Part shown: positions 1 through 64,000 of the stretch, piece after piece
Numbering within the stretch: position 1 is the first letter of the stretch
Layout: every line of letters begins with the position of its first letter
Notes under the pieces: generated by a model
The model's database searches: none
Seen by the model: only the letters and a program-made list of their open reading frames with translations
Told to the model about the DNA's origin: nothing
Assembly: GCF_003545715.1 (NCBI RefSeq)
Contig: NZ_QVNU01000007.1
Span: 1-64,000, forward strand
DNA from: Taibaiella koreensis
GTDB taxonomy: Bacteria > Bacteroidota > Bacteroidia > Chitinophagales > Chitinophagaceae
Reading direction: 5' to 3'
DNA length: 64,000 nucleotides
Made by a program: the position numbers and the translations under genes

Positions 1-261
1 CCTAATACCTAATACCTAATACCTAATACCTAATACCTAATACCTAATACCTAATACCTAATACCTAATACCTAATACCTAATACCTAATACCTAATACC
101 TAATACCTAATACCTAATACCCAATACCTAATACCTAATACCTAATACCTAATATCTAATACCTAATACTTAATACCTAATACTTACAATCGCTAACATC
201 TCATATCTAACGTCTAACGTCTAACATCTAACATCTAACGTCTAATATCTAACATCTCATA
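1..261. repeat. Heptanucleotide tandem repeat running into the trmD start
   Basis: The window opens inside a tandem array of the 7-base unit CCTAATA, repeated almost perfectly to about base 177 with a few single-base variants. After a short degenerate stretch (about 178-205) a second heptad family, TCTAACG/TCTAACA, runs in register from 206 (units at 206, 213, 220, 227, 234, 241, 248, 255) and ends exactly at 261, the base before the ATG of trmD. The array extends beyond the left edge, so its full length is unknown. No TAnnTTTG promoter element is visible within it. Copy number is likely variable by slippage (inference). Confidence 0.95.
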
Positions 262-939
262 ATGCGCATCGATATCATTACTGTTGTACCTCATTTGCTC
301 GAAAGTCCTTTTGCCCACTCCATCATGAAACGGGCGCAGCAAAAGGGGCTGCTGGAAATACAGGTTCACAACCTGCGCGATTATACGCCCTATGCCCATG
401 CCCAGGTCGATGACTACCAGTTTGGGGGTGGGGCAGGTATGGTAATGATGCCAGAACCCCTGGTGAGGGCTATCGAAAGCCTGCAGTCGGAGCGTAGCTA
501 CGACGATATCATCTTTATGACGCCCGACGGGCAAAGGTTTGAGCAAAAAACCGCCAACCGCCTGTCGATGAAGGAGAACCTGATGATCCTTTGCGGGCAT
601 TATAAGGGAATAGATGAACGGATAAGAGAACACTTCGTAACCCTGGAGCTGTCGATAGGTGATTATGTGCTGAGTGGCGGCGAGCTGGCGGCAGCAGTGG
701 TCGTGGACGCCGTGGGCCGGCTGATACCGGGTGTGCTCGGCGACGAGACTTCTGCTTTGTTCGATTCTTTCCAGGACGATCTGCTGGCGCCCCCTGTTTA
801 TACGCGACCGGCCGATTTCAGGGGCTGGAAAGTGCCGCAGGAGCTCTTGAGCGGCGATCCCAAGATCATCGATGCCTGGCGTTACGAGAAAGCTTTGGAA
901 CGGACACAGCAGAGGCGGCCCGATCTGCTGGAGGACTGA
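262..939 (+). CDS. trmD: tRNA (guanine37-N1)-methyltransferase TrmD
   Basis: TrmD methylates N1 of G37 next to the anticodon in tRNAs reading CNN/CCN-type codons, using S-adenosylmethionine, and so prevents +1 frameshifting; it is cytoplasmic. The 225-residue product begins with the family start [10 protein letters not shown] and carries GGGAGMVM (55-62), the trefoil-knot SAM loop [11 protein letters not shown] (111-121) and [11 protein letters not shown] (131-141), then the C-terminal tRNA-binding part with a conserved [10 protein letters not shown] stretch from 180. The length is normal for Bacteroidota. The usual neighbours rpsP, rimM and rplS are not visible downstream; upstream lies the window edge. 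Its 5' side consists only of heptad repeats, which is odd for an essential gene. Confidence 0.97.
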
Positions 940-998
940 TCGCCTTTTCCTTTTAGCTTGTCCGTATTACCTTCCTGCAAATAGTCTGAATTACCTGA

Positions 999-1006
999 TA
1001 TTTTTG
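999..1006 (+). promoter_or_regulatory. Bacteroidota -7 promoter element
   Basis: TATTTTTG matches the TAnnTTTG -7 consensus and lies 40 bases before the ATG at 1046, so it should drive the protease lipoprotein gene. Confidence 0.6.
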
Positions 1007-1045
1007 CATCTTTACGCCCGATAGAACCCTTATCATTGCCGAAAT

Positions 1046-2146
1046 ATGAAGACCAGGAATTACCTACCGGCCCTTATCTGCTGCGCCGGATTGTGGTTGC
1101 TAGCGGCCTGCAGCAACCCGGAAGACAAAGATCGCAAAAAGATGCAGGAGGAGCTCGAAGCCCAGCGAAAAGAGCTGAGCGAGCTGCGCCAGAGCAGCAG
1201 CAAGGCTAACGAGACGCTCGCCGATAAGTTTGACCATGTGCACAAATCCGTAGTAATGATCATGGCCGAAGGCGAGGAGGAGCAAAGCCAGGGCTCCGGC
1301 ATCATCATTAACGAGGAAGGCGATGCTATCAGCAATTTCCATGTGTTCCAGAACAGCAAGCGGGCCTACGCTATCGATGCCGATGGCCGCAAATACCCGA
1401 TCACCAAGATCTATCGCTTCAGCGAAGACGACGACTATATCTTTTTCAAAATAGGCAGCGGAACGCAAAAATTCCAACCGGCAACCATTGCCACGGCCTT
1501 GCCTAAAATAGGGGCCGGATGCTTTACCGTCTCCAATCCACGGGGCCTGGAGCAAACCCTTTCCAACGGGATCATATCTGCATTCAGAGACGATAACCGC
1601 GTCATCCAGAATACGGCCAATATAACCCATGGCAGCAGTGGCGGCGCCTTATTCAACGATCAGGGCGAGGTAATCGGCATTACGACCAAAGGTGTGATCG
1701 AAGACAACCTGTTCTTCGCGATCAATATTGAAAAGCTGCCCCTGGCCAATTACAAGAACGATTTCGAGCTGACGACGGAGGCTTCCACTGCCAGCGTGGA
1801 TCAAGGCGATGGTGTGGCGGCCATCAAAACCTTCCTGCTGGCCGAAGAACACCGCAATCTCGGGGAAATACTATCCTGCTTCTCTTCCAATATGTACCGT
1901 TACTGGGACCTGCAGCCACCCAGTCAGGCCCAGCTGGCCAACCGCTATCGTCATTCCTGGTCGATAACGGAAAATGCCGTGAACGACCTGAAAGATATCC
2001 GTAAGATCGATGAGCATACTTACGTTTATACAGTCGATTTTACCTATTTCAGCATAAAAGACCAGGCCTATAAAACCGTAAATAACGCCAGGGTGCAAGT
2101 GGTATTTGATGACAGCTATAAGATCGTGGCGATCTTTGGCGCGTGA
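1046..2146 (+). CDS. Lipoprotein trypsin-like serine protease with C-terminal NTF2-like domain
   Basis: Predicted membrane-anchored protease of the cell envelope. A lipobox (LLAAC, Cys22) ends the signal peptide, followed by a charged coiled-coil-like stretch (about 28-60). The chymotrypsin/DegP-like fold shows a plausible triad: His99 in SNFHVF, an Asp in the DDD run 128-130, and Ser198 in HGSSGGALF. No PDZ domain follows; instead residues about 250-366 look like an NTF2/SnoaL-type alpha+beta domain, possibly for ligand binding. The gene stands alone between trmD and a strong bidirectional hairpin. The substrate is unknown; the protease assignment is firm, the C-terminal assignment is by appearance. 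Confidence 0.8.
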   Translation: MKTRNYLPALICCAGLWLLAACSNPEDKDRKKMQEELEAQRKELSELRQSSSKANETLADKFDHVHKSVVMIMAEGEEEQSQGSGIIINEEGDAISNFHVFQNSKRAYAIDADGRKYPITKIYRFSEDDDYIFFKIGSGTQKFQPATIATALPKIGAGCFTVSNPRGLEQTLSNGIISAFRDDNRVIQNTANITHGSSGGALFNDQGEVIGITTKGVIEDNLFFAINIEKLPLANYKNDFELTTEASTASVDQGDGVAAIKTFLLAEEHRNLGEILSCFSSNMYRYWDLQPPSQAQLANRYRHSWSITENAVNDLKDIRKIDEHTYVYTVDFTYFSIKDQAYKTVNNARVQVVFDDSYKIVAIFGA

Positions 2147-2181
2147 TTATGCGGTATATCAGTGAAGCGACTGTGTAAGAG

Positions 2182-2230
2182 AAAGGCTGTCTCTTGTGTT
2201 TGCATTACGCAAATGTAAGAGACAGCCTTT
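2182..2230. terminator. Bidirectional intrinsic terminator
   Basis: Perfect 13-base arms AAAGGCTGTCTCT (2182-2194) and AGAGACAGCCTTT (2218-2230), with a further TTTGC/GCAAA pairing in the loop. It sits between the convergent protease gene and the precursor gene at 2249, so it can end both transcripts. Confidence 0.8.
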
Positions 2231-2248
2231 CCGGCTTTTTATTACATC

Positions 2249-2479
2249 TTAGGGGCACCACTGCGGGCAGGTCGTATGATTGCAGGTCTGCCAGCAGGAA
2301 TCGCAATAGCTGGGACAGGTGCCCACGGTTGCCGACAAGCAATTGTTGGGACCGCAGGTACAAAGTGTCTGGTTGGATGGACCGGGACCACCTCCGCCGG
2401 TGGTCAGCCTTTGCTGGAGCACACTTATGGTTTCTTTTCCCAGCGCCAGCTTATGGATACACAACTTTGCCTTTTTCAT
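2249..2479 (-). CDS. Class I lanthipeptide-like precursor peptide (copy 1)
   Basis: A 76-residue peptide of the Bacteroidota lanthipeptide-leader type. The leader begins MKKAKLCIHKLALGKETISV and ends near a Gly run (TTGGGG, residues 26-31). The remaining core is rich in Cys (nine), Thr and Ser (TLCTCG, GTCPSYCDSC, QTCNHTTC), as expected of a substrate for dehydration and lanthionine formation or for disulfide bonding. No LanB/LanC, LanM, radical SAM partner or C39 exporter gene lies beside it; upstream on the same strand is the YciO gene. It ends at the shared hairpin 2182-2230. Family assignment rests on the leader pattern shared with five other genes in this window; modification is inferred. 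Confidence 0.75.
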   Translation of the reverse strand: MKKAKLCIHKLALGKETISVLQQRLTTGGGGPGPSNQTLCTCGPNNCLSATVGTCPSYCDSCWQTCNHTTCPQWCP

Positions 2480-2591
2480 AAAAAAATGGTGTTTGTTTCC
2501 TGCAAGTTACAAGCATCTTGTAGCCGGAAACAATAGACCCAAACCTTGATTTTCGGACTCAGGGTTTTCCTCGCGAAGTGCGCCGGCCGTC

Positions 2592-3209
2592 TTACAAAAG
2601 TCCTTCCCAGGGTCCTGCGCCTTCTCTTATCAGCTCTGGTTCCGGACCTGTGCAATCGATCACCGTAGAGGCCATCATACTGCCTATGCCGCTGTCGATC
2701 ACCATGTCCACCTGCTTTTCAAAGATATCGTGTATGATCTCCGGATCCGTGTAATATTCGACATCGCTGTCCATGGGCAGCGATGCGCTCATGATCGGGT
2801 GATCCAGCTCCTGTACGATCGTCTGGCAAATAATATGGTCGGGCACTCTGATGCCTACGGTATCTCTTTTGGTCTTCAATAGTTTCGGCACCTCTCTCGT
2901 GGCCTCAAGGATAAAGGTATAAGGGCCGGGCAGCGCTTTCTTCAGCAGCCGGAAAACAGGGGTGTCGATATTGCGGGCATAATCGCTGAGGTGGCTCAGG
3001 TCGCGGCAGATAAAAGAGAAGTGTGCATCCTTGGGTTGAATATTCTTGATCCGGCAAATACGTTCGATGGCCTGCGGGTTATAGATATCGCAGCCAATGC
3101 CGTAAATGGTATCGGTAGGGTAGATAATCACCCCACCGGCGCGCAGGCAATCTACTACCGCTTTGATGTTGCGGGGCTGAGGGTTTTCGGGATGCAGGTG
3201 AATGAGCAT
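2592..3209 (-). CDS. YciO/YrdC/Sua5-family L-threonylcarbamoyladenylate synthase-like protein
   Basis: The 205-residue product has the YrdC fold: GGVIIYPTDTIYGIGCD (26-42), a central FSFICRDLSHLSDYA segment, LPGPYTFILEA, and VGIRVPDH. Sua5/TsaC members make threonylcarbamoyl-AMP from Thr, bicarbonate and ATP for t6A37 of tRNA. The short length without the C-terminal Sua5 domain, together with the MSASLPM and DSGIGSMMASTVID wording, suits the YciO subgroup, whose cellular role is less certain. It stands as a single gene upstream of precursor copy 1 on the minus strand. Fold assignment is firm; t6A synthesis as its main job is not. Confidence 0.85.
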   Translation of the reverse strand: MLIHLHPENPQPRNIKAVVDCLRAGGVIIYPTDTIYGIGCDIYNPQAIERICRIKNIQPKDAHFSFICRDLSHLSDYARNIDTPVFRLLKKALPGPYTFILEATREVPKLLKTKRDTVGIRVPDHIICQTIVQELDHPIMSASLPMDSDVEYYTDPEIIHDIFEKQVDMVIDSGIGSMMASTVIDCTGPEPELIREGAGPWEGLL

Positions 3210-3337
3210 AGATCTGATTTTTGTTTGGTTGTGCCGGGCTATACCAGTGCACAGAAAATCGTAAGCCGGTTGCAGAACAGGGTTGCCTTCTCTCCGCCGC
3301 AGAGGTTACTGCCCGCGCTTTCTGTTTCAGGCTGTTC

Positions 3338-4636
3338 CTACGTATGTTCGGCTTCGTCGGTTTCCATCACCATTTCCACCTGCTTTTTCGTTGGCAGCAG
3401 GATCAGGCGCAGCGTAGTGTCGTTGGTGAAATAGCTGATGGCCCAATTGATGAAGATAAACAATTTATTGCGGACGCTGAGGATCAGCATCAGGTGCAGG
3501 AACATCCAGGTAAACCAGGCCAACCGACCCTGGAAGCTGAAGCGGGGTAGATCGACTACTGCCTTGCGCTTACCGACAGTAGCCATGGAACCCGGGTCTT
3601 TGTACTCAAACTCCTTCCGGCTTTTTCCGGCGAGCGATGCTTTGAAATTTTTGCCCAGAAGCTTGGCCTGGTTGATCGCCACATTGGCTACCTGCGGATG
3701 ACCTTTGGGATATTTGGGGGTTTCCATATACGCGATATCACCTAGCGCATAAATATTGTCAAAGCCATCAACCTGGTTGTACCGGTCAACCTTAAGGCGG
3801 TTGCCCCGTTGTACCAGTTCCCGCGGCAGGCCGTCGGGAACATTCCCGGTAACGCCGGCTGCCCATACCAGGTTATGTGTTTTAACGCTGCGGCCATCTT
3901 TAAGATAAACGGTAGTGCCGTCGTAGCGTTCTACTACGGAATTGGTCCATACCTGTACGCCCAACTGCTCCAGGTATTGCTGCGATTTTTGTTGCGATGC
4001 CTTCGACATGGGCCCCAGGGTTGCAGGGCTGCCTTCAAGCAGGTATACCTGCAGCCGGCTGAAATCCATATCGGGGTAGTCTTTTGGCAGCACATTGCGT
4101 TTCATTTCGGCAAAGGCGCCGGAAAGCTCTACGCCGGTGGGGCCGCCGCCCACTACTACAATGTTCAGGATCGCTTCCAGCTCTTCGCCGTCTGCGCGTA
4201 AGGCCTCCTCAAAGTTCATGAGGATACGGTTGCGCAGGGCCATGGCTTCCGTGGTGCTTTTCATAGGAAAAGCTTTTGCCGCGATCTCCTGGTTGCCAAA
4301 AAAGTTGGTGGTACAACCGGTGGCGATCACCAGCCGGTCGTAGGGAAAGTCGCCGATATCGGTTACCACCTTGTTTTCCCCGGTACGGATCTCTTTCACA
4401 TCGGCAACACGAACGTGAATATTCCGTTTACCCTGGAATATCTTTCTTAAAGGAAATGAGATACTGCTGGGTTCGATACGTGCTGTAGCGACCTGGTAGA
4501 ACAAGGGTTGGAATTGGTGGTAATTGTAACGATCGATGAGGGTAATATCGAAAGAAGTATTGCCTAGCTGACGTGCCAGCTGCAATCCTGCAAAGCCCGC
4601 TCCAAGGATAACGATCCTTTTATTTTGTTGGGACAT
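3338..4636 (-). CDS. ndh: Type II NADH dehydrogenase (NAD(P)/FAD-dependent oxidoreductase)
   Basis: A 432-residue NDH-2 that oxidises NADH and reduces quinone at the inner membrane without pumping protons. The N-terminal FAD-binding Rossmann motif is ILGAGFAGLQLARQL (about 10-24); the NADH-binding motif VVVGGGPTGVELSGAFAEM lies in the middle; a second FAD motif (NIYALGDIAYMETP) follows. The C-terminal part holds a hydrophobic stretch (LAWFTWMFLHLMLILSV) ahead of an amphipathic end, the usual membrane anchor. The start MSQQNKRIVILGAG puts the Rossmann strand at the normal distance. Monocistronic by appearance, 128 bases upstream of the YciO gene. Confidence 0.92.
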   Translation of the reverse strand: MSQQNKRIVILGAGFAGLQLARQLGNTSFDITLIDRYNYHQFQPLFYQVATARIEPSSISFPLRKIFQGKRNIHVRVADVKEIRTGENKVVTDIGDFPYDRLVIATGCTTNFFGNQEIAAKAFPMKSTTEAMALRNRILMNFEEALRADGEELEAILNIVVVGGGPTGVELSGAFAEMKRNVLPKDYPDMDFSRLQVYLLEGSPATLGPMSKASQQKSQQYLEQLGVQVWTNSVVERYDGTTVYLKDGRSVKTHNLVWAAGVTGNVPDGLPRELVQRGNRLKVDRYNQVDGFDNIYALGDIAYMETPKYPKGHPQVANVAINQAKLLGKNFKASLAGKSRKEFEYKDPGSMATVGKRKAVVDLPRFSFQGRLAWFTWMFLHLMLILSVRNKLFIFINWAISYFTNDTTLRLILLPTKKQVEMVMETDEAEHT

Positions 4637-4816
4637 AGCAATTTATTTACAAAATTAGGTGGCTAAATCGGTTCTCCGAAATAATTACATGTATATAACT
4701 ATATTGTTTTGTTATGCCTGTTAATTTGTGACCGGTAGGATTGCAAGGCTTTCATAAGCAGCGGTTAATTATATTTTTTGTTGCCTGAATTTATGTCTAA
4801 CTTGTTGTATGGAACG

Positions 4817-4824
4817 TAACTTTG
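4817..4824 (+). promoter_or_regulatory. Bacteroidota -7 promoter element
   Basis: TAACTTTG is a perfect TAnnTTTG match whose last base is only 8 bases before the ATG at 4832. Transcription would start at or next to the start codon, so the mRNA is probably nearly leaderless. Confidence 0.65.
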
Positions 4825-4831
4825 CTATAAG

Positions 4832-6295
4832 ATGAGAAACATAATTTTCAGCATGGTATTGCTGCTGGGGTTTTCCTTCGGACCGGCCAGCGCACAGGAT
4901 ATTTTTTATTCCCGGGAACAAAAATTCACCTTCCAGAACAGCGATTTCAACGTTGTGGGCTGGTCGGGCGACCGTTTGTACACCTATCGCGCATCGAAGG
5001 AGGGTTATTATCTCGATGCCTACAATGATTCTATGCGCCTGCTGGCGACTATAGCGCTGGATTTTTTCCCGCAGAAAATATATGCGACCCGCTTTTATAC
5101 CACCGACGACCAGATCATCGTGCTGTACCAGGCGGTACAAAGCAGCCAGGTGGTGCAGTATGCGGCGAAGCTGGACAGCAGAGCGCGCATGCTGCAAAAG
5201 CCGATAGCCCTGGATTCGGTGAAAATGGGCTGGCTGTCTGCCGACAGGCAGTACTATTCCTCAGCAATGAGTGGCGATAAGAGCAAGCTCGTCGTGTTCA
5301 GATTGGGTAAAAGAAAGAACGGCCGCCAGGAATTCAGCACCATACTCCTCGACAATGCTCTTAATGTGTTGGCTAAGGGGCATCCTTTTATCACTTCCCA
5401 GGACGATTTCAGCCTGGGGCAGTCCTTACTGGCCAATGACGGTAGCTTGTATCTCTCCGGCTTCAACGGTTCGGACGAACGTAGCCTCAGCGGCGACGCC
5501 TGGCTCTTCCGCCTGGCGCCCGACGGCGCACAATTCAGGGATATAGCATTGCCCCTCGGCACCGATTACTTGTCAGGATTGTTTATGCGTGCCGACGACA
5601 ACAAGGATCAGATTTATATAGGCGCTTTCTTTGCCGGAAGAAAATCGGGCAATCTTGATGGAATCGTTTATGCTATGTTTGACAGGGCCAGCGATACCTT
5701 CAGCGTGTTTAAGAAGATCCCTTTCGACGATCAGCTGCGCAATGCCACGGATGACCGCAATAAGAAAAAAGCATTTAACGACTTCGTGGTGCGCGACCTT
5801 ATCGTTAAGAACGACGGCGGATTTATCCTGGTAGGCGAGAGCTACTATATTACCACACGTACTTCTATTTACGGACCGGGCTACGGCGGCTATTACTCCT
5901 GGTACAACAACGGCTATCCCACTTCGTCGACAAGGGAGTATCATTATGGCGACATTATGGTGCTGGACTATGATATAAACGGTGAGCGCAAATGGCAGAA
6001 CTTCATTCGCAAGGAGCAATACTCGCAGGAAGACGACGGACTGTTTTCTTCCTATGCTATGCTCAATTCGGGCGCCAGCCTGGTATTCCTCTACAACGAT
6101 TTTTCGACCAGCAAATCCACGCTTAACCTGGCCGCCGTTGATATATCGGGTAGTCTTCAGCTGAAAAAAATGAATCCGGGCCGGTCGGCCGGCGCCGACT
6201 GGCTGCCCCGTTCGGGTAAGCAAACAGACACCAGGGAGCTATTGATCCCTGTGCTACGCCGCAACAGTATTGGCTTTGCCCGCGTGGTGTTCTAA
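4832..6295 (+). CDS. Secreted hypothetical protein
   Basis: A 487-residue protein with a clear signal peptide (MRNIIFSMVLLLGFSFGPASAQ, cleavage after AQ). The mature part is beta-rich with repeated short hydrophobic strands separated by DxD/NDG turns, suggesting a propeller-like or repeated beta-sheet fold. A Tyr/Gly-rich loop (SIYGPGYGGYYSWYNNGYP) sits near residue 350. No catalytic motif is recognised and there is no T9SS tail, so it is probably periplasmic or surface-attached. It is a single gene behind its own promoter (4817). Homologues in other Chitinophagaceae are expected but cannot be checked here. Confidence 0.75.
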   Translation: MRNIIFSMVLLLGFSFGPASAQDIFYSREQKFTFQNSDFNVVGWSGDRLYTYRASKEGYYLDAYNDSMRLLATIALDFFPQKIYATRFYTTDDQIIVLYQAVQSSQVVQYAAKLDSRARMLQKPIALDSVKMGWLSADRQYYSSAMSGDKSKLVVFRLGKRKNGRQEFSTILLDNALNVLAKGHPFITSQDDFSLGQSLLANDGSLYLSGFNGSDERSLSGDAWLFRLAPDGAQFRDIALPLGTDYLSGLFMRADDNKDQIYIGAFFAGRKSGNLDGIVYAMFDRASDTFSVFKKIPFDDQLRNATDDRNKKKAFNDFVVRDLIVKNDGGFILVGESYYITTRTSIYGPGYGGYYSWYNNGYPTSSTREYHYGDIMVLDYDINGERKWQNFIRKEQYSQEDDGLFSSYAMLNSGASLVFLYNDFSTSKSTLNLAAVDISGSLQLKKMNPGRSAGADWLPRSGKQTDTRELLIPVLRRNSIGFARVVF

Positions 6296-6408
6296 CCCCC
6301 CGGGGATGACCAGAATATATTTTATGGTAAAACGGGCCGCTCTTTACAGGGTGGCCGGTTTTGATCCCTTCTGCACAGCGGGCCGTCATCGCGATAATAT
6401 AGGTAAAG

Positions 6409-6446
6409 ACACTGAAATTTTTTTTCAGTGTGGGGCAGGAACTTTG
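6409..6446 (+). promoter_or_regulatory. Palindrome plus -7 element upstream of precursor copy 2
   Basis: A perfect inverted repeat ACACTGAAA (6409-6417) / TTTCAGTGT (6423-6431) is followed by a -7-like element GAACTTTG (6439-6446). The core ACTGAAA...TTTCAGT ends 10 bases before the -7 element, exactly as in the site at 6909-6944. Likely an operator overlapping the -33 region. Confidence 0.6.
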
Positions 6447-6466
6447 ATTACCTAAAACGTCGATGT

Positions 6467-6715
6467 ATGAAAAAGAAAAAAATCACATTGCAGAAGCTGA
6501 ACCTGAATAAGGACACGATCTCGCTCCTGACCGAAGATCACCAGGCACGCATCAACGGTGGCGGACCGATCTCCGTAGGACAGGAATGGTGTCCTGGCGG
6601 TCCCACCCGCAACCAAACCGAAAACTCTGCCGCGCCGGGCTGCGCCTGCTGTGTACGCTACTCCTACGTGCCGGTTTGCAATACACTGGTAGGACCGGGA
6701 GGTAACTGTAACTAA
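6467..6715 (+). CDS. Class I lanthipeptide-like precursor peptide (copy 2)
   Basis: An 82-residue peptide starting at the ATG before MKKKKITLQKLNLNKDTISL; an upstream in-frame start at 6428 would lie inside the -7 element and is rejected. The leader ends in INGGGP (about 29-34). The core has six Cys (EWCPGG, GCACC, VCN, NCN) plus Thr/Ser residues. It is the first of two tandem precursor genes and is separated from the next by a large inverted repeat. No modifying enzyme is adjacent. Both copies share the palindrome/promoter layout, so co-regulation is likely. The modified product and its activity are unknown. Confidence 0.78.
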   Translation: MKKKKITLQKLNLNKDTISLLTEDHQARINGGGPISVGQEWCPGGPTRNQTENSAAPGCACCVRYSYVPVCNTLVGPGGNCN

Positions 6716-6783
6716 TACACAGCGGGGCCCGGTGACAACACCGGGCTGGTTCAGGCCCGGACTTAGTACCTTGGCTTTACTGT

Positions 6784-6900
6784 GTAACAGAGGCCGCCTG
6801 AAAATTACGTTTCAAGCCTGTTTACAATTCGAACTGCTCGATGTGACAGGCTTGAAACCATTTTAGGCAGCCGCTGTTTTTGCCCGTTAAGATCTGTTAC
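6784..6900. repeat. Large imperfect inverted repeat between precursor genes
   Basis: Nested arms: GTAACAG (6784-6790) with CTGTTAC (6894-6900), and TTTCAAGCCTGT (6810-6821) with ACAGGCTTGAAA (6846-6857), with partial pairing of the flanks (GCCGCCTGAAAAT against ATTTTAGGCAGCCGC). There is no clear U-tract after the stem, so it may act as an RNA structure, processing site or weak terminator between copies 2 and 3. Confidence 0.7.
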
Positions 6901-6908
6901 AGAAAACC

Positions 6909-6944
6909 ACTGAAAATAATTTTCAGTAGAACCCGGCAATTTTG
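6909..6944 (+). promoter_or_regulatory. Palindrome plus -7 element upstream of precursor copy 3
   Basis: Perfect arms ACTGAAAA (6909-6916) and TTTTCAGT (6920-6927), followed 10 bases on by CAATTTTG (6937-6944), a -7-like element. Same motif and spacing as 6409-6446. Confidence 0.6.
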
Positions 6945-6980
6945 GTGGCGCATTCATTTACCAAACAACACACCAAAACG

Positions 6981-7301
6981 ATGAAAAAGAAAAAGATCGA
7001 CTTTCAGCGGAAGCTGATGCTGAACAAGCAAGTAGTATCGGCCCTTAATGGTAACCAGGCCGGGCTTGTGATTGGCGGGGCGCCTACGCTGACCAATGCC
7101 TGCGGCGGCGCGACCTGTGTACCGGCAACCAATATCAACTGTCCCATTACCGGCGCCGGCAGCTGCTGGTGTACCGAGCCTGGCGGCACTGTGGCTTGCG
7201 GCATTACCCAAACACCCAATTGCCAGACGCAGCAATTGCCCAACGGGACCATTTGCGCCACGCGCCAGAATCCGGCGCAAACGGAATGTGTTTGTATCTG
7301 A
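6981..7301 (+). CDS. Class I lanthipeptide-like precursor peptide (copy 3)
   Basis: A 106-residue peptide, the longest of the set. The ATG at 6981 gives the leader MKKKKIDFQRKLMLNKQVVS and a GLVIGGAP junction (about 29-36); a start at 6942 would overlap the -7 element. The core has ten Cys spaced by Thr/Asn/Pro-rich segments (NACGGATC, SCWCTEPGG, TICATRQ, ECVCI). It lies downstream of copy 2 with its own promoter-like site and ends before the hairpin at 7335. The leader deviates slightly (NKQVV instead of NKETI). Modification and export partners are not in the window. Confidence 0.76.
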   Translation: MKKKKIDFQRKLMLNKQVVSALNGNQAGLVIGGAPTLTNACGGATCVPATNINCPITGAGSCWCTEPGGTVACGITQTPNCQTQQLPNGTICATRQNPAQTECVCI

Positions 7302-7334
7302 TAACGTTTATATGAGGCTGTTGTGATCGTGAAA

Positions 7335-7366
7335 AAGGCCCCGTGGAAGCTGGTCCCCGGGGCCTT
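7335..7366. terminator. Bidirectional intrinsic terminator
   Basis: Arms AAGGCCCC (7335-7342) and GGGGCCTT (7359-7366), preceded by an A-run. It separates convergent precursor copy 3 and recN. Confidence 0.75.
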
Positions 7367-7384
7367 GTGTTGCATGGAATATTT

Positions 7385-9043
7385 TTATCCTACCAGCTCA
7401 CGGGCGTTTTCTATGGCCGCTTCGGATGGCTGCTCACCACCGATCATTTGCGCGATGGCCCTGATGCGCTCATCGTTGTTGAGCAGGCGGATGCGTGTTT
7501 TGACCTGTCCCTGTTCGGTCGTGGTCTTGTATACATAATAATGCTGTGTGCCTTTGCCGGCTACTTGTGGCTGGTGCGTAATGCAGAGTACCTGGTGGTA
7601 ATCGCTGAGCGAGCGCAGCAGCAAGCCTACCTGCTTAGCGGCTTCACCGGAAATGCCGGCATCGACCTCATCAAAAATAAGTGTAGGCAATGCAAGCGCT
7701 TTGGCGGTAAACGCTTTGATGCAAAGCATGATACGGCTCATTTCCCCGCCGGATGCCGCTTTCTGTACAGGACTGAATTTGCCGCTTTTGTTGGCATCGA
7801 AAAGAAAACTCACCTGATCGCTGCCATACTCCTGCAAGGATTCCGAAGGTTGCACTTCTATTTTTAGCAGGGCGTTGGGCATACCCACCAATGCCAGCAG
7901 CTCGTTTACTTTCCCGGCGAAGCCCGGCGCCGTTGCCTGTCGTTTTTTATGAAGCTGTGCCGCCAGGCGGGTCAATGTTGCGGTCGCCTGTGCTATTTGT
8001 TCCTGCAGGTCCTGCAGCGCCTGGCCGGCATTGTTCTGTTCCTGCAATTCGGAAGAGAGCTGCTGATGAATGGCGATCAGTTCCGCAGTTGTTTGTACCC
8101 CATGCTTCTTCTGCAGGCGATAGCCCAGGTCCAGTCGCTCCTGCAAGGTCTGCAATTGTCCGGGATCAAGATCTATGCCGCGTTGCATGTTGTCCAGCTC
8201 TTCCGCGATGTCTTTCAATTCCAGGATGGCGCTTTCCATGCGTTGAGCAAGGCCTTCTGCGCCTATCTGCACGGCGGTGATCGATTGAAGCTGCTGCCTC
8301 AGGCGTTTCAGCTCATTGTTCAGCGGCTGTTCACCTTCTTCCAGTGCACCATAAACCGCCTGCAATACCGAACTGATCTGCTCGGCATGGCTCAATTGCT
8401 TTAGCTGCTGCTCGGCAGCTTCGATCTCTTCCTCTTTGAAAGAAGCCTGCTCCAGCTCATCAAACAGGAATTGCTTGTAATCCGCTTCCTTCTGCCATTG
8501 GGCCAGGCTGTCCGATAGCCGGCGGTATTCGCCCTGCAGTTGCTTGTAGCGGCTGTATTGCGACCGGTAATCGGCGAGCAGGGTTTGGTTCTCCGCAACG
8601 GCGTCGATCACTTCGTACAGGAAGGTATGCTCTTCGAGAGCCCTGTTATCAAATTGTCGGTGAAGGTCTACCAGGGCCGATGTTAGTTCGTTGAGCTGGG
8701 TCAGTGTTACCGGTGTGTCGTTAATAAAGGCGCGGCTTTTGCCCGTAGCGCTGATCTCTCTCCTGATGAGGGTGAGCGGTTCTATATCCAGTTCCTCCCG
8801 CTGTAGCAGGCCGTTGAAATAAGTATTGTGCTCCGTATGAAAGGTGGCTTCTACAACGCTCTTTTCTTCCCTGTTGATGAGCACCGAAGTGTCGGCACGG
8901 TCGCCCAGGATCAGGGATAGCGCACCCAGGATAATCGATTTCCCGGCGCCGGTCTCTCCCGTGATCACATTCAGGTGCTGATCGAACCGGATCTCCAGCT
9001 CATCTATGATCACATAGTTACGGATGTATAATTTTTGTAGCAT
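7385..9043 (-). CDS. recN: DNA repair protein RecN
   Basis: RecN is an SMC-like ATPase acting early in recombinational repair of double-strand breaks, in the nucleoid. The 552-residue product has the N-terminal half-ATPase with Walker A GETGAGKS, long coiled-coil arms rich in Gln/Leu/Glu (about 160-370), and the C-terminal half with the ABC signature SGGEMSRIMLCIK and Walker B LIFDEVDAGISGE. I choose the ATG at 9043 (MLQKLYIRNYVI, the usual family start) over an upstream TTG at 9055. Single gene, divergent from the thioredoxin-like gene. Confidence 0.96.
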   Translation of the reverse strand: MLQKLYIRNYVIIDELEIRFDQHLNVITGETGAGKSIILGALSLILGDRADTSVLINREEKSVVEATFHTEHNTYFNGLLQREELDIEPLTLIRREISATGKSRAFINDTPVTLTQLNELTSALVDLHRQFDNRALEEHTFLYEVIDAVAENQTLLADYRSQYSRYKQLQGEYRRLSDSLAQWQKEADYKQFLFDELEQASFKEEEIEAAEQQLKQLSHAEQISSVLQAVYGALEEGEQPLNNELKRLRQQLQSITAVQIGAEGLAQRMESAILELKDIAEELDNMQRGIDLDPGQLQTLQERLDLGYRLQKKHGVQTTAELIAIHQQLSSELQEQNNAGQALQDLQEQIAQATATLTRLAAQLHKKRQATAPGFAGKVNELLALVGMPNALLKIEVQPSESLQEYGSDQVSFLFDANKSGKFSPVQKAASGGEMSRIMLCIKAFTAKALALPTLIFDEVDAGISGEAAKQVGLLLRSLSDYHQVLCITHQPQVAGKGTQHYYVYKTTTEQGQVKTRIRLLNNDERIRAIAQMIGGEQPSEAAIENARELVG

Positions 9044-9165
9044 AGCTAATCGCAATGTGCAAATTTAATCGAATGCACCGTGTTTTGGGAAGACGACTGG
9101 TTAATTTTTGAATTCATAGCAATACAGCCCGAATTCGAGTATCTTAGCAGCAAAAAATAATACGG

Positions 9166-10545
9166 ATGAAAAAGATCGGTTTGCTGCTTTTATGCAGCTT
9201 TGTCGTCCTTTGTGCGCAGGCTCAGGGTATCCGCTTCGAGACCGGCTCCTGGAAAGAGGTGCTTGCCAAAGCGAAAAAAGAGAAGAAGCTCATCTACATG
9301 GATATCTATACCACCTGGTGTGGTCCTTGTAAGATCATGGCCAAGAATATTTTTCCGGCCGAAGCTGCCGGTAATAAGTACAATGCCACTTTTGTCAATT
9401 ATAAAATCGATGCAGAGAAGGGAGAAGGCATCGATCTGGCAAAGCAATATAAAGTAGAAGGTTACCCGACCAATTTGTATATCGATCCCAATACACAAAA
9501 CGTGGTATACCGGGTAATGGGGGCCTGCGAGATGGACGAGTTCCTTGGTCGCGCCGAAACGGCTTTGCTGGAACAAAAGGACCCGATGAAATGGGCCGAT
9601 TATGAGGCGCAGCTGGCTAAAGGCAAAAAGGACAAAGCATTCCTGGTAGCATACCTGGCCAAAGCCAAGCGCCTCGATCATAACGGAGATAAGGGCCTCG
9701 ACATTTACGTAGCGCAGTTTGTGCCGGCTCAACCGGATGATGAGACCCTGAAATTTCTGACTGAATATACCCAGACGCTCGACAACAAAGCGGTACCGGT
9801 GATCTATGCCAATAAAGAAAAGGTGAGCGCCTTGTATCCCGATATGACAGATTATTTTTATTACTTCGGTCCACGACTGGCCTACAATACGTTGAGCCGT
9901 GCTATTGAAACCAAAGACGAAAATCTGTTGAAGCTGATTGACGAAGGTATGCGGCGCTATGACATAAGCGCAGGGGGGCTTTCGGGCATGCATTATTTTT
10001 ACAAAGAATATTTTGGGAAGACGGGCAATGGACAACGGGCCTGGGAAGCTGCCATCGATGAAGCCAATTACTTGCTGGAGCTGCCTTCGGGTACCTATGC
10101 TGAGTATGACAAAGCAGAGCTGAAGCGTACCATTGACGGTCTGATCTACCAGTTGAAGGCGATGAAAGTGCCCGATGAAAAATATGATGCTTCCATCGAA
10201 GCTACCCTGGCACAACACCCGGACATGCGCCGCTCGGCAACCCTTGGTGCTGCAGAAGCCCTGAATGAATCGGCCTGGAAGGTAGTAGAAAGGAAAAAAG
10301 ATGATCCTGCTGCCGTGGCCATGGCCGCGAAATGGTCGGATAAAGCCATGGCCCTGGCGGGTAAAGACAGCGAGAGCTGGCCCATGCTTGCCGATACGCA
10401 TGCCAACCTCTTGTACCTGAGCGGCGATAAGGAAAAGGCAATCACGCTTGAGGCGGAGGCTGTTGCCAGCATGAAAGACATGCCGGAAGATGCGGTTGCG
10501 TCCATGAAAGAGACGCTTGAAAAAATGAAAGCCGGTACACTGTGA
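9166..10545 (+). CDS. Secreted thioredoxin-family protein
   Basis: A 459-residue exported protein: signal peptide MKKIGLLLLCSFVVLCAQAQ, then a thioredoxin domain with the active site WCGPC (51-55) and the cis-Pro region VEGYPTNLY. The remaining ~310 residues are alpha-helical with TPR-like character and an Ala/Lys/Met-rich end (EKAITLEAEAVASMKDM). Such DUF255/thioredoxin-like proteins of Bacteroidota are periplasmic disulfide oxidoreductases or chaperone-like proteins; the substrate is unknown. Its stop overlaps the GTG start of prmC, so the two are probably co-transcribed. A -7-like TATCTTAG lies at 9140-9147. Confidence 0.85.
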   Translation: MKKIGLLLLCSFVVLCAQAQGIRFETGSWKEVLAKAKKEKKLIYMDIYTTWCGPCKIMAKNIFPAEAAGNKYNATFVNYKIDAEKGEGIDLAKQYKVEGYPTNLYIDPNTQNVVYRVMGACEMDEFLGRAETALLEQKDPMKWADYEAQLAKGKKDKAFLVAYLAKAKRLDHNGDKGLDIYVAQFVPAQPDDETLKFLTEYTQTLDNKAVPVIYANKEKVSALYPDMTDYFYYFGPRLAYNTLSRAIETKDENLLKLIDEGMRRYDISAGGLSGMHYFYKEYFGKTGNGQRAWEAAIDEANYLLELPSGTYAEYDKAELKRTIDGLIYQLKAMKVPDEKYDASIEATLAQHPDMRRSATLGAAEALNESAWKVVERKKDDPAAVAMAAKWSDKAMALAGKDSESWPMLADTHANLLYLSGDKEKAITLEAEAVASMKDMPEDAVASMKETLEKMKAGTL

Positions 10546-11432
10546 GCCTTGAAACCGAAGCCGCTTTCCGGCAATTAACGCAGCAATTGACAACCATATA
10601 CGATGAATCCGAATCAGCAAACATCGCCGGATGGGTGATCGAGGCAGTTACCGGTTATCGGCGCAGTGCCTGGCTGGCGCAGCCGGGAGCAATGCTAAAC
10701 CCGGAGCAGCAGCAACAGCTGGAGGCATACAGCCGGTCGCTAATGACGCAGCGTCCCGTACAATATGTGCTGGGTGAATGCTATTTCCTCGACATGAAGC
10801 TCTTTGTCGATGAGCGCGTGCTGATCCCCAGGCCCGAGACCGAGGAGCTGGCCGACTGGATCATAAAAGAATGGAACGAAAAACCGGGCGTCACCGCAGT
10901 CGATATCGGGGCCGGAAGCGGCTGCCTGGCCCTGGCGTTGAAAAAACACCTCGATAGTGCAACAGTATATGCCGCCGATCTGTCGGAAGGAGCGCTTGCC
11001 GTCGCCGGGCACAATGCCGGCGCCCTGGGGCTATCCCTGGAATGGCTGCAGGCCGATATTCTGCAGCGGGAAAGCTGGGATCAATGGCCGGGTACAGATA
11101 TTATCGTCAGCAACCCGCCGTATATTACATTGCCCGAGCAGGAAAGTATGGCTGCTCATGTGCTGGATTATGAGCCGCACCTGGCTTTATTTGTTACCGA
11201 CCACGATCCCCTGCAATTTTACAAAGCCATAGCTGCCTTTGCTGCACTGAAGCTGCGCCCGGGAGGTTCCGTATTCCTGGAGCTGCATATGGACCATGCA
11301 GAGGCGACCAGACAGTATTATGAAGCACTGGGCTGGCATACGGTATTGCGGAAAGATATGCAGGGCAGGGAGCGTATGCTGCATGCCCGGTGGAGGTCTG
11401 GCGAAGGCAATCCGGAAGCATTTACATCATAA
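10542..11432 (+). CDS. prmC: Peptide chain release factor N5-glutamine methyltransferase PrmC
   Basis: PrmC methylates the Gln of the GGQ motif in release factors RF1/RF2 using SAM, raising termination efficiency. The 296-residue protein has an N-terminal helical substrate-binding part with RPVQYVLGEC (71-80) and LIPRPETEEL (94-103), SAM motif I DIGAGSGCLA (121-130) and the catalytic NPPY (191-194). The start is a GTG at 10542 overlapping the TGA of the thioredoxin-like gene by four bases (GTGA), so translation is probably coupled. frr follows 59 bases downstream behind its own promoter, joining two translation termination/recycling functions. Confidence 0.95.
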   Translation: MSLETEAAFRQLTQQLTTIYDESESANIAGWVIEAVTGYRRSAWLAQPGAMLNPEQQQQLEAYSRSLMTQRPVQYVLGECYFLDMKLFVDERVLIPRPETEELADWIIKEWNEKPGVTAVDIGAGSGCLALALKKHLDSATVYAADLSEGALAVAGHNAGALGLSLEWLQADILQRESWDQWPGTDIIVSNPPYITLPEQESMAAHVLDYEPHLALFVTDHDPLQFYKAIAAFAALKLRPGGSVFLELHMDHAEATRQYYEALGWHTVLRKDMQGRERMLHARWRSGEGNPEAFTS

Positions 11433-11458
11433 AATTTGGCATTTGCCATCGGGTTTGC

Positions 11459-11466
11459 TACTTTTG
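11459..11466 (+). promoter_or_regulatory. Bacteroidota -7 promoter element
   Basis: TACTTTTG, a perfect TAnnTTTG match, 25 bases before the frr start. Confidence 0.6.
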
Positions 11467-11491
11467 CTACCCTTGAAAAATTGATCTACAT

Positions 11492-12055
11492 ATGTCAGAA
11501 CAAGCAGATAATATCATACAGAATACAAGTAATCTGATGAAGAAGGCGATCAGCCACCTGGAAAATGAGCTGATCAGGATCAGGGCGGGTAAGGCCAATC
11601 CGCAAATGGTCGACGGCATTATGGTCGACTATTATGGTAACCCCACGCCGCTGAACCAGGTCGCCAATATTACCGTGACCGATGCCCGTACCTTGTCCCT
11701 GCAACCTTGGGAAAAGCCGATGATCGCACCTATAGAGCGCGCGATCATGCAGGCCAATCTGGGCGTAACGCCTCAAAACGATGGACAGGTGATTCGCCTG
11801 TTCCTGCCGCCCCTCACAGAGGAGCGTCGTAAAGAGCTGGTAAAAAAGGTGAATGCAGAAGGAGAGCAGGGTAAAATATCGGTGCGCAGCATCCGCCGCG
11901 ATATGATTGAGCAGATCAAAAAGCTGCAGAAGGATGGCCTGAGCGAAGACGAGGGTAAGCAAGCCGAAGCCAGCATCCAGGGCATTACCGATAAACACAT
12001 TGCCCTGGTTGACCAACATTGTAAAGACAAGGAAAAAGAGATCATGACCATCTGA
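11492..12055 (+). CDS. frr: Ribosome recycling factor Frr
   Basis: RRF, with EF-G, splits post-termination ribosomes and releases mRNA and tRNA. The 187-residue length is standard. Recognisable segments are LIRIRAGKANPQMVDGIMVDYYG, TPLNQVANI, QPWEKPMIAPIERAI, IRLFLPPLTEERRKELVK and VSVRSIRRD-type wording (here ISVRSIRRDM), then the helix KKLQKDGLSEDEGKQAE. It has its own -7 element and ends in a 22-base-pair hairpin. Confidence 0.97.
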   Translation: MSEQADNIIQNTSNLMKKAISHLENELIRIRAGKANPQMVDGIMVDYYGNPTPLNQVANITVTDARTLSLQPWEKPMIAPIERAIMQANLGVTPQNDGQVIRLFLPPLTEERRKELVKKVNAEGEQGKISVRSIRRDMIEQIKKLQKDGLSEDEGKQAEASIQGITDKHIALVDQHCKDKEKEIMTI

Positions 12056-12070
12056 TCGGAAAGATTGTGC

Positions 12071-12118
12071 ATATATAACAAGACAGGCTGCCCTACGGCA
12101 GCCTGTCTTGTTATATAT
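12071..12118 (+). terminator. frr terminator hairpin
   Basis: 22-base perfect arms (12071-12092 and 12097-12118), core ACAAGACAGGCTGCC / GGCAGCCTGTCTTGT with AT-rich base and a four-base loop. Confidence 0.9.
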
Positions 12119-12204
12119 GTTATCCTTGAGGCAGCGTCCCTGGAATGATCGTTAAACCCTTGTTTTCCCTGTCAAACAGCGGTTATTCTTCCTTTTCTCC
12201 TGCT

Positions 12205-12212
12205 TATCTTTG
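12205..12212 (+). promoter_or_regulatory. Bacteroidota -7 promoter element
   Basis: TATCTTTG matches TAnnTTTG perfectly and ends 8 bases before the ATG at 12220, the same distance as at 4817-4832. It helps reject the longer in-frame start at 12145, which would lie upstream of the transcription start. Confidence 0.65.
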
Positions 12213-12219
12213 CATCCCC

Positions 12220-13899
12220 ATGCGTATCCTGAAAAAGATTCTCAAAAGTTTAGCCTGGTTCCTGGGCATTTTCGTCGTGCTGTTGCTCCTTTTCGGTATC
12301 TACGTCTGGAAGGTGTCGGAATTCAAGCCACCAGCCGTTGCTGACAGGCAAGTGGAACAGTTACAGCGGCAGCCGCTGGACAGCACGGCCTATACACTCG
12401 GCGATAACTGGTTGCGGAAAAGTCGCTATGGTTTGTTCGAAATGTATACTTCCGGAAAGCCTTACGAGCGCGGCGTGATCAATGGCAAGCTCTCGCGCGA
12501 ATTGATCGTGTCACAGGAAATGGCCTTTACCCACCAGATCCGCAAAATGATCCCTTCGCCTTCGTACCTGAAGTTCCTGAAATACATTATAGGGTTTATG
12601 AACCGGGATCTTCCGGCGCATGTAACCGATGAGTATAAAGAAGAGATCTACGGTATTTCCCGGGCTGCATCCGACAGCTTTCAGTGGATCGGCAGCAACT
12701 ACTCCAGGCAATTAAATTATCATGCTGCCCACGATATCGGTCATGCCCTGCAAAACCTGATGCTGGTGGGTTGTACCTCGTTCGGCGCCTGGGATACCAA
12801 AACGGAGAGCGGCGCCATGATCCTGGGCCGGAATTTCGATTTCTGGGTTGGCGACGAATTTGCCAAAAACAAGATCGTCTCTTTTGTGGCGCCCGATAAA
12901 GGGCACAAGTTCGCGTTCGTTACCTGGGGCGGCTTTATCGGTGTCGTATCCGGGATGAATGATAAAGGCCTTACGGTAACGATCAATGCGGCCAGGTCGT
13001 CGATTCCACATGGGGCTGCAACACCGGTATCGCTGGTGGCAAGGGAAGTGTTGCAATATGCCGGCAATATACAGGAAGCGATAGCGATCGCCCGCCGCCG
13101 TAAAATGTTTGTGAGTGAAAGCTTCCTGATCGGTTCCGCAGCCGATCACCGGTCGGTCGTGATCGAAAAGACGCCGGATACGCTAGGCGTTTATGATCCG
13201 CATACCGACAATATCGAATGCGCCAATCATTATCAGAGTGACGTGCTGAAAGGACAGGAGCTCAACCGGGAGCAAATGGCCGGCAGCGCCTCTGTATACC
13301 GTTATCAGCGGCTGCAGGAGCTGCTGCAAAAGAGCTATCCGCTTAACCCTGCCAAAGTCGCTGCCATTCTGCGCGACTATAAGGGGCTCAACGATGCCGA
13401 CATCGGTGTGGGTAATGAAAAGGCCGTTAACCAGTTCGTCGCGCATCATTCCGTGATCTTTATGCCCGATAGCCTGCGTATGTGGGTAAGCACTTCGCCC
13501 TGGCAGATGGGCGCCTATGTATGTTATGACCTGCGGAAAGTATTTGCGATGAAAGGCCTCGCCGGGGATGAGGAAATTGCCGATACCGGCCTGAACATTG
13601 CCCCGGACCCCTTCCTGGCTACCCCTACCTACGCGCATTTCCTTCAATTTAGACAGGCAAAGATGAGTTGGCTGGATCACCTGAAGACCGATGTAGGGCA
13701 ACTGGCGCCAAACAATCCCGAATATTACGATGCATACCGGCTTACCGGCGACATTTACCTGGGGCAAAAGAGCTATCAGCAGGCAATAGCCGCCTATCGG
13801 ATGGCCCTGACCAAGGTGATTGCAACGGAAGCCGAACGAAAGTCGATATTGGATAAAATAAGCAAATGCGAGCAGGCTATGAGCAAAGCTAAATCATAG
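12220..13899 (+). CDS. C45-family Ntn hydrolase/acyltransferase-like membrane-anchored protein
   Basis: A 559-residue protein with an N-terminal membrane anchor (about 10-32) and a C45/phospholipase B-like Ntn-hydrolase domain. These enzymes self-cleave before a Cys that becomes the N-terminal nucleophile; the candidate is Cys185 in VGCTSFGAWD, followed by LGRNFDFW and the GGFIGVVSGMNDKGLTV strand pair that is typical of the fold. It probably hydrolyses an amide or acyl bond on the periplasmic side. The C-terminal ~50 residues (GQKSYQQAIAAYRMAL) resemble a TPR unit. ATG 12220 is chosen because of the -7 element at 12205. Substrate unknown. Confidence 0.85.
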   Translation: MRILKKILKSLAWFLGIFVVLLLLFGIYVWKVSEFKPPAVADRQVEQLQRQPLDSTAYTLGDNWLRKSRYGLFEMYTSGKPYERGVINGKLSRELIVSQEMAFTHQIRKMIPSPSYLKFLKYIIGFMNRDLPAHVTDEYKEEIYGISRAASDSFQWIGSNYSRQLNYHAAHDIGHALQNLMLVGCTSFGAWDTKTESGAMILGRNFDFWVGDEFAKNKIVSFVAPDKGHKFAFVTWGGFIGVVSGMNDKGLTVTINAARSSIPHGAATPVSLVAREVLQYAGNIQEAIAIARRRKMFVSESFLIGSAADHRSVVIEKTPDTLGVYDPHTDNIECANHYQSDVLKGQELNREQMAGSASVYRYQRLQELLQKSYPLNPAKVAAILRDYKGLNDADIGVGNEKAVNQFVAHHSVIFMPDSLRMWVSTSPWQMGAYVCYDLRKVFAMKGLAGDEEIADTGLNIAPDPFLATPTYAHFLQFRQAKMSWLDHLKTDVGQLAPNNPEYYDAYRLTGDIYLGQKSYQQAIAAYRMALTKVIATEAERKSILDKISKCEQAMSKAKS

Positions 13900-13916
13900 A
13901 AACCGGGGTGAAAAAC

Positions 13917-13944
13917 GAATGTCCTCCAGGAATAGAGGACATTC
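13917..13944 (+). terminator. Intrinsic terminator
   Basis: Arms GAATGTCCTC (13917-13926) and GAGGACATTC (13935-13944), followed by TTTAAA; ends the C45 gene. Confidence 0.8.
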
Positions 13945-14116
13945 TTTAAACCAATAACCGCGTACTATGAAAAGATAATCTATGTACATCAAATATTGTG
14001 CCAGATTTTCATACGTCTTTTTCTTTTAGTTCTTTAAGACAGGTAAGGGCCTCATTCCCTGCTTTTAATGTGGTAGTACCATTGCAGACTTTTTTTCATC
14101 AGCACATAGGTCATAC

Positions 14117-14154
14117 AAAAAATACCAGGCTTACCCATAAGCCTGGTATTTTTT
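14117..14154 (-). terminator. Intrinsic terminator of the arginase-like gene
   Basis: 17-base perfect arms (14117-14133 and 14138-14154), core ATACCAGGCTTA / TAAGCCTGGTAT, with A/T runs on both sides. The rest of the 350-base gap 13900-14244 shows no gene, apart from an out-of-frame 27-codon stretch at 14166-14262 discussed under findings. Confidence 0.85.
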
Positions 14155-14244
14155 ATGCTATAAAGTTATTTGGCCGCGCCGATATAAGAAACAAATCCTC
14201 TCCGGTCCTCGAGTTTGTCCCAAAGACAGCTATAGCGAGGTGTT

Positions 14245-15378
14245 TTATACGATGCGTTCCTGCTCCCGGAACCAGCGCTCGGGGATTTCGTTATTGCCTG
14301 CAGTAAGATAATCGTTATAGCTACAGGGCGTGAAAGTGCCTTCAGGTAGCTGCATCCACCAGCGATTGGTCTTTTTACTCTTCAGGAAGAGCGCATCATT
14401 ACCGGAGAACGCCACATGATACTCAATAAATTCTTCCCGGTTGTTGAGCACGGCTTCATTCCTGCGTACCAGGTAGCCGTCCACAAAATACCATAGCATC
14501 TGTGCGATTAGTTTAGCACCTTGTTTGCTCCTGTCCCATTCCGCCTGGTAGCCGTATATCCCGAGAGAGGACAGACGGCCACTCATACCTGCATATCGCG
14601 CCAGCTGGCACATCTCATCGCCGAAAAAGCCGTTGGGAGAGCCGTTCTTCAGAAAAGGCGCATCGCAGAGTCGTACGGCATTCATATCAATGCTTAGCAA
14701 ATTGCAGTCCCGCAATACCGGTTCCATCTCTTCCATGTCTTCCCTTACCCGGCCCAGGCGAAAGCAGTCGAAGCGTAACTTATCCAGCGTTTCCAGCATA
14801 TTGGGGTTGACGTAATAGCTCTGAAAACCCATATGGCTGAAGTGGCGCACAAAATTGGGCTGTTCGGTGAGCATATTCATCAGGAAACCTTCATCACTGA
14901 TGCCTTCCGTCTCCTCAAGGTCGATCAGCATGTCGATCACCGCAGCGTTGATGGTCTTACCCAGCTTTTTGAACACATCATATTGCTGGAGCGTAAGGTC
15001 GTGTGAGCCGCCGATCACTACTGCTATCTTACCCGCTTCTTCTATTTCCTGGAGCACGGTGCGCAAGGCCGCACGGGTATCGCCGGGCGTAGCGCCTTCC
15101 CTGATATTGCCCATGTCGGCCACCTTTACCGAAGTATGCCAATCATACATACGGTACAATTCTTCCCGTATGGCGTCGGGACTGTGGCTCCAGGGGGCAT
15201 CAAGGCCTGTGCCCCTTTGTTCGCCGCAACCGACCAGCACAATATCGGCTTCGCTCCAGTCACTATTGTATTCGGTAATGGGTAAAATGCGTTTCCCGAT
15301 CTGTAAAGCGTGCCGGGCATCATTCTGAGGGAGTTCAGCAAAGTGTTTTGCTGCAAAAAACGAGTGTAGATCGCTCAT
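14245..15378 (-). CDS. Arginase/ureohydrolase-fold protein with incomplete metal site
   Basis: A 377-residue member of the arginase/agmatinase/formimidoylglutamase superfamily, whose active members use two Mn ions bound by GGDHS, DxHxD and SxDxD. Here the motifs read GGSHD (123-127), DMLID (149-153) and SIDMN (229-233). His126, Asp149, Asp153 and Asp231 are kept, but the ligand His of the second motif is Leu151 and the last Asp is Asn233. It may bind one metal or act non-hydrolytically. The end NEIPERWFREQERIV is the natural C terminus of this subgroup. A TATCTTTA element upstream (about 15410) is the likely promoter. It lies downstream of the his operon but with a 105-base gap. Confidence 0.82.
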   Translation of the reverse strand: MSDLHSFFAAKHFAELPQNDARHALQIGKRILPITEYNSDWSEADIVLVGCGEQRGTGLDAPWSHSPDAIREELYRMYDWHTSVKVADMGNIREGATPGDTRAALRTVLQEIEEAGKIAVVIGGSHDLTLQQYDVFKKLGKTINAAVIDMLIDLEETEGISDEGFLMNMLTEQPNFVRHFSHMGFQSYYVNPNMLETLDKLRFDCFRLGRVREDMEEMEPVLRDCNLLSIDMNAVRLCDAPFLKNGSPNGFFGDEMCQLARYAGMSGRLSSLGIYGYQAEWDRSKQGAKLIAQMLWYFVDGYLVRRNEAVLNNREEFIEYHVAFSGNDALFLKSKKTNRWWMQLPEGTFTPCSYNDYLTAGNNEIPERWFREQERIV

Positions 15379-15483
15379 GTACGTCCTGTAAATTTAATAC
15401 GGCCGTAAAGATACCATACCCCTCTCAATGAGTAGAAAAATTTATTCCACTATGCGTCGCCCTTACCGGATCTTAGTCGCAGT

Positions 15484-16086
15484 TTATTCCCTGCCGGACT
15501 TCGTGCTGCGTTGCTGCAACACTTCTTCAATGCGCTCAAGTTTTTGCCCTTTGGCCTGCAGCAGCAGCAGGAAGTGAAAGAGCAGGTCTGCCGCCTCGTT
15601 GCAGAACCGCTCCCCGTTATCATCTTTAGCTTCGATTACTAATTCTACTGCTTCTTCACCCACTTTTTGCGCCATTTTATTGATCCCTTGCCGGTACAGG
15701 TTACCGGTGTAGGAGGCGGGATCATCGCCGGCAATGCGGCTGCTGATCGTGGCTTCAAGCTGGTAGAGAAATCCCCTGGCGCTTTCCGTGCCAAAGCAGG
15801 AGCGGGCGCCCGTATGGCAGGCCGGGCCCAGGGGTTCAACGCGGATGAGTAACGCATCGTTGTCGCAGTCTTTACAGATATCCACCACCCTCATTTCATT
15901 ACCGGAGGTCGCGCCTTTGGTCCATAATTCCTGACGGCTGCGGCTATAGAAGGTTATCTTGCCTTCCCTGCGGGTTTGTTCGAGCGCGCTGGCGTTCATA
16001 TAGCCGAGCATCAATACTTCCAGGGTATAATAGTGCTGTATGATTGCCGGCACCAGCCCTCCGGCCTTGTCAAAGTCGATTGTCAT
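15484..16086 (-). CDS. hisIE: Bifunctional phosphoribosyl-AMP cyclohydrolase/phosphoribosyl-ATP pyrophosphatase
   Basis: Catalyses steps 2 and 3 of histidine synthesis: PR-ATP to PR-AMP, then ring opening to ProFAR. The N-terminal cyclohydrolase domain shows [23 protein letters not shown] (47-61) and the Zn ligands of DICKDCDND and CHTGARSCF; the C-terminal pyrophosphatase domain shows [18 protein letters not shown] and the EAADLLFH helix. The 200-residue fusion is typical of Bacteroidota. Last gene of the operon, overlapping hisF by four bases. Confidence 0.97.
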
Positions 16087-16835
16087 CTTATGGGAATTTG
16101 AGCGGTTTTTAAATAAGCTTTAAGCTCCGGCAGGCGAAGTTTGCCAAAATGGAATACGCCGGCGGCAAGAGCAGCCGTTGCTTCGGTTGTCTCGAAAAGG
16201 GTTTTGAAATCGTCCGGACATCCTGCACCGCCGGAAGCAATCACCGGCAGGGACACGGCCTGGCATACTTCCTGTATGGTAGTCAGGTCGAAGCCGCTGC
16301 CGGTGCCGTCTTTACCCATAGCCGTAAGCAGTATTTCGCCGGCGCCATAAGCTGCAGCCTGCCTGGCCCACGCCGTCGTGAATAGGGATGTCGCCTGGCG
16401 TCCGCCGTGTGTAAAGACACATTGCTGCCCTGCGTTTATACGGGTATCGATGGCCACTACTACACATTGGCTGCCCAGCCTTGCGGCCAGCTCTCCGATG
16501 AGTCCTGGCCGCTGTACAGCAGCGGTATTGACACTGATCTTATCGGCCCCCGATTGTATCAGCTGTATGGCATCGGCCACAGAGTTGATGCCGCCGCCTA
16601 CGGTAAACGGAATATGAATTGCTTTGGCAACACGGCTTACCAGCGCGCATAAAGTCTTCCTTTTTTCTACCGTAGCGGTAATATCGAGAAAGACCAGCTC
16701 GTCGGCGCCTTCTGCTGCATATTGGCGGGCCAGGGCAACCGGATCGCCGGCATCGCGCAGCTGTTCAAAATGTATTCCTTTCACCGTCCTGCCATCGCGG
16801 ATATCGAGGCAGGGAATGATCCTTTTTTTCAGCAT
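16083..16835 (-). CDS. hisF: Imidazole glycerol phosphate synthase cyclase subunit HisF
   Basis: HisF pairs with HisH; it converts PRFAR plus ammonia into imidazole glycerol phosphate and AICAR in a (beta/alpha)8 barrel. The 250-residue sequence starts [20 protein letters not shown], with catalytic Asp11 in CLDIRDG and the second Asp in [12 protein letters not shown] (family wording MDRDGT; here MGKDGT keeps the Asp). VGGGINS and IASGGAG are phosphate-binding loops. It overlaps hisA by 7 bases and hisIE by 4. Confidence 0.97.
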
Positions 16836-17542
16836 AGCGATTCCAGTTCTTTTAAAGTAATGTTCCCTTCATACAGGGCTTTGCCAATGATCGCTCCGGC
16901 ACAGCCTGCTGCCTTTAGCACCGCCAGGTCGGCAAGACTTGCGATGCCGCCGCTGGCGATGAGCGCCAGGCCGGCCTGATTGATGATCTCTTCATAAAGG
17001 CCGGTGGACGGACCTTCCAGCATACCATCCTTACCGATGTCGGTGCAGATGGCTGTTTGAACACCTTGCTTGCTGTAAGCAGAAAGGAAGTCAACCACAT
17101 CGGTATCGGTCGTTGTAAGCCAGCCTTGCGTGGCTATCTTGCGTTGGCGACAGTCGGCACTGAGCCACACGCGTTCCGGGCCATAAGTCGACAGCCATTC
17201 CAAAAAGCGCTCCGGGGCTTCCGCGGCCATGCTGCCGATCACTACATACGCGGCGCCGCAATCGAACGCCATACGCAGCGCTTCAGCGGTTTTGAGACCA
17301 CCGCTGAAATCAACTGCCAGGTGAGTATGCCGCGTGATCTGTTCCAGCACTTTGTAGTTGACCGCATGTCGGGAACGGGCGCCATCCAGGTCGACGAGAT
17401 GGAGTCGTGTAAGGCCATGCGCCTCGAAGGACTTTGCCACCTCAAGCGGATCGGCAGAATAGATTTTTTGCAGGGCATAGTCGCCCTGGGAAAGACGTAC
17501 ACAACGCCCATCCATGATATCAAGTGCAGGAATGAGGATCAT
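16829..17542 (-). CDS. hisA: Phosphoribosylformimino-5-aminoimidazole carboxamide ribotide isomerase HisA
   Basis: Isomerises ProFAR to PRFAR. The 237-residue (beta/alpha)8 barrel starts [20 protein letters not shown] with catalytic Asp8, has DFSGGLKT and the second Asp in TDIGKDGMLEGPS, and IASGGIASL as phosphate loop. It is homologous to the following hisF. Overlaps of a few bases with hisH and hisF point to translational coupling within the operon. Confidence 0.97.
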   Translation of the reverse strand: MILIPALDIMDGRCVRLSQGDYALQKIYSADPLEVAKSFEAHGLTRLHLVDLDGARSRHAVNYKVLEQITRHTHLAVDFSGGLKTAEALRMAFDCGAAYVVIGSMAAEAPERFLEWLSTYGPERVWLSADCRQRKIATQGWLTTTDTDVVDFLSAYSKQGVQTAICTDIGKDGMLEGPSTGLYEEIINQAGLALIASGGIASLADLAVLKAAGCAGAIIGKALYEGNITLKELESLC

Positions 17543-18117
17543 AAGCTCAGGAAATTTTTAAGGATTGCTGCACCGGCGCCGGCCGATTTTTCGGGATGGA
17601 ACTGGGCCGCATAAAAATTATTTTTTTGCAAGGCGGCACTGAAAGACAATTGGTAATCGCAGACCGCTATTGTATCGGCACAGCAGGCCGCGTAATAGCT
17701 GTGCACAAAGTAAACGTCGGCTTCAGCATCGACACCGGCAAACAATGGACCTTCCTGCTGCTGCAGGTTGTTCCAGCCCATATGAGGCACCCTGGCACCG
17801 GGTGGAAAACGCCTGACTACCGTATCGAAAATGCTCATGCCTGTTGTCGTGCCCTCTTCCGAAAAGCGGCACATCAATTGCAGGCCGAGGCAGATACCGA
17901 GCACAGGCTGTTCCAGCGTGGGGAGCAGCCGGTCCAGTCCTTTCTCCCGGAGATATTGCATAGCGGAGGCCGCTTCACCCACACCAGGCAGAATCACCTT
18001 CTCCGCCTGCCTGATCAGCGCCTCATCGTCGGTTGCTATAGCTTCGCGGCCAAGCCGTTCCAGCGCATTGATCACCGAGCGGATATTGCCGGCATTGTAT
18101 TCTACGATAGCGATCAT
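17539..18117 (-). CDS. hisH: Imidazole glycerol phosphate synthase glutaminase subunit HisH
   Basis: Class I glutamine amidotransferase that supplies ammonia to HisF. The 192-residue protein has [15 protein letters not shown] at the start, the oxyanion PGVGEA, the nucleophile elbow [10 protein letters not shown] with its Cys, and the His-Glu pair in [13 protein letters not shown] near the end. Start overlaps the end of hisB by four bases. Confidence 0.97.
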
Positions 18118-19211
18118 AAGCTGCCTTTTGTGCTGGGGATAAGATAACTGTCGTTCCTGTGTATCGCTGCTTGCAACACGCGAGCAAACGCTTTGAATAT
18201 GGACTCAATTTTGTGATGTTCATTGTCGCCTTCAGCTTTGATGTTAAGGTTACAGGCGGCATGATCGCAGAAGGACCGGAAGAAATGGGAGAACATCTCG
18301 GTCGGTACATCACCTATTTTTTCCCTACGGAAATGGGCATCCCATACCAGCCAGGACCGGCCACCCAGGTCGAGGGCCACCTGTGCCAGGCAATCGTCCA
18401 TAGGGAGCAGGAAAGCGTAACGTTCGATGCCTTTCTTACTGCCAAGGGCTTCACGGAAGGCGCTGCCCAGCACGATCGCCACATCTTCCATCGTATGGTG
18501 CTCATCTACCTGCAGGTCTCCTTTGGCCTGAACCTCCAGGTCGAAGCCGCCATGGCGTGCGATTTGCGCCAGCATATGATCCAGGAAACCCAGGCCGGTA
18601 CCGATCGCGCTTTTGCCGGATCCGTCGAGGTTAAGCCGTACCAGGATATCGGTTTCGCTGGTCCGGCGTTTCACCTTGGCACAGCGCGGCTGTTGCTTCA
18701 GGTAAGCGTAGATGTCGGCCCAGGACGGGGTTGATAGTGCGGCTGTCTCCTGCTGCTTTTCCCCCAGGTAAATAGCTTTACAGCCCAGGTTCTGCGCCAG
18801 CTGGATATCGGTCAGCCGGTCGCCGATCACATAAGACTCAGCTATGTTGTAAGGACCTTTGAGATAGTGGGTCAGCATAGCGGTCCCGGGTTTGCGGCCC
18901 GGCGATCCGTCTTCTGGAAAGGAGCGGTCGATAAGAATCTCATTGAAGATGATACCCTCGTTTTCCAATGTGGTCAGTATTTTGCGTTGTACCGGCCAGA
19001 AGGTTTCTTCTGGGAAAGATGGCGTGCCCAGACCATCCTGGTTGCTTACCATCACCAGCTCGTAGTCGAGCTCGGCGGCAATGCGGGAAAGGAACCGGAA
19101 AACGCCGGGATAAAAGACCAGCTTCTCCAGGCTGTCGACCTGGAAATCGGGCGGCTCTATGACTAAGGTGCCGTCGCGATCGATAAACAGTACTTTTTTC
19201 ATGTCAATCAT
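18114..19211 (-). CDS. hisB: Bifunctional histidinol-phosphatase/imidazoleglycerol-phosphate dehydratase HisB
   Basis: Enterobacteria-like fusion performing steps 7 and 9. The N-terminal ~165 residues are a HAD phosphatase (LFIDRDGTL with the Asp nucleophile and acid; Zn-type loop; [13 protein letters not shown]). The remainder is [35 protein letters not shown] and [22 protein letters not shown], with the paired HH motifs that bind Mn. Two starts are possible: ATG at 19211 (three bases after the hisC stop) or ATG at 19202 ([11 protein letters not shown]), which matches the usual protein start better. Confidence 0.96.
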
Positions 19212-19214
19212 TTT

Positions 19215-20246
19215 TTAATAGAATAAAACCATTTGCTGCAGGGCGCCGACAAGCTGTGCGTTCTCCGAGGGGCTTCCCACAGTGATCCGGAGGCAACCGG
19301 GCGCCTGGCTATGGCGGTTACGTACGATCAGGCCCTGTGCGGCAAGGTGGGCGTACACCTGCTCCGCCTCCGTCATTTCCACCAGCAGGAAATTGGCATC
19401 GGAAGGGTAGACCTTTTTCACCATAGGAAGTCGTCGCAGCGCTGCTTCCAGCCATCGCCGCTGATCAAGGATCATCGCTTTACGCTGCTCGAAAGTTGCC
19501 GTATCGGACAGGGCTTCCAAAGCTGCTTCCTGGTTCAGGGTACTCACGTTGTAAGGGGGCTTTACCCTATGGAAAAGGTTGATGATCGCTGCAGAAGCAT
19601 AGCCGGCCCCGATCCGGGCGCCTGCCAGCCCCCATGCCTTGCTTAAGGTCTGCAGTACGATGAGGTGGGGGTACCGGTCCAGCTGTTCCAGCAGGGAATC
19701 CCTGCCTGCGAAGTCGATATAGGCCTCGTCGACGATAACAATGCCATCGAAGGTGTCCAGCACCAACGTCAGCGCATCGAGACAGTTGCCGGTAGGATTG
19801 TTGGGCGAACAGAGGAAAGCCAGCTTCAGATCTTTATCTGCCAGGGCTTCCCGGTAGGCTTCCGCATCGATCTGGAAGTCTTTGGTTAAGGGCAATCTTA
19901 CCACTGCTACATCATTCAAGCGGGCGCTGACCTCATACATACCATAGGTAGGCGTAAAGATCAGGGCCTTGTCCTGCCCGGGACGACAAAAGATGCGAAA
20001 GGCCAGGTCGATCATCTCATCGCTGCCATTGCCGATGAAAATATTGGCGAGGTCCACCTGCTTGTGTCGCGCCAGCGCCTGTTTCAGTTGCAGCTGTTCC
20101 GGGTCGGGATAACGGTTAAAGGTACCCCAGGGATTTTCATTAGCATCGAGCCGGATGTTGCTCCCGCCTTTATATTCAGAGCGTGCGCTCGTATAAGGCT
20201 GGAAGTCCAGCACATTGCTCCGTATCAGTTGTTGTAGGGAACGCAT
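19215..20246 (-). CDS. hisC: Histidinol-phosphate aminotransferase HisC
   Basis: PLP-dependent fold-type I enzyme transferring an amino group from glutamate to imidazole-acetol phosphate. The 343-residue sequence shows DANENPWG (34-41), FIGNGSDEMIDL, CSPNNPTGN, IVDEAYIDFAG and the Schiff-base Lys in LSKAWGLAGARIG. Two bases separate it from hisD upstream. Confidence 0.97.
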   Translation of the reverse strand: MRSLQQLIRSNVLDFQPYTSARSEYKGGSNIRLDANENPWGTFNRYPDPEQLQLKQALARHKQVDLANIFIGNGSDEMIDLAFRIFCRPGQDKALIFTPTYGMYEVSARLNDVAVVRLPLTKDFQIDAEAYREALADKDLKLAFLCSPNNPTGNCLDALTLVLDTFDGIVIVDEAYIDFAGRDSLLEQLDRYPHLIVLQTLSKAWGLAGARIGAGYASAAIINLFHRVKPPYNVSTLNQEAALEALSDTATFEQRKAMILDQRRWLEAALRRLPMVKKVYPSDANFLLVEMTEAEQVYAHLAAQGLIVRNRHSQAPGCLRITVGSPSENAQLVGALQQMVLFY

Positions 20247-20248
20247 CG

Positions 20249-21529
20249 TTATAAAGATTTTAATCTAATGGTTACAGCTTGTTTGTGTGCATATAATTGT
20301 TCTGCTTCGGCCATCAGCTCGATAGCCGGACCCAGCCGGCGTAATCCTTCTGCGCTGATTTCCTGGAAGCTGATCTTCCTGAGAAAAGCATCCAGCGATA
20401 CGCCGCTATAGCTCCGGGCATATCCGTTGGTCGGTAAGGTATGATTGGTGCCGCTCGCGTAATCGCCTGCACTTTCGCAACTGTAGGGTCCCAGAAATAC
20501 AGAGCCGGCATGCTGCACCTGATCGGTATAAGCCGGGGCATTGTCCATGGCAAGTATCAGGTGCTCGGGGGCATAATGATTGCTGAAGTCCAGGCAGGCT
20601 TTAAGGCTTTCCAGCAATATCGCTTTGCTGTGCTGCAAAGCCTGCCGCGCAATATCCGCTCTGGGCAAGGCTTGCAGCTGCTGCTCTAATGCCGCCAATA
20701 CATTGTCGATCGTATCTTCGTCGTCAGATAGCAGCAGCACCTGGCTGTCGGGACCATGCTCGGCTTGTGACAGCAGGTCGGCGGTAATGAAAGCAGGATT
20801 ACAGCCGTTGCCGGCGATCACCAGCACTTCGCTTGGACCGGCCGGCATATCGATGGCCGTCCCGTTGAGCTGCGCTACTTGTTTGGCTGCTGTTACATAA
20901 GCATTTCCCGGTCCGAAAAGCTTGTCCACCTTAGGTACGGCATCTGTACCGATAGACATAGCGCCGATAGCCTGTATACCGCCGATACCAAAGATGGTGC
21001 GAATGCCCACCAGGTCTGCGGCATAAAGGATGGCCAGATCAATAGCGCCGTTGTTATCCGAAGGTGTGCATAGCACTACTTCCCGGCAGCCGGCCAGGCG
21101 CGCCGGAATACCCAGCATTAGCACCGTAGAGAAGAGTGGCGCCGAACCGCCCGGTATATACAAGCCCACTGTGTCGATGGGCCGGCTTTCCAGGCGGCAG
21201 CTGACACCGGGCATGGTAACCACGGACAAGGGTTCCTGCCGCTGTGCTGCGTGGAACTGCGTGATATTGCCGGCAGCCAGCTGTATCGCCAGTTTCAATG
21301 GTTCTTCTAGCTTGTCTGCCGCCGCAGCGATTGCCTGATGGCTTAGACGTTGCACCGGCCGGTCGTTCCCGTCGTATTGCCTACAGTATCGTACCAAGGC
21401 TTCATCACCATCGCGCCGTATATCGTCAAAGATACGGTTGACCAGGGGAAGGATATCGGTTACAGGTGCTGCGGGACGCTGTGCCAATGTTGGCCATGCC
21501 GATAGGAGCGGGTAGCGTATTTTCTGCAT
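20249..21529 (-). CDS. hisD: Histidinol dehydrogenase HisD
   Basis: Zn-dependent enzyme oxidising histidinol to histidine in two NAD steps. The 426-residue protein has IDTVGLYIPGGSAPLFSTVLM, the GPGNAYVTAAKQ loop, IDMPAGPSEVLV, AEHGPDSQVLLL (Zn ligand His) and the general acid-base pair in NHYAPEHLIL. It follows hisG with a 20-base gap. Confidence 0.97.
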   Translation of the reverse strand: MQKIRYPLLSAWPTLAQRPAAPVTDILPLVNRIFDDIRRDGDEALVRYCRQYDGNDRPVQRLSHQAIAAAADKLEEPLKLAIQLAAGNITQFHAAQRQEPLSVVTMPGVSCRLESRPIDTVGLYIPGGSAPLFSTVLMLGIPARLAGCREVVLCTPSDNNGAIDLAILYAADLVGIRTIFGIGGIQAIGAMSIGTDAVPKVDKLFGPGNAYVTAAKQVAQLNGTAIDMPAGPSEVLVIAGNGCNPAFITADLLSQAEHGPDSQVLLLSDDEDTIDNVLAALEQQLQALPRADIARQALQHSKAILLESLKACLDFSNHYAPEHLILAMDNAPAYTDQVQHAGSVFLGPYSCESAGDYASGTNHTLPTNGYARSYSGVSLDAFLRKISFQEISAEGLRRLGPAIELMAEAEQLYAHKQAVTIRLKSL

Positions 21530-21549
21530 AAAGAGATGATGTTAGCAGG

Positions 21550-22407
21550 TTAAAGGATCATTTTTTCTATAGGGATCACCAGGATGCCCTCGGCGCCGGC
21601 TTTTTTTAGTTGGCCCGTCACTTCCCAGAATATATCTTCCCGTACAACAGAGTGGATGCTGCTCCAGCCTTCGCGTGCCAAAGGCAATATGGTTGGGCTT
21701 TTCATGCCGGGAATAAGCGTGCTGATCTCCGCCAGCGCTGCATCGGGTGCATTGAGCAATATGTATTTGTGCGTTGCCGCATTGTGTACGGCCCGAATGC
21801 GGAAACGGAGCTGCTCCAGTATGGCTGCCGGTCCGGGACCGATGCCAGGCGTAGCGATCAGCACGGCTTCGCTTCGTAGTATGGTTTCCACTTCTTTGAG
21901 GCCGTTCATCAGCAGCGTGCTGCCGGTGCTCACAATGTCGCAGATACCATCGGCAAGGCCTATGCCCGGTGCTATTTCCACACTGCCACCGATCTCTTCT
22001 ATCTCGGCAACGATTTGCTGTTCTTTTAAAAAAGCGCCCAGGATACGGGGATAGCTGGTCGCGATCCTTTTATTGTTGAAATAACGCAGACCGGTATAGC
22101 TTTCCTCGCGGGGAATGGCCAGCGAAAGCCTGCAGGCCGCGAAGCTCAGCCGGTCCAGCGTTGCCACGTTCCGCGCCTTTTCCAGTACCTCATTCTCTCC
22201 CAGGATACCGATATCGGCTACGCCTTGCTCTACGTATTGCGGAATATCATCGTCGCGGAGGAAGAGTACTTCCAATGGAAAATTGGTTGCGGTTGCTCTT
22301 AGCTTACGGTCGCCATTGGCAAGCCGGATACCGCAGGTCTTGAGCAATTCGAGGGATTGCTCGCTCAGTCGGCCGTTCTTTTGTATGGCCAGCTTTAATG
22401 TGCACAT
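21550..22407 (-). CDS. hisG: ATP phosphoribosyltransferase HisG, long form
   Basis: First committed, feedback-inhibited step: ATP plus PRPP to PR-ATP. At 285 residues it is the HisG-L form with a C-terminal ACT-like regulatory domain (KSPTILPLAREGWSSIHSVV region onward), so no HisZ partner is needed. Catalytic segments are LAIQKNGRLSEQSLELL, DDIPQYVEQGVADIGILGENEV and DIVSTGSTLLMNGLKE (PRPP loop). First structural gene, directly after the attenuator. Confidence 0.97.
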   Translation of the reverse strand: MCTLKLAIQKNGRLSEQSLELLKTCGIRLANGDRKLRATATNFPLEVLFLRDDDIPQYVEQGVADIGILGENEVLEKARNVATLDRLSFAACRLSLAIPREESYTGLRYFNNKRIATSYPRILGAFLKEQQIVAEIEEIGGSVEIAPGIGLADGICDIVSTGSTLLMNGLKEVETILRSEAVLIATPGIGPGPAAILEQLRFRIRAVHNAATHKYILLNAPDAALAEISTLIPGMKSPTILPLAREGWSSIHSVVREDIFWEVTGQLKKAGAEGILVIPIEKMIL

Positions 22408-22456
22408 GAAAGATAAAAATGTGCCTGGGCAAATCGGGTGGGAGAGGGCAAAAGAA

Positions 22457-22485
22457 AAACCCGCCTGATGTGCTCAGACGGGTTT
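22457..22485 (-). terminator. his attenuator terminator
   Basis: On the minus strand AAACCCGTCTGA (22485-22474) pairs with TCAGGCGGGTTT (22468-22457) across a five-base loop and is followed by TTCTTTT. It begins 18 bases after the leader stop codon and lies about 50 bases before the hisG ATG: an intrinsic terminator in the 5' leader. Confidence 0.88.
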
Positions 22486-22502
22486 CAGAAATATGGTTGG
22501 GA

Positions 22503-22574
22503 TTACACCAAATCATTTCCACCTGGCTGAGTGCCGGTATGAAAATGATGATGATGCAATTGTGTAAAGGACAT
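22503..22574 (-). CDS. hisL: his operon leader peptide
   Basis: A 23-codon open frame, too short for usual gene finders: M-S-F-T-Q-L, four consecutive His codons, Phe, a fifth His, then T-G-T-Q-P-G-G-N-D-L-V and TAA. It lies between the promoter (22595-22602) and the terminator (22457-22485) upstream of hisG. Known his leaders (for example enterobacterial hisL) use a His run to sense charged tRNA-His: ribosome stalling favours an antiterminator. CUCAG within the leader could pair with CUGAG of the terminator's 5' arm. Function is inferred from this layout and is very likely right. Confidence 0.87.
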   Translation of the reverse strand: MSFTQLHHHHFHTGTQPGGNDLV

Positions 22575-22594
22575 GTTTTCTTTTTTTACCGTGG

Positions 22595-22602
22595 CGAAAG
22601 TA
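22595..22602 (-). promoter_or_regulatory. his operon promoter -7 element
   Basis: On the minus strand TACTTTCG (near match to TAnnTTTG) with TTTC about 20 bases upstream; it places the transcript start just ahead of the leader ATG. Confidence 0.5.
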
Positions 22603-22697
22603 GGGAACTATTTTGAAATACCTATTAAAAAAATCCCGTAACAACAATAATTAACACAAGCGATACGCCTGCCGGCCTTATCAAGGCATTGAAAAAA

Positions 22698-22733
22698 AGC
22701 CATGGCTAGCGGGAAACACCCGTTGCCATGGCT
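22698..22733 (-). terminator. Intrinsic terminator of the TM2/DUF2752 genes
   Basis: AGCCATGG (22698-22705) pairs with CCATGGCT (22726-22733), with an inner CGGG/CCCG pairing; on the minus strand it is followed by TTTTTTT. It separates the two small membrane-protein genes from the his promoter. Confidence 0.75.
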
Positions 22734-22872
22734 GCTAACAAAAAACAAAAACAAAAACCAGGATAAAATACCATCAACATAATATCGTCTTAGATGGCTA
22801 CTCTAAATTACGGCATTCGTCCCGGATCGTGATTTTTTTTCGGTAAATATGGGCTGTGGTCAGGTAAATGGG

Positions 22873-22956
22873 ATTTTAGATTTTAGATTTTAGATTTTAG
22901 ATTTTGAATTTTAGATTTTGAATTTTGGGAATTTGAGATTTGGGTTTTGGAATTTC
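22873..22956. repeat. AT-rich heptad tandem repeat
   Basis: Twelve successive 7-base units starting as ATTTTAG four times, then ATTTTGA/ATTTTAG variants and degenerating to GAATTTG, AGATTTG, GGTTTTG, GAATTTC. It ends 11 bases from the stop codon of the DUF2752 gene. The rest of the gap 22603-22967 holds the terminator at 22698 and no gene. Confidence 0.9.
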
Positions 22957-22967
22957 GATATTGCCCG

Positions 22968-23375
22968 CTATAAGCCTTTGCTGATCCCCCATATCCAATT
23001 GGCCAGGACGAGCACGATGGCAATCAGCGCAAAGGGAGGTCTCTGCAGCATCGCTTCAACCCGGCGATAGGCCATATAAAAGCTCTGTTGCCGCCATATC
23101 AGGTCGCGCAGCATCCATACCGGCGCCACCAGCAGGAACAGGAATACAGGAAAACCCAGAGGGTTATAATAAAAGGCTGCCGAAGGCTTGCCATCGAGTA
23201 TAGCCACCAGGGCCCGGGTAACCCCGCAGGCAGGGCAGGGTAAGCCGGTCAGGAAATGCCAGGGGCAAAGCCTGAAGGTGTTGTGCTCATGGAGCATATT
23301 GCCCGAAAAAGCCAGCCAGCCATAGCCAGCCCCACATGCCAGGAGCAAAAAGACATATAGCTGGTTGCGGCGCAT
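22968..23375 (-). CDS. DUF2752 membrane protein
   Basis: A 135-residue protein with three or four membrane segments. The DUF2752 hallmark LCPWHFLTGLPCPACGVTRA (37-56) contains CP-x-C-G-x-T-R, here preceded by a further Cys. The family's function is not known; Bacteroidota copies commonly sit beside a TM2-domain gene, as here (23388, 12 bases upstream on the same strand), so the two probably form one operon and may act together in the inner membrane. Confidence 0.88.
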   Translation of the reverse strand: MRRNQLYVFLLLACGAGYGWLAFSGNMLHEHNTFRLCPWHFLTGLPCPACGVTRALVAILDGKPSAAFYYNPLGFPVFLFLLVAPVWMLRDLIWRQQSFYMAYRRVEAMLQRPPFALIAIVLVLANWIWGISKGL

Positions 23376-23387
23376 ATATAGCCCGTT

Positions 23388-23726
23388 TTAGTACAGCACC
23401 TGCTGCAGCTTGGCCAGGTTCTTTTCCCGCGTAGCGCCCATGATGAGGAACCAGTCTACGATAGCCCATATACCCATGCCGCCACAGGTGAGTAGCTTAC
23501 CGATACCCATGCCGGTGTCGCCGATGAGAAAACGGTCAATGCCCAGGCTGCCGGCCAGCAGGGACACGATCAGTATAGTGGTGGGATCGTTGAACTCCAG
23601 TGTCTGGAGCGCCATCCAGCGCGAATCGTCGGCCTGTAGCAAGCGGTCGCGGATAGCGGTGAGGTGATAGCTTTCAAAGTACTTACCGTTCGTCATCAGG
23701 AACAGGTCTACTTTCTGGTTGTCCAT
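23388..23726 (-). CDS. TM2 domain-containing membrane protein
   Basis: A 112-residue protein starting at ATG 23726 (MDNQKVDLFLM); the longer in-frame start at 23819 overlaps the promoter and is rejected. A soluble N-terminal part (about 1-45) is followed by the TM2 domain: two membrane segments with LLAGSLGIDRFLIGDTGMG and a GGMGIWAIVDWFLIM segment, including the DRF signature between them. TM2 proteins are small inner-membrane proteins of undefined role. First gene of the pair with DUF2752. Confidence 0.85.
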   Translation of the reverse strand: MDNQKVDLFLMTNGKYFESYHLTAIRDRLLQADDSRWMALQTLEFNDPTTILIVSLLAGSLGIDRFLIGDTGMGIGKLLTCGGMGIWAIVDWFLIMGATREKNLAKLQQVLY

Positions 23727-23749
23727 GGGGTTTATATTTATTGGTGCAG

Positions 23750-23757
23750 CAAAACTA
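23750..23757 (-). promoter_or_regulatory. Bacteroidota -7 promoter element
   Basis: TAGTTTTG on the minus strand, 23 bases before the TM2-gene ATG at 23726. Confidence 0.55.
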
Positions 23758-23780
23758 CGCGTTTGCAAATAAAAAATATT

Positions 23781-24090
23781 GACTATCCGGATAAAGGAAA
23801 CAAAGTTTTGCATGTCCATAGATACCAGTTGGCACGCTTTGATTTGTCCATCTTTTATTGGGTGTCAATATCTTTTTCTTTTTTGGCGGAGCAAAAAAAG
23901 AAAACAAAAAAGGCGGAAAAAAAACAATGCTCGCTGTTTTTTTGGCTGGCGCACCCGGGCTTAAAAATAGATAGCAACTTCAATTCAGCATTGCCGGACA
24001 TAGGGTCAGAGATCAACGTTTTAATCATTAACCCAAAGGATCATTTCTTCATGGCCCTATTTTTAGCTGGTTTCCTGTATCGGGATAGTC
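23781..24090. mobile_element. MITE-like element with 21-base inverted ends
   Basis: GACTATCCGGATAAAGGAAAC (left part shown as 23781-23801, 21 bases) and its near-perfect inverse at 24070-24090 (two mismatches) bound about 310 bases of AT-rich, non-coding DNA with long A and T runs around 23870-23945. The same 21-mer recurs at 24720-24740 and, inverted, at 24826-24843, so it is a dispersed repeat family. No transposase is encoded. A non-autonomous element or a REP-type repeat are both possible. Confidence 0.5.
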
Positions 24091-24100
24091 AAAAAAATAA

Positions 24101-24595
24101 TCAGGTATTCCCGGGGCGTACTACTGTGGCCTCCCATAGCGTCCGCAGGTCATCGATAGACCGCCGGCTTTCAAACTTAAATGCGCCCATAACCAATACA
24201 TACAGGAACAGCAACATTGCGGCAGGAATGAATGCGGCCGGTCCGCCGGCAGACAATGCGGCGATTGCAGCGAACCCAACCCCCAAAGCCCAAATGCAGA
24301 TAAAGGCAAGGACAAGCGGATGGAGTCTCATCCGCACCTCGATCGTAGCGCCGTCCACATCGGTATAAATTTTGCCGCTGATGCGGGGAAGAAAAGAGTT
24401 GCGATAACGGATTTCCCTGCTTATGGCAAAGCCGTCCATTGCTATTTTTCCCTTATAGGCAGCGCCGGAAAACCCGCCCCAGAAGCTCCGCGAGGAATGG
24501 GGAGGCGGCGTTAACATTGTGGTTAGCCTTTGGAGCACTTCCTCTTTTCCCAGACTCGTTTTGAAGCTTATATGTTCGGCTGGCAGTAATATCAT
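24101..24595 (-). CDS. Hypothetical membrane protein
   Basis: A 164-residue protein from ATG 24595 (MILLPAEHISFKTSLG); a GTG at 24613 is possible but would add only six residues. An N-terminal soluble half (strands with RSFWGGFSGAAYKGKIAM and FAISREIRYRNSFLP) is followed by two membrane segments (about 95-113 and 118-138) and a short cytoplasmic tail. I do not recognise the family. It lies next to the repeat element and downstream of accC on the same strand, but a hairpin cluster separates the two. Confidence 0.65.
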   Translation of the reverse strand: MILLPAEHISFKTSLGKEEVLQRLTTMLTPPPHSSRSFWGGFSGAAYKGKIAMDGFAISREIRYRNSFLPRISGKIYTDVDGATIEVRMRLHPLVLAFICIWALGVGFAAIAALSAGGPAAFIPAAMLLFLYVLVMGAFKFESRRSIDDLRTLWEATVVRPGNT

Positions 24596-24613
24596 GGCAT
24601 TGGGTATTACCAC

Positions 24614-24843
24614 AAAGACCTATAAGGATGGATACCTTATAGGTCTTTACAGTACAGGTCTTGAAGATACAGGTCTTAACGATGAAAGAAATTTATCGTT
24701 AAGATCTTTTTTGTTAAGTGACTATCCGGATATAGGAAACAGGATACAATTTCCTTCTACATAACGGTTGTTGAGCTTGTCGAAACACCATCTTTGTCCT
24801 TTCGACAAGCTCAAGGACCGGCTTTGTTTCCTATATCCGGATA
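24614..24843. repeat. Cluster of perfect inverted repeats
   Basis: Four palindromes in 230 bases: AAAGACCTATAAGG/CCTTATAGGTCTTT (24614-24627, 24635-24648); TCTTAACGAT/ATCGTTAAGA (24674-24683, 24695-24704); an outer pair TATCCGGATATAGGAAAC/GTTTCCTATATCCGGATA (24723-24740, 24826-24843); and nested inside it TTGAGCTTGTCGAAA/TTTCGACAAGCTCAA (24771-24785, 24800-24814). All arms are perfect. They lie just past the accC stop codon (24855). Confidence 0.92.
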
Positions 24844-24854
24844 CCCGGACTTTG

Positions 24855-26192
<1,338 letters not shown>

Positions 26193-26254
26193 GTATTTCT
26201 AATGTGAAAATGTGAAAATGCGCCGATATGCAAATCGCTTGTCATGCAAAAAGT

Positions 26255-26626
26255 TCAAGTTGTACGATCGTTTTTCCTTTTTGATGTCGACAGTATTTTC
26301 CCCAATATCTGATGAAGTACCTCCAGCTTTGTGAGCAATGTAGTACAATCGGGATACTTTGGGGCATAAGAGCAAAGGCTCAGCCAATACTGCGTTTCCT
26401 CCGCTTCCTTTGCCGCTATTTTGATTTTATGAATAAAATCTGCTTTGCTTTCTGCATTCTGCGCCTCCATTGCATTGGCTCCGATCGCTGTGCCGGACTT
26501 CAGAAGCTGATTCGCGATCACGAATTTTCTGCTGCTTTCCAGTATTTCGCAATATTCAATAACTAATAGCGAAAACGCGAATGAAAGCTTCAACAATGGG
26601 TTATTGTCAATTTTTTCTTTTTGCAT
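26255..26626 (-). CDS. Four-helix-bundle protein (rRNA intervening-sequence protein family)
   Basis: From ATG 26626 (MQKEKIDNNPLLKLSFAFS) the product is 123 residues of amphipathic helices: EYCEILESSRKFVIANQLLKSGTAIGANAMEAQ and SKADFIHKIKIAAKEAEETQYWL match the four-helix-bundle/23S IVS family (often seen in intervening sequences and scattered singly in Bacteroidota genomes). Function unknown. Its base composition is more AT-rich than accB and accC on either side, and AT-rich repeats (TGTGAAAATGTGAAAATG near 26210, CAAATTTTCTCATTTTCAAATTT near 26730) flank it, suggesting insertion. Confidence 0.85.
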   Translation of the reverse strand: MQKEKIDNNPLLKLSFAFSLLVIEYCEILESSRKFVIANQLLKSGTAIGANAMEAQNAESKADFIHKIKIAAKEAEETQYWLSLCSYAPKYPDCTTLLTKLEVLHQILGKILSTSKRKNDRTT

Positions 26627-26763
26627 CTTCAAAAAATAAAAAAATGATATAATCAGCAAAATAGCTTTTTTCCCGTTTATCTCCATTGGGCTAACGTGGC
26701 TATTGTACCTGTGATTAATATTCAAATTTTCTCATTTTCAAATTTGCTTATCAACACCTCAGG

Positions 26764-27249
26764 CTAGGGCTCTACCAGGAACAGCGGCTGGTCGTATTCT
26801 ACCGGTGTCGCGTCGTCGACCAGTACTTTCACGATACGGCCGCTTACTTCGCTCTCGATCTCGTTAAAAAGCTTCATGGCCTCAATGATGCAGATCACCT
26901 GGCCCGGCCTGATCTCATCGCCTACATTCACGAAAGCGGGCTTATCGGGACCGGAGCTACGATAGAAAGTGCCGATCATGGGCGATTTGATGGTAACGGT
27001 ATTGCTGGTTTCGGCAGGCGTGGCTGCTGCCGATGCCTGGGGCGCAATAGCCATGGGCGCAGCCTGGGGCAACGCGGCAGGCATAGCCATAGGTTGGGGC
27101 AGCGCCGTAGTCGTTTGCACCGCTACAAATTGGGTCTCGGAAGCCGCCTGTTTGATCGTGATCTCAAAATCACCGTCTTTGATCGATACTTCGCTGATAT
27201 TGGATTTGTTTACCGCCTTAAGCAGTTCCTGGATCTGTTTGAATTCCAT
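26764..27249 (-). CDS. accB: Acetyl-CoA carboxylase biotin carboxyl carrier protein AccB
   Basis: Carries biotin between the carboxylase (AccC) and the transferase (AccAD). The 161-residue protein has an N-terminal helical cap (MEFKQIQELLKAVNKSNISE), an Ala/Pro/Met-rich flexible linker (about 45-80) and the biotinyl domain with EAMKLFNE, Lys126 being the biotinylated residue, plus the thumb-like PDKPAFVNVGDEI. Starts downstream of the efp terminator, so it should have its own promoter in 27250-27320. Confidence 0.96.
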   Translation of the reverse strand: MEFKQIQELLKAVNKSNISEVSIKDGDFEITIKQAASETQFVAVQTTTALPQPMAMPAALPQAAPMAIAPQASAAATPAETSNTVTIKSPMIGTFYRSSGPDKPAFVNVGDEIRPGQVICIIEAMKLFNEIESEVSGRIVKVLVDDATPVEYDQPLFLVEP

Positions 27250-27320
27250 AATTGCTGATTTAATACACTCCGGTTACAAGGAGCGGCCGGAGCTTGCTCT
27301 GAATTTGCTTTTAAAAAAAT

Positions 27321-27348
27321 CAGAAGCTGCTCCCGGGAACAGCTTCTG
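27321..27348 (-). terminator. efp terminator
   Basis: CAGAAGCTG (27321-27329) and CAGCTTCTG (27340-27348); on the minus strand the stem is followed by ATTTTTTT. Confidence 0.85.
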
Positions 27349-27361
27349 AATGGTATCCTAT

Positions 27362-27928
27362 TTAGCCCTTTACGCGTTCGACATATTCGCCGGTCACGGT
27401 ATTGATCTTGATCAGTTCGTCGTTATCTACAAACAGCGGCACGTTCACGGAAGCACCTGTTTCCAGCGTTGCCGGTTTCAGGGTGCGGGTAGCGGTATCG
27501 CCCTTCAGGCCGGGTTCGGTATAGGTAACACGCAGTACGATGGAGGCCGGAAGCTCCACGCCCATAGGCATTTCCGTTTCGGTATTGATCATCACCGTGC
27601 ATTCCTGGCCGTCTTTAAACAAGTCGGGCCGGCTCACCATTGTTTCTGCAACGACGATTTGCTCAAAAGTATCGTTGTCCATCAGGTTGAAACCACTGTC
27701 GTCTTTATACAGGAATTGGTAGTTGCGGCGCTCTACACGTACGGGGTAAACGGTATCGCCGGAGTTCCAGGTATGCTCGATGCTTCTGTTGTTGTCAACG
27801 CCTTTCAGTTTGGCCCATACTTTAGCGGCAGCCCGGGCCGTTTTGTTCTGGCCAAATTCTACTACGCTGTACAATGCTCCGTCCAATTTCAGAATAAGAC
27901 CGTTGCGGATATCTGCTGTGTTTGCCAT
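27362..27928 (-). CDS. efp: Elongation factor P, arginine-tip type
   Basis: EF-P relieves ribosome stalling at polyproline. The 188-residue length, YTEPGLKGDTA and the C-terminal VPLFVDNDELIKINTVTGEYVERVK are diagnostic. In domain I the loop that usually reads KPGKG in Bacteroidota and E. coli (modified Lys34) reads KTARA here, so the tip residue is Arg32. Arg-tip EF-Ps of Pseudomonas and Neisseria are rhamnosylated by EarP; whether this protein is modified, and how, is unknown, and no earP lies nearby. Monocistronic with its own terminator. Confidence 0.95.
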   Translation of the reverse strand: MANTADIRNGLILKLDGALYSVVEFGQNKTARAAAKVWAKLKGVDNNRSIEHTWNSGDTVYPVRVERRNYQFLYKDDSGFNLMDNDTFEQIVVAETMVSRPDLFKDGQECTVMINTETEMPMGVELPASIVLRVTYTEPGLKGDTATRTLKPATLETGASVNVPLFVDNDELIKINTVTGEYVERVKG

Positions 27929-28120
27929 GAAAATGTTTTTACCTTCCCTTTAGCCATTTTTTATACTGAAGAAGGATTTGTGATTAATTACTTTAATAAG
28001 AACAGGCTGCAAAAGTAAATATTTAGTTCTTTCCCCGAAATTAATAGTAAACTATTTCTGCTTTTTGTGGAAAAAAGATTGGATTTTAATCAAAATAAGG
28101 CTTGAAATGGTGCAAAAATT

Positions 28121-28150
28121 AAAAATCCTGCCATTTTGAGCAGGATTTTT
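28121..28150 (-). terminator. Intrinsic terminator
   Basis: AAAAATCCTGC (28121-28131) and GCAGGATTTTT (28140-28150); closes the oxygenase transcript on the minus strand. Confidence 0.8.
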
Positions 28151-28171
28151 GAGAAAAATGAGAAAGGCAGC

Positions 28172-29044
28172 CTACTTCTTTTTTTTGCCGCCAAAAATAT
28201 TGAGGATCTTGCTTACGAAGGCATCATTAATACCCAGCGCCCGCTTGACCCGGGTGTAGCCTGCGACCAGCTTTTTGTCGAGATAAATCAGGATCGATTT
28301 GGCGCCATCCTGCGGCCGCGACTTGTAATTGGTCGACCGGAGGGTAGGTTTTACCTCTTCTTCTGTAAAATAATAGAGTGCGATCGATTTCCGGGTCATA
28401 TCCTCCGGGCAAAGGATAGTGTCGGGTACGCCGTGGTAAGAATCCTCGTCCGTGTTGAAGATCACACACCTGTTGAACAGGGGGGCGATCTTTTGCTGAA
28501 CGCCCTTCATATTACGGTCCCACAGCTCCAGGTCGCCATTGTATTCCGGCTTCCAGTCCTTATTGAGGTAAATAAGGATATTAACGCGCCTGCGCCAGTT
28601 CCGTTTGTGTGGATGCACGGTAAAGTCGGCATGCACATTGAGGAAGCCGTTGCGTTGCGACTGATGCAGCCCGCCGCCTTCCAGCATATCGTCGGGAAGC
28701 AGGTTGGGAATACCGGTCAGCTTGCTTAGGTAGGTGACGAATTCCGGTGAGTTCATCTCTTTGATTACTTCCTGGATGAAAGGTGGCAACAGGTCCAGCT
28801 TATTGAGGCCGTGTTTCTTTTCGTTGATATGAACATAGTGGATCCAGCCCTCATCTTTTACGGAAGGGAACTCGGCCAATGCGTTTTCTGCCGCCCAGGG
28901 TTCCAGGAAGTTTTCCAGCTGGATATGGGGGTAAGGCCCCGCCTGCTGATAGCTGCGGGCGATGCCGGCCAGCTGCTTTTCCCAATGCTCGTAGTCAAAG
29001 ATTACCTTTTTGTCTTTCTCCGTACCAATCGTCGATGCGCTCAT
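28172..29044 (-). CDS. 2-oxoglutarate/Fe(II)-dependent oxygenase
   Basis: A 290-residue prolyl-4-hydroxylase-like protein. The double-stranded beta-helix shows the Fe(II) triad His138-x-Asp140 (NVHADFTVHP) and His204 (DSYHGVP), with Arg218 (MTRKS) as the probable 2-oxoglutarate ligand. RVNILIYLNKDW and YNGDLELWD are the typical strands between them. The C-terminal ~60 residues are basic and end in GGKKKK. Substrate unknown; relatives act on proteins or on sugar-linked substrates. It is followed by a membrane glycosyltransferase-like gene transcribed in the same direction (gap ~70 bases), which might hint at envelope glycan or glycoprotein work (inference). Confidence 0.85.
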   Translation of the reverse strand: MSASTIGTEKDKKVIFDYEHWEKQLAGIARSYQQAGPYPHIQLENFLEPWAAENALAEFPSVKDEGWIHYVHINEKKHGLNKLDLLPPFIQEVIKEMNSPEFVTYLSKLTGIPNLLPDDMLEGGGLHQSQRNGFLNVHADFTVHPHKRNWRRRVNILIYLNKDWKPEYNGDLELWDRNMKGVQQKIAPLFNRCVIFNTDEDSYHGVPDTILCPEDMTRKSIALYYFTEEEVKPTLRSTNYKSRPQDGAKSILIYLDKKLVAGYTRVKRALGINDAFVSKILNIFGGKKKK

Positions 29045-29116
29045 CAGATAAAATGAAATATGGTTAAAGTTGGTGATTTGGCTTGGGGTGAGGCAAAGGT
29101 AAATGAAACCCGGGAT

Positions 29117-30727
29117 TTATGGCGCGAGCGAAAATACTTTTAACCCCGGTATCCGGTCCTGGCTCAGGTCGGGTTGTATGCGGCCATCGGCTGTCCGTAG
29201 CTGATAGTCGTCGCCATTACCCTCGTAAAAATAAAAATAATAATGAACGCCATAGCGCCGGGCATCGTCCAGCAGCTCCCGGGTACTGGTTGTATTGAGC
29301 GGCTGGCAGTACCAGGCATTTTGCGAAAACCAGGAGAGCTGCGACAGGGAAATAGAAGCATCGGCATAGCTGCGGTTACTTACAAAGGCCCCTTGGATCC
29401 CCAGGCTTTTCAACTCCTGCGCCATGTGATGTTCGGCGGCGCCTTTTCCCCACATGGTCTTCAGTTCCAGCACGGGATTAACCAGGAAAGACAGGAAAAA
29501 AACGGCTGTAAATGCTTTCCCGATCCGGGGAGAAAGTAGCGGAACGAGTTTCTCGCCGGCATAGACGAAGAAGAGGATCGCTGCCGCGGGCATAATGAAC
29601 CACACGTACCGTCCGCCTTCGAAGGTAAAGGGCCAGAAAGGTAAGGGGTACACGAGGTACACCAGGAGCAGGATTTTCATCGGTGGCCCCAGCTTGCGGA
29701 ACCAACCCCTGGTGGCCAGCAAGGCCAGGGTGATGAGCCAGGTGAGGAAAAAGAAAGGCGAAATGCGGTTGCTGACGCTTACCCAGCCCAGGGCGTTGTA
29801 GCCTATACGGGCCAGTTGCCGCAGCATGGTGCCAGGAGAGTCGTAAAAGCGGACCAGGCGCCCCTGTACCCTATAAGGATCTTCGAAATAAAACAGAGAA
29901 CCGTCATAGGGTGGGGGAACAACCGTTTTGATCCCCTGTCTGAATTCCTGGGTGCCTACAATGCGCCAGGAGGCGTTGAGCTTTCCGGCGGTAGAGGTGG
30001 TCCATATCCCGTATTTTTCATGCAGGAGATAGATCCAGGGTGCGTCGAACGCCAGCATAACACCACCGGCGACGAGGCATATCGCGACCAGCCGTTTCCA
30101 GCGGAATGAACCCGGAACCCGGAGCCGTACCGACGCTGCCATAAAGATCATGAGCGGGAAAAAAAAGAAGGAATAGGCCTTGCTGAAATAGGCCAGGGCT
30201 CCCAGCACGCCCAGCAGCAGCCATATCCATACTTTTTCGGTAAAATCGTCCCGCAGCAGGAGCAGCAAACCCAGCATCTGGAACAGGAACTGCCAGAAAT
30301 CGGTGAAGGACTGGAAATAAAGGGCATATAGCCAAAAGCCCGCCGACATGAGCCCAAAGCACCAACGTTCGAAAGGCCGGTCGCGAAAGCGGTTGAACAA
30401 ACATTGGCTGCTGACCATAAGACCGGCCACCGATACGGTATTGACAATAATGGCACTGGTAAATAGCTCCCAGCCGGTAAGCTTTGCCAATATCGCGGTA
30501 AGCCAGCAGCCCATAGGGCTCCAGTAAGCATTGATGGCATGATCGTAGTGACCGGCCACATACTGCTTTGCAATATTGAGATAGCATAGCGCGTCGCTGT
30601 CTACGTAATAGCGCATATGTGGCCAGGTGAGCCACACCAGCAGGACAAGCAGCAGCGGGGGTACTACATAAACCGGCCATTGCGGGCCTGGCCGGGATGG
30701 CGCCCCGGGTACCTGATAATCGTTCAT
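29117..30727 (-). CDS. Polytopic membrane protein resembling GT39/ArnT-type glycosyltransferases
   Basis: About 536 residues from ATG 30727 (MNDYQVPGAPS); the frame is open upstream to 30820 but the shorter start gives a normal N-terminal topology. About ten to twelve membrane segments alternate with short loops; after the first segment a periplasmic loop (TWPHMRYYVDSDALCYLNIA) carries the Asp-rich region expected of GT-C enzymes, followed by YWSPMGCWL. A soluble C-terminal domain (about 420-536) has YFYEGNGDDYQL. The fold suggests transfer of a lipid-linked sugar in the inner membrane; donor and acceptor are unknown. Confidence 0.75.
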   Translation of the reverse strand: MNDYQVPGAPSRPGPQWPVYVVPPLLLVLLVWLTWPHMRYYVDSDALCYLNIAKQYVAGHYDHAINAYWSPMGCWLTAILAKLTGWELFTSAIIVNTVSVAGLMVSSQCLFNRFRDRPFERWCFGLMSAGFWLYALYFQSFTDFWQFLFQMLGLLLLLRDDFTEKVWIWLLLGVLGALAYFSKAYSFFFFPLMIFMAASVRLRVPGSFRWKRLVAICLVAGGVMLAFDAPWIYLLHEKYGIWTTSTAGKLNASWRIVGTQEFRQGIKTVVPPPYDGSLFYFEDPYRVQGRLVRFYDSPGTMLRQLARIGYNALGWVSVSNRISPFFFLTWLITLALLATRGWFRKLGPPMKILLLVYLVYPLPFWPFTFEGGRYVWFIMPAAAILFFVYAGEKLVPLLSPRIGKAFTAVFFLSFLVNPVLELKTMWGKGAAEHHMAQELKSLGIQGAFVSNRSYADASISLSQLSWFSQNAWYCQPLNTTSTRELLDDARRYGVHYYFYFYEGNGDDYQLRTADGRIQPDLSQDRIPGLKVFSLAP

Positions 30728-30931
30728 AGCTTTCTGGCTTCGCTGGTTAAGGATTGGCCGGCCGGGGTTGCGAAGGCTATATTCCGGCCGCCGTAAAATT
30801 AAGGGAATAGGCGATAGCACCGCTGCGAACCGGCATGAAAAAGATACTGTGTGGAAATTTCTTAAATTGGCATCTTTGTCTGAGGAAGGAGGCGTATATG
30901 CCGTGCAGAAGGCGAATAGAAAAAGAATTCA

Positions 30932-31483
30932 TTGTCCAGGGATAACCAACATATCACCGATGAAGAACTGCTCGCCCGGTTCAGGGCCGATGGCAACAGC
31001 GACTGGCTGGGTATTTTGCTGGAGCGCTATACCGTGCTGCTCTTCGGCGTATGTATGAAATACCTGAGACAGCAGGATGCCTCCCGCGATGCCGTTCAGC
31101 AGGTTTTTCTGAAAGCCCTGTCGGAAATACCCAAGTATCCGATCGATAATATAGGCGGCTGGTTGTATCAGGTAGCCCGCAATCTGTGTCTTAGCCAATT
31201 GCGCGGGCGCAAGGACTATGCCGATGAGGCGCCCCTGCAATTTATAGCGCAGCCGGAAGAAGTGCCCTTATCTTTGCTGATAGAAAAAGAAAAAGATATC
31301 GATCGCCTGAAGGCAGAGCTGGCCACCCTCAAAGAGGAGCAAAGGATATGTGTGTCGGCTTTTTATCTTGAAAAGAAAAGCTACCAGCAGATCGCGGGGG
31401 AGACCGGATATGATATCAAGCAGGTAAAAAGTCATATTCAGAACGGGAAGAGGAACCTGAGACTGAAAATGGAATCCCGGTGA
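30932..31483 (+). CDS. ECF-type RNA polymerase sigma factor
   Basis: A 183-residue sigma-70 family protein of the extracytoplasmic type: region 2 with YLRQQDASRDAVQQVFLKALSE and IGGWLYQVARNLCL, region 4 with the helix-turn-helix KKSYQQIAGETGYDIKQVKSHIQNG. The start is an unusual TTG at 30932 (codons TTG TCC AGG GAT); no in-frame ATG precedes region 2. CATCTTTG at about 30868-30876 may be its -7 element. The next gene (31519) encodes a small single-pass membrane protein, a likely anti-sigma partner. Confidence 0.88.
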   Translation: MSRDNQHITDEELLARFRADGNSDWLGILLERYTVLLFGVCMKYLRQQDASRDAVQQVFLKALSEIPKYPIDNIGGWLYQVARNLCLSQLRGRKDYADEAPLQFIAQPEEVPLSLLIEKEKDIDRLKAELATLKEEQRICVSAFYLEKKSYQQIAGETGYDIKQVKSHIQNGKRNLRLKMESR

Positions 31484-31518
31484 CCCGGAAGCGGGACCAA
31501 CAATAAATCAATTGTATC

Positions 31519-31878
31519 GTGCTGAAAAGAAACAGAACAGAAGGATCGCACCACGACAATATAGACGAAGCGCAGTTGCTCGCCTATGTTGAAGGCAGCC
31601 TGTCGCCGGAAGAGCAGTTCCGGATTGAAACATTGCTGGAACAGGATCCTTTTCTGAACGATGCAGTAGAAGGACTGGCGGAAATAAAAGATAAAGCGCA
31701 GCTGAAAGCCATAGCCGGTCAGATCAATGCGCAGCTACGCAAACAGATACAAAGCCGCAGGAAGCAGCGCCGGCGCCGGCCGAAGCTGGAACACCACTGG
31801 GGCTGGCTCTTTGCGCTTATCCTGCTTTTGCTGGTGCTGCTGAGCTGGTGGGTGATAAAGCAGATGCCCGCCCACTAA
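31519..31878 (+). CDS. Probable single-pass anti-sigma-like membrane protein
   Basis: A 119-residue protein starting with GTG. The N-terminal half holds the zinc-less anti-sigma-type pattern IDEAQLLAYVEGSLSPEEQFRIETLLEQDPFLNDAV, as in the cytoplasmic domains of Bacteroidota anti-sigma factors; then a Lys/Arg/Gln-rich linker (RKQRRRRPK) and one membrane segment (about 95-114) end the protein. It lies 35 bases after the sigma-factor gene, so it probably sequesters that factor at the inner membrane. There is no FecR sensor domain, so any outside signal must come through another protein. Confidence 0.75.
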   Translation: MLKRNRTEGSHHDNIDEAQLLAYVEGSLSPEEQFRIETLLEQDPFLNDAVEGLAEIKDKAQLKAIAGQINAQLRKQIQSRRKQRRRRPKLEHHWGWLFALILLLLVLLSWWVIKQMPAH

Positions 31879-31880
31879 CT

Positions 31881-32636
31881 TCAGGCGCCAAAAGCCTGTA
31901 GCAGCGCAGCCTTCCTGCGGGCCGATACTTCCAGCATTTCTCTTCCCCGGAGTATGACATAGCCACCGCCGCTTTTTCCCTTCTGGTATTCGACTACCTG
32001 GTTGGGATTGATCAGGTGCTTGTGGTGGATACGCAGGAAGCCATAGGCCTTCAGCTCCGATTCGTAATCGCCCAGCGGACGGGAAGCCACAATACTACTA
32101 TGATCGGTAAAGGATAGAATGGTGTAATTGCCAGAGGCCTCGCAACGGACAATATCGTCTACATTCACTACCGAAAAGCCACTTAGGGTCGGTATCCTGA
32201 CCTTGCGGATATTGAGCTGCCGCTGAAATTGCGTCAGCAAACCGAACATGGCCTCCCGGCTATCTCCCTGGCCGCGGCCGATGGTTTTGCGCACCGCCGC
32301 AACGAACTCGTCCCGGTTGACAGGCTTAAGGAGGTAATCCAGCACAGATATTTTAATGGCCTGCAAAGCATAGTGGTCGTATGCGGTAACGAGGATCACA
32401 TGCGGCGACAGGTCTTTACAGGAGGCCAGCAGGTCGAATGCTGTTCCGTCGGGCATTTCTACATCCAGGAATATCAGGTCGGGCTGTACCGAGCGAATGA
32501 GCGCGGTTCCCTGTGCTACATTTTCGGCCACTCCGCAGAGCCTGAGATCGGGAAAATGCTGTTCCAGCAGCAGGCAGATGATATTTCTTCCATCCGCTTC
32601 ATCGTCGATGACGGCAACTTTATGCAATTGTTCCAT
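31881..32636 (-). CDS. LytTR-family response regulator
   Basis: A 251-residue regulator: receiver domain with DDEADGRN at the start, phospho-acceptor Asp58 in IFLDVEMPDGTAF, Thr and Lys switch residues (VTAYDHY, YLLKPVNRDE), then a LytTR DNA-binding domain (about 150-251) with VRCEASGNYTILSF and RIHHKHLINPNQV. It converges with the sigma/anti-sigma pair and follows the propeller kinase gene (32729) on the same strand, its cognate sensor. Confidence 0.92.
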   Translation of the reverse strand: MEQLHKVAVIDDEADGRNIICLLLEQHFPDLRLCGVAENVAQGTALIRSVQPDLIFLDVEMPDGTAFDLLASCKDLSPHVILVTAYDHYALQAIKISVLDYLLKPVNRDEFVAAVRKTIGRGQGDSREAMFGLLTQFQRQLNIRKVRIPTLSGFSVVNVDDIVRCEASGNYTILSFTDHSSIVASRPLGDYESELKAYGFLRIHHKHLINPNQVVEYQKGKSGGGYVILRGREMLEVSARRKAALLQAFGA

Positions 32637-32728
32637 AATAATGGTGTTGGGCTATGTATTCAAAACAACAACTTGTAACCGGATGGTGCAAATCTTTTGG
32701 GCGAATGGCATATTTTCTTCCACCAAGT

Positions 32729-35701
32729 TTACGATATGTCCCTTAAAGACTCCTGAAAATACTTCATCCCTACCTTCACTACAGCGCCGGTGCTGCCAGG
32801 CTCGCTGTCTTGCCGGTTATAGGCGTGTATGCTTATGTTGAAATTGAACAATTCGTTATAGGAGAGCGCCCGCGTTCCCGAAAGCCTTAAGCCCTGGGCG
32901 CCGGGCCTGTTCTGTCCCGAAAAGCCGGCGCCATTGTCCTGTATCGTTACCTGGAGCTGGTTGGCTTTCCTGCAGAAATGTATATCCAGGCTTCCCTTAT
33001 CACGGCCGGCGATGCCATGCTTCAACGCATTTTCAACATAAGGCTGGACCAGCATGGCCGGCAGCAGCACGGAGCGGTCCACAGCCGGATCTACTGCAAT
33101 ATGGTAGGTCAGCTTGTCTTTGAAACGCAGCTGTTCCAGCTGCAGGTAAAGCGACAAGTAGCTAACTTCTTCATCAAGCCGTATAAAGGTTTGGCGGGAG
33201 TATTGCATGGTCATGCGGATGAGGCGGGCAAACAGGTCCAGGTATTGTTGTGCCTGCTCATGTTCCAATTTGTAATTCAGGTACTGGATAGAATTAAGGC
33301 AGTTGTAAATGAAGTGGGGGTTGATCTGTGCTTTAATGGCCTCCAGCTCCAGCTCGGCCAGCCGTTTCTTCTCCTGCACTTTTTCCAGCCGGTTGCGTTC
33401 CCGGCGAAGTACCCAGTAACGGAATACTAAAAATAAGATCGTTCCAATAACAGCAAAGACTGCGGCAGTAAAGTAGAAGGTCTGCCAGAAGGCCGGCTGT
33501 ATGTTGATCATAATATCGATCGTCTTCCTGCTCCTGTCGCCCTTGGCATTGAGTGCGTAGGCCTGGAACCGGTATTGGCCGGGCGGCAAATGGGTAAAGC
33601 GGACATCCGGGTCGGTGGCGGGCGTCCATTCTTGCTGAAAAGGATACAGGCGGTAGTAATAACGCAGGTTACCCAGGCTTTCATAGGATATCACGCTCAG
33701 GTTAAATAACAGGTCCCGCTGCAGGTGATCCAGGACGATCCTGTCTGTGGGTTTCCGGAAGCTTAGCTTATTTGTTTGTAAGGTGTTGAGATAGATCTCC
33801 GGCGCAGCCATGGTGTACCGCAGGCTATCCCTGAGCGGCACCACGCCCATGCCGTCGGCAGTAGCGATATAAGCGGTATCCCTGCTGACAAATACGGCAT
33901 TCACATTGTTGGAGGGCAGGCCGTCGTAGAAGGTATAATTCTGGGATGATAGCAGGTTGCCCTTCTTCCCGAAAATAAAACGCCATACGCCATTGTCTGA
34001 GGCCACCCAGTAAATACTATCGTTTTGCCGGTAGATATCCCGGATCTGTTCGGGCTGTCCACCGGCTGTTTGTACCGGTAATACTTGCCCCCCGGATGTA
34101 TAGCGGTACAAACCACGGGCATTGGTGCCTACCAGCAGGCTTCCGTCGGCCATTACCTGCAAATCAGAAATAGAGCTCTCCTTCAGCACAGGATGGTCTG
34201 CCCTTCCGATGGGGCCGCCGAGGCCCTGCATGATATATAGTCCGCCGGATGTGCCCACCATGATACTGTCTCCGCCAAGTAAAGCTACAGCCGTACACCG
34301 GCGCCGGAGAAGGCTCCTTGCTTTGTTGCCATTGGAAAGCGAGGGGCAGTATTGCAGGTTGTAAGAGGTGGCTATGAGCAGGCCTTTGTTCTTGTAAAGG
34401 CAAATGTCTTTGACATGGCCGTAGATCCCCAGGTAACTAAGCGCCACCTTTGCCGGGTCAAAAAGAGCCACATTGGCGGCACACAACAGGTATCGTCCAT
34501 CCCCGGTGGGCAGTATCTTGCGTAGACCCTGGTCGAAAGAATGAATCAGCCGGATGCGGTGCTTTTCTCCTGCATTGATGTAGTCCAGTTCCGGGCTATT
34601 GATATAGCCGATCAGCAGCCGGCCCTGCTGATCGCCCGAAACAGCCCTTGGCGTTTCCTGACGGCGTGGGAAAGCCTTTGTCAGCAGGGCATTCTGAAAG
34701 TGTTTTTGCGATAAAAAATACAAGGTATTGTTACGGGAGGTCATCCACAGATTATTGTTCCGGTCGATAAAAAGTGTATTCAGCGCCATGGGCTGCATGA
34801 ACTGGAAGAAATCCCGTGAAGTGCCCCGCTCTATATCGCCGTAATAGGCGATCCCGCCTTTCCCATAGAATTTTATCCAGAGCCGTCCCTGGTTGTCGGT
34901 CAAGACGCGAAACTCGGGAGAGGTTCCCGGGGACAGCTGCAGGATGCGAACCGGATTTACCGTGCTATCGCCTTCAACATAGCGGTATGCCACTACTTCC
35001 CGGCTGCGTATTCTATGGATAAAGATATAGGTGGCGCTGCAATCTGCGTCGATCAACTGGGTTTGGTTATCGTGCAGCAACTTTCTTTTTGTAGCACCGT
35101 CATAAAGGCATTGGATGGAGCGGGAGGCCAGGGTATAGCAAACTATTTCTTTTCCTCTGAGACCGATGATCCGGTTGTTGAAAATATAATGGAGGCTGAA
35201 GTTGGGCTCAGAAAGATGAAATACACTGACGCTGTCACCGCAAAAGCGATGCAGCACTTCTATGCTTGAATTATTGGATAGCCACCTGCTGCCTGTTACG
35301 GGGTCACGCGTGAAGGAATTGAGCTCGCGCAGGGCCGTGTCCATCAGGCGAGGGTCTTCCCGGGCCGTAATCAACTTACCTTTTTCCAGCAAGCGGGTAG
35401 CATGGTTGGCCGGAACAAGGAGAATACGGTCTTTACCAATAGGGCTGCAGGAAATGATATCGACATCGGGAGAATGCCTGAGCTCCTGCAATACGCCGAA
35501 TTTTTTTCCATCAAAGCGCATGCCGCCATTGTCGGTACCGATCCACAAAAAACCCTCGGCATCCTGGTCCAGCAGATAGCCTGTAGAGGCAGTATAGCCA
35601 TCAAATTGTGTATACCGCCGCATACCAGGCAACTGGGCATGGGCTTTAAGGCAGCTGCCATAAAGCAGCAATAAAAAGCATAGCTTAAAGCTAATGCGCA
35701 T
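32729..35701 (-). CDS. Beta-propeller sensor histidine kinase (LytS-type)
   Basis: A 990-residue membrane sensor. A signal peptide (to about residue 22) leads a two-component regulator propeller (repeats such as GFLWIGTDNGGMRF, TYIATADGMGVVPL), a Y_Y_Y domain (RFTHLPPGQYRFQAYALNAKG), one membrane segment (about 745-765), a coiled coil and the LytS-type kinase with the phospho-acceptor His in INPHFIYNCLNSIQYL, N box ENALKHGI and DNGAGFSG. It should sense an extracellular or periplasmic ligand and phosphorylate the LytTR regulator at 31881. Confidence 0.92.
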   Translation of the reverse strand: MRISFKLCFLLLLYGSCLKAHAQLPGMRRYTQFDGYTASTGYLLDQDAEGFLWIGTDNGGMRFDGKKFGVLQELRHSPDVDIISCSPIGKDRILLVPANHATRLLEKGKLITAREDPRLMDTALRELNSFTRDPVTGSRWLSNNSSIEVLHRFCGDSVSVFHLSEPNFSLHYIFNNRIIGLRGKEIVCYTLASRSIQCLYDGATKRKLLHDNQTQLIDADCSATYIFIHRIRSREVVAYRYVEGDSTVNPVRILQLSPGTSPEFRVLTDNQGRLWIKFYGKGGIAYYGDIERGTSRDFFQFMQPMALNTLFIDRNNNLWMTSRNNTLYFLSQKHFQNALLTKAFPRRQETPRAVSGDQQGRLLIGYINSPELDYINAGEKHRIRLIHSFDQGLRKILPTGDGRYLLCAANVALFDPAKVALSYLGIYGHVKDICLYKNKGLLIATSYNLQYCPSLSNGNKARSLLRRRCTAVALLGGDSIMVGTSGGLYIMQGLGGPIGRADHPVLKESSISDLQVMADGSLLVGTNARGLYRYTSGGQVLPVQTAGGQPEQIRDIYRQNDSIYWVASDNGVWRFIFGKKGNLLSSQNYTFYDGLPSNNVNAVFVSRDTAYIATADGMGVVPLRDSLRYTMAAPEIYLNTLQTNKLSFRKPTDRIVLDHLQRDLLFNLSVISYESLGNLRYYYRLYPFQQEWTPATDPDVRFTHLPPGQYRFQAYALNAKGDRSRKTIDIMINIQPAFWQTFYFTAAVFAVIGTILFLVFRYWVLRRERNRLEKVQEKKRLAELELEAIKAQINPHFIYNCLNSIQYLNYKLEHEQAQQYLDLFARLIRMTMQYSRQTFIRLDEEVSYLSLYLQLEQLRFKDKLTYHIAVDPAVDRSVLLPAMLVQPYVENALKHGIAGRDKGSLDIHFCRKANQLQVTIQDNGAGFSGQNRPGAQGLRLSGTRALSYNELFNFNISIHAYNRQDSEPGSTGAVVKVGMKYFQESLRDIS

Positions 35702-35951
35702 AGCCAGACTGTTTTGAAATCCGTAAGGTGTTGGTGATCCTAAAGATAAATCTTTTCGGTTTGTGCACGGCCCCCGGAATGGCTAACAGGCTATTGCCGG
35801 AGCGGTACACTTATTGCTATAAGACGACACTTAATCATTAATGGTTGGCTAGGTGGCGCATTGTATATTACCTTGATGGTCAACATCATTCCTTTAACCT
35901 AACTTCAAAATTTTGGCCACATTTAGACAGGCATAAACGTGGCTCCTGTTC
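35702..35951. other. Divergent intergenic region
   Basis: 250 bases between the divergently transcribed kinase (35701) and T9SS cargo gene (35952); presumably carries both promoters. I see no gene or strong palindrome. Confidence 0.5.
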
Positions 35952-37661
35952 ATGAGAAAGTGTAGCGTAATCCTATTCGTCCTCCTCTTGTCCGTTATGT
36001 CAGGTAATGCCCAGAACCTCATGCGGCATTTTTACAACAGTACCTCGGTTATCCGGTACGAGCCGGCGATCAATCAGTATATTCTTTCGGGGAACATCGC
36101 TCCTCCCTTGCTTTCGGGTATGGATAACAGCGGACCGGGTGGCCCCTTGTCCCGTATCCAGCTACAGCTGCTCGACGATCAGCTGAATACTTTGTGGCTG
36201 AAAACCTACGCTACACAAACGGAAGTGAGCCACGCCATGAGCGTACAGGGAAGCTGCCGTAAGCTGACCAATGCTTTCTATACCGCCGGCGCAATAAGGA
36301 CGGCAGATGGGGGCTACCTGATCTGCGGTACCAGTGTGCAGAGTAGTGAGATCAGCGGCTGCACGGGAATACCGTATTATAGTCAGCCCTTTTTGCTGAA
36401 AACGAATAGCACGGGAGCTGTTATATGGTATAAGCGTTACGATGTGGAGGGCGGCTTTAGCGCCATGGTAGAAGACAGGGCCACCGGACGGTTGATCGCG
36501 TGCGGCAGTATGAACGGTTTTTATTCCGATGGATTGATCGTGTGTACGGATGCGGGAGGTAATGTGCTCTGGAGCCGGGGCGACAAGGTAACAGATCCTT
36601 ATCCCGGCGCTAACCTTAGTACCAGCTATGCCCGAATCATTCCCTTTACTACCGCAAGCGGCCAGTTTTGCTATGCCCTGGCTGGCAATGCCGACCAAAA
36701 AGGCATGGGCATTGACGGTGGCATCCTCATTACCCTGGTCGATGCCAATGGGGCTTTCTATCATGATGCCATGTTGCACCAGGGCGCTTTTCATATGTTT
36801 CCAAACTGCTTTGATGTCGCCGATGCCGGCGGCGGAAAGCTGGTATTGACCGGCTCATCCATCGATGCTTCCGGTGGTTTCCCATGCGGTAGCGATCTCA
36901 ATTCCGCGTTGATTATGGTCAAGCTGGATCCCATGACATTCGTGGTCGATTTTTTCAAACAGTATAATAAGATAGCCGGTACCTATTCCTATGGCCAGGG
37001 GCTCAATGTATGGCGTCGCGGGCCGCTTACCCGTTATTGCATATCGGGTTCTAATAGCGGTACTGCCATTTACCTGGAAACCGATGACAACGGCAACTTG
37101 TTGCGTTATACGCCGCACAACCCCTCCGATGCTTCCAAAGGCGGTCTTATGACGATCAATACTTTGGGTAATTATCCGGTGTATTCCGGCTCTTACCCCG
37201 GAGGTACCTATGTTGTTCGTAATAATTATGGCTTTGATTGTGCCGGGGATGTTATGGTATCTGTAGCCAATCTGCCTTCTGTAAATGCGCCATCGGATCA
37301 TTATATCATTTCCGTACCTGCCATTGAAGAAGTAATGCTCAGCTATTCTTTCCCCTATAGCGAATCCAATGCCTGCGGTGTTCTTAAGCCTGCCCCCACA
37401 GATATAGCTATGTTACCGGGAGAACAGGCCGTTTCGCTTTTCCCTAACCCGGCGCAAAGCGCGTTGCATATACAAACCGGCAACGATTATATGCCGGCCG
37501 AAGCTGCTGTCTACGATCTTACCGGCCGTGAAGTGCTGCGGCAAGCGGTCTCCGGAACATCGTTCAGCCTGCCGGTTGCTTCTCTGTTGCCCGGCGTATA
37601 CGGTATACGGATAACCGACCGGAACGGCAAGGTGCAGCTTGCCCGTTTTGTAAAAGAATAA
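35952..37661 (+). CDS. Secreted protein with T9SS type A sorting domain
   Basis: A 569-residue exported protein: signal peptide (MRKCSVILFVLLLSVMSGNAQ), a large beta-rich body with repeated ILSGN/LICGT/LTGSS strands resembling a propeller of the kind seen in other Bacteroidota secreted proteins, and a C-terminal Por secretion tail (LFPNPAQSALHIQ, GVYGIRITDRNG, ARFVKE) of about 75 residues that is recognised by type IX secretion and removed. Enzymatic motifs are not apparent. Precursor copy 4 lies 90 bases downstream on the same strand. Confidence 0.85.
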   Translation: MRKCSVILFVLLLSVMSGNAQNLMRHFYNSTSVIRYEPAINQYILSGNIAPPLLSGMDNSGPGGPLSRIQLQLLDDQLNTLWLKTYATQTEVSHAMSVQGSCRKLTNAFYTAGAIRTADGGYLICGTSVQSSEISGCTGIPYYSQPFLLKTNSTGAVIWYKRYDVEGGFSAMVEDRATGRLIACGSMNGFYSDGLIVCTDAGGNVLWSRGDKVTDPYPGANLSTSYARIIPFTTASGQFCYALAGNADQKGMGIDGGILITLVDANGAFYHDAMLHQGAFHMFPNCFDVADAGGGKLVLTGSSIDASGGFPCGSDLNSALIMVKLDPMTFVVDFFKQYNKIAGTYSYGQGLNVWRRGPLTRYCISGSNSGTAIYLETDDNGNLLRYTPHNPSDASKGGLMTINTLGNYPVYSGSYPGGTYVVRNNYGFDCAGDVMVSVANLPSVNAPSDHYIISVPAIEEVMLSYSFPYSESNACGVLKPAPTDIAMLPGEQAVSLFPNPAQSALHIQTGNDYMPAEAAVYDLTGREVLRQAVSGTSFSLPVASLLPGVYGIRITDRNGKVQLARFVKE

Positions 37662-37753
37662 TGGCCGCTAACCGGTAGCCGGAATATAAAAAAAATCGCC
37701 GAACAACCACCCCAAGGCGCGACAGGGGAGGATCTTCAATCAAAATGCCTTTT

Positions 37754-38011
37754 ATGAAAAAGAAAGTAGTGAGCCTGAGCAAGCTTAGCCTGAACAAGGA
37801 AACGATCGGATCATTATCTGCCGATAAAGTTATCGGTGGCATTTCGGAGCTTGCCAGCTGTATCTGCACCGCAATACAAGAGCAGGCCAGCTGCGGGATT
37901 CCGTGTAGCAGAATTACCTGTGGCCGGGAGGCTACTCAATGTACACCCTGTCAGAGCGGCGGCTGTCCTTCGCTGGATACACACTGTGCCGGCTGCGGTA
38001 TCGGCGGGTGA
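37754..38011 (+). CDS. Class I lanthipeptide-like precursor peptide (copy 4)
   Basis: An 85-residue peptide from ATG 37754 (MKKKVVSLSKLSLNKETIGS); an ATG nine bases upstream (MPF) is an alternative. Leader ends in VIGGIS (about 25-30). The core is the most Cys-rich of the set, with ten Cys (SCICT, SCGIPCSRITC, QCTPC, GGCP, HCAGCGIGG). It ends in a hairpin at 38079-38109. Its neighbour is a T9SS cargo gene; no lanthionine synthetase or transporter is nearby. Confidence 0.78.
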   Translation: MKKKVVSLSKLSLNKETIGSLSADKVIGGISELASCICTAIQEQASCGIPCSRITCGREATQCTPCQSGGCPSLDTHCAGCGIGG

Positions 38012-38078
38012 TGATTTATCCTGGTTCGGAAAAAATTTCGGGACCGGAACCATCTCCATCGCATCTCATAATAAACAT

Positions 38079-38109
38079 ATCAACAGCTCCGTTTCCAGGA
38101 GCTGTTGAT
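38079..38109. terminator. Bidirectional intrinsic terminator
   Basis: ATCAACAGCTCC (38079-38090; one base skipped against the longer arm) and GGAGCTGTTGAT (38098-38109); lies between convergent precursor copy 4 and ssb. Confidence 0.75.
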
Positions 38110-38124
38110 GTTATAGGGATTTGC

Positions 38125-38523
38125 TCAAAACGGCAATCCGTCATCTTCAGGCCCGGCCGTTTCGGCTACCAGGCTTGTCTGTTCCTGTTGTTTTTTATCC
38201 AGGAGTACCATGCTTACGGCCCTCACTTCGGTAATGTATTTTTTGGCTCCGGTGCTATCGGTATAAGAGCGGTTGACCAGCTTGCCTTCCAGCATCACAT
38301 AGCTGCCTTTATGGAATTGCTGCTCGGCACGTTCGGCCAGCTTCTCCCATGCGTTGACGCTATGCCACATGGTTTCCTCTTTCCACTCGCCGGCTGCGGT
38401 ACGGTAGCTTTCGTTGGTGGCCATACGCAGGCGGGCTACTTTAGCGCCGTTTTCCAGTGTTTTCATTTCGGGGGCTGCGCCCAGGTGTCCAATCAGTTGA
38501 ACTCGGTTTCTTAAAGTGCTCAT
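38125..38523 (-). CDS. ssb: Single-stranded DNA-binding protein
   Basis: A 132-residue SSB. The OB fold shows NRVQLIGHLGAAPEMK, VARLRMATNESY, TMWHSVNAWEKLAE and GSYVMLEGKLVNRSY; a short linker ends in the acidic tip EDDGLPF, the docking site for replication and repair proteins. It binds ssDNA as a tetramer. Single gene. Confidence 0.95.
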   Translation of the reverse strand: MSTLRNRVQLIGHLGAAPEMKTLENGAKVARLRMATNESYRTAAGEWKEETMWHSVNAWEKLAERAEQQFHKGSYVMLEGKLVNRSYTDSTGAKKYITEVRAVSMVLLDKKQQEQTSLVAETAGPEDDGLPF

Positions 38524-38706
38524 AACATGAAAATTTAAAAAATGAAAAATGGATTTTGCTATTTTGTAACGGCGCTATCTTCTTCCGATCGACGCCAAGG
38601 CAAAGATGGGGGCGACCAGAAGCCGTAGCCGGTTTTTAACCATTTATGAGCGGATGTAACTGCTTGTTGTCGTTTGAAAACGGAAATTTTTTCCTAACTT
38701 CAGACA

Positions 38707-39084
38707 ATGGAAACGATGCCCCGCTTGTGTCTCACCTGTGGCAAGCCGCTGCGTGGACGCCTCGACAAAAAATTTTGCGACGATGCCTGCCGGAATACGT
38801 ACAACAACCAGCAGAATAGCGATCAGAACAATTATGTGCGTAATGTGAACCATATTCTGCGCAAGAACCGCCGTTTGCTGGAGGAACAAATACCCGAAGG
38901 GGAGGAGATGAAAAAGGTATTGTGGGAAAAGCTGGCCCAGGCCGGGTTCAATTTTAAATACCATACCCACCAATACCAGAACCAGAAAGGGCAAACCTAC
39001 CATTTCAGCTACGAGTACGGCTACCTGCCGCTGGATGGCGGGGAATGGCTGCTGGTGGTCAAGCGGAAAACAGAAGGCGTTTAG
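38707..39084 (+). CDS. Hypothetical protein with N-terminal zinc-binding Cys motif
   Basis: A 125-residue soluble protein. The N terminus carries CLTCGKPL and KKFCDDACRNTYN, i.e. two CxxC/CxxxC pairs that look like a small zinc ribbon of the FCS/MYM type. The rest is helical (NHILRKNRRLLEEQIPEGEEM) then beta (FKYHTHQYQNQKGQTYHFSYEYGYLPL). Similar uncharacterised proteins are common in Bacteroidota; I know of no function. It lies upstream of the Lgt-like gene on the same strand with a 123-base gap. Confidence 0.8.
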   Translation: METMPRLCLTCGKPLRGRLDKKFCDDACRNTYNNQQNSDQNNYVRNVNHILRKNRRLLEEQIPEGEEMKKVLWEKLAQAGFNFKYHTHQYQNQKGQTYHFSYEYGYLPLDGGEWLLVVKRKTEGV

Positions 39085-39207
39085 AGATATAACAATGAAA
39101 GGTGAGCCGGACGGTTTGGCCATTGGCTTACAGAAGATGCCGTTTAAAGAAAGCCATTGACGTTAAAATGTTATCTTTATTTCTAACTATAAAAGAATAT
39201 CCGGCTA

Positions 39208-39963
39208 TTGACTTTTCCTGTATATATCCATTTGGGCGGGGAGCAGGTGTTGCTGCATGCTGTTACTGAAGTGTTGAGCTTTTTTATCGCGTTCCGGTAT
39301 TATTTGTACCTGAAGCGGCGGCAGGGAGATGAGATAGGCAAGGAAAACCGCTTGTGGATTATATTGGGTGCAGCATCCGGCGCGCTGATCGGTTCACGGC
39401 TGTTAGGCGGTCTGGAAAATCCCCCCGGGCTCATGCACAGCGGACATCCCTGGCGCTACTTTTACGAGAACAAGACGGTGGTGGGTGGATTCCTGGGAGG
39501 ACTTTGGGGCGTGGAACTTGTAAAGCGGTGCATAGGCGAACGGCGCAGCAGTGGGGATCTGTTCACCTATCCTATGTTGCTGGGCCTTATCCTGGGACGT
39601 ATCGGCTGCTTCAGTATGGGTATTTATGAAGAAACCTATGGTCTGCCCACGTCCTGGATTACCGGTATGTATCTCGGTGACGGCTTGCTCCGGCATCCGG
39701 TGAGCCTTTACGAGATAGGTTTTCTGGTGCTGCTATGGATAAGCCTGGCACTGCTGGAAAAAAAATATGGTCTGGCCACCGGCGCACGATTCAAGCTTTT
39801 TATGATCAGCTATCTTTTGTTCCGGTTCCTGCTGGATTTTGTAAAGCCGCATTATACTTTCTTTTTTGGCCTTTCAAGCATTCAGCTGGCTTGCCTGGTT
39901 GGCTTGCTTTATTATTACCGTTATCTTTATCAGCCGAAGCGCCTGTTGAAAATTTATGCCTGA
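39208..39963 (+). CDS. Lgt-like (prolipoprotein diacylglyceryl transferase family) membrane protein
   Basis: A 251-residue polytopic protein with about seven membrane segments. GRIGCFSMG corresponds to the Lgt signature GRIGNFING, and RHPVSLYE to RHPTQLYE. Residues known to matter in E. coli Lgt appear changed: His103 (FHGG) is replaced in TVVGGFLGG, and Glu151 after NG is replaced in MGIYEE, so diacylglyceryl transfer to lipoproteins is doubtful. The start is a TTG at 39208; TATCTTTA at about 39174 may be the -7 element. Its end overlaps the radical SAM gene by 8 bases, so the two are probably co-translated. A paralogue with a different lipid substrate is the best guess. Confidence 0.75.
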   Translation: MTFPVYIHLGGEQVLLHAVTEVLSFFIAFRYYLYLKRRQGDEIGKENRLWIILGAASGALIGSRLLGGLENPPGLMHSGHPWRYFYENKTVVGGFLGGLWGVELVKRCIGERRSSGDLFTYPMLLGLILGRIGCFSMGIYEETYGLPTSWITGMYLGDGLLRHPVSLYEIGFLVLLWISLALLEKKYGLATGARFKLFMISYLLFRFLLDFVKPHYTFFFGLSSIQLACLVGLLYYYRYLYQPKRLLKIYA

Positions 39964-41362
39964 ACGCCCTTATACCTATTACGACTTTACACTGAGCATC
40001 TGCAGCACTTGCCTCCGCCGGGTGGATGCCAAAATTGTATTTGAAGACGGGCGGGTAATGATGCTGAAGCATTGTCCGCAGCACGGATTCGAAAAGGTGC
40101 TGATCGCTACAGATATTGCTTATTATAAAAATATCCGGAATTACAATAAGCCTTCGGAAACCCCTTTAAAATTCAATACCGAAACGCGGTATGGCTGTCC
40201 CTATGATTGTGGCCTGTGCCAGGATCATGAGCAACATAGTTGCCTCACCCTGGTCGAGATCACAGACCGCTGCAATCTGACCTGTCCTACCTGTTACGCC
40301 ATGAGCAGCCCGCACTACGGAAGACACCGTACCCTGGCCGAAGTGGAAAGTATGCTCGACCGCATCGTAGAAAATGAAGGTGAGCCCGACGTAGTGCAGA
40401 TCAGCGGGGGCGAGCCTACATTGCATCCCGATTTTTTTGAAATATTGGATAAGGCAAAAGCCCGGCCGATCAAGCATCTCATGGTTAATACCAATGGCAT
40501 CCGGATTGCCCGTGACTTTGCGTTTGCACAGCGGCTGGCAAGCTATATGCCCGACTTTGAGCTCTATCTTCAGTTCGATTCTTTCCGGCCGGATGCGCTC
40601 GAGAAACTGCGGGGTAAAGATCTTACCGATGTACGGAAAAAGGCGCTGGAGCATCTGAATGCACTTAACCTGTCGACGACGCTGGTGGTTACCGTACAAA
40701 TGGGTGTTAATGATGATGAACTCGGCGCGATCATCGACTTTGCGCTGCAGCAGCGATGTGTGCGTGGGGTAACGTTCCAGCCGGTGCAGGTAGCAGGTCG
40801 CAACGAGAACTTTGATCCTGCACTGCATCGCATTACCCTTACGGATGTACGGAGGAAGATACTGGAGCAGACTTCCGTGTTCCAACCCAATGACCTGATT
40901 CCTGTGCCTTGCAACCCGGACGCGCTGGCTATGGGCTATGCGCTCAAACTATCGGATCAGGTTTTCCCGTTGACGCGGTACATTGACCCGGCGCTGTTGC
41001 TGGACAACAGCCGCAATACGATCGTATACGAGCAGGACGAAGTCCTGAAAGAAAGGATGCTGGATATTTTCAGTACCGGCATTTCGGTCGACAGGGTAGA
41101 AGAAAACATGAAGCAGTTGCTTTGCTGCCTGCCGCAGGTTCAGGCCCCGGGCCTTACTTACGACAACCTGTTCCGTATCATAATCATGCGATTCATAGAT
41201 GCCTATGATTTCGATGTGAGGGCGATCAAGAAAAGTTGTGTGCACATCGTACACAAAGATGGCCGTATTATACCTTTTGAGACGATGAATCTGTTTTACC
41301 GGGACGATAAAGAGTATTATCTCAAGACCCTGCAGCAGGAGCGGCTCAGCCCTGTTCTGTAA
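39956..41362 (+). CDS. Radical SAM enzyme of the COG1964/Tes-like group
   Basis: A 468-residue radical SAM protein. The 4Fe-4S cluster motif is C-N-L-T-C-P-T-C (Cys106, 110, 113), followed by ISGGEPTLHP (149-158). Ahead of it are extra Cys sets: CSTC (16-19), HCPQHG (39-44) and GCPYDCGLC (80-88) then DHEQHSC. This layout is that of the COG1964 group, which includes archaeal MJ0619 and the tetraether lipid synthase Tes that couples lipid tails. The substrate here is unknown. It overlaps the upstream Lgt-like gene and is followed by a small membrane protein, so a membrane-lipid or lipoprotein substrate is plausible (inference). Confidence 0.8.
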   Translation: MPERPYTYYDFTLSICSTCLRRVDAKIVFEDGRVMMLKHCPQHGFEKVLIATDIAYYKNIRNYNKPSETPLKFNTETRYGCPYDCGLCQDHEQHSCLTLVEITDRCNLTCPTCYAMSSPHYGRHRTLAEVESMLDRIVENEGEPDVVQISGGEPTLHPDFFEILDKAKARPIKHLMVNTNGIRIARDFAFAQRLASYMPDFELYLQFDSFRPDALEKLRGKDLTDVRKKALEHLNALNLSTTLVVTVQMGVNDDELGAIIDFALQQRCVRGVTFQPVQVAGRNENFDPALHRITLTDVRRKILEQTSVFQPNDLIPVPCNPDALAMGYALKLSDQVFPLTRYIDPALLLDNSRNTIVYEQDEVLKERMLDIFSTGISVDRVEENMKQLLCCLPQVQAPGLTYDNLFRIIIMRFIDAYDFDVRAIKKSCVHIVHKDGRIIPFETMNLFYRDDKEYYLKTLQQERLSPVL

Positions 41363-41377
41363 ATCCTTATTTTAGCT

Positions 41378-41575
41378 ATGATCCTGCTCTCTTTGCTGCT
41401 CATATTGCTTTTTGCACCTTTTGTGCTGCTGCTGACGGGGTTCATCCTGGCGCTCATTCCGGAGTCAAGGAAGCGTGGTAAAATAATGCTGCTCACCGGC
41501 GGCATATGGCTGGTGGTTGAGCTGCTTATCGGATTCTCGATTTGCTCCAACATGCATTTCGGTGGCGGTCATTGA
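41378..41575 (+). CDS. Small two-pass membrane protein
   Basis: A 65-residue protein with two hydrophobic segments (about 2-26 and 37-55), a short basic loop between them (IPESRKRGK) and a His/Gly-rich end (SNMHFGGGH). It starts 15 bases after the radical SAM stop and is probably in the same operon. Family not recognised. Confidence 0.7.
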   Translation: MILLSLLLILLFAPFVLLLTGFILALIPESRKRGKIMLLTGGIWLVVELLIGFSICSNMHFGGGH

Positions 41576-41629
41576 TGGCGCCGGCCTGGTCTGCTACAGC
41601 AGCATCCCCATAACAAGATTAATGAGGCT

Positions 41630-42286
41630 ATGAATGCAATAATAACCGTAGAGGATCTATTGAACCTTATACTGGACTACAATTACTTATGGTGTTTGCC
41701 GGATAGAAGACATTCCCGGCCGGCGATGGCGAGGCAGGCACGGATCGGGGCCCTACAGGCAGCTTTCGGATTGACCAAAAAGCAGATCAATCCGGCGGTT
41801 CAGATCGTCTATTCCTTTGGAGGGGGTAAACAGGACAGGGCTGGTCGCCTGAGTCAGCTTTCTGATCTCCAGTATCTGCTGCACGGGGAATTCCTGCACG
41901 ATCGTGAGGAAAGCGCCAATGCGGCGCTCCATGCAAAAATCAAGGAAAAAATAACGGAACTGGAACCGGAGCTAATGGCCGATATCCGCGAAAAGCCGGC
42001 TGACATCGCCTGGCTGTTCAATCACTTGCTTCGCTTCAGGCAGGAGGTATTTAAATTAACCTATCCCAACGCGGGTATGCTGGAAGGTTTTTCGGCAGGC
42101 CTGCATTACAGCTATTACCTGCAACGCCAATTGAAAGAAGTTATCGCCGGCAACCTTTCTGAAATAGATGAAACACTCTGTCTCATTCTCGATCCCGCCA
42201 AACGGACATTCAGCCGGGAGGAGATCGGCTATCCTGATACCGACCTGGATCGGATCGACCTGGAATGGCGCATAGAAAGCGATTAG
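41630..42286 (+). CDS. Hypothetical cytoplasmic protein
   Basis: A 218-residue protein without signal peptide or membrane segment. Mostly helical, with a His/Arg-rich N-terminal loop (LPDRRHSRPAMARQARIG), FGLTKKQINPAVQIVYSFGGGKQ, DIAWLFNHLLRFRQEVFKL and an acidic end (YPDTDLDRIDLEWRIESD). No family recognised. It lies 54 bases after the small membrane protein and could belong to the same transcript. Confidence 0.7.
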   Translation: MNAIITVEDLLNLILDYNYLWCLPDRRHSRPAMARQARIGALQAAFGLTKKQINPAVQIVYSFGGGKQDRAGRLSQLSDLQYLLHGEFLHDREESANAALHAKIKEKITELEPELMADIREKPADIAWLFNHLLRFRQEVFKLTYPNAGMLEGFSAGLHYSYYLQRQLKEVIAGNLSEIDETLCLILDPAKRTFSREEIGYPDTDLDRIDLEWRIESD

Positions 42287-42338
42287 CTTACCGGAAATAA
42301 GCCCGGCCCTAACGGGTGGGCCAGACAAATACAAACCG

Positions 42339-42836
42339 ATGACCCTAAAACTGATGATCTGCCGGATAGCCGGCCTGCTGCTGTTGCCGGCCTGCTTCCA
42401 GGCCTGTACCGCTTGCCGCCCGGTAGCAAAGGCCTATAAGCCGGTATCGGAAACCCTGTACCGCGAGATCGCCCGCGAGGATAGCCTTATGTTCGCTGCT
42501 TTTAACCGGCACGACCTGGCCGGGCTTATGTCCTTCTTTACAGAAGACCTAGAGTTTTACCACGACAAGGGTGGTCTATCGGGCTATGAGCAGACAAAGC
42601 AAGGCTTTGAACGCCTGTTTCAGCAAAATGCCACTACCGGTCTGAGGAGAGAATTGATCCCGGGCAGCCTGGAAGTGTACCCGGTCAAAGATTATGGGGC
42701 GATTGCAGAAAGCCGGCATCGCTTTTGCCACCTTGAACAAGGAAAGCAGGACTGCGGTACCTTTAAGAATACAATGGTATGGCGCAGGACCGGTCAAGGC
42801 TGGAAAGTGAGCCGTGTGCTCAGCTACGACCATTGA
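42339..42836 (+). CDS. Lipoprotein with NTF2-like (DUF4440) domain
   Basis: A 165-residue exported protein. The signal sequence has a lipobox-like LLPAC (Cys19) and a second FQAC (Cys23), so it is probably lipidated. The mature part is a SnoaL/DUF4440 fold: EDSLMFAAFNRHDLAGLMSFFTEDLEFY, an HDKGGLSG turn, and RRTGQGWKVSRVLSYDH at the end. DUF4440 domains bind small molecules or act as chaperone-like folds. Last gene before the convergent kinase. Confidence 0.8.
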   Translation: MTLKLMICRIAGLLLLPACFQACTACRPVAKAYKPVSETLYREIAREDSLMFAAFNRHDLAGLMSFFTEDLEFYHDKGGLSGYEQTKQGFERLFQQNATTGLRRELIPGSLEVYPVKDYGAIAESRHRFCHLEQGKQDCGTFKNTMVWRRTGQGWKVSRVLSYDH

Positions 42837-42853
42837 TGCCCGTCCTTATGAAG

Positions 42854-44992
42854 CTATGAAGGTCGCTCCCATGCAAGCTTTGCGGTAATATATCCCGGTT
42901 GCGCTTCTGTAAAGCTGAGCCGGATACCGATACGCCCGGCCAGGTCGTGGGCGATCTGTAATCCCAGGCCATAATTGCTGCTGCTGACCGACTCCCGCTG
43001 CAACAGCTCGTTCAGTGCCGCCGCGCTCATGCCAGAAGTAGAAGGATTGGAGATCCATACCTCGTTATCCTGTACATTCAGGGTAATGGTTCCGGCCTCG
43101 CGGCTGTACCGCACGGCATTTTGCAGCAGGTTACGCAGGATAATGCTCACAAAATTCTCATCGGTTACCGAAAAGAACGATTCCGGTATCTGGTTATCGA
43201 TGTGCAATGATTTTTCTTCCGCCTGCCCGCGTAGCAGGCCCAGCTCTCTTTCTGCCAGCTCCTTTATGGCCACCGCGTGGTATTCGGGTGTAAAATTCTC
43301 CATCTGGCTTTTGCTCCATAAGAGCAAGTCTTCCATGGTATTGAGGAGGTTGGCAGTAGTTTGCGTGAACTTTTCATGGTATTCCGAACGCGCGTTATCG
43401 TTGAACAGGTCGGGATTTTCTTTTTGCAGGCGCAGGAACTGGGCGATCTTGCTTACCGGCGAGCGCAGGTCATGGCTGAAGATACCAAACAGCCTGGCCT
43501 TGCTTTCATTGGCCAGGGCCAGCCGCACATTGAGCTGGTCCAGCTCCCTGTTCCGCTCGTTCAGTATCTTGTTCAGCTTTTCTTTATTACGGTAAATGCG
43601 GAACAGCAGCAGCGAAATGATGCCGAGTGCCACCAGCCCGGCGATCAGCAACAGCCGCAGCCGGCTTGCGTTAGCCAGCTCCAGTGCCCTCAACTGGTTT
43701 TCACTGCTGAGCGAGCTGATCTGCTTTTCCTTTTCCCTGGAGCGGTATTGTACATCCAGGTCGGCAAAGTACCGGTTCATATTGGCTTTGGTAAAAGTAT
43801 CTTTCTCCCGGTCGTACAGGTCGTAATAGTCCATGGCTTTGCGCAGGTTGCCTTTGGCTTTGTAAGACTGGGCAATCAGGTAAAGGTCTTCGAGGTAATT
43901 GCCTTTGTGCACATTTTTATTAATGGCCATGGCTTGTTCCAGCAAGACAATGGCTTCGTCGTAAGCGCCGGTATGGTATTTATAGATACCCTTAATATTC
44001 TGTACCTGGTGGATGAGAAAGGGCGCCTTACTGGCATCGGCCAGCGCTGTGGCTTTATCGATATAGACCTGGGCCTGTGTAAAATCGCCCTTTTTGGTAT
44101 AAAACTGGCCCAACGCTATATTGGAGATCACATATTCGGAGTTGATACCCTTACCGGGTCGCGGCAGCTCCTCAAGCAGGTGATAATAATGCAATGCGGA
44201 GTCGATATTGGCGATGGGTGTGGTGGTATAGACATCCACATAAGCTGAATAATAACGCAGTGTAAGCGAAGCAGCGCTATGCAGGTAGTTGCCGCCCTCT
44301 TTCAGCGCCTGCAGCGCTTTGTCGTACAGCTCTGTATTGGCATACACCTTATACAACATGTAGTTCTGGACGGCATAATCCATGCGATGCCGGTTATCTG
44401 CCGAGGTATCCATGAGGCGGCGGATGATCTCCAGGCTGCGCAGATAATAGCTTTGAGCAGTCGCGTAGTAGGACTTCAGGTAATAATAAGTGGCCAGCCC
44501 ATAATAGCATTTGGCCAGCGCTGTCTGTTCCCTTGAAGTATCTGCGAACACCTTCAGCTCATCTGCTATGGAGTCGGCTGCCGCCGCTTGCTGGCTTTGC
44601 ATATACAAGGGGATAAGATTGCTCCTGCTCCAGGCGATGAGCAAGCTGTTACGGGCGGGGACGCTTTCTTTAACCGATAGCTTCATGAAAATAAGCGCGC
44701 TGTCGAAGCTCGCAAGTGAATAATAACCTATGCCGGCTACCAGAGCAAAATGAGCGCGGCGCAGGTAATCGTCTTTCCGGGCCATAGCGATGCCTTTCCG
44801 GCTACAGGCGATCGCCTGTGGAAAATCAACGCCTTTGGCTGCATCGCTACCTATTTGAATATTGCAATAAGCCTTGAGGCTATCCATACGGACGGTATAA
44901 TCCTTTATGCGATCGAAATCGGGGATAGCGGACTGTTGGGCGAAAAGTGGCTGAAGTTGGCAAAGCAGCAGCAGGATAAAGATATATCTCAT
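42854..44992 (-). CDS. TPR-containing sensor histidine kinase
   Basis: A 712-residue membrane kinase from ATG 44992 (MRYIFILLLLCQLQPLFAQQ, signal peptide). Six or more TPR-like units (AQSYYLRSLEIIRRL, AIVLLEQAMAINK, AMDYYDLYDREKD) span about 30-400, then one membrane segment (about 450-470), a coiled coil, the HisKA motif IFSHDLRSPVSKIAQFL and an ATPase domain. The N box (LRNLLQNAVRYS) and G2 (YGLGLQIAHDL) are present, but the G1 DxGxG is replaced by SNPSTSGMS, so ATP binding is atypical. Its likely partner is the LytTR regulator at 45510, though an 89-residue gene and a terminator lie between them. Confidence 0.88.
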   Translation of the reverse strand: MRYIFILLLLCQLQPLFAQQSAIPDFDRIKDYTVRMDSLKAYCNIQIGSDAAKGVDFPQAIACSRKGIAMARKDDYLRRAHFALVAGIGYYSLASFDSALIFMKLSVKESVPARNSLLIAWSRSNLIPLYMQSQQAAAADSIADELKVFADTSREQTALAKCYYGLATYYYLKSYYATAQSYYLRSLEIIRRLMDTSADNRHRMDYAVQNYMLYKVYANTELYDKALQALKEGGNYLHSAASLTLRYYSAYVDVYTTTPIANIDSALHYYHLLEELPRPGKGINSEYVISNIALGQFYTKKGDFTQAQVYIDKATALADASKAPFLIHQVQNIKGIYKYHTGAYDEAIVLLEQAMAINKNVHKGNYLEDLYLIAQSYKAKGNLRKAMDYYDLYDREKDTFTKANMNRYFADLDVQYRSREKEKQISSLSSENQLRALELANASRLRLLLIAGLVALGIISLLLFRIYRNKEKLNKILNERNRELDQLNVRLALANESKARLFGIFSHDLRSPVSKIAQFLRLQKENPDLFNDNARSEYHEKFTQTTANLLNTMEDLLLWSKSQMENFTPEYHAVAIKELAERELGLLRGQAEEKSLHIDNQIPESFFSVTDENFVSIILRNLLQNAVRYSREAGTITLNVQDNEVWISNPSTSGMSAAALNELLQRESVSSSNYGLGLQIAHDLAGRIGIRLSFTEAQPGYITAKLAWERPS

Positions 44993-45095
44993 CAGAAGAG
45001 GGATTGCATATGCGGGAAGCAAAACGTATTCACTGATGTTTGGTCTGGTCTAATGTAGTACTAAGGTAATATTTAAATTATGGATATGCTAATGT

Positions 45096-45127
45096 CAAAA
45101 GGCCTGCATGCAGATGCAGGCCTTTTG
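45096..45127 (-). terminator. Intrinsic terminator
   Basis: 14-base perfect arms CAAAAGGCCTGCAT (45096-45109) and ATGCAGGCCTTTTG (45114-45127). It ends the 89-residue-protein gene on the minus strand, implying a separate promoter for the kinase. Confidence 0.85.
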
Positions 45128-45142
45128 AATACAGGTCATAGT

Positions 45143-45412
45143 TTACCTGATATTAAATGACCTGCTGTCTCTTTCTGTTCCATTCTCATAAATGGCACAG
45201 GTATAGGTGCCTGGCATTAAGCCGCTTGATGGGAAGGTGAGCACACCTTGTTCCGCAGGAGCGATATGCTCAAAGGTTTTTACGGTTTTCCCGCTGCTGT
45301 AGCTCACTTTTACCGATACTTCGTTGCGGGAGTCGGAGCTGTACACAATGGTCACTTCCTTGTCGTCGGCGGTAACGCCCACCAGGATGATAATGTATTC
45401 TTCTGTTTTCAT
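45143..45412 (-). CDS. Small beta-rich protein between regulator and kinase
   Basis: An 89-residue protein without a signal peptide, predicted as one Ig-like beta-sandwich: IIILVGVTADDKEVTIVYSS, EVSVKVSYSSGKTV and LMPGTYTCAIYENG resemble the strand pattern of T9SS/Ig-like tails. It sits between the LytTR gene (45510) and the TPR kinase (44992), all on one strand, so it may belong to that system. Function unknown. Confidence 0.6.
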   Translation of the reverse strand: MKTEEYIIILVGVTADDKEVTIVYSSDSRNEVSVKVSYSSGKTVKTFEHIAPAEQGVLTFPSSGLMPGTYTCAIYENGTERDSRSFNIR

Positions 45413-45509
45413 ATGAGGGGGTTTAAAGGATAATTGCAGAGCGCAAAAATAATCGTTAGGTATATTGGTAGGGAATAATGTTTGTTAAATATTCTTAATG
45501 TTATCGGGC

Positions 45510-46223
45510 TTAACTTATTCTTGTTCCTACGGCCGACTTGAACGATTTGCCCACAGGCAGCTCTACGCCCTGCACCATTACCTTGCCGGTACCTATCGAC
45601 TCCACTTTGCGCTGGTTGACGGCATAGCTACGATGGATGCGCATGAATTGATCTCCGGGCAATTGCAGCAACAGGCTGCTGAGGGTTTCCAGCACCAGCA
45701 GGCTTTGGCCCGAAATGGTCCTGATCTTGGTATAGTCCTTCATGGACTCCAGGTAAAGAATATCGCTATGGTGCAGGCGGTGCTTCTCGTAGCCCTGTTT
45801 GACCAGGATGTAACCGTTTTCTTCGGGTTGCGCCACAGCCATAGCCCGCTGCCGCAGGCGGAAAAATTCCTGTATGCGGCTGATACATTTTTCAAACCGC
45901 TCGGCCGATAAGGGTTTCAGGATATAATCGAATACCTCCAGGTCATAGCTCTCAAGAGCAAATTCGGGATGAGAGGTGATAAAGACAGGTATGGGCACCG
46001 TTCCGTAGAGGGTGCGCATCATCTCCATACCGTCCATGTCGGGCATCTCGATGTCGGAAAAAACAATATCGGGCTTGAGATGGCGAATGTATTCGAGCGC
46101 TTCCCGGCCATTCCTGCAGGTGCCTACCCGTTGCAGGCAGGCATACTTGGTAGCCTCGCTGATGAGGGTCAGGCGGTCCAGCTCGTCGTCGTCGACAACC
46201 AGATAAGTGAACGCATCAGGCAT
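45510..46223 (-). CDS. LytTR-family response regulator
   Basis: A 237-residue regulator: receiver domain (VVDDDELDRLTLI; phospho-Asp in VFSDIEMPDMDGM; ITSHPEF; YILKPLSAERF) and a LytTR domain (ILVKQGYEKHRLHHSDILYLE, QFMRIHRSYAVNQRKV). Ends VGTRIS. Upstream of the kinase at 42854, its presumed partner. Confidence 0.92.
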   Translation of the reverse strand: MPDAFTYLVVDDDELDRLTLISEATKYACLQRVGTCRNGREALEYIRHLKPDIVFSDIEMPDMDGMEMMRTLYGTVPIPVFITSHPEFALESYDLEVFDYILKPLSAERFEKCISRIQEFFRLRQRAMAVAQPEENGYILVKQGYEKHRLHHSDILYLESMKDYTKIRTISGQSLLVLETLSSLLLQLPGDQFMRIHRSYAVNQRKVESIGTGKVMVQGVELPVGKSFKSAVGTRIS

Positions 46224-46340
46224 AGGCAGGGTTATTGTATTATTGGCGATATGAATATAAGCATTTTCCGGCAGAATATGTGTTAAATAAAAATGCAGCG
46301 CCTGGGAAGCACTGCATCGTATTCATTCTGCTTCGATTTT

Positions 46341-47432
46341 TTATTTGATATCAAAATCTACTACTACCTTTTCGGTACGGGGATGCGATTGGCAGGTGAG
46401 GATAAAGTTGGCAGCCAGTTCGTCCGGCTCCAGCGCATAATTGACTTCCATATCCACCTCGCCCGAAACCAGCTTGGCCTTGCAGGTGCTGCATACGCCG
46501 CCTTTGCAGGCATAAGGCAGGTCGGCGCCCTGGCGTAAGGCCTCGTCGAGTATATTATTGCCGCCATAAGCCAGGTCCATTTCGAAGGCCGCACCATCGA
46601 GCCGTACGGTTACCCGGCTCATCTTGCTGTGATCGATCTGTTGCTGCTTCTCTTCCCAGTCCTTGTGTACAGCCCTGGGCTGGTCGGGGGAGGAGAAAAG
46701 CTCGAAATGCACCTTCTGCGCCGGCATCTTTCTTTCCTCGATAAAATAATCGCGCAATCCCAGGATCATATCTTCAGGTCCGCAAATGAAGATCTCGTCG
46801 ATCTGCTCCAGGTCGATCAGCCGTTCGCAGAACATTTTTGCTTTCTCCGTATTGATGCGGCCATTGAACAAAGGCGTGTCCATGGTTTCACGGGTAAACA
46901 CATGGTATATCCGCAACCGCTCCATATACTTGTTCTTCAGGGCTTCGATGCCTTCTTTGAAAATAATGGAACCCCTGTTCTTATTGCCATAAACAAGCGT
47001 GAACTCGCTTTCCGGTTCCTGCTGCAATACGGTTTTCATGATCCCGATCACCGGCGTAATGCCACTGCCCGCCGCAAAAGCCAGGTATTTCTTTGCCGTT
47101 TTTTCATTGCTCCTCGGCGTGAATTTACCGAGTGGGGGCATCACCTCCAGCGTATCGCCGGCTTTCAGCCCTTCATTTACGAAACCGCTGAACTTGCCCT
47201 GGTCCACTTTTTTGACCGCCACCCGCAGCTCGTCGCCGGGTGCAGAACAGATGGAGTAGGAGCGACGTACTTCCACGCCGTCGATATTGGTGCGGAGCGT
47301 AAGGTACTGGCCGGGTAAAAAATGAAAGGTTTCTTTCAGGCTTTCCGGAATATCAAAGGACACGGATACACATTCGGCCGTTTCCGGGCGCACTTCTTTG
47401 ATCCTGAGCAAATGAAAATGGGGCGTAGACAT
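46341..47432 (-). CDS. PaaE-like 2Fe-2S ferredoxin-NAD(P)H reductase
   Basis: A 363-residue modular oxidoreductase: FAD-binding domain (GQYLTLRTNIDGVEVRRSYSI with the RxYS motif), NAD(P)-binding domain (AGSGITPVIGIMKTVL; FICGPEDMILG), then a C-terminal plant-type 2Fe-2S domain with ACKGGVCSTCKAKL and a fourth Cys in ILTCQSHP. It passes electrons from NAD(P)H to an oxygenase. No paa or other oxygenase gene is nearby, so the partner (phenylacetyl-CoA epoxidase is only one possibility) is unknown. The ATG is close to the natural MSTPHFHLLRIKEV start. Confidence 0.87.
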   Translation of the reverse strand: MSTPHFHLLRIKEVRPETAECVSVSFDIPESLKETFHFLPGQYLTLRTNIDGVEVRRSYSICSAPGDELRVAVKKVDQGKFSGFVNEGLKAGDTLEVMPPLGKFTPRSNEKTAKKYLAFAAGSGITPVIGIMKTVLQQEPESEFTLVYGNKNRGSIIFKEGIEALKNKYMERLRIYHVFTRETMDTPLFNGRINTEKAKMFCERLIDLEQIDEIFICGPEDMILGLRDYFIEERKMPAQKVHFELFSSPDQPRAVHKDWEEKQQQIDHSKMSRVTVRLDGAAFEMDLAYGGNNILDEALRQGADLPYACKGGVCSTCKAKLVSGEVDMEVNYALEPDELAANFILTCQSHPRTEKVVVDFDIK

Positions 47433-47586
47433 ATTGGGCGCAAAAGTAAAGAATGCAGGGCTAATTTTCGCCTATTGGCCTTAAGGAATGCGAAAGGAAA
47501 CGATGACAGGCGACCGCTGAGGCTCATAGAATCAGATTTTGCATAATTGATGCATGTTGTTATATTTGAAATCTTAATCCAGCGAT

Positions 47587-49128
47587 ATGCTTGTAAAAGT
47601 ATTTGCCAGCGCCGTGCTGGGCGTAGAGGCGATGACGATCACCGTGGAAGCCGATGTAGCCGCCGGCTTGCTGGGCTACGCCATCGTGGGCCTGCCCGAC
47701 AATGCTGTGAAGGAAAGCATCGACCGTATTCTCTCTTCTTTTAAGAACAACGGGTTTGAACGGCCGCGGAGCCGTGTGGTGATCAATATGGCGCCGGCCG
47801 ATCTCAAAAAAGCAGGTTCGGCTTACGACCTGCCTATTGCTATCAGCATACTCGGCGCTACCGGGCAGCTGCCGTCCGACCTGTTTAAAACCCATATCCT
47901 GATGGGCGAGCTCTCCCTCGACGGAGCGCTGCAGCCGGTAAAGGGCGTGTTGCCTATGGCCATCCAGGCCCGGAAGGAAGGATTTACCGGCATGATCCTG
48001 CCGGAGCAAAATGCAAGGGAAGCAGCGTTGGTATCGGGATTAAATGTATTTGCGGTTGCGAACCTTCAGGAGGTGGTGCAGCTGTTAAAAGGGGAGGGGA
48101 GGCCACCCCTTGCCAAGGTCGACACCAGGGCCGAGTTTTTTACAGCCCAGGATCATTTCGACATCGATTTCAGTGAGGTCAAAGGGCAGGAGCATATCAA
48201 GCGGGCGTTGGAGATCACAGCGGCCGGTGGGCACAACGCCATACTTATTGGTCCGCCCGGGGCCGGCAAGACTATGCTGGCCAAGAGACTGCCTACCATA
48301 CTGCCGCCGCTCACCCTGCACGAGGCACTGGAGACCACCAAAATACATTCTGTAGCCGGTAAACTGTCGGCCAATGCCGGGCTGGTGGCCCGGCGCCCCT
48401 TCCGCAGTCCGCACCATACCATCAGCGATGTAGCGCTGGTAGGCGGTGGCGGCTTTCCGCAACCGGGCGAGATATCGCTGGCGCACCATGGTGTGCTGTT
48501 CCTCGACGAGCTACCAGAATTCAAGCGTACGGTGCTGGAAGTGATGCGACAGCCTATGGAAGAGCGGCGGGTAACCATTTCCCGGGCCAAACTGAGCATC
48601 GATTTTCCGGCCAGCTTTATGCTTATCGCTTCCATGAATCCATGTCCCTGCGGCTATTACACCCATCCCGAAAAGGATTGCAGCTGCTCCCCGCAAATGG
48701 TACAGCGCTATCTTAACAAGATCTCCGGACCCCTGCTGGATCGTATCGATCTGCATGTTGAAGTAACGCCGGTAGCCTTTACCGAGCTATCGTCGCAACG
48801 GGTGGCCGAGAGTAGTGCCACCATCCGGGAGCGGGTGGTGAAGGCCCGCAACCGGCAGACAGAGCGGTTTAAGGCGCATCCGGGTATCTATTGCAATGCC
48901 GTTATGGGCAGTAAGCTGCTCAAGGAGATCTGTGTGCTGGACTATGCCGGCAACAACCTGCTCAAGACAGCTATGGAGCGGCTCAACCTCAGCGCCAGGG
49001 CCTACGACCGCATTCTTAAGGTAGCACGCACTATTGCCGACCTGGAAGAAAGATCGTCGATACGCCCCGAGCATGTGGCAGAGGCGATCCAATACCGCAG
49101 CCTGGACCGGGAAGGCTGGGCGGGGTAG
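47587..49128 (+). CDS. comM: YifB/ComM family Mg chelatase-like AAA+ ATPase
   Basis: A 513-residue ATPase: N-terminal Lon-protease-like domain (LVKVFASAVLGVEAMTITVEADV, GYAIVGLPDNAVKES), Walker A LIGPPGAGKTMLAKRLP, Walker B VLFLDELPEF, zinc-type Cys cluster NPCPCGYYTHPEKDCSC, and the C-terminal ARAYDRILKVARTIADLE helix. ComM homologues are branch-migration helicases that help integrate foreign DNA during natural transformation. Single gene; the AT-rich accessory region begins right after it. Confidence 0.95.
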   Translation: MLVKVFASAVLGVEAMTITVEADVAAGLLGYAIVGLPDNAVKESIDRILSSFKNNGFERPRSRVVINMAPADLKKAGSAYDLPIAISILGATGQLPSDLFKTHILMGELSLDGALQPVKGVLPMAIQARKEGFTGMILPEQNAREAALVSGLNVFAVANLQEVVQLLKGEGRPPLAKVDTRAEFFTAQDHFDIDFSEVKGQEHIKRALEITAAGGHNAILIGPPGAGKTMLAKRLPTILPPLTLHEALETTKIHSVAGKLSANAGLVARRPFRSPHHTISDVALVGGGGFPQPGEISLAHHGVLFLDELPEFKRTVLEVMRQPMEERRVTISRAKLSIDFPASFMLIASMNPCPCGYYTHPEKDCSCSPQMVQRYLNKISGPLLDRIDLHVEVTPVAFTELSSQRVAESSATIRERVVKARNRQTERFKAHPGIYCNAVMGSKLLKEICVLDYAGNNLLKTAMERLNLSARAYDRILKVARTIADLEERSSIRPEHVAEAIQYRSLDREGWAG

Positions 49129-49429
49129 GACTTTTTAGATTAAATAAGATGAAAGGCTTTTTGAGAGGAGAACTGAGCCCTGAGAAAAAGTATTGTTAGT
49201 GTTTGGTCAAAATTTATTCTTTCCACAGGGAGAGAAGCTTTCCAAGGCCAACCGTAACTGATAGTGTATAGCTTATTATTGTTAAATACAGAATATGATC
49301 CTGATGCATTACGTAATTTTACAGGCGCATGTTTGAAAATCTGAAATATGCTATTGGTAATGCTTATCCTTGGTATTGCGGAAAAGGTATTGAAGTACCC
49401 AAAATAACCGGAAGCAGAAGCATCGGTAG
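49129..49429. other. AT-rich region without a convincing gene
   Basis: About 300 bases, clearly richer in A/T than comM. Short open frames occur on both strands but none has a start, family pattern or neighbours that support it. It precedes the gene remnant at 49430. Confidence 0.5.
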
Positions 49430-49576
49430 GAATGCTCTTTTCGTAGAAACAGCTGTCAATTCTGTATTTATCGAAAAAGATACAACTATCAAAGTATATT
49501 GGCTGAGCATCCTCACACCACCAACCTGCTGGAAGAAAACAAAAAAGCCGAAGCGGAAAGCGATAAAGAAGAGTAA
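49430..49576 (+). pseudogene. C-terminal remnant of a lost gene
   Basis: In one frame the sequence is open from 49430 to TAA at 49574-49576 and ends ILAEHPHTTNLLEENKKAEA plus a short acidic tail, a typical natural C terminus with normal codon use from about 49499 on. There is no start codon of its own, a stop lies immediately upstream at 49427, and the start of the DoxX-like gene is two bases downstream, as in an operon. So the 5' part of an upstream partner gene appears to have been deleted or replaced by the AT-rich DNA. Confidence 0.45.
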
Positions 49577-49578
49577 AA

Positions 49579-49974
49579 ATGGAAAAAGAAAAAATCAAAA
49601 ATAGCGCGCGTATCCTGCTAGGTGTGGCCATGGTCTTCGCCGGTACCAGTCACCTGAGCTTTGCCCGCAAAGCATTCCGTGCGCAAGTGCCCGATTGGGT
49701 ACCACTCAAAAAGGATGATACCGTGGTTTATTCCGGTTTTGCCGAGATCGCTTTGGGAACGGCGCTGATTGCCGCGCCGAAAAAACACCGTGATTTCGTA
49801 GGTAAGATAGCTGCCGGTTTTTTCGCCGCTGTGTTCCCCGGTAATATTGCACAGTACACGCATCACCGTAACGCCTTCGGGCTTAACACGGATAACAAGC
49901 GACTGGTGAGGCTGGCCTTTCAGCCGCTGCTTATCCTTTGGGCGTTGTCAAGCACAAAAAGGACCAAATCTTAA
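49579..49974 (+). CDS. DoxX-like membrane protein
   Basis: A 131-residue protein with about four membrane segments: ARILLGVAMVFAGTSHLSFARKAFR, FAEIALGTALIAAP, VGKIAAGFFAAVFPGNIAQYTH and LAFQPLLILWAL. The pattern is that of DoxX/MauE-like proteins of the inner membrane. The role is not established. It starts two bases after the remnant at 49430-49576, its former operon partner. Confidence 0.8.
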   Translation: MEKEKIKNSARILLGVAMVFAGTSHLSFARKAFRAQVPDWVPLKKDDTVVYSGFAEIALGTALIAAPKKHRDFVGKIAAGFFAAVFPGNIAQYTHHRNAFGLNTDNKRLVRLAFQPLLILWALSSTKRTKS

Positions 49975-50076
49975 AGAGACAGGTTTCGGTATGAAAAGCG
50001 AATATTTTTGCTGTTGACCGTCTTCGGCTTATTGCTGCCGGACGCCTGCTAATCTTTTAATGCGGCTCCTAAATAA

Positions 50077-50409
50077 TCACCGCAAACATTGTTTTTTTAT
50101 CAGAGAAACTTCGATAGTCCCGCTATGGGCCTTTACGATTTCAGAGGAGATGAATAAGCCAAGCCCCAAACCTTTTTCTCCGGCCTTGATGTCGCCGCGG
50201 GAAAACGGATGGAATAAGGATTTTATAACCGCGTCAGAAATGGGTTTGCCGGAATTACTGACCCGGAGTATCAATTTTTCGCCTTCAAAAACGCCTCTGC
50301 CAGAACCGGTTGTTAACGCATTACTGAGCAGATTACTGAACAATTGCACGATACGATTGCTGTCAATCAGCACACCAATAGTTGATGGCCATAGGCTATT
50401 GGACGTCAA
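50077..50409 (-). pseudogene. Histidine kinase remnant (ATPase domain)
   Basis: A 110-residue fragment with the N box NRIVQLFSNLLSNAL, an altered G1 (SNSGKPIS), F box (LFHPFSRGD) and G2 (EKGLGLGLFISSEIVKAHSG), which is the C-terminal ATPase domain of a histidine kinase. No sensor, membrane or HisKA part precedes it; just upstream on the minus strand (about 50410-50460) another frame reads LLTEMEDNAVKRVD before a stop, consistent with a frameshifted linker. Likely a decayed sensor gene. Confidence 0.65.
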
Positions 50410-50833
50410 CTCGTTTTACGGCGTTATCTTCCATTTCAGTGAGCAGCTTTTAAATCCGAAAGCCGGCGAAGGCTGTGTCAATTGGAATGATAGGTCTGAT
50501 CTCATCAAAGTCTGGAACACATACTCTGCAATGTGACTCACATACTCAGAAATCTTCACGCCCAATCATTTGCTGTTTTTGGTTTGAATATAAGCCTCCA
50601 AATTGCAGGTAATAGATAAAGCAAAACAAAGGACAGTCAGAAGGAAAAGATCGTCGTCCAATTTATAATTGCATCATGACTTTTGAAAAGAGCTGACCAT
50701 GTTTTAAAGAATAACTTCAAAACAGATGCATATTCTTATTCCAGGATAAACCCACATGACTTACATGTTACAACCAACCTCCGGCCGAGGAACATTTAAA
50801 ATACTTTATTAAAACACCACTAAAAACCAAAAA
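50410..50833. other. Intergenic region with kinase debris
   Basis: Besides the possible frameshifted kinase linker at 50410-50460 I see no gene. ATACTTTA at about 50800-50808 resembles a -7 element and may serve the precursor gene at 50834. Confidence 0.4.
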
Positions 50834-51064
50834 ATGAAAAAACAAAAGATTCAAATCAGCAGAAAGCTTGTTTTAGCCAAAGAGACGATTTCAAACCTTG
50901 GCGCAGATGACCAACACAAGGTCGTAGGCGGCATGATTTCAACCCCTCAGGTTTGTCACACTTTTGAAAATAGCTGTTTTGGCACCTGCGAATCCGTTTG
51001 CGACGCTTGCCCGACGAGCACTCCGCCATGTACCGGGACAATTACTACACCAGTGATTTGTTAA
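50834..51064 (+). CDS. Class I lanthipeptide-like precursor peptide (copy 5)
   Basis: A 76-residue peptide: leader MKKQKIQISRKLVLAKETIS, junction KVVGGM (about 29-34), core with seven Cys and many Thr/Ser/Pro (VCHTF, NSCFGTCESVCDACP, PPCTGTITTP, ends VIC). It lies just upstream of the propeller kinase/LytTR pair on the same strand, separated by a terminator (51108-51128). No modifying enzyme nearby. Confidence 0.77.
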   Translation: MKKQKIQISRKLVLAKETISNLGADDQHKVVGGMISTPQVCHTFENSCFGTCESVCDACPTSTPPCTGTITTPVIC

Positions 51065-51107
51065 GCTACTTTGCTAAATAAAGTCCGGCGATGATGATTA
51101 AAAATAG

Positions 51108-51128
51108 CCACCCTACATCTTAGGGTGG
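51108..51128 (+). terminator. Intrinsic terminator
   Basis: CCACCCTA (51108-51115) and TAGGGTGG (51121-51128), followed by TTTATTTTATT; ends precursor copy 5. Confidence 0.8.
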
Positions 51129-51437
51129 TTTATTTTATTGGCTTTGTAAATGGTGGTAAAGACGACGTTCAATTTGGCTAAAATTGATGTCTCACCTACA
51201 CAAAAAACATGTGGTTTAGCAAGCATTTACAACTATTTCGCCGGGAAACTCATCAAGTCCAATTGGATCAGATAATATGAGAAATTATGGTGGAAAAAAA
51301 AGGCAAATGATTCAGCGCGTTTGTTTTTGAGCAGGTATGTTTTATCGATGAGTAACTGTGCAATCCCTTGCTGCATGACTTGTCTGTTCTTTCAATTGCC
51401 GGTAATTTCTTCCTACTTTAGACCGGTAATCAATGTC

Positions 51438-54353
51438 ATGGTTCGTTACGCTTACCTCCTCATCCTTCTAATCTGCAGTGCAACATATAGTCGTGCACAA
51501 CGACAACTCATGAGGCATTATACCATAAACGAAGGGCTACCCAGTAATACTGTGTACAGCGCTTTCCAGGACAGTCGCGGATTTATCTGGTTCTGCACGA
51601 ACTGGGGCGTGAGTCGTTTTGATGGGCATTATTTTGAAAACATTACCAGCAAACAGGGACTGCCAGACAATGAAATTTTCGACATGATGGAAGACCCCTG
51701 GCATCGTTGCTGGCTATTGTGCTACAATGGAAAGCCGGCGTACATCCTCGATGGCAAAGTATACTCGACACATAACGACGCTTTATGCCGAAGCGTCGAA
51801 AGAGCCGGAATAAAATATCATTTCTTTTCCTATAATGTGCAAAATGAATTTTGCCTGATAGGTAAACGTACCTATATCGTACACAAGGACCGGATAACCG
51901 TTTCCGACCCTGGCAGGACTTTTGAGGGCACGCCCCTGCCGTTCCATTACGCAGGCGTCGACTATGTGATAGATCCGGACCGGATACTGAAGAAGACTAG
52001 CCATGGCTGGGATACATTGCTGGAAGGTAGCTATATCTGTACCGCTTTTTATGGGGGGCATTTGTATGGCGTTCTTTCCAGAGATGCTTTATACCGGTCT
52101 GGGACGAAGTTCTTCTGCGACATCAATTTTTCGGGGACAAAGCCTTTGGTAAAATTGGTAAGAACGCCTTATAAAATACTCAAGTTTGTACCAGGTAAAA
52201 ATAAGGAGATATGGTGCTGCACAGAAGCGGGTGTTTTTGCCTACGATCCGGCAAAGCAGGAAATAGATTCCCGGCAGGCAGTGGCGCTAAAGGGAACGGC
52301 AGTCAATCATTTTTTTACCGATCACCAAGGTAATTCCTGGTATCTTACTGCCAGCGATGGCATATATATGGATGCTCCCAATGCCATCGAAATCTATGAT
52401 CGTAAAACGGGCTTGTCCAGAGACAATGTGCTCTCCGTTTGCTACACACCGGAAGGCATACTGGCAGGCTATGATAACGGCCTTATAGACCAGATCGGAG
52501 ATGGGAGTATAATATCATTTAACATAAATAGCGGTAATTTCTGGAACCGGGTTCGCTATATGCTGCCCATCAATCAAGCAGCTTTTCTAGCCGGTACAGA
52601 TGCCGGGTTGTACAAAATCAGCAGGGCAAGTGGTAAAAATGAAATGATGCTAAATGCTCCGCAGAAGTCCGGATGCCTTGCTGGCAATAGCTGCCTTGTT
52701 GGTTTTAACAACTGGCGGCATGGTGGCACCGCGCTATACAATATAGCCCGTGATGTATGGAACTATTTGCCTTTTGCAGCGGCTACCACGCTGGTAACGG
52801 CAACAGCTATAGATGATCAGCAAACTTTGTGGATGGGCACCATCAATGGGTTATATTACTGTAGAGAGAATGTGATACAGCAGTGGGTTGGCAATGGCGC
52901 TTTGCCCGACAGGCATATTACGTCGCTTGCGGTAACAAAAAAAGGGCAAGTAGTGGTCAGCACGCCCAATGACGGGCTTTATATCCTGGATAAGCAGAAA
53001 ATGACCCTTCATCTTGATGAAAGAAAAGGATTGATCAGTAATCTCTGCAGTAAGGCCGCCGTTGATGAGCAGGGGCGAATATGGGTCTGTACAGATAAAG
53101 GGATCGATCGTGTTACATTGCTTGACGACTCGACCTGCACCATTTATCATTTATCGACTGCCGAAGGTTTACCCATGCATATCATCAACGATATCGCTTT
53201 TGCAGCAGGGAAAGCCTATTTAGCGACGTCCAGGGGAATTGTGGTCATCAGGCAAGATCAAACCGACCTTACTGTACCATCGCAGGTTTATGTACTCAGT
53301 CTATCCCATAAAAATAAGGTTATCAATTATCCAAGGAATGTCAGTCTGAAATATAATGAAAACAATGTCGTCATTAGTTACACCTGCATTTCTTATGTCG
53401 GTGGTAATGATATTACCTATCGGTACCTGCTGCGGGGTAGCAGCGGTAACGATACGATACAAACGACCCAAAGTACTTTGAACCTGGGTGCGCTCAAGCC
53501 AGGCCAATATGAACTTATGATTTGGGCGGCCGGTAAGAACAACAATTGGAGTAAGAGCGCTGCAGTACTATATCTCACTATACTGCCGCCATTCTGGGGA
53601 GAGATATGGTTTATTGTGCTGGTCATATTGGCCATGCTGCTCCTGCTTGCGCTGATCTATAAACGAAGAGTAGCCGTCCTGAAACGCAGGGAAACGGAAA
53701 TCGCGAGTCGAAGGCGCAGAATGGCTGAACTTGAGATGCAGGCGTTACGTGCTCAGATTAATCCTCATTTTATGTTCAATTCTTTGAACGCGATCCAGAA
53801 TTATTATAGTGAGAATGATGAGCGGAGTGCCAATTACTATATGTCGGCATTTGCGAGGCTTATACGGCAAACCCTCAATCACTCAAAAGAACACTGGATT
53901 TCCTTGGCCGACGAAGTGTCGCTACTTAAAACCTATATAGAACTGGAGCAAATGCGTTCCAGGCATGCTTTTGCTTACCGTATTGAATTAGGCCCTGAAA
54001 TGGAACAGGAGAAAATACCAACAATGTTGCTGCAGGTCTATACGGAAAACGCCATCATTCACGGGCTGCGCCACCTGGACGGCATACGGGGAAAGCTGAC
54101 GATATCTTTTCATCGCGATGGTAGTAATATAGTCTGTACAATAGAAGACAACGGCGTCGGCTTCGTAAAAGCGAAAGCACTGGATAGCAGGCCTGGCAAC
54201 TACGAGTCTATGGGCATGAAAATTACGGACGGTCGTATCGCTACAATCAACGAGCTGTATAATACCTATATCGCTGTAAACATTCTGGATAAAAACACGC
54301 TGCAGGGCTATGGGCAAGGAACCATAGTAATCATAATAATACCCATTAAATAG
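51438..54353 (+). CDS. Beta-propeller sensor histidine kinase (LytS-type)
   Basis: About 971 residues from ATG 51438 (MVRYAYLLILLICSATYSRAQ, signal peptide); the frame is open from 51321, but that part lacks signal-peptide character. The propeller has units such as NTVYSAFQDSRGFIWFCTNW and GRIWVCTDKGIDRV; a Y_Y_Y-like domain (LNLGALKPGQYELMIWAAGK) precedes the membrane segment (about 730-750). The kinase has INPHFMFNSLNAIQNYYS, VYTENAIIHGL and DNGVGFVKA. Its cognate regulator starts four bases downstream. Precursor genes lie on both sides of the pair. Confidence 0.9.
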   Translation: MVRYAYLLILLICSATYSRAQRQLMRHYTINEGLPSNTVYSAFQDSRGFIWFCTNWGVSRFDGHYFENITSKQGLPDNEIFDMMEDPWHRCWLLCYNGKPAYILDGKVYSTHNDALCRSVERAGIKYHFFSYNVQNEFCLIGKRTYIVHKDRITVSDPGRTFEGTPLPFHYAGVDYVIDPDRILKKTSHGWDTLLEGSYICTAFYGGHLYGVLSRDALYRSGTKFFCDINFSGTKPLVKLVRTPYKILKFVPGKNKEIWCCTEAGVFAYDPAKQEIDSRQAVALKGTAVNHFFTDHQGNSWYLTASDGIYMDAPNAIEIYDRKTGLSRDNVLSVCYTPEGILAGYDNGLIDQIGDGSIISFNINSGNFWNRVRYMLPINQAAFLAGTDAGLYKISRASGKNEMMLNAPQKSGCLAGNSCLVGFNNWRHGGTALYNIARDVWNYLPFAAATTLVTATAIDDQQTLWMGTINGLYYCRENVIQQWVGNGALPDRHITSLAVTKKGQVVVSTPNDGLYILDKQKMTLHLDERKGLISNLCSKAAVDEQGRIWVCTDKGIDRVTLLDDSTCTIYHLSTAEGLPMHIINDIAFAAGKAYLATSRGIVVIRQDQTDLTVPSQVYVLSLSHKNKVINYPRNVSLKYNENNVVISYTCISYVGGNDITYRYLLRGSSGNDTIQTTQSTLNLGALKPGQYELMIWAAGKNNNWSKSAAVLYLTILPPFWGEIWFIVLVILAMLLLLALIYKRRVAVLKRRETEIASRRRRMAELEMQALRAQINPHFMFNSLNAIQNYYSENDERSANYYMSAFARLIRQTLNHSKEHWISLADEVSLLKTYIELEQMRSRHAFAYRIELGPEMEQEKIPTMLLQVYTENAIIHGLRHLDGIRGKLTISFHRDGSNIVCTIEDNGVGFVKAKALDSRPGNYESMGMKITDGRIATINELYNTYIAVNILDKNTLQGYGQGTIVIIIIPIK

Positions 54354-54357
54354 CGAT

Positions 54358-55113
54358 ATGAATAAGATTAGTACAGTTATCATCGATGATGAATACGAAA
54401 GCCGCAAAATATTACAACGGTTTCTTGTTAAATATTGCCCCGATATCAAGGTCGTCGCAGAGGCATCCTGTATTGATGAGGCAATCGTCTCGATCAGGGA
54501 CACCGCGCCCGAACTGGTGTTCCTGGATATCAATATGCCCAGGGAGAACGGCTTTCAATTATTCAATAAATTATCGGGGATCGATTTTTATACCGTATTT
54601 GTTACGGCCTATGACAGCTATGCCCTTCAGGCCTTCAGGCACCATGCCTTGGATTACCTGCTTAAACCGATCGATATCGATCAACTTATAGTAACGGTCA
54701 ACCGTGTTAAGCAGCTGCGGGATGACAAGCAGCAAGCGCAGCAGCTCAAAGGATTTTTTGAAAGCTTCAGACGGCTACCAGAGCTGCCTAAAATCGCGTT
54801 GCCGGTTTTAGAAGGCTTTATTTACGTGCATACCGCAGATATCGTTCGATGTGAAGCCAACAGCAACTATACCTATGTCTATTTAACCGGAGGGAAAAAA
54901 GTAGTTGTATCAAAAACGCTTGCAGTCTATGAAGAGTTGCTGAAAGATCATGGATTTGCCAGGGTGCATCATCAGCACCTGATCAATTTGAAGTACGTTG
55001 AAAAATATGTTCGTGGCAGGGGGGGGCTGGTTATCATGAGCGATAAAAAAGAGATACAGGTATCCTCAAGGAAAAAAGAAGAATTCCTGAGACTTATTGG
55101 TGGTATGGGCTGA
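54358..55113 (+). CDS. LytTR-family response regulator
   Basis: A 251-residue regulator partnered with the kinase at 51438 (gap of four bases). Receiver with VIIDDEYESRKIL, the phospho-Asp in VFLDINMPRENGF, VTAYDSYALQAFRHHALDYLLKP; LytTR domain with YVHTADIVRCEANSNYTYVYL and RVHHQHLINLKYV. The overall sequence is close to the regulator at 31881. Ends in a strong hairpin. Confidence 0.93.
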   Translation: MNKISTVIIDDEYESRKILQRFLVKYCPDIKVVAEASCIDEAIVSIRDTAPELVFLDINMPRENGFQLFNKLSGIDFYTVFVTAYDSYALQAFRHHALDYLLKPIDIDQLIVTVNRVKQLRDDKQQAQQLKGFFESFRRLPELPKIALPVLEGFIYVHTADIVRCEANSNYTYVYLTGGKKVVVSKTLAVYEELLKDHGFARVHHQHLINLKYVEKYVRGRGGLVIMSDKKEIQVSSRKKEEFLRLIGGMG

Positions 55114-55121
55114 TGTAAATG

Positions 55122-55159
55122 TCAGAAATGCCCGATCAGCAATGATCGGGCATTTCTGA
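55122..55159. terminator. Bidirectional intrinsic terminator
   Basis: 17-base perfect arms TCAGAAATGCCCGATCA (55122-55138) and TGATCGGGCATTTCTGA (55143-55159) between convergent regulator and precursor copy 6. Confidence 0.88.
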
Positions 55160-55179
55160 TGCAGTTCGGTTCCCGGTGC

Positions 55180-55404
55180 TTAGTCTGTGATGAAACATAT
55201 ACGACCATTACAGGGCAATGTTTCGCCAACAGTTATGGGCGCACAAACCGGTGGTTTCGTTTGAGCGCAAATACAAACGGAATTTAAAGAACAGTTATCA
55301 ATTGTAGCTCCACCGACAACCATAGCGACATTGGTACTGGTAAGAGGTGCAATAGTGCCCTTGTTTAAGGATAATTTACCGAGGGCTACTTTTTTCTTTT
55401 TCAT
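55180..55404 (-). CDS. Class I lanthipeptide-like precursor peptide (copy 6)
   Basis: A 74-residue peptide: leader MKKKKVALGKLSLNKGTIAP, junction MVVGGATI (about 28-35), core with six Cys (DNCSLNSVCICAQ, PVCAP, LPCNGRICF). It is convergent with the regulator gene and lies downstream of the PKD/T9SS gene on the same strand. Leader very similar to copy 4 (KLSLNK). No modifying enzyme nearby. Confidence 0.77.
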   Translation of the reverse strand: MKKKKVALGKLSLNKGTIAPLTSTNVAMVVGGATIDNCSLNSVCICAQTKPPVCAPITVGETLPCNGRICFITD

Positions 55405-55797
55405 TTTTATCGGTTTTAAGTGTTAAGAAAAACTGCGCTGAAGTGCTCTGGCTCCGGGGCAATCAACATGTCTTCGCTAAGGAATGAGAACCTATTTTCG
55501 TGTTGCTTACTACCTGCAATTTGGAAACTTATATCTGGACAAAAAAGAACGAATGATTAACGGTGAACAATTTTATACAGGTGTGTTCCGTTTTTGAGCA
55601 AGCGTGATACTATAACGGAAACATTTAATAGCTTGAACCTTATGATTAGCCATTGTGATTTCAAAAATATTCCCACCTTATTTGTCATAAGGGATTAGCC
55701 GCTGTAAGTAGTTCAGGCTCAAGGCCGGCTCCCAAAACATGTCCCGCTCAAACTATAACTTAGTCTTTAAATCTGGAGATCAAAAGTGCTTCTTTGC
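55405..55797. other. Intergenic region
   Basis: 393 bases without a gene. TATTTTTG on the minus strand at 55662-55669 matches the -7 consensus, but lies about 258 bases from the precursor start; otherwise nothing stands out. Confidence 0.4.
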
Positions 55798-58188
55798 CTA
55801 TTCTTTTATAAAACGCCAGGATACCTGTTGTTTAGTGCCTGTATATATTAATAAATAGGCGCCGGGAGACAAGCTACTTATATCGATGTTTTCTCTCGGC
55901 TTTGTGATAGTGATGTTACGAAGTTTTTTCCCGCTAACGTCATAGATATGCAGCACAGAAGAAGGCATCATGTTTTCTATAACAAGTACCCTGGCCGTGG
56001 GGTTGGGATAAACCAGGACACGGGAAAAATCGGCGGGATCAATGATTCCTACCCCTCCCTGCACCTGAATGGATTGGCAGTTACTGCTGTCGCCGCAGGA
56101 ATTAGTGCCTGTTACGCATACCACATAGCTGCCGGCATCTGCGTAAGTATGGCTGGTTGTATGGCCTGTTCCGACCTCATTATCTCCGAAACTCCAGTGA
56201 ACGGTGTTTGCGGGCTGTATGCCGTTATATTGAAATTGCAATGCCTTTTCGGATGCTGTATAGCTGAAGCCTGCATCAGGCAAGGGACAAGCAAGGGTGA
56301 CTTGTTCGCAGGCCGTATCTGTGCCGCAGCCCTTATAGCTGATGGCACAAATAGTGTAGGTAGCTGATGAGGGGTAGGTATGGTTGGCCGTAAAGCCTGT
56401 TGTATAAGCGCCGGTGCCAAAGTCCCAGCGTATGCTGTCTACCGGAGCGCTACCGGTATAGGTTGTGGTCACCATGTTGCCTGTTGTGGTATAGTTGAAT
56501 GCCGCTGATGGCTGTGGACAATCAATGGTTATCGTCTGGCAGCTTTGCGAATTACCACAAGCGTTATAGACGGTAACACAAGCAGTATAGCTGCCCGGTA
56601 GAAAAGTATGGGATGGATTGAGCAGGGTGCTGGTACTGCCATCGCCGAAACGCCAGCGTACGCTGTCTATCCCTATAGAGGTAGCGGTAAAAGTGACGAG
56701 ACCTGTTGCATCAGGCGCCGTATGGGTAAATACAGCAAAAGGCGGTGAACAATTGCAACTGTATCCATATTTGGCGATAAAAAAATCGCTGGGACCACCA
56801 TGGCTTCGGTAGCCAGAATTACCTGCCCAGATGGAATCCGTTACCGTTCCCCCTATATAAATATTGTTCTTGCGAAAGGTCGCTGTCGTGCCGGATTCAA
56901 TGCCTCCGGTGGAGTTGTCGTTGTTCCAGAAATCCATCTTCACCACATTACCAGAACTGTCCATGACAACCACGGGGATCTTGCCGGTAATGCCGGGCAA
57001 GATCAATGTATCGGAGCCGATCACAACGCTTTTCGCAAATCCGGTCAGGGCTATTTTACTATCAGACAAGTCGCCGTTCCACGCAGTAAGCCCGACGTCT
57101 GTGCTGGCCACTGAATTAAGCTGGCGTTTCCAAATCAGATTGCCATTCAAGTCTGTTTTCATTACAAAGCCGAACCTTCCGTTGCCAAACGGATTGTTGA
57201 AGGTTTGGCCCTTAAAGGTACAGTTGGCTCCGAAATAGGTGCCGAGTGTGTATTGGGCATTACCACTCCTGAAGCCGGATGCTGTGCCTCCGTAGCTCAC
57301 GCCTGTAGTCGTAAAGGTATCATGGCCGACAAGGTTCCGGGAAGCGTCGAAGACAGCCATGCCCGAACCTTGGTAACTGTCTTGGGTTACGACACTCAGA
57401 TACAACGTATTTGTGGGGCTATGGATGCTGCTTTTCATGTCTATATTTACAATAAGCATGGAATCGGCGAGCGGAAGTCTTACAACGTTTAAGAGATCTC
57501 CCTGCGGTGTATAAGTATAATCATAAATGCCTCTGTGGCTTATAACGGAAGGTGAAAGATGAGCGCCGCTCCCGAATATGGATCTGATACAGTGGATCAA
57601 CGTATCCTGCATCAGTACTTTGCAAAACCAGTTTCCCGTTGGTGCATAAGAGGCTACAGAATTATCAGCCTGGGAGCGCATCCATAGCAACGAACCGGAA
57701 GTATCATATTTGATCAGCCAGGAGCTATAATAATTACCGCTCATAGTCGAATCGGTGCCGAAGTACCTTTCATTAGCACCTATGCCATCTGCGACGCCCG
57801 CTATATAAACATTGCCGCCATTGTATACGATGGTAGAGAAACGGAAATCCTGTGTGCCTTCGATTATCTTACCCCAGCGTATATGCCCGTTACAACTATA
57901 GCTCAGTAATGCTGCTTTGCTCCGATACATGCTGTTGATGCCTGTCTGTATCGGAAATGTCATGGTATCAAAAGTAACGCTGCCTGTAGCGATAAACTCA
58001 GTAATTACATAAACATTTCCGTTGTCATCGGTGGCTATTTCCCTTGTCAGGTCTTTGGCGTTATAGCCAGGTGGTGCTGCATAGGGTCCTCCTCCTCCGC
58101 TTAGCCATTGATGTGATTGTCCGTAAGATGTGCTGTAAGCACAAATAAGAAAAAGGAGTATGAGGATCAGATTATTCTGATGGAACAT
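55798..58188 (-). CDS. Large secreted PKD-domain protein with T9SS tail
   Basis: About 796 residues from ATG 58188 (MFHQNNLILILLFLICAYST, signal peptide); an ATG at 58218 would add ten residues. An N-terminal ~480-residue beta-propeller-like part (DDNGNVYVITEF, GGNVYIAGVADG) is followed by three PKD repeats with WxFGDG-like cores (VRWRFGDGSTSTLLNPSHTF, IRWDFGTGAYTTG, VHWSFGDNEVGTG) and a type IX secretion tail (VLVYPNPTARVLVIENM, LSPGAYLLIYTG). Likely a surface or secreted adhesin-like protein. Downstream is precursor copy 6. Confidence 0.88.
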   Translation of the reverse strand: MFHQNNLILILLFLICAYSTSYGQSHQWLSGGGGPYAAPPGYNAKDLTREIATDDNGNVYVITEFIATGSVTFDTMTFPIQTGINSMYRSKAALLSYSCNGHIRWGKIIEGTQDFRFSTIVYNGGNVYIAGVADGIGANERYFGTDSTMSGNYYSSWLIKYDTSGSLLWMRSQADNSVASYAPTGNWFCKVLMQDTLIHCIRSIFGSGAHLSPSVISHRGIYDYTYTPQGDLLNVVRLPLADSMLIVNIDMKSSIHSPTNTLYLSVVTQDSYQGSGMAVFDASRNLVGHDTFTTTGVSYGGTASGFRSGNAQYTLGTYFGANCTFKGQTFNNPFGNGRFGFVMKTDLNGNLIWKRQLNSVASTDVGLTAWNGDLSDSKIALTGFAKSVVIGSDTLILPGITGKIPVVVMDSSGNVVKMDFWNNDNSTGGIESGTTATFRKNNIYIGGTVTDSIWAGNSGYRSHGGPSDFFIAKYGYSCNCSPPFAVFTHTAPDATGLVTFTATSIGIDSVRWRFGDGSTSTLLNPSHTFLPGSYTACVTVYNACGNSQSCQTITIDCPQPSAAFNYTTTGNMVTTTYTGSAPVDSIRWDFGTGAYTTGFTANHTYPSSATYTICAISYKGCGTDTACEQVTLACPLPDAGFSYTASEKALQFQYNGIQPANTVHWSFGDNEVGTGHTTSHTYADAGSYVVCVTGTNSCGDSSNCQSIQVQGGVGIIDPADFSRVLVYPNPTARVLVIENMMPSSVLHIYDVSGKKLRNITITKPRENIDISSLSPGAYLLIYTGTKQQVSWRFIKE

Positions 58189-58684
58189 CGGGATTTGTTT
58201 TATAGAATGTTTAATCACCAGTCATAATAAGAATGGGTTAGCAGACCGGCCGCCAATTCTTGTATAACTCTTCTGGCGGGAAGCATTCAAGTTTTGGGTA
58301 TTTCCCTCATTAAACGCGCTGCGAGTCGCTCAATATTGAAATTTATTTAAACTCCCGTGCCGGTCGCCGCCATAATCAATATTTGTCCTGAAATTCTTAG
58401 CCTCTATTAATATTTCTTTATACCCGCAAATTGAGGGCTCACACCTAACCAAAAAAGCGCCGTTTATTAAGTGTAATGATGTTCTGTGTAAGTGTGTCGT
58501 ATGTATGAGTAACCGCCTTATAAGCTTCAATTTACAAATTGCTGCCTTAAGGCATGTATTTTAATGATATCGCGAAGAGAAAATCTAATACTTTTGGGAT
58601 CAGGTCGCCATATGGGCCCAGCGCAACCTAGCGGTAGGCATGTTGAAGTATGGAAATTATAAAATTGTAGAACGATAAATAATT
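58189..58684. other. Divergent intergenic region
   Basis: About 495 bases between divergent genes. No gene; TAAAATTG near 58662 is a weak -7 candidate for the DUF1569 gene. Confidence 0.4.
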
Positions 58685-59140
58685 ATGACTCAGTTTTTTG
58701 ATATCAATAACCGGACGAAGCTACGTGAATTGTTATTATCGCTTGATCCGCAAGCAACACCAGTATGGGGCAAAATGACACCCCAGCAAATGATTGAACA
58801 CCTGGTTGACCAGGTAGAATGGACAAACGGCAAAAAAATACCTTTCTGCGAACGACCTGCCGATGAGGCTTATCAAAGTAAAATGAGAATGGTTTACTCC
58901 GATGCAGAGATCGGTCGGAACGTGGTTTTTAATTCGCTCCCGGAGCACTACCAATATCCCGACATACCAACTGCTGTTGACCAGTTAATGAATGAGCTGG
59001 AAGTCTTTGATCGCTATTTTGAACAACCCGGCATCACTGCCATCCACGGCGGCTTTGGTCCTATGGATCATCATGAATGGCTTATATGGCATGGTAAGCA
59101 CTTTACCCATCATTTGAAACAGTTTGGGATAATAGAATAG
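58685..59140 (+). CDS. DUF1569 (DinB-like) protein
   Basis: A 151-residue soluble protein of the DinB/DUF1569 helical bundle type. KMTPQQMIEHLVDQVEW holds the first metal-type His; the end GGFGPMDHHEWLIWHGKHFTHHLKQFGI has the His residues of the second site. DinB folds bind a divalent metal and some act as thiol transferases; the function of DUF1569 is not known. Single gene, convergent with the NarL-type regulator. Confidence 0.85.
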   Translation: MTQFFDINNRTKLRELLLSLDPQATPVWGKMTPQQMIEHLVDQVEWTNGKKIPFCERPADEAYQSKMRMVYSDAEIGRNVVFNSLPEHYQYPDIPTAVDQLMNELEVFDRYFEQPGITAIHGGFGPMDHHEWLIWHGKHFTHHLKQFGIIE

Positions 59141-59225
59141 CGAAAAGTATCAACTCAAATGGAGGTACTTCCGGAGACAATTTTTCAGCCAGTATCCGGA
59201 TGGTGGTAACAGAGAAAAGGTATTA

Positions 59226-59846
59226 TCATTTTATGTTTTTATAATAATACGCTATGGCTTCTCCAAGGGAAGAAATATGAAGCTTCTCATAGATATGCTT
59301 GGTATGGGTATTGATGGTACTATAGCTGACTCCCAGTCTTTCCGCAATCATTTTATAGCTCAGCCCTTCCGCTAAAAGGGCCAGGACTTCATCTTCTTTT
59401 GGACTAAGCAGCGATTTGGCCTGGCGAGGCCTGAAGTATTCCAGCACTTTCTGGGCAATAAAAGGATTCATTACCGCCCCGCCCCGGTACACTTCTTCAA
59501 TAGCCTGTAAAATTCGCTGCGGGCTGTCACTTTTGAGAATATAACCACTCGCACCGCTTTTTATACTGGTAAATATCTTATTGCTATCGTCAAACGCCGT
59601 TTGCATCAGTACCTGGATCTCCGGGTGTTTTGTTTTGATCAAACGCAGTCCTTCCAGCCCGTCTACACCAGGCATATTAATGTCCATCAGGACCACATCA
59701 GGATAGAATTGTTCCATATCCTGTAATACTTTATCGCAATTGGCGGCATCGCCGGCAAATACCAGCTCATCGTTAAGACCGATTAATGCTTTGAGGCTGT
59801 CCCGCCTGTTGTGGTGATCATCATAGATAAAAACGCGTATGCCCAT
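59226..59846 (-). CDS. NarL/LuxR-family response regulator
   Basis: A 206-residue regulator: receiver (VFIYDDHHNRRDSLKAL; phospho-Asp in VLMDINMPGVDG; TAFDDSNKIF; YILKSDSPQRIL) and LuxR-type helix-turn-helix (LSPKEDEVLALLAEGLSYKMIAERLGVSYSTI NTHTKH region, about 141-175). Pairs with the HisKA_3 kinase at 59875, whose stop is 28 bases upstream. Confidence 0.93.
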   Translation of the reverse strand: MGIRVFIYDDHHNRRDSLKALIGLNDELVFAGDAANCDKVLQDMEQFYPDVVLMDINMPGVDGLEGLRLIKTKHPEIQVLMQTAFDDSNKIFTSIKSGASGYILKSDSPQRILQAIEEVYRGGAVMNPFIAQKVLEYFRPRQAKSLLSPKEDEVLALLAEGLSYKMIAERLGVSYSTINTHTKHIYEKLHISSLGEAIAYYYKNIK

Positions 59847-59874
59847 AGTGTCCTCATTCGTAATAATGGTTAGA

Positions 59875-62800
59875 TTATATTCCTTCTTTCAGGGGTATTC
59901 GTATTGTTATTGTTGTGCCTAGTTCCAAACCCGTTTCCAATGCCCAGCTTCCTCCCATTTCTTCCGTTCTGCGTTCCATATTGATAATGCCATTTCCCTT
60001 GCAGCACTGCAGGTCAAAGCCGATCCCATTGTCACTAATGGTAAGCATTGCAAGGTCTGCTTCCAGCGTCAGCGTAACCGACAGGTTTTTCGCCTTGCTG
60101 TACTTTACGGCATTATTGATCGCCTCTTTGGTAATAAAAACTATATTTTTACGGATGGTCATATCCGTGATCCGCATACTTGCATCCTCGTCCATAGTGA
60201 TCTGATATTGAATATCGCCATCTCCCATGATATCGTTGGCAAAATTTCTGATCCTGGTACTCATCGTCATAAATTCATCTTTCCCCGGCTTCATACTCCA
60301 GATAATATCCCCTATATTTTCAGAAAGCTGTTTGGATTGGGTCGCTATCTTTTCCAATACTTTCCGGGCACGATCAGGATGCTGCAAGAGCAATTCATTG
60401 GCCACTACGCTGTTTACCTGCAGGCTGCTGAGCGATGCACCAATATCATCGTGCAGATCGGCCGTTATCTTATTGCGTTGTTTTTCCAGGGCAAGTTGCT
60501 GGCGAAAAGCGACTTTCTGTTTACGCAATCTAACCCGGTTGTACCACCAGGCAATAATAGTCGTGATCATAACAGCCACGATAACCCAAAACCAGGGTTT
60601 CAAATAAAACGGAAATGCAATAAATATCCGGATCGTTTTTTGATGCAGATTACGGTGCCTGTATTTATCAAATACACCTAGTTCAAGCAGGTAAGTTCCC
60701 GGGGCAAGGCTATTAAAGGTAAGTAAGCTTTTGCCGGGCATATGCTTCCATTGCGTACCTGTTCCGCCAAGCTTATAGATCAATTCGTTGTTGTTGTCCA
60801 AATCCTTTACAATCGCTTTCACCACGATATTATTTTCCCTGTGCAGCAAATGAAGTTCTTTGATCTCATTTGCATTGCTGTCCGGCTGTACAATGAGGTC
60901 GTTGACCAGTATTTCATCCACATACACTTCCGGTTGATAAAAGGATACTGGCTTTAATGGCGGGTTGAAGTAATTGAACCCGCTAACACCTCCAAAATAC
61001 AAGGTGCCATTGGTGGCTTTGTAAAAGGCTCTGTTGTTAAAGTCCCAATCCTGGATGCCATCGTCTTTGTCGTAATTTGTTATTTGAAAAGTGTGTGTTT
61101 CGATGCTACTCAAGCCATGTTGGTGACTGCACCAGACGTTCCCGTCCCGATCAAGCAAAAGACCATAAATATAAGTTCCTGCAAGTCCGTTATTGGCGTC
61201 AAAATGCCTGATCGGGTTAAAATATCTATCCAGGAGGTAAATGCCCTTATTGGTGCCCACCCAATACCGATGGCGCATGCTGTCTTCCTGCACATAAAAA
61301 GACTGAACGCTGGGCAATATTGTCTGAATCAATTTCAGGTTGTCGGTACTGTCGGCAGCGATCAGCCACATATCCTTATTCAGGTAACTGACGGCATACC
61401 GGTTATTGCTGAGTGGATTGATAGTAAAAAAGCTCTTGTACGGTATATTTTTTACAGGAACCAATGCTTTTTCTTTTAACCAGAAAAGCCCGTTGGAAAA
61501 GGAAAGTAATACTCTGCCATCCTGTAATATCTTTAAAGCATGGCAGGTACCAAGACCGCTTGAAGCATGAATTGTATACTTCAATACCGGCGCCTCTTTC
61601 ATCCCGGCAAAATAGATATTCAACAGATGATGCCGGTCGTAGGCAGATTCATAGAGCCACATACCTCTACGTTTGAGGTCTGTTTCTGGTCTGAATGCTG
61701 CCCTTCGCCCGATGAGCGCAGCTATATGGTGCACCATTTTTAGCTGTTGAGTACCAGGTTCCAGTAAAAAATCGCCTTGAAAAAATATATCACCATTGGG
61801 CATTTCTGCAAACCCGGTTACAACTTTTTGCCTTAATCTTTCAAAGTCATTATCATTGCCGGGAACCTTGGACAGCAGGAATTCCGAAAAACGGAAAATG
61901 ATCTGGCCCATACCGTCTTCACACATCCAGAGTCGCCCTGACTTATCAAAGCCCAAGTCGAAAATACCGCGTGCAAATTCGACGGGCACGTTACGCACCC
62001 GCCGGCAGTTCTTAAAATTGCGGTCCGTCAATAACGTTCCGGAACGGCACTGAACCGCTATGGCATGCTCATTACAGGTTACCGAGATCACCGAACGGAG
62101 GTCTACATTCCCTATACGCTGAAGAAACTGCTCCCGACCAGTGATCGTATTGTACAGCAGCACACCCTTATCCAGGCCAAGCAATAATTGGTTGCGGGAC
62201 CGGTCAAAGTAGGTACATAATATCAATGCGTGGTTCTTTTTTATTATCCCGGGTTCAGCCGCGGACAGCGATCTGTCATTTATATTGTACCGGTACAGTT
62301 TATTCGTCCCCGGACACCAGATAGAACCATTGTTGTCCAAAAAAGGCAGACGATAATAGAAACTGGAACCGTCCAGGTCCAACATATCATAGATGTGAGC
62401 AGAGTTGATTTCGGGTAAGGGCGCCTGGAAAATATGGTCTATCTTACTATTTACAACATCGTAGGTAGCTATTTCGTATTTCCGGTTAAAGCACCACATT
62501 TTCCCATCTCTAAAAGCAAATGGTATCGCCAGGCCATCATTGCGCCGATCATATATTTCCCGTAGGGTAAATTTGTCTGTTGAACTATGGTAAATGTATA
62601 GCCCGTTTACACTACCTACATAAATATTGCCTGCGTCGTCTTCGGCAAATCCATACCCTTGCTGAAGGGGAGGACAGCCCTTAAAGTACCGGTCAAGATT
62701 ATACACCTTTACCGTTGATCCATCGTACCGGTTAACCGCATCATTGCCCGTGATCCATATAAAACCCCTGCTGTCTTCATACCGGAAATAGTTGGCGCCC

Positions 62801-62943
62801 TGCGATAGCCCGTCGTCCTGGGAAAGCCTTTTCATAGAGTAGCTGAAATATTGTTGCTGCGTTCTGGCATACAAATGCCGATCGCTGATCAACAACAATA
62901 AAATCAGCAACAGCCGCAGGGAAGTTATATCCAGCTTGAACAA
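59875..62943 (-). CDS. Beta-propeller sensor histidine kinase (HisKA_3 type)
   Basis: A 1022-residue membrane sensor: signal peptide, two-component regulator propeller (DSRGFIWITGNDAVNRYDG, AGNIYVGSVNGLYIY, RDGNVWCSHQHGLSSIET), Y_Y_Y-like domain (LAPGTYLLELGVFDKY), membrane segment (about 780-800), and a NarL-type kinase with HisKA_3 motif ITADLHDDIGASLSSLQ, N box KEAINNAVKYSKAKN and DNGIGFDLQ. It is the cognate sensor of the regulator at 59226. It differs from the LytS-type kinases at 32729 and 51438 in its kinase module but shares the sensor architecture. Confidence 0.92.
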   Translation of the reverse strand: MFKLDITSLRLLLILLLLISDRHLYARTQQQYFSYSMKRLSQDDGLSQGANYFRYEDSRGFIWITGNDAVNRYDGSTVKVYNLDRYFKGCPPLQQGYGFAEDDAGNIYVGSVNGLYIYHSSTDKFTLREIYDRRNDGLAIPFAFRDGKMWCFNRKYEIATYDVVNSKIDHIFQAPLPEINSAHIYDMLDLDGSSFYYRLPFLDNNGSIWCPGTNKLYRYNINDRSLSAAEPGIIKKNHALILCTYFDRSRNQLLLGLDKGVLLYNTITGREQFLQRIGNVDLRSVISVTCNEHAIAVQCRSGTLLTDRNFKNCRRVRNVPVEFARGIFDLGFDKSGRLWMCEDGMGQIIFRFSEFLLSKVPGNDNDFERLRQKVVTGFAEMPNGDIFFQGDFLLEPGTQQLKMVHHIAALIGRRAAFRPETDLKRRGMWLYESAYDRHHLLNIYFAGMKEAPVLKYTIHASSGLGTCHALKILQDGRVLLSFSNGLFWLKEKALVPVKNIPYKSFFTINPLSNNRYAVSYLNKDMWLIAADSTDNLKLIQTILPSVQSFYVQEDSMRHRYWVGTNKGIYLLDRYFNPIRHFDANNGLAGTYIYGLLLDRDGNVWCSHQHGLSSIETHTFQITNYDKDDGIQDWDFNNRAFYKATNGTLYFGGVSGFNYFNPPLKPVSFYQPEVYVDEILVNDLIVQPDSNANEIKELHLLHRENNIVVKAIVKDLDNNNELIYKLGGTGTQWKHMPGKSLLTFNSLAPGTYLLELGVFDKYRHRNLHQKTIRIFIAFPFYLKPWFWVIVAVMITTIIAWWYNRVRLRKQKVAFRQQLALEKQRNKITADLHDDIGASLSSLQVNSVVANELLLQHPDRARKVLEKIATQSKQLSENIGDIIWSMKPGKDEFMTMSTRIRNFANDIMGDGDIQYQITMDEDASMRITDMTIRKNIVFITKEAINNAVKYSKAKNLSVTLTLEADLAMLTISDNGIGFDLQCCKGNGIINMERRTEEMGGSWALETGLELGTTITIRIPLKEGI

Positions 62944-63284
62944 GGTGATCCCATTTTGCCGTAAAGATCATAAAATAATCCATAAGCAATGAATGGCTGG
63001 CAGTGGGGAATGCTGGAAGCAAGCACATAAGGGCGACCGGCCTCCCTTTATTTATGGATACTGCTGTTGCCCGGTCAATAGATCGCAGGCCTTTTTCTCC
63101 TTTGGCGTTTTGTAGGAAGTAGATTGGGCGCTATTATCAGTTGTTTACCTTGGTCCTCTTCCTTCAATTCACATGCACTGCTTGCCTCCCTAGAATAAGG
63201 GATTTTTTTTCTTTGCCGGAATTGGATTTTTGCTAAAACAAATCTCCTGTGTTCAGGAGCCTTTCCAAACCTAAAATCATCTTT
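62944..63284. other. Divergent intergenic region
   Basis: About 340 bases between the kinase (62943) and the secreted-protein gene (63285). A small palindrome CTCCTG/CAGGAG (63244-63249, 63254-63259) and GATTTTTG (about 63226) as a weak -7 element are the only signals noticed. Confidence 0.4.
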
Positions 63285-64000
63285 ATGAAAAAAATTTTCG
63301 GCGTAATGCTGTTGCTGGCAGCCTGCTGGTGCAGTCGTGCCCAAAGCGGCCCTTGTAACAATACCTTTGTAAAACAACTGGATCGCGTTGGGAAAATAGC
63401 ACCCCGCATCTTCAGGGATTCTGCGGCGACGAACTATTTCCTGACGACGCGTAGTAATGACACTATTTTCATTTCGCGTATTGATGCTGTGGGTAATATT
63501 CTTTCGACGCGGACTATAAATTTTCCCGGAGATGCCGGCACGATCATTGATTTGGTTGTGGACAAAATTGACGGTACACTGGCATGTATCGTAACGGGCA
63601 CCAACAACAATTTTATATTTAAATACGATTATGCTACGGCCACCTTTAACTGGATCAAGCGATATCCGGCCAATTATCTTTTTGAAAATATCCATCATTT
63701 AGGCGCCAATGCCTATGTGGTCACCGGAGAATTCATGAATGGCCCGATCGTTATTTTCCGTATGAACCGCGTTACGGGCGCCATGACTGCTGTTCAGGGA
63801 ACCGGGTTTACAGGGGAGTTTTTATCCACCTATCAAGGCACAGATATTTATGGCGCCTGCCGGTATTATAGTTCAGGTACCTTGTTTAATCCCTCCTTAT
63901 ACGGGTTCAATAATACAGGCAATGTGTGGACCAATACTTATGTGCAGAATACTCCGGGATCCTCCGCGCTTATTTATCCGGTTGCCCCTATTGTAGATCA
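63285..64000 (+). CDS. Secreted beta-propeller-like protein, partial at window end
   Basis: An open frame from ATG 63285 through the end of the window (at least 238 codons, no stop). The signal peptide is MKKIFGVMLLLAACWCSRAQ-like (starts MKKIFGVMLL, cleavage after AQ); the mature part has repeated beta-strand pairs (FVKQLDRVGKIAPRIFRD, IISRIDAVGNILSTRTI-like, LVVDKIDGTLACIVTGTNNN, AYVVTGEFMNGPIVIFRM). The style matches the T9SS cargo protein at 35952, so a type IX tail beyond the edge is likely but not seen. Confidence 0.75.
   Translation, partial: MKKIFGVMLLLAACWCSRAQSGPCNNTFVKQLDRVGKIAPRIFRDSAATNYFLTTRSNDTIFISRIDAVGNILSTRTINFPGDAGTIIDLVVDKIDGTLACIVTGTNNNFIFKYDYATATFNWIKRYPANYLFENIHHLGANAYVVTGEFMNGPIVIFRMNRVTGAMTAVQGTGFTGEFLSTYQGTDIYGACRYYSSGTLFNPSLYGFNNTGNVWTNTYVQNTPGSSALIYPVAPIVD

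Follow-up and report, generated by a model that had tools for sequence, protein, structure and literature searches.

A conserved Bacteroidota gene set encoding relatives of Lgt and Tes together with tiny cysteine-ended membrane proteins

The described enzymes closest to the locus reported here are E. coli Lgt (5azb), whose partners are proteins with an N-terminal lipobox, and the radical SAM enzyme Tes of M. jannaschii (GDGT-MAS, MJ0619, 7tol). E. coli Lgt is reported to depend absolutely on six residues (Y26, H103, R143, N146, G154 and R239; PMC13251419), and its active site is thought to face the periplasmic side (PMC4728403). For Tes, the rubredoxin, [Fe4S4]N and radical SAM ligands and Met439 are numbered here as in PMC9433317, which also reports that the Y459F and Y459L mutants retain activity, that bacterial Tes homologues occur in organisms not known for coupled chains and that the reactions of these homologues need study. 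TrsS, a radical SAM (seleno)protein, is given in PMC13188914 as a table row without a function. Non-canonical lipidation of prokaryotic proteins includes lipidation by archaeal AliA/AliB and C-terminal lipid anchoring by archaeosortases; we compared both by description only, and the description in PMC12186497 mentions no radical SAM partner. In the open-licence PMC literature, we found no paper joining Lgt with a radical SAM enzyme in the way seen here; PMC7641849 and PMC8939145 name the two in passages that are unrelated to each other.

The window analysed, i.e., the whole stretch of 64,000 nucleotides from Taibaiella koreensis, carries the following block of genes:

39208..39963, forward strand: Lgt-like integral membrane transferase (251 aa, TTG start, Pfam LGT)
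39956..41362, forward strand: Tes/TrsS-type radical SAM enzyme with an N-terminal rubredoxin-like domain (468 aa, Pfam Radical_SAM and Zn_ribbon_HMPTM)
41378..41575, forward strand: two-pass membrane protein, proposed substrate (65 aa, Cys56 nine residues before the C-terminus)
41630..42286, forward strand: ORF of 218 aa without assigned function, in the same insertion/deletion block and not proposed as a member of the system

The coordinates bear out the ORF positions of the preliminary description, with an overlap of 8 bases between the Lgt-like and radical SAM ORFs and a gap of 15 bases between the latter and the ORF for the 65-residue two-pass protein.

The first of these proteins resembles E. 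coli Lgt in superfamily and fold. It scores 65.4 bits against Pfam LGT (gathering cut-off 24.9) and has both GRIG and HPVSLYE, as noted in the preliminary description, while it reaches only 25.2 of the 118.9 bits of the NCBIfam lgt equivalog TIGR00544. Its AlphaFold2 model (pLDDT 94.0) matches 5azb with a Z score of 13.2 and an rmsd of 5.2 over 242 aligned residues, the next row having a Z score of 6.5. Equivalents of R143, R239, G142, G145, G154, E202 and Y235 are kept in 59/59 Lgt-like rows, those of R143 and R239 also in both deep rows. Differences from E. coli Lgt lie at Y26 (His in 57/59 rows and in the window protein), H103 (Val, Met, Leu, Ile or Ala; Val92 in the window protein), N146 (Cys, also in the window protein) and G99 (mostly Asn). 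Three of the six essential residues are thus altered, which would count against plain Lgt activity; this is weak evidence either way, because the canonical lgt encoded separately in the same genome (G000:C17:827593-828447) differs at the same three positions, with Phe, Tyr and Cys at Y26, H103 and N146. The preliminary description had also reported the loss of His103 and Glu151: His103 indeed aligns with Val92, but Glu151 aligns with Glu142, so that its loss is not clear. We rejected these two absences as proof of a non-Lgt reaction, since the canonical lgt of this genome lacks both residues (Tyr103 and Gly151) and Glu151 is missing from 18/27 Bacteroidota canonical rows as well.

In a tree for which the program flagged long branches, the Lgt-like rows grouped together (100/99) opposite the canonical rows and E. 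coli (100/98), placing the Lgt-like protein, as had been anticipated, in a clade apart from true Lgt. The alignment and tree left out L114, L117, which shares its genome with L116, and L119, whose Lgt-like row is incomplete, and the canonical rows are a subset of the canonical lgt matches, without L021 and L030. As an annotation of these genes, 'prolipoprotein diacylglyceryl transferase' would mislead.

The radical SAM enzyme scores 92.1 bits against Pfam Radical_SAM and 67.8 bits against Zn_ribbon_HMPTM, and its kinship to Tes, already suspected from an assignment to COG1964, is supported by a profile match of 263.5 bits (E 3.3e-77) to 7tol, the Tes of M. jannaschii, which extends over both the catalytic part and the C-terminal domain. 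The best curated family is TrsS (NF045646), matched over most of the length with 321.4 bits, below the cut-off of 490, as are all six relatives scanned (317.8-345.9 and 368.6 bits); the Tes equivalog NF045702 gives 284.9 bits, also below its cut-off of 450. The residues C16/C19/C40/H43, C81/C85/C88/H91, C106/C110/C113 and M411 are invariant in 37/37 aligned rows and, matched to 7tol, preserve the C-X2-C-X20-C-X2-H motif, the C81/C85/C88 and His91 set, the C-X3-C-X2-C motif and the Met439 equivalent of Tes. The position of Tes Tyr459, conserved in archaeal homologues, is instead Ile431 here, invariant in the 37 rows. Cys96, Cys319, Cys390 and Cys391 are likewise invariant in these rows and are absent where the true Tes in G142 aligns with them; they may rewire the C-terminal cluster. 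The structural model has a mean pLDDT of 60 and falls below 50 for residues 342-456, a quality too low for comparing the C-terminal domain; its best fold match is Tes 7tom (E 4.2e-19). Alignments A5 and A6 comprise 50 and 37 of the collected proteins. An in-frame TGA in the radical SAM match of G232 was considered as a selenocysteine codon and rejected, as it is apparently a stop codon.

Altogether, the Lgt-like gene, the radical SAM gene and the small-protein gene form a functional unit. In the 80 best-scoring of 557 confirmed stretches for the radical SAM enzyme, which are close relatives because they were chosen in this way, the Lgt-like gene is found in 76 loci, and in 62 of these 76 the enzyme genes overlap or lie at most 50 nt apart; at least one small-protein copy is present in 78 of the same 80. 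A sample of 198 genomes of the phylum contains 16 with both enzymes, one with the Lgt-like gene but no radical SAM gene, and one with a radical SAM match, a true Tes, but no Lgt-like gene (Fisher p 2e-21 for genomes that are not independent). Chance neighbourhood was rejected on these linkage and co-occurrence counts. In four genomes checked (G078, G079, G080 and G111), the two enzyme genes are not linked, yet all three genes are present. A genome of the same genus has an empty site at the cassette position, and searches for the small protein in the cassette-free relatives G001, G002 and G003 and in G033 gave no match or E values of at least 1.4e-4. G033 has the Lgt-like gene and neither partner was found in it, which counts against the reading of the block given below. 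The distances of both enzymes correlate across the 76 loci from the best 80 of 557 (r 0.88), a value to which we give no weight because shared ancestry is included in it. Many Bacteroidota carry a conserved set consisting of an Lgt relative, a Tes relative and one to four tiny cysteine-ended membrane proteins, among them non-pathogenic Chitinophaga, Niabella and Mucilaginibacter strains from soil or water. The preliminary description had staked its reading on a conserved gene pair and on a real lgt elsewhere in the genome, and both were found. Further conserved members sought near Chitinophaga/Mucilaginibacter-type loci were rejected, the next neighbour families reaching only 19 of the best 80 of 557 loci.

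The tiny protein, previously treated as a side note, belongs to a fast-evolving family, usually with one to four copies per locus and a near-invariant C-terminal cysteine. The 65-aa ORF has two hydropathy peaks, a basic loop preceding the last helix and a third-position GC of 0.65 (0.58-0.68 in four neighbours), and it matched no Pfam or NCBIfam family and no named small-protein family. It is not a classical lipoprotein: Cys56 of its 65 residues follows the second helix, and there is no N-terminal signal peptide with lipobox. In alignment A4, whose 97 rows were selected out of 125 references and seven others, the column just beyond the last membrane helix is Cys in 93/97 rows, a conservation that is partly selected for because the profile was seeded with Cys-motif ORFs; besides Met1, this is the sole near-invariant residue of the family. 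The strict Cys motif is found in the first small ORF of 65/73 loci and in 26/681 control ORFs, while a lenient test accepting any Cys 2-17 residues before the end gives 68/73 against 295/681 controls (43%). The four copies without Cys each adjoin a Cys-bearing copy. In 91/93 small proteins, the loop preceding the last helix carries more Lys and Arg than the tail does, and the Cys is accordingly predicted to face the periplasm, the side assigned to the Lgt active site. The small proteins of L126, L131, L132, L135, L136, L125 and part of L091 were recognised by eye rather than by profile, and the profile search missed G197 and G232.

The linkage and co-occurrence are observed, and the chemistry set out here is what we infer. 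We tentatively read the block, at somewhat under even chances, as a system dedicated to the lipid modification of tiny membrane proteins. These proteins are probably its substrates, and placement of the lipid on their cysteine seems slightly favoured; action of the radical SAM step on the lipid chain is a conceivable part of the scheme, a little short of an even bet. One to four small proteins would present their Cys at the periplasmic end of the last helix, and the Lgt-like enzyme would transfer a lipid onto it, the likeliest candidate being the diacylglyceryl group of an acidic phospholipid. The Tes-like enzyme, acting in the membrane from the cytoplasmic side, would take a hydrogen from an inert carbon of the lipid chain and then couple or otherwise alter that chain, either before transfer or on the finished lipoprotein. 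That it joins the chain ends of the small-protein lipid to a further lipid, or to another small protein that is itself lipidated, is unlikely; such coupling would yield a membrane-spanning or lipid-crosslinked lipopeptide and unite Lgt and Tes chemistries in one protein-modification pathway. The earlier idea of a conserved small pathway altering a membrane lipid or lipid-linked molecule thus holds as to conservation, but the multi-copy family with its near-invariant C-terminal Cys points to a protein substrate rather than to free membrane lipid alone.

Alternatively, the small proteins could be subunits, chaperones or lipid-presenting partners of enzymes that make a free unusual lipid with coupled or altered chains, no protein being lipidated. 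We consider this rather unlikely, even though free membrane lipids are what Tes acts on and its pocket has been modelled with E. coli phospholipids (PMC9433317). The small genes do stay beside the radical SAM gene in L031, L054, L053, L066, L074 and L076, loci whose Lgt-like gene is 1-4 kb off or not linked at all, as a partner of the radical SAM enzyme might; however, in L091, L131 and L132 they are placed between the two enzymes or upstream of the Lgt-like one, and L124 and L125 show an overlap of a small gene with the end of the Lgt-like one. One to four copies that diverge fast with one residue held also fit substrates better than subunits.

If the small proteins are modified, the radical SAM enzyme might act on the polypeptide itself, as in RiPP biosynthesis (e.g., by a thioether or carbon-carbon crosslink), with the Lgt-like enzyme working before or after it. 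Where several of them stand in tandem next to a radical SAM gene, the small genes do resemble RiPP precursors, and the weaker fold matches include RiPP maturases (SkfB, 6efn, at E 2.7e-5), but Tes is by far the nearest solved relative (7tom and 7tol, at the E values given above). Moreover, the small proteins are mostly membrane helix, their tail of 3-16 residues is unconserved except for a frequent terminal His (22/93), and their Cys is predicted on the opposite side from a cytoplasmic enzyme, making modification of the peptide improbable. That the Lgt-like gene is one more ordinary lgt, altered in its lipobox specificity and next to an unrelated radical SAM gene, would agree with its Pfam match, its fold and its retained core arginines; this reading is nevertheless very hard to sustain given the near-perfect co-occurrence with the radical SAM gene, unlinked cases included, the separate clade and the low equivalog score.

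If the system does lipidate its small proteins, Bacteroidota would have a second, dedicated protein-lipidation route whose targets are C-terminal cysteines in tiny membrane proteins. Such a means of adding a lipid to small proteins and remodelling it looks undescribed. The cassette also supplies a partner enzyme as well as a candidate substrate for one large bacterial group of Tes homologues, and the question of what bacterial Tes homologues do is therefore directly testable.

Lipidation of a C-terminal cysteine would be a theme shared with ICMT-type CaaX processing, and in the deep relatives L124 and L125 the two enzyme genes flank a gene of the ICMT family (PF04140 at 59.2 and 49.9 bits, against a cut-off of 24). 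The small proteins have no CaaX box, however, no prenyltransferase was seen, and ICMT is absent from the window cassette.

The 218-aa ORF downstream was rejected as a cassette member, as it is not conserved together with the cassette: it is present in 1/10 genomes, i.e., only this one, has no relative at E <0.1 among the collected loci and matches no Pfam or NCBIfam family. Promoter-like sites were rarer than in shuffled sequences, and no terminator-like site between the cassette genes was interpretable; overall, terminator-like sites were commoner than in shuffles (12 against a mean of 3.8).

The cassette of the window consists of an Lgt-like gene, a radical SAM gene and a small gene, followed by one more ORF:

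39208-39963, + strand: Lgt-like membrane protein (Pfam LGT, 65.4 bits)
39956-41362, + strand: radical SAM enzyme (Pfam Radical_SAM and Zn_ribbon_HMPTM)
41378-41575, + strand: 65-residue two-pass membrane protein (no Pfam family)
41630-42286, + strand: 218-aa ORF (no Pfam or NCBIfam match)

These coordinates confirmed the arrangement given in the preliminary description, with the start of the radical SAM gene overlapping the Lgt-like gene by 8 bases and the small gene 15 bases further on. Both enzymes are new subgroups of known superfamilies. The Lgt-like protein scored below the NCBIfam lgt cut-off (25.2 of 118.9) and the radical SAM enzyme below those of both Tes (284.9 of 450) and TrsS (321.4 of 490). 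A second, canonical lgt, which had been expected elsewhere in the genome, was indeed found on another contig of the 5.94-Mb assembly.

The enzyme pair proved as conserved as had been proposed. Among 59 relatives, the radical SAM gene (E up to 1e-20) was found in 6, with the Lgt-like gene adjoining it in the same 6, while 5 more had Lgt matches without a radical SAM gene (a strong one in G033 and four weak ones). We then scanned 84,980 species genomes for the radical SAM enzyme, which confirmed at least 557 stretches; in the best 80 of these, the Lgt-like gene lay within the stretch at 76 loci, and the enzyme genes overlapped or were at most 50 nt apart in 62 of these 76. The stretch of one of the four other loci (L025) starts just 309 bases before the radical SAM gene, and the genomes of the remaining three (L031, L054 and L062) each carry an Lgt-like gene of the same kind elsewhere. 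In an evenly drawn sample of 198 genomes of the phylum (at least 90% completeness; cut-offs of 1e-60 for the radical SAM and 1e-30 for the Lgt-like profile), each enzyme matched in 17 genomes, 16 of them common to both (Fisher's exact test, 2e-21, a value that is overstated since the genomes share ancestry). The two genes lay within about 1.2 kb in 15 of these 16 genomes and on separate contigs in the last (G111). The single Lgt-like match without a radical SAM match was that of G033 (L089 6653-7498), possibly a relic; no radical SAM partner and no small Cys protein were found in this genome. The single radical SAM match without an Lgt-like gene (G142) is a different enzyme, since it scores above the Tes equivalog cut-off (493.8 against 450). 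This Tes-grade protein of the same phylum (L127 5864-7321) makes G142 a possible maker of coupled lipids.

The small Cys protein is the key member of the cassette. One or more short hydrophobic ORFs lie 3' of the radical SAM gene in nearly all loci, and a profile seeded with their tail motif detected one or more copies in 78 of the 80 loci (the best 80 of at least 557), with none at L062 and L083, the contig of the latter ending 91 bases on. Of the 73 loci in which the radical SAM gene is followed by 1400 bases or more, 2 had no copy, 35 had one, 29 two, 6 three and 1 four. When 14 whole genomes were searched, 8 contained strong copies (E up to 3.8e-11), which adjoined the radical SAM gene in G078 and G080 and were linked to neither enzyme gene in G079 and G111; the cassette-free genomes G001, G002 and G003, and G033, gave nothing or weak matches (E 1.4e-4, 0.0028). 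In an alignment of 97 small proteins, mean column identity was 15% and only Met1 and one cysteine reached at least 90% conservation. This column is Cys in 93 rows, each of the 4 exceptions standing beside a Cys-bearing copy. It is preceded by Gly or Ser at position -4 (90/93), Phe or Leu at -3 (71/93) and Ser, Gly, Thr or Ala at -2 (87/93), and followed by a tail of 3-16 residues (median 7), with a terminal His in 22 of 93. Because the profile had been seeded with the cysteine, we added a test without this filter, comparing the small hydrophobic ORF that comes first downstream of the radical SAM gene with other such ORFs of the same loci: the strict motif occurred in 65/73 versus 26/681, and any cysteine near the end in 68/73 versus 295/681. 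By the positive-inside rule, the Lys/Arg-rich side of a membrane protein is predicted to face the cytoplasm. Since Lys/Arg are more abundant in the loop before the last helix than in the tail in 91 of the 93 proteins, the cysteine should lie on the periplasmic side.

At L091, L131 and L132, small genes are placed between the enzyme genes or upstream of them, and G209, G286 and G300 combine the enzyme pair with small proteins having a Gly-x-Cys ending. G197 and G232, which belong to other families within the phylum, show the order radical SAM, ICMT-family methyltransferase, DUF4395, Lgt-like and small protein; their small proteins, missed by the profile and recognised by eye, have a final helix followed by a Gly-Ala-Cys or Gly-Ser-Cys tail. 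The methyltransferase and DUF4395 genes of these deep relatives occupy L124 6883-7948 and L125 4784-5858.

The AlphaFold2 model of the Lgt-like protein, which is of high confidence (mean pLDDT 94.0), had E. coli Lgt as its sole Foldseek match (E up to 0.001), with Z 13.2 over 242 aligned residues (rmsd 5.2 A), against Z 6.5 for the next row. Phylogeny set it apart from true Lgt, as 59 Lgt-like proteins formed one group (support 100/99) in an 89-row tree, with 27 Bacteroidota canonical Lgt and E. coli on the other side (100/98) and two deep rows on the Lgt-like side, although the program gave a long-branch warning. All 59 rows keep equivalents of R143, R239, E202, Y235 and the three signature glycines; most have Asp or Glu at E243 (58/59) and Lys at R246 (57/59). 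Y26 is replaced by His (57/59), H103 by a small hydrophobic residue (59/59) and N146 by Cys (59/59). According to PMC13251419, E. coli Lgt requires Y26, H103, R143, N146, G154 and R239, and a mycobacterial paralogue that carries Y26H and N146C is presumed to have low activity. The altered residues count against plain Lgt activity. The argument from missing residues is nevertheless weak: H103 is hydrophobic throughout the Lgt-like group, but the genome's own canonical lgt also departs from E. coli (Phe26, Tyr103, Cys146, Gly151), so that positions 26, 103, 146 and 151 do not tell the two enzymes apart in this genome. In many genomes of this group, canonical lgt is long, encoding about 390-480 aa (L001 1111-2391 and others), and it carries Tyr103 and Cys146 in place of the E. 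coli residues.

Sequence comparison identifies the radical SAM enzyme as a Tes relative, as the preliminary description had recognised. Its match to M. jannaschii Tes (263.5 bits) spans both the catalytic region and the C-terminal domain, and no other solved structure matched at E up to 1e-10. The ligand motifs given in PMC9433317 mapped exactly (C16-X2-C19-X20-C40-X2-H43; C81/C85/C88 with His91; C106-X3-C110-X2-C113; Met411 at Met439). Tes Tyr459 is replaced by Ile431; the same source describes Y459F and Y459L mutants as still active. In contrast to the true Tes of G142, which lacks them at aligned positions, Cys96, Cys319, Cys390 and Cys391 are invariant (37 rows). From these alignments we infer a different coordination of the C-terminal cluster, the site at which the carbon intermediate is stored in Tes; modelling of the enzyme's structure gave a poor result.

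Taken together, these data suggest that the Lgt-like enzyme would lipidate the small protein at its cysteine and that the Tes-like enzyme would do radical chemistry on that lipid. The small genes look substrate-like in their copy number, their divergence and the one residue held, the cysteine is predicted to lie on the periplasmic side, and both the lipid transferase and the lipid-chain enzyme stay with the small genes across the sampled complete genomes, G033 excepted. The proposal as a whole is somewhat short of an even chance, lipidation being its more probable part. The leading alternative, with the small protein as a partner and a free lipid as the product, is less likely but carries appreciable weight. 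No description of such a system was found in open-licence literature, and one may exist elsewhere.

In the same-genus genome G003, a 125-aa upstream gene directly adjoins the downstream DUF4440 gene, and the stretch lying between them in the window, namely the three cassette genes and the 218-aa ORF, is missing. Both enzymes are also absent from the two other same-genus genomes. The difference from G003 may reflect a gain in the window genome or a loss in G003. The 218-aa ORF (41630-42286) had no relative in 9 other genomes searched. Further upstream, an 88-aa ORF (37745-38011, + strand) begins with a stretch that fits the class I lanthipeptide leader model NF038153 (32.2 bits against a cut-off of 22), and a homologue occupies the equivalent position in G003.
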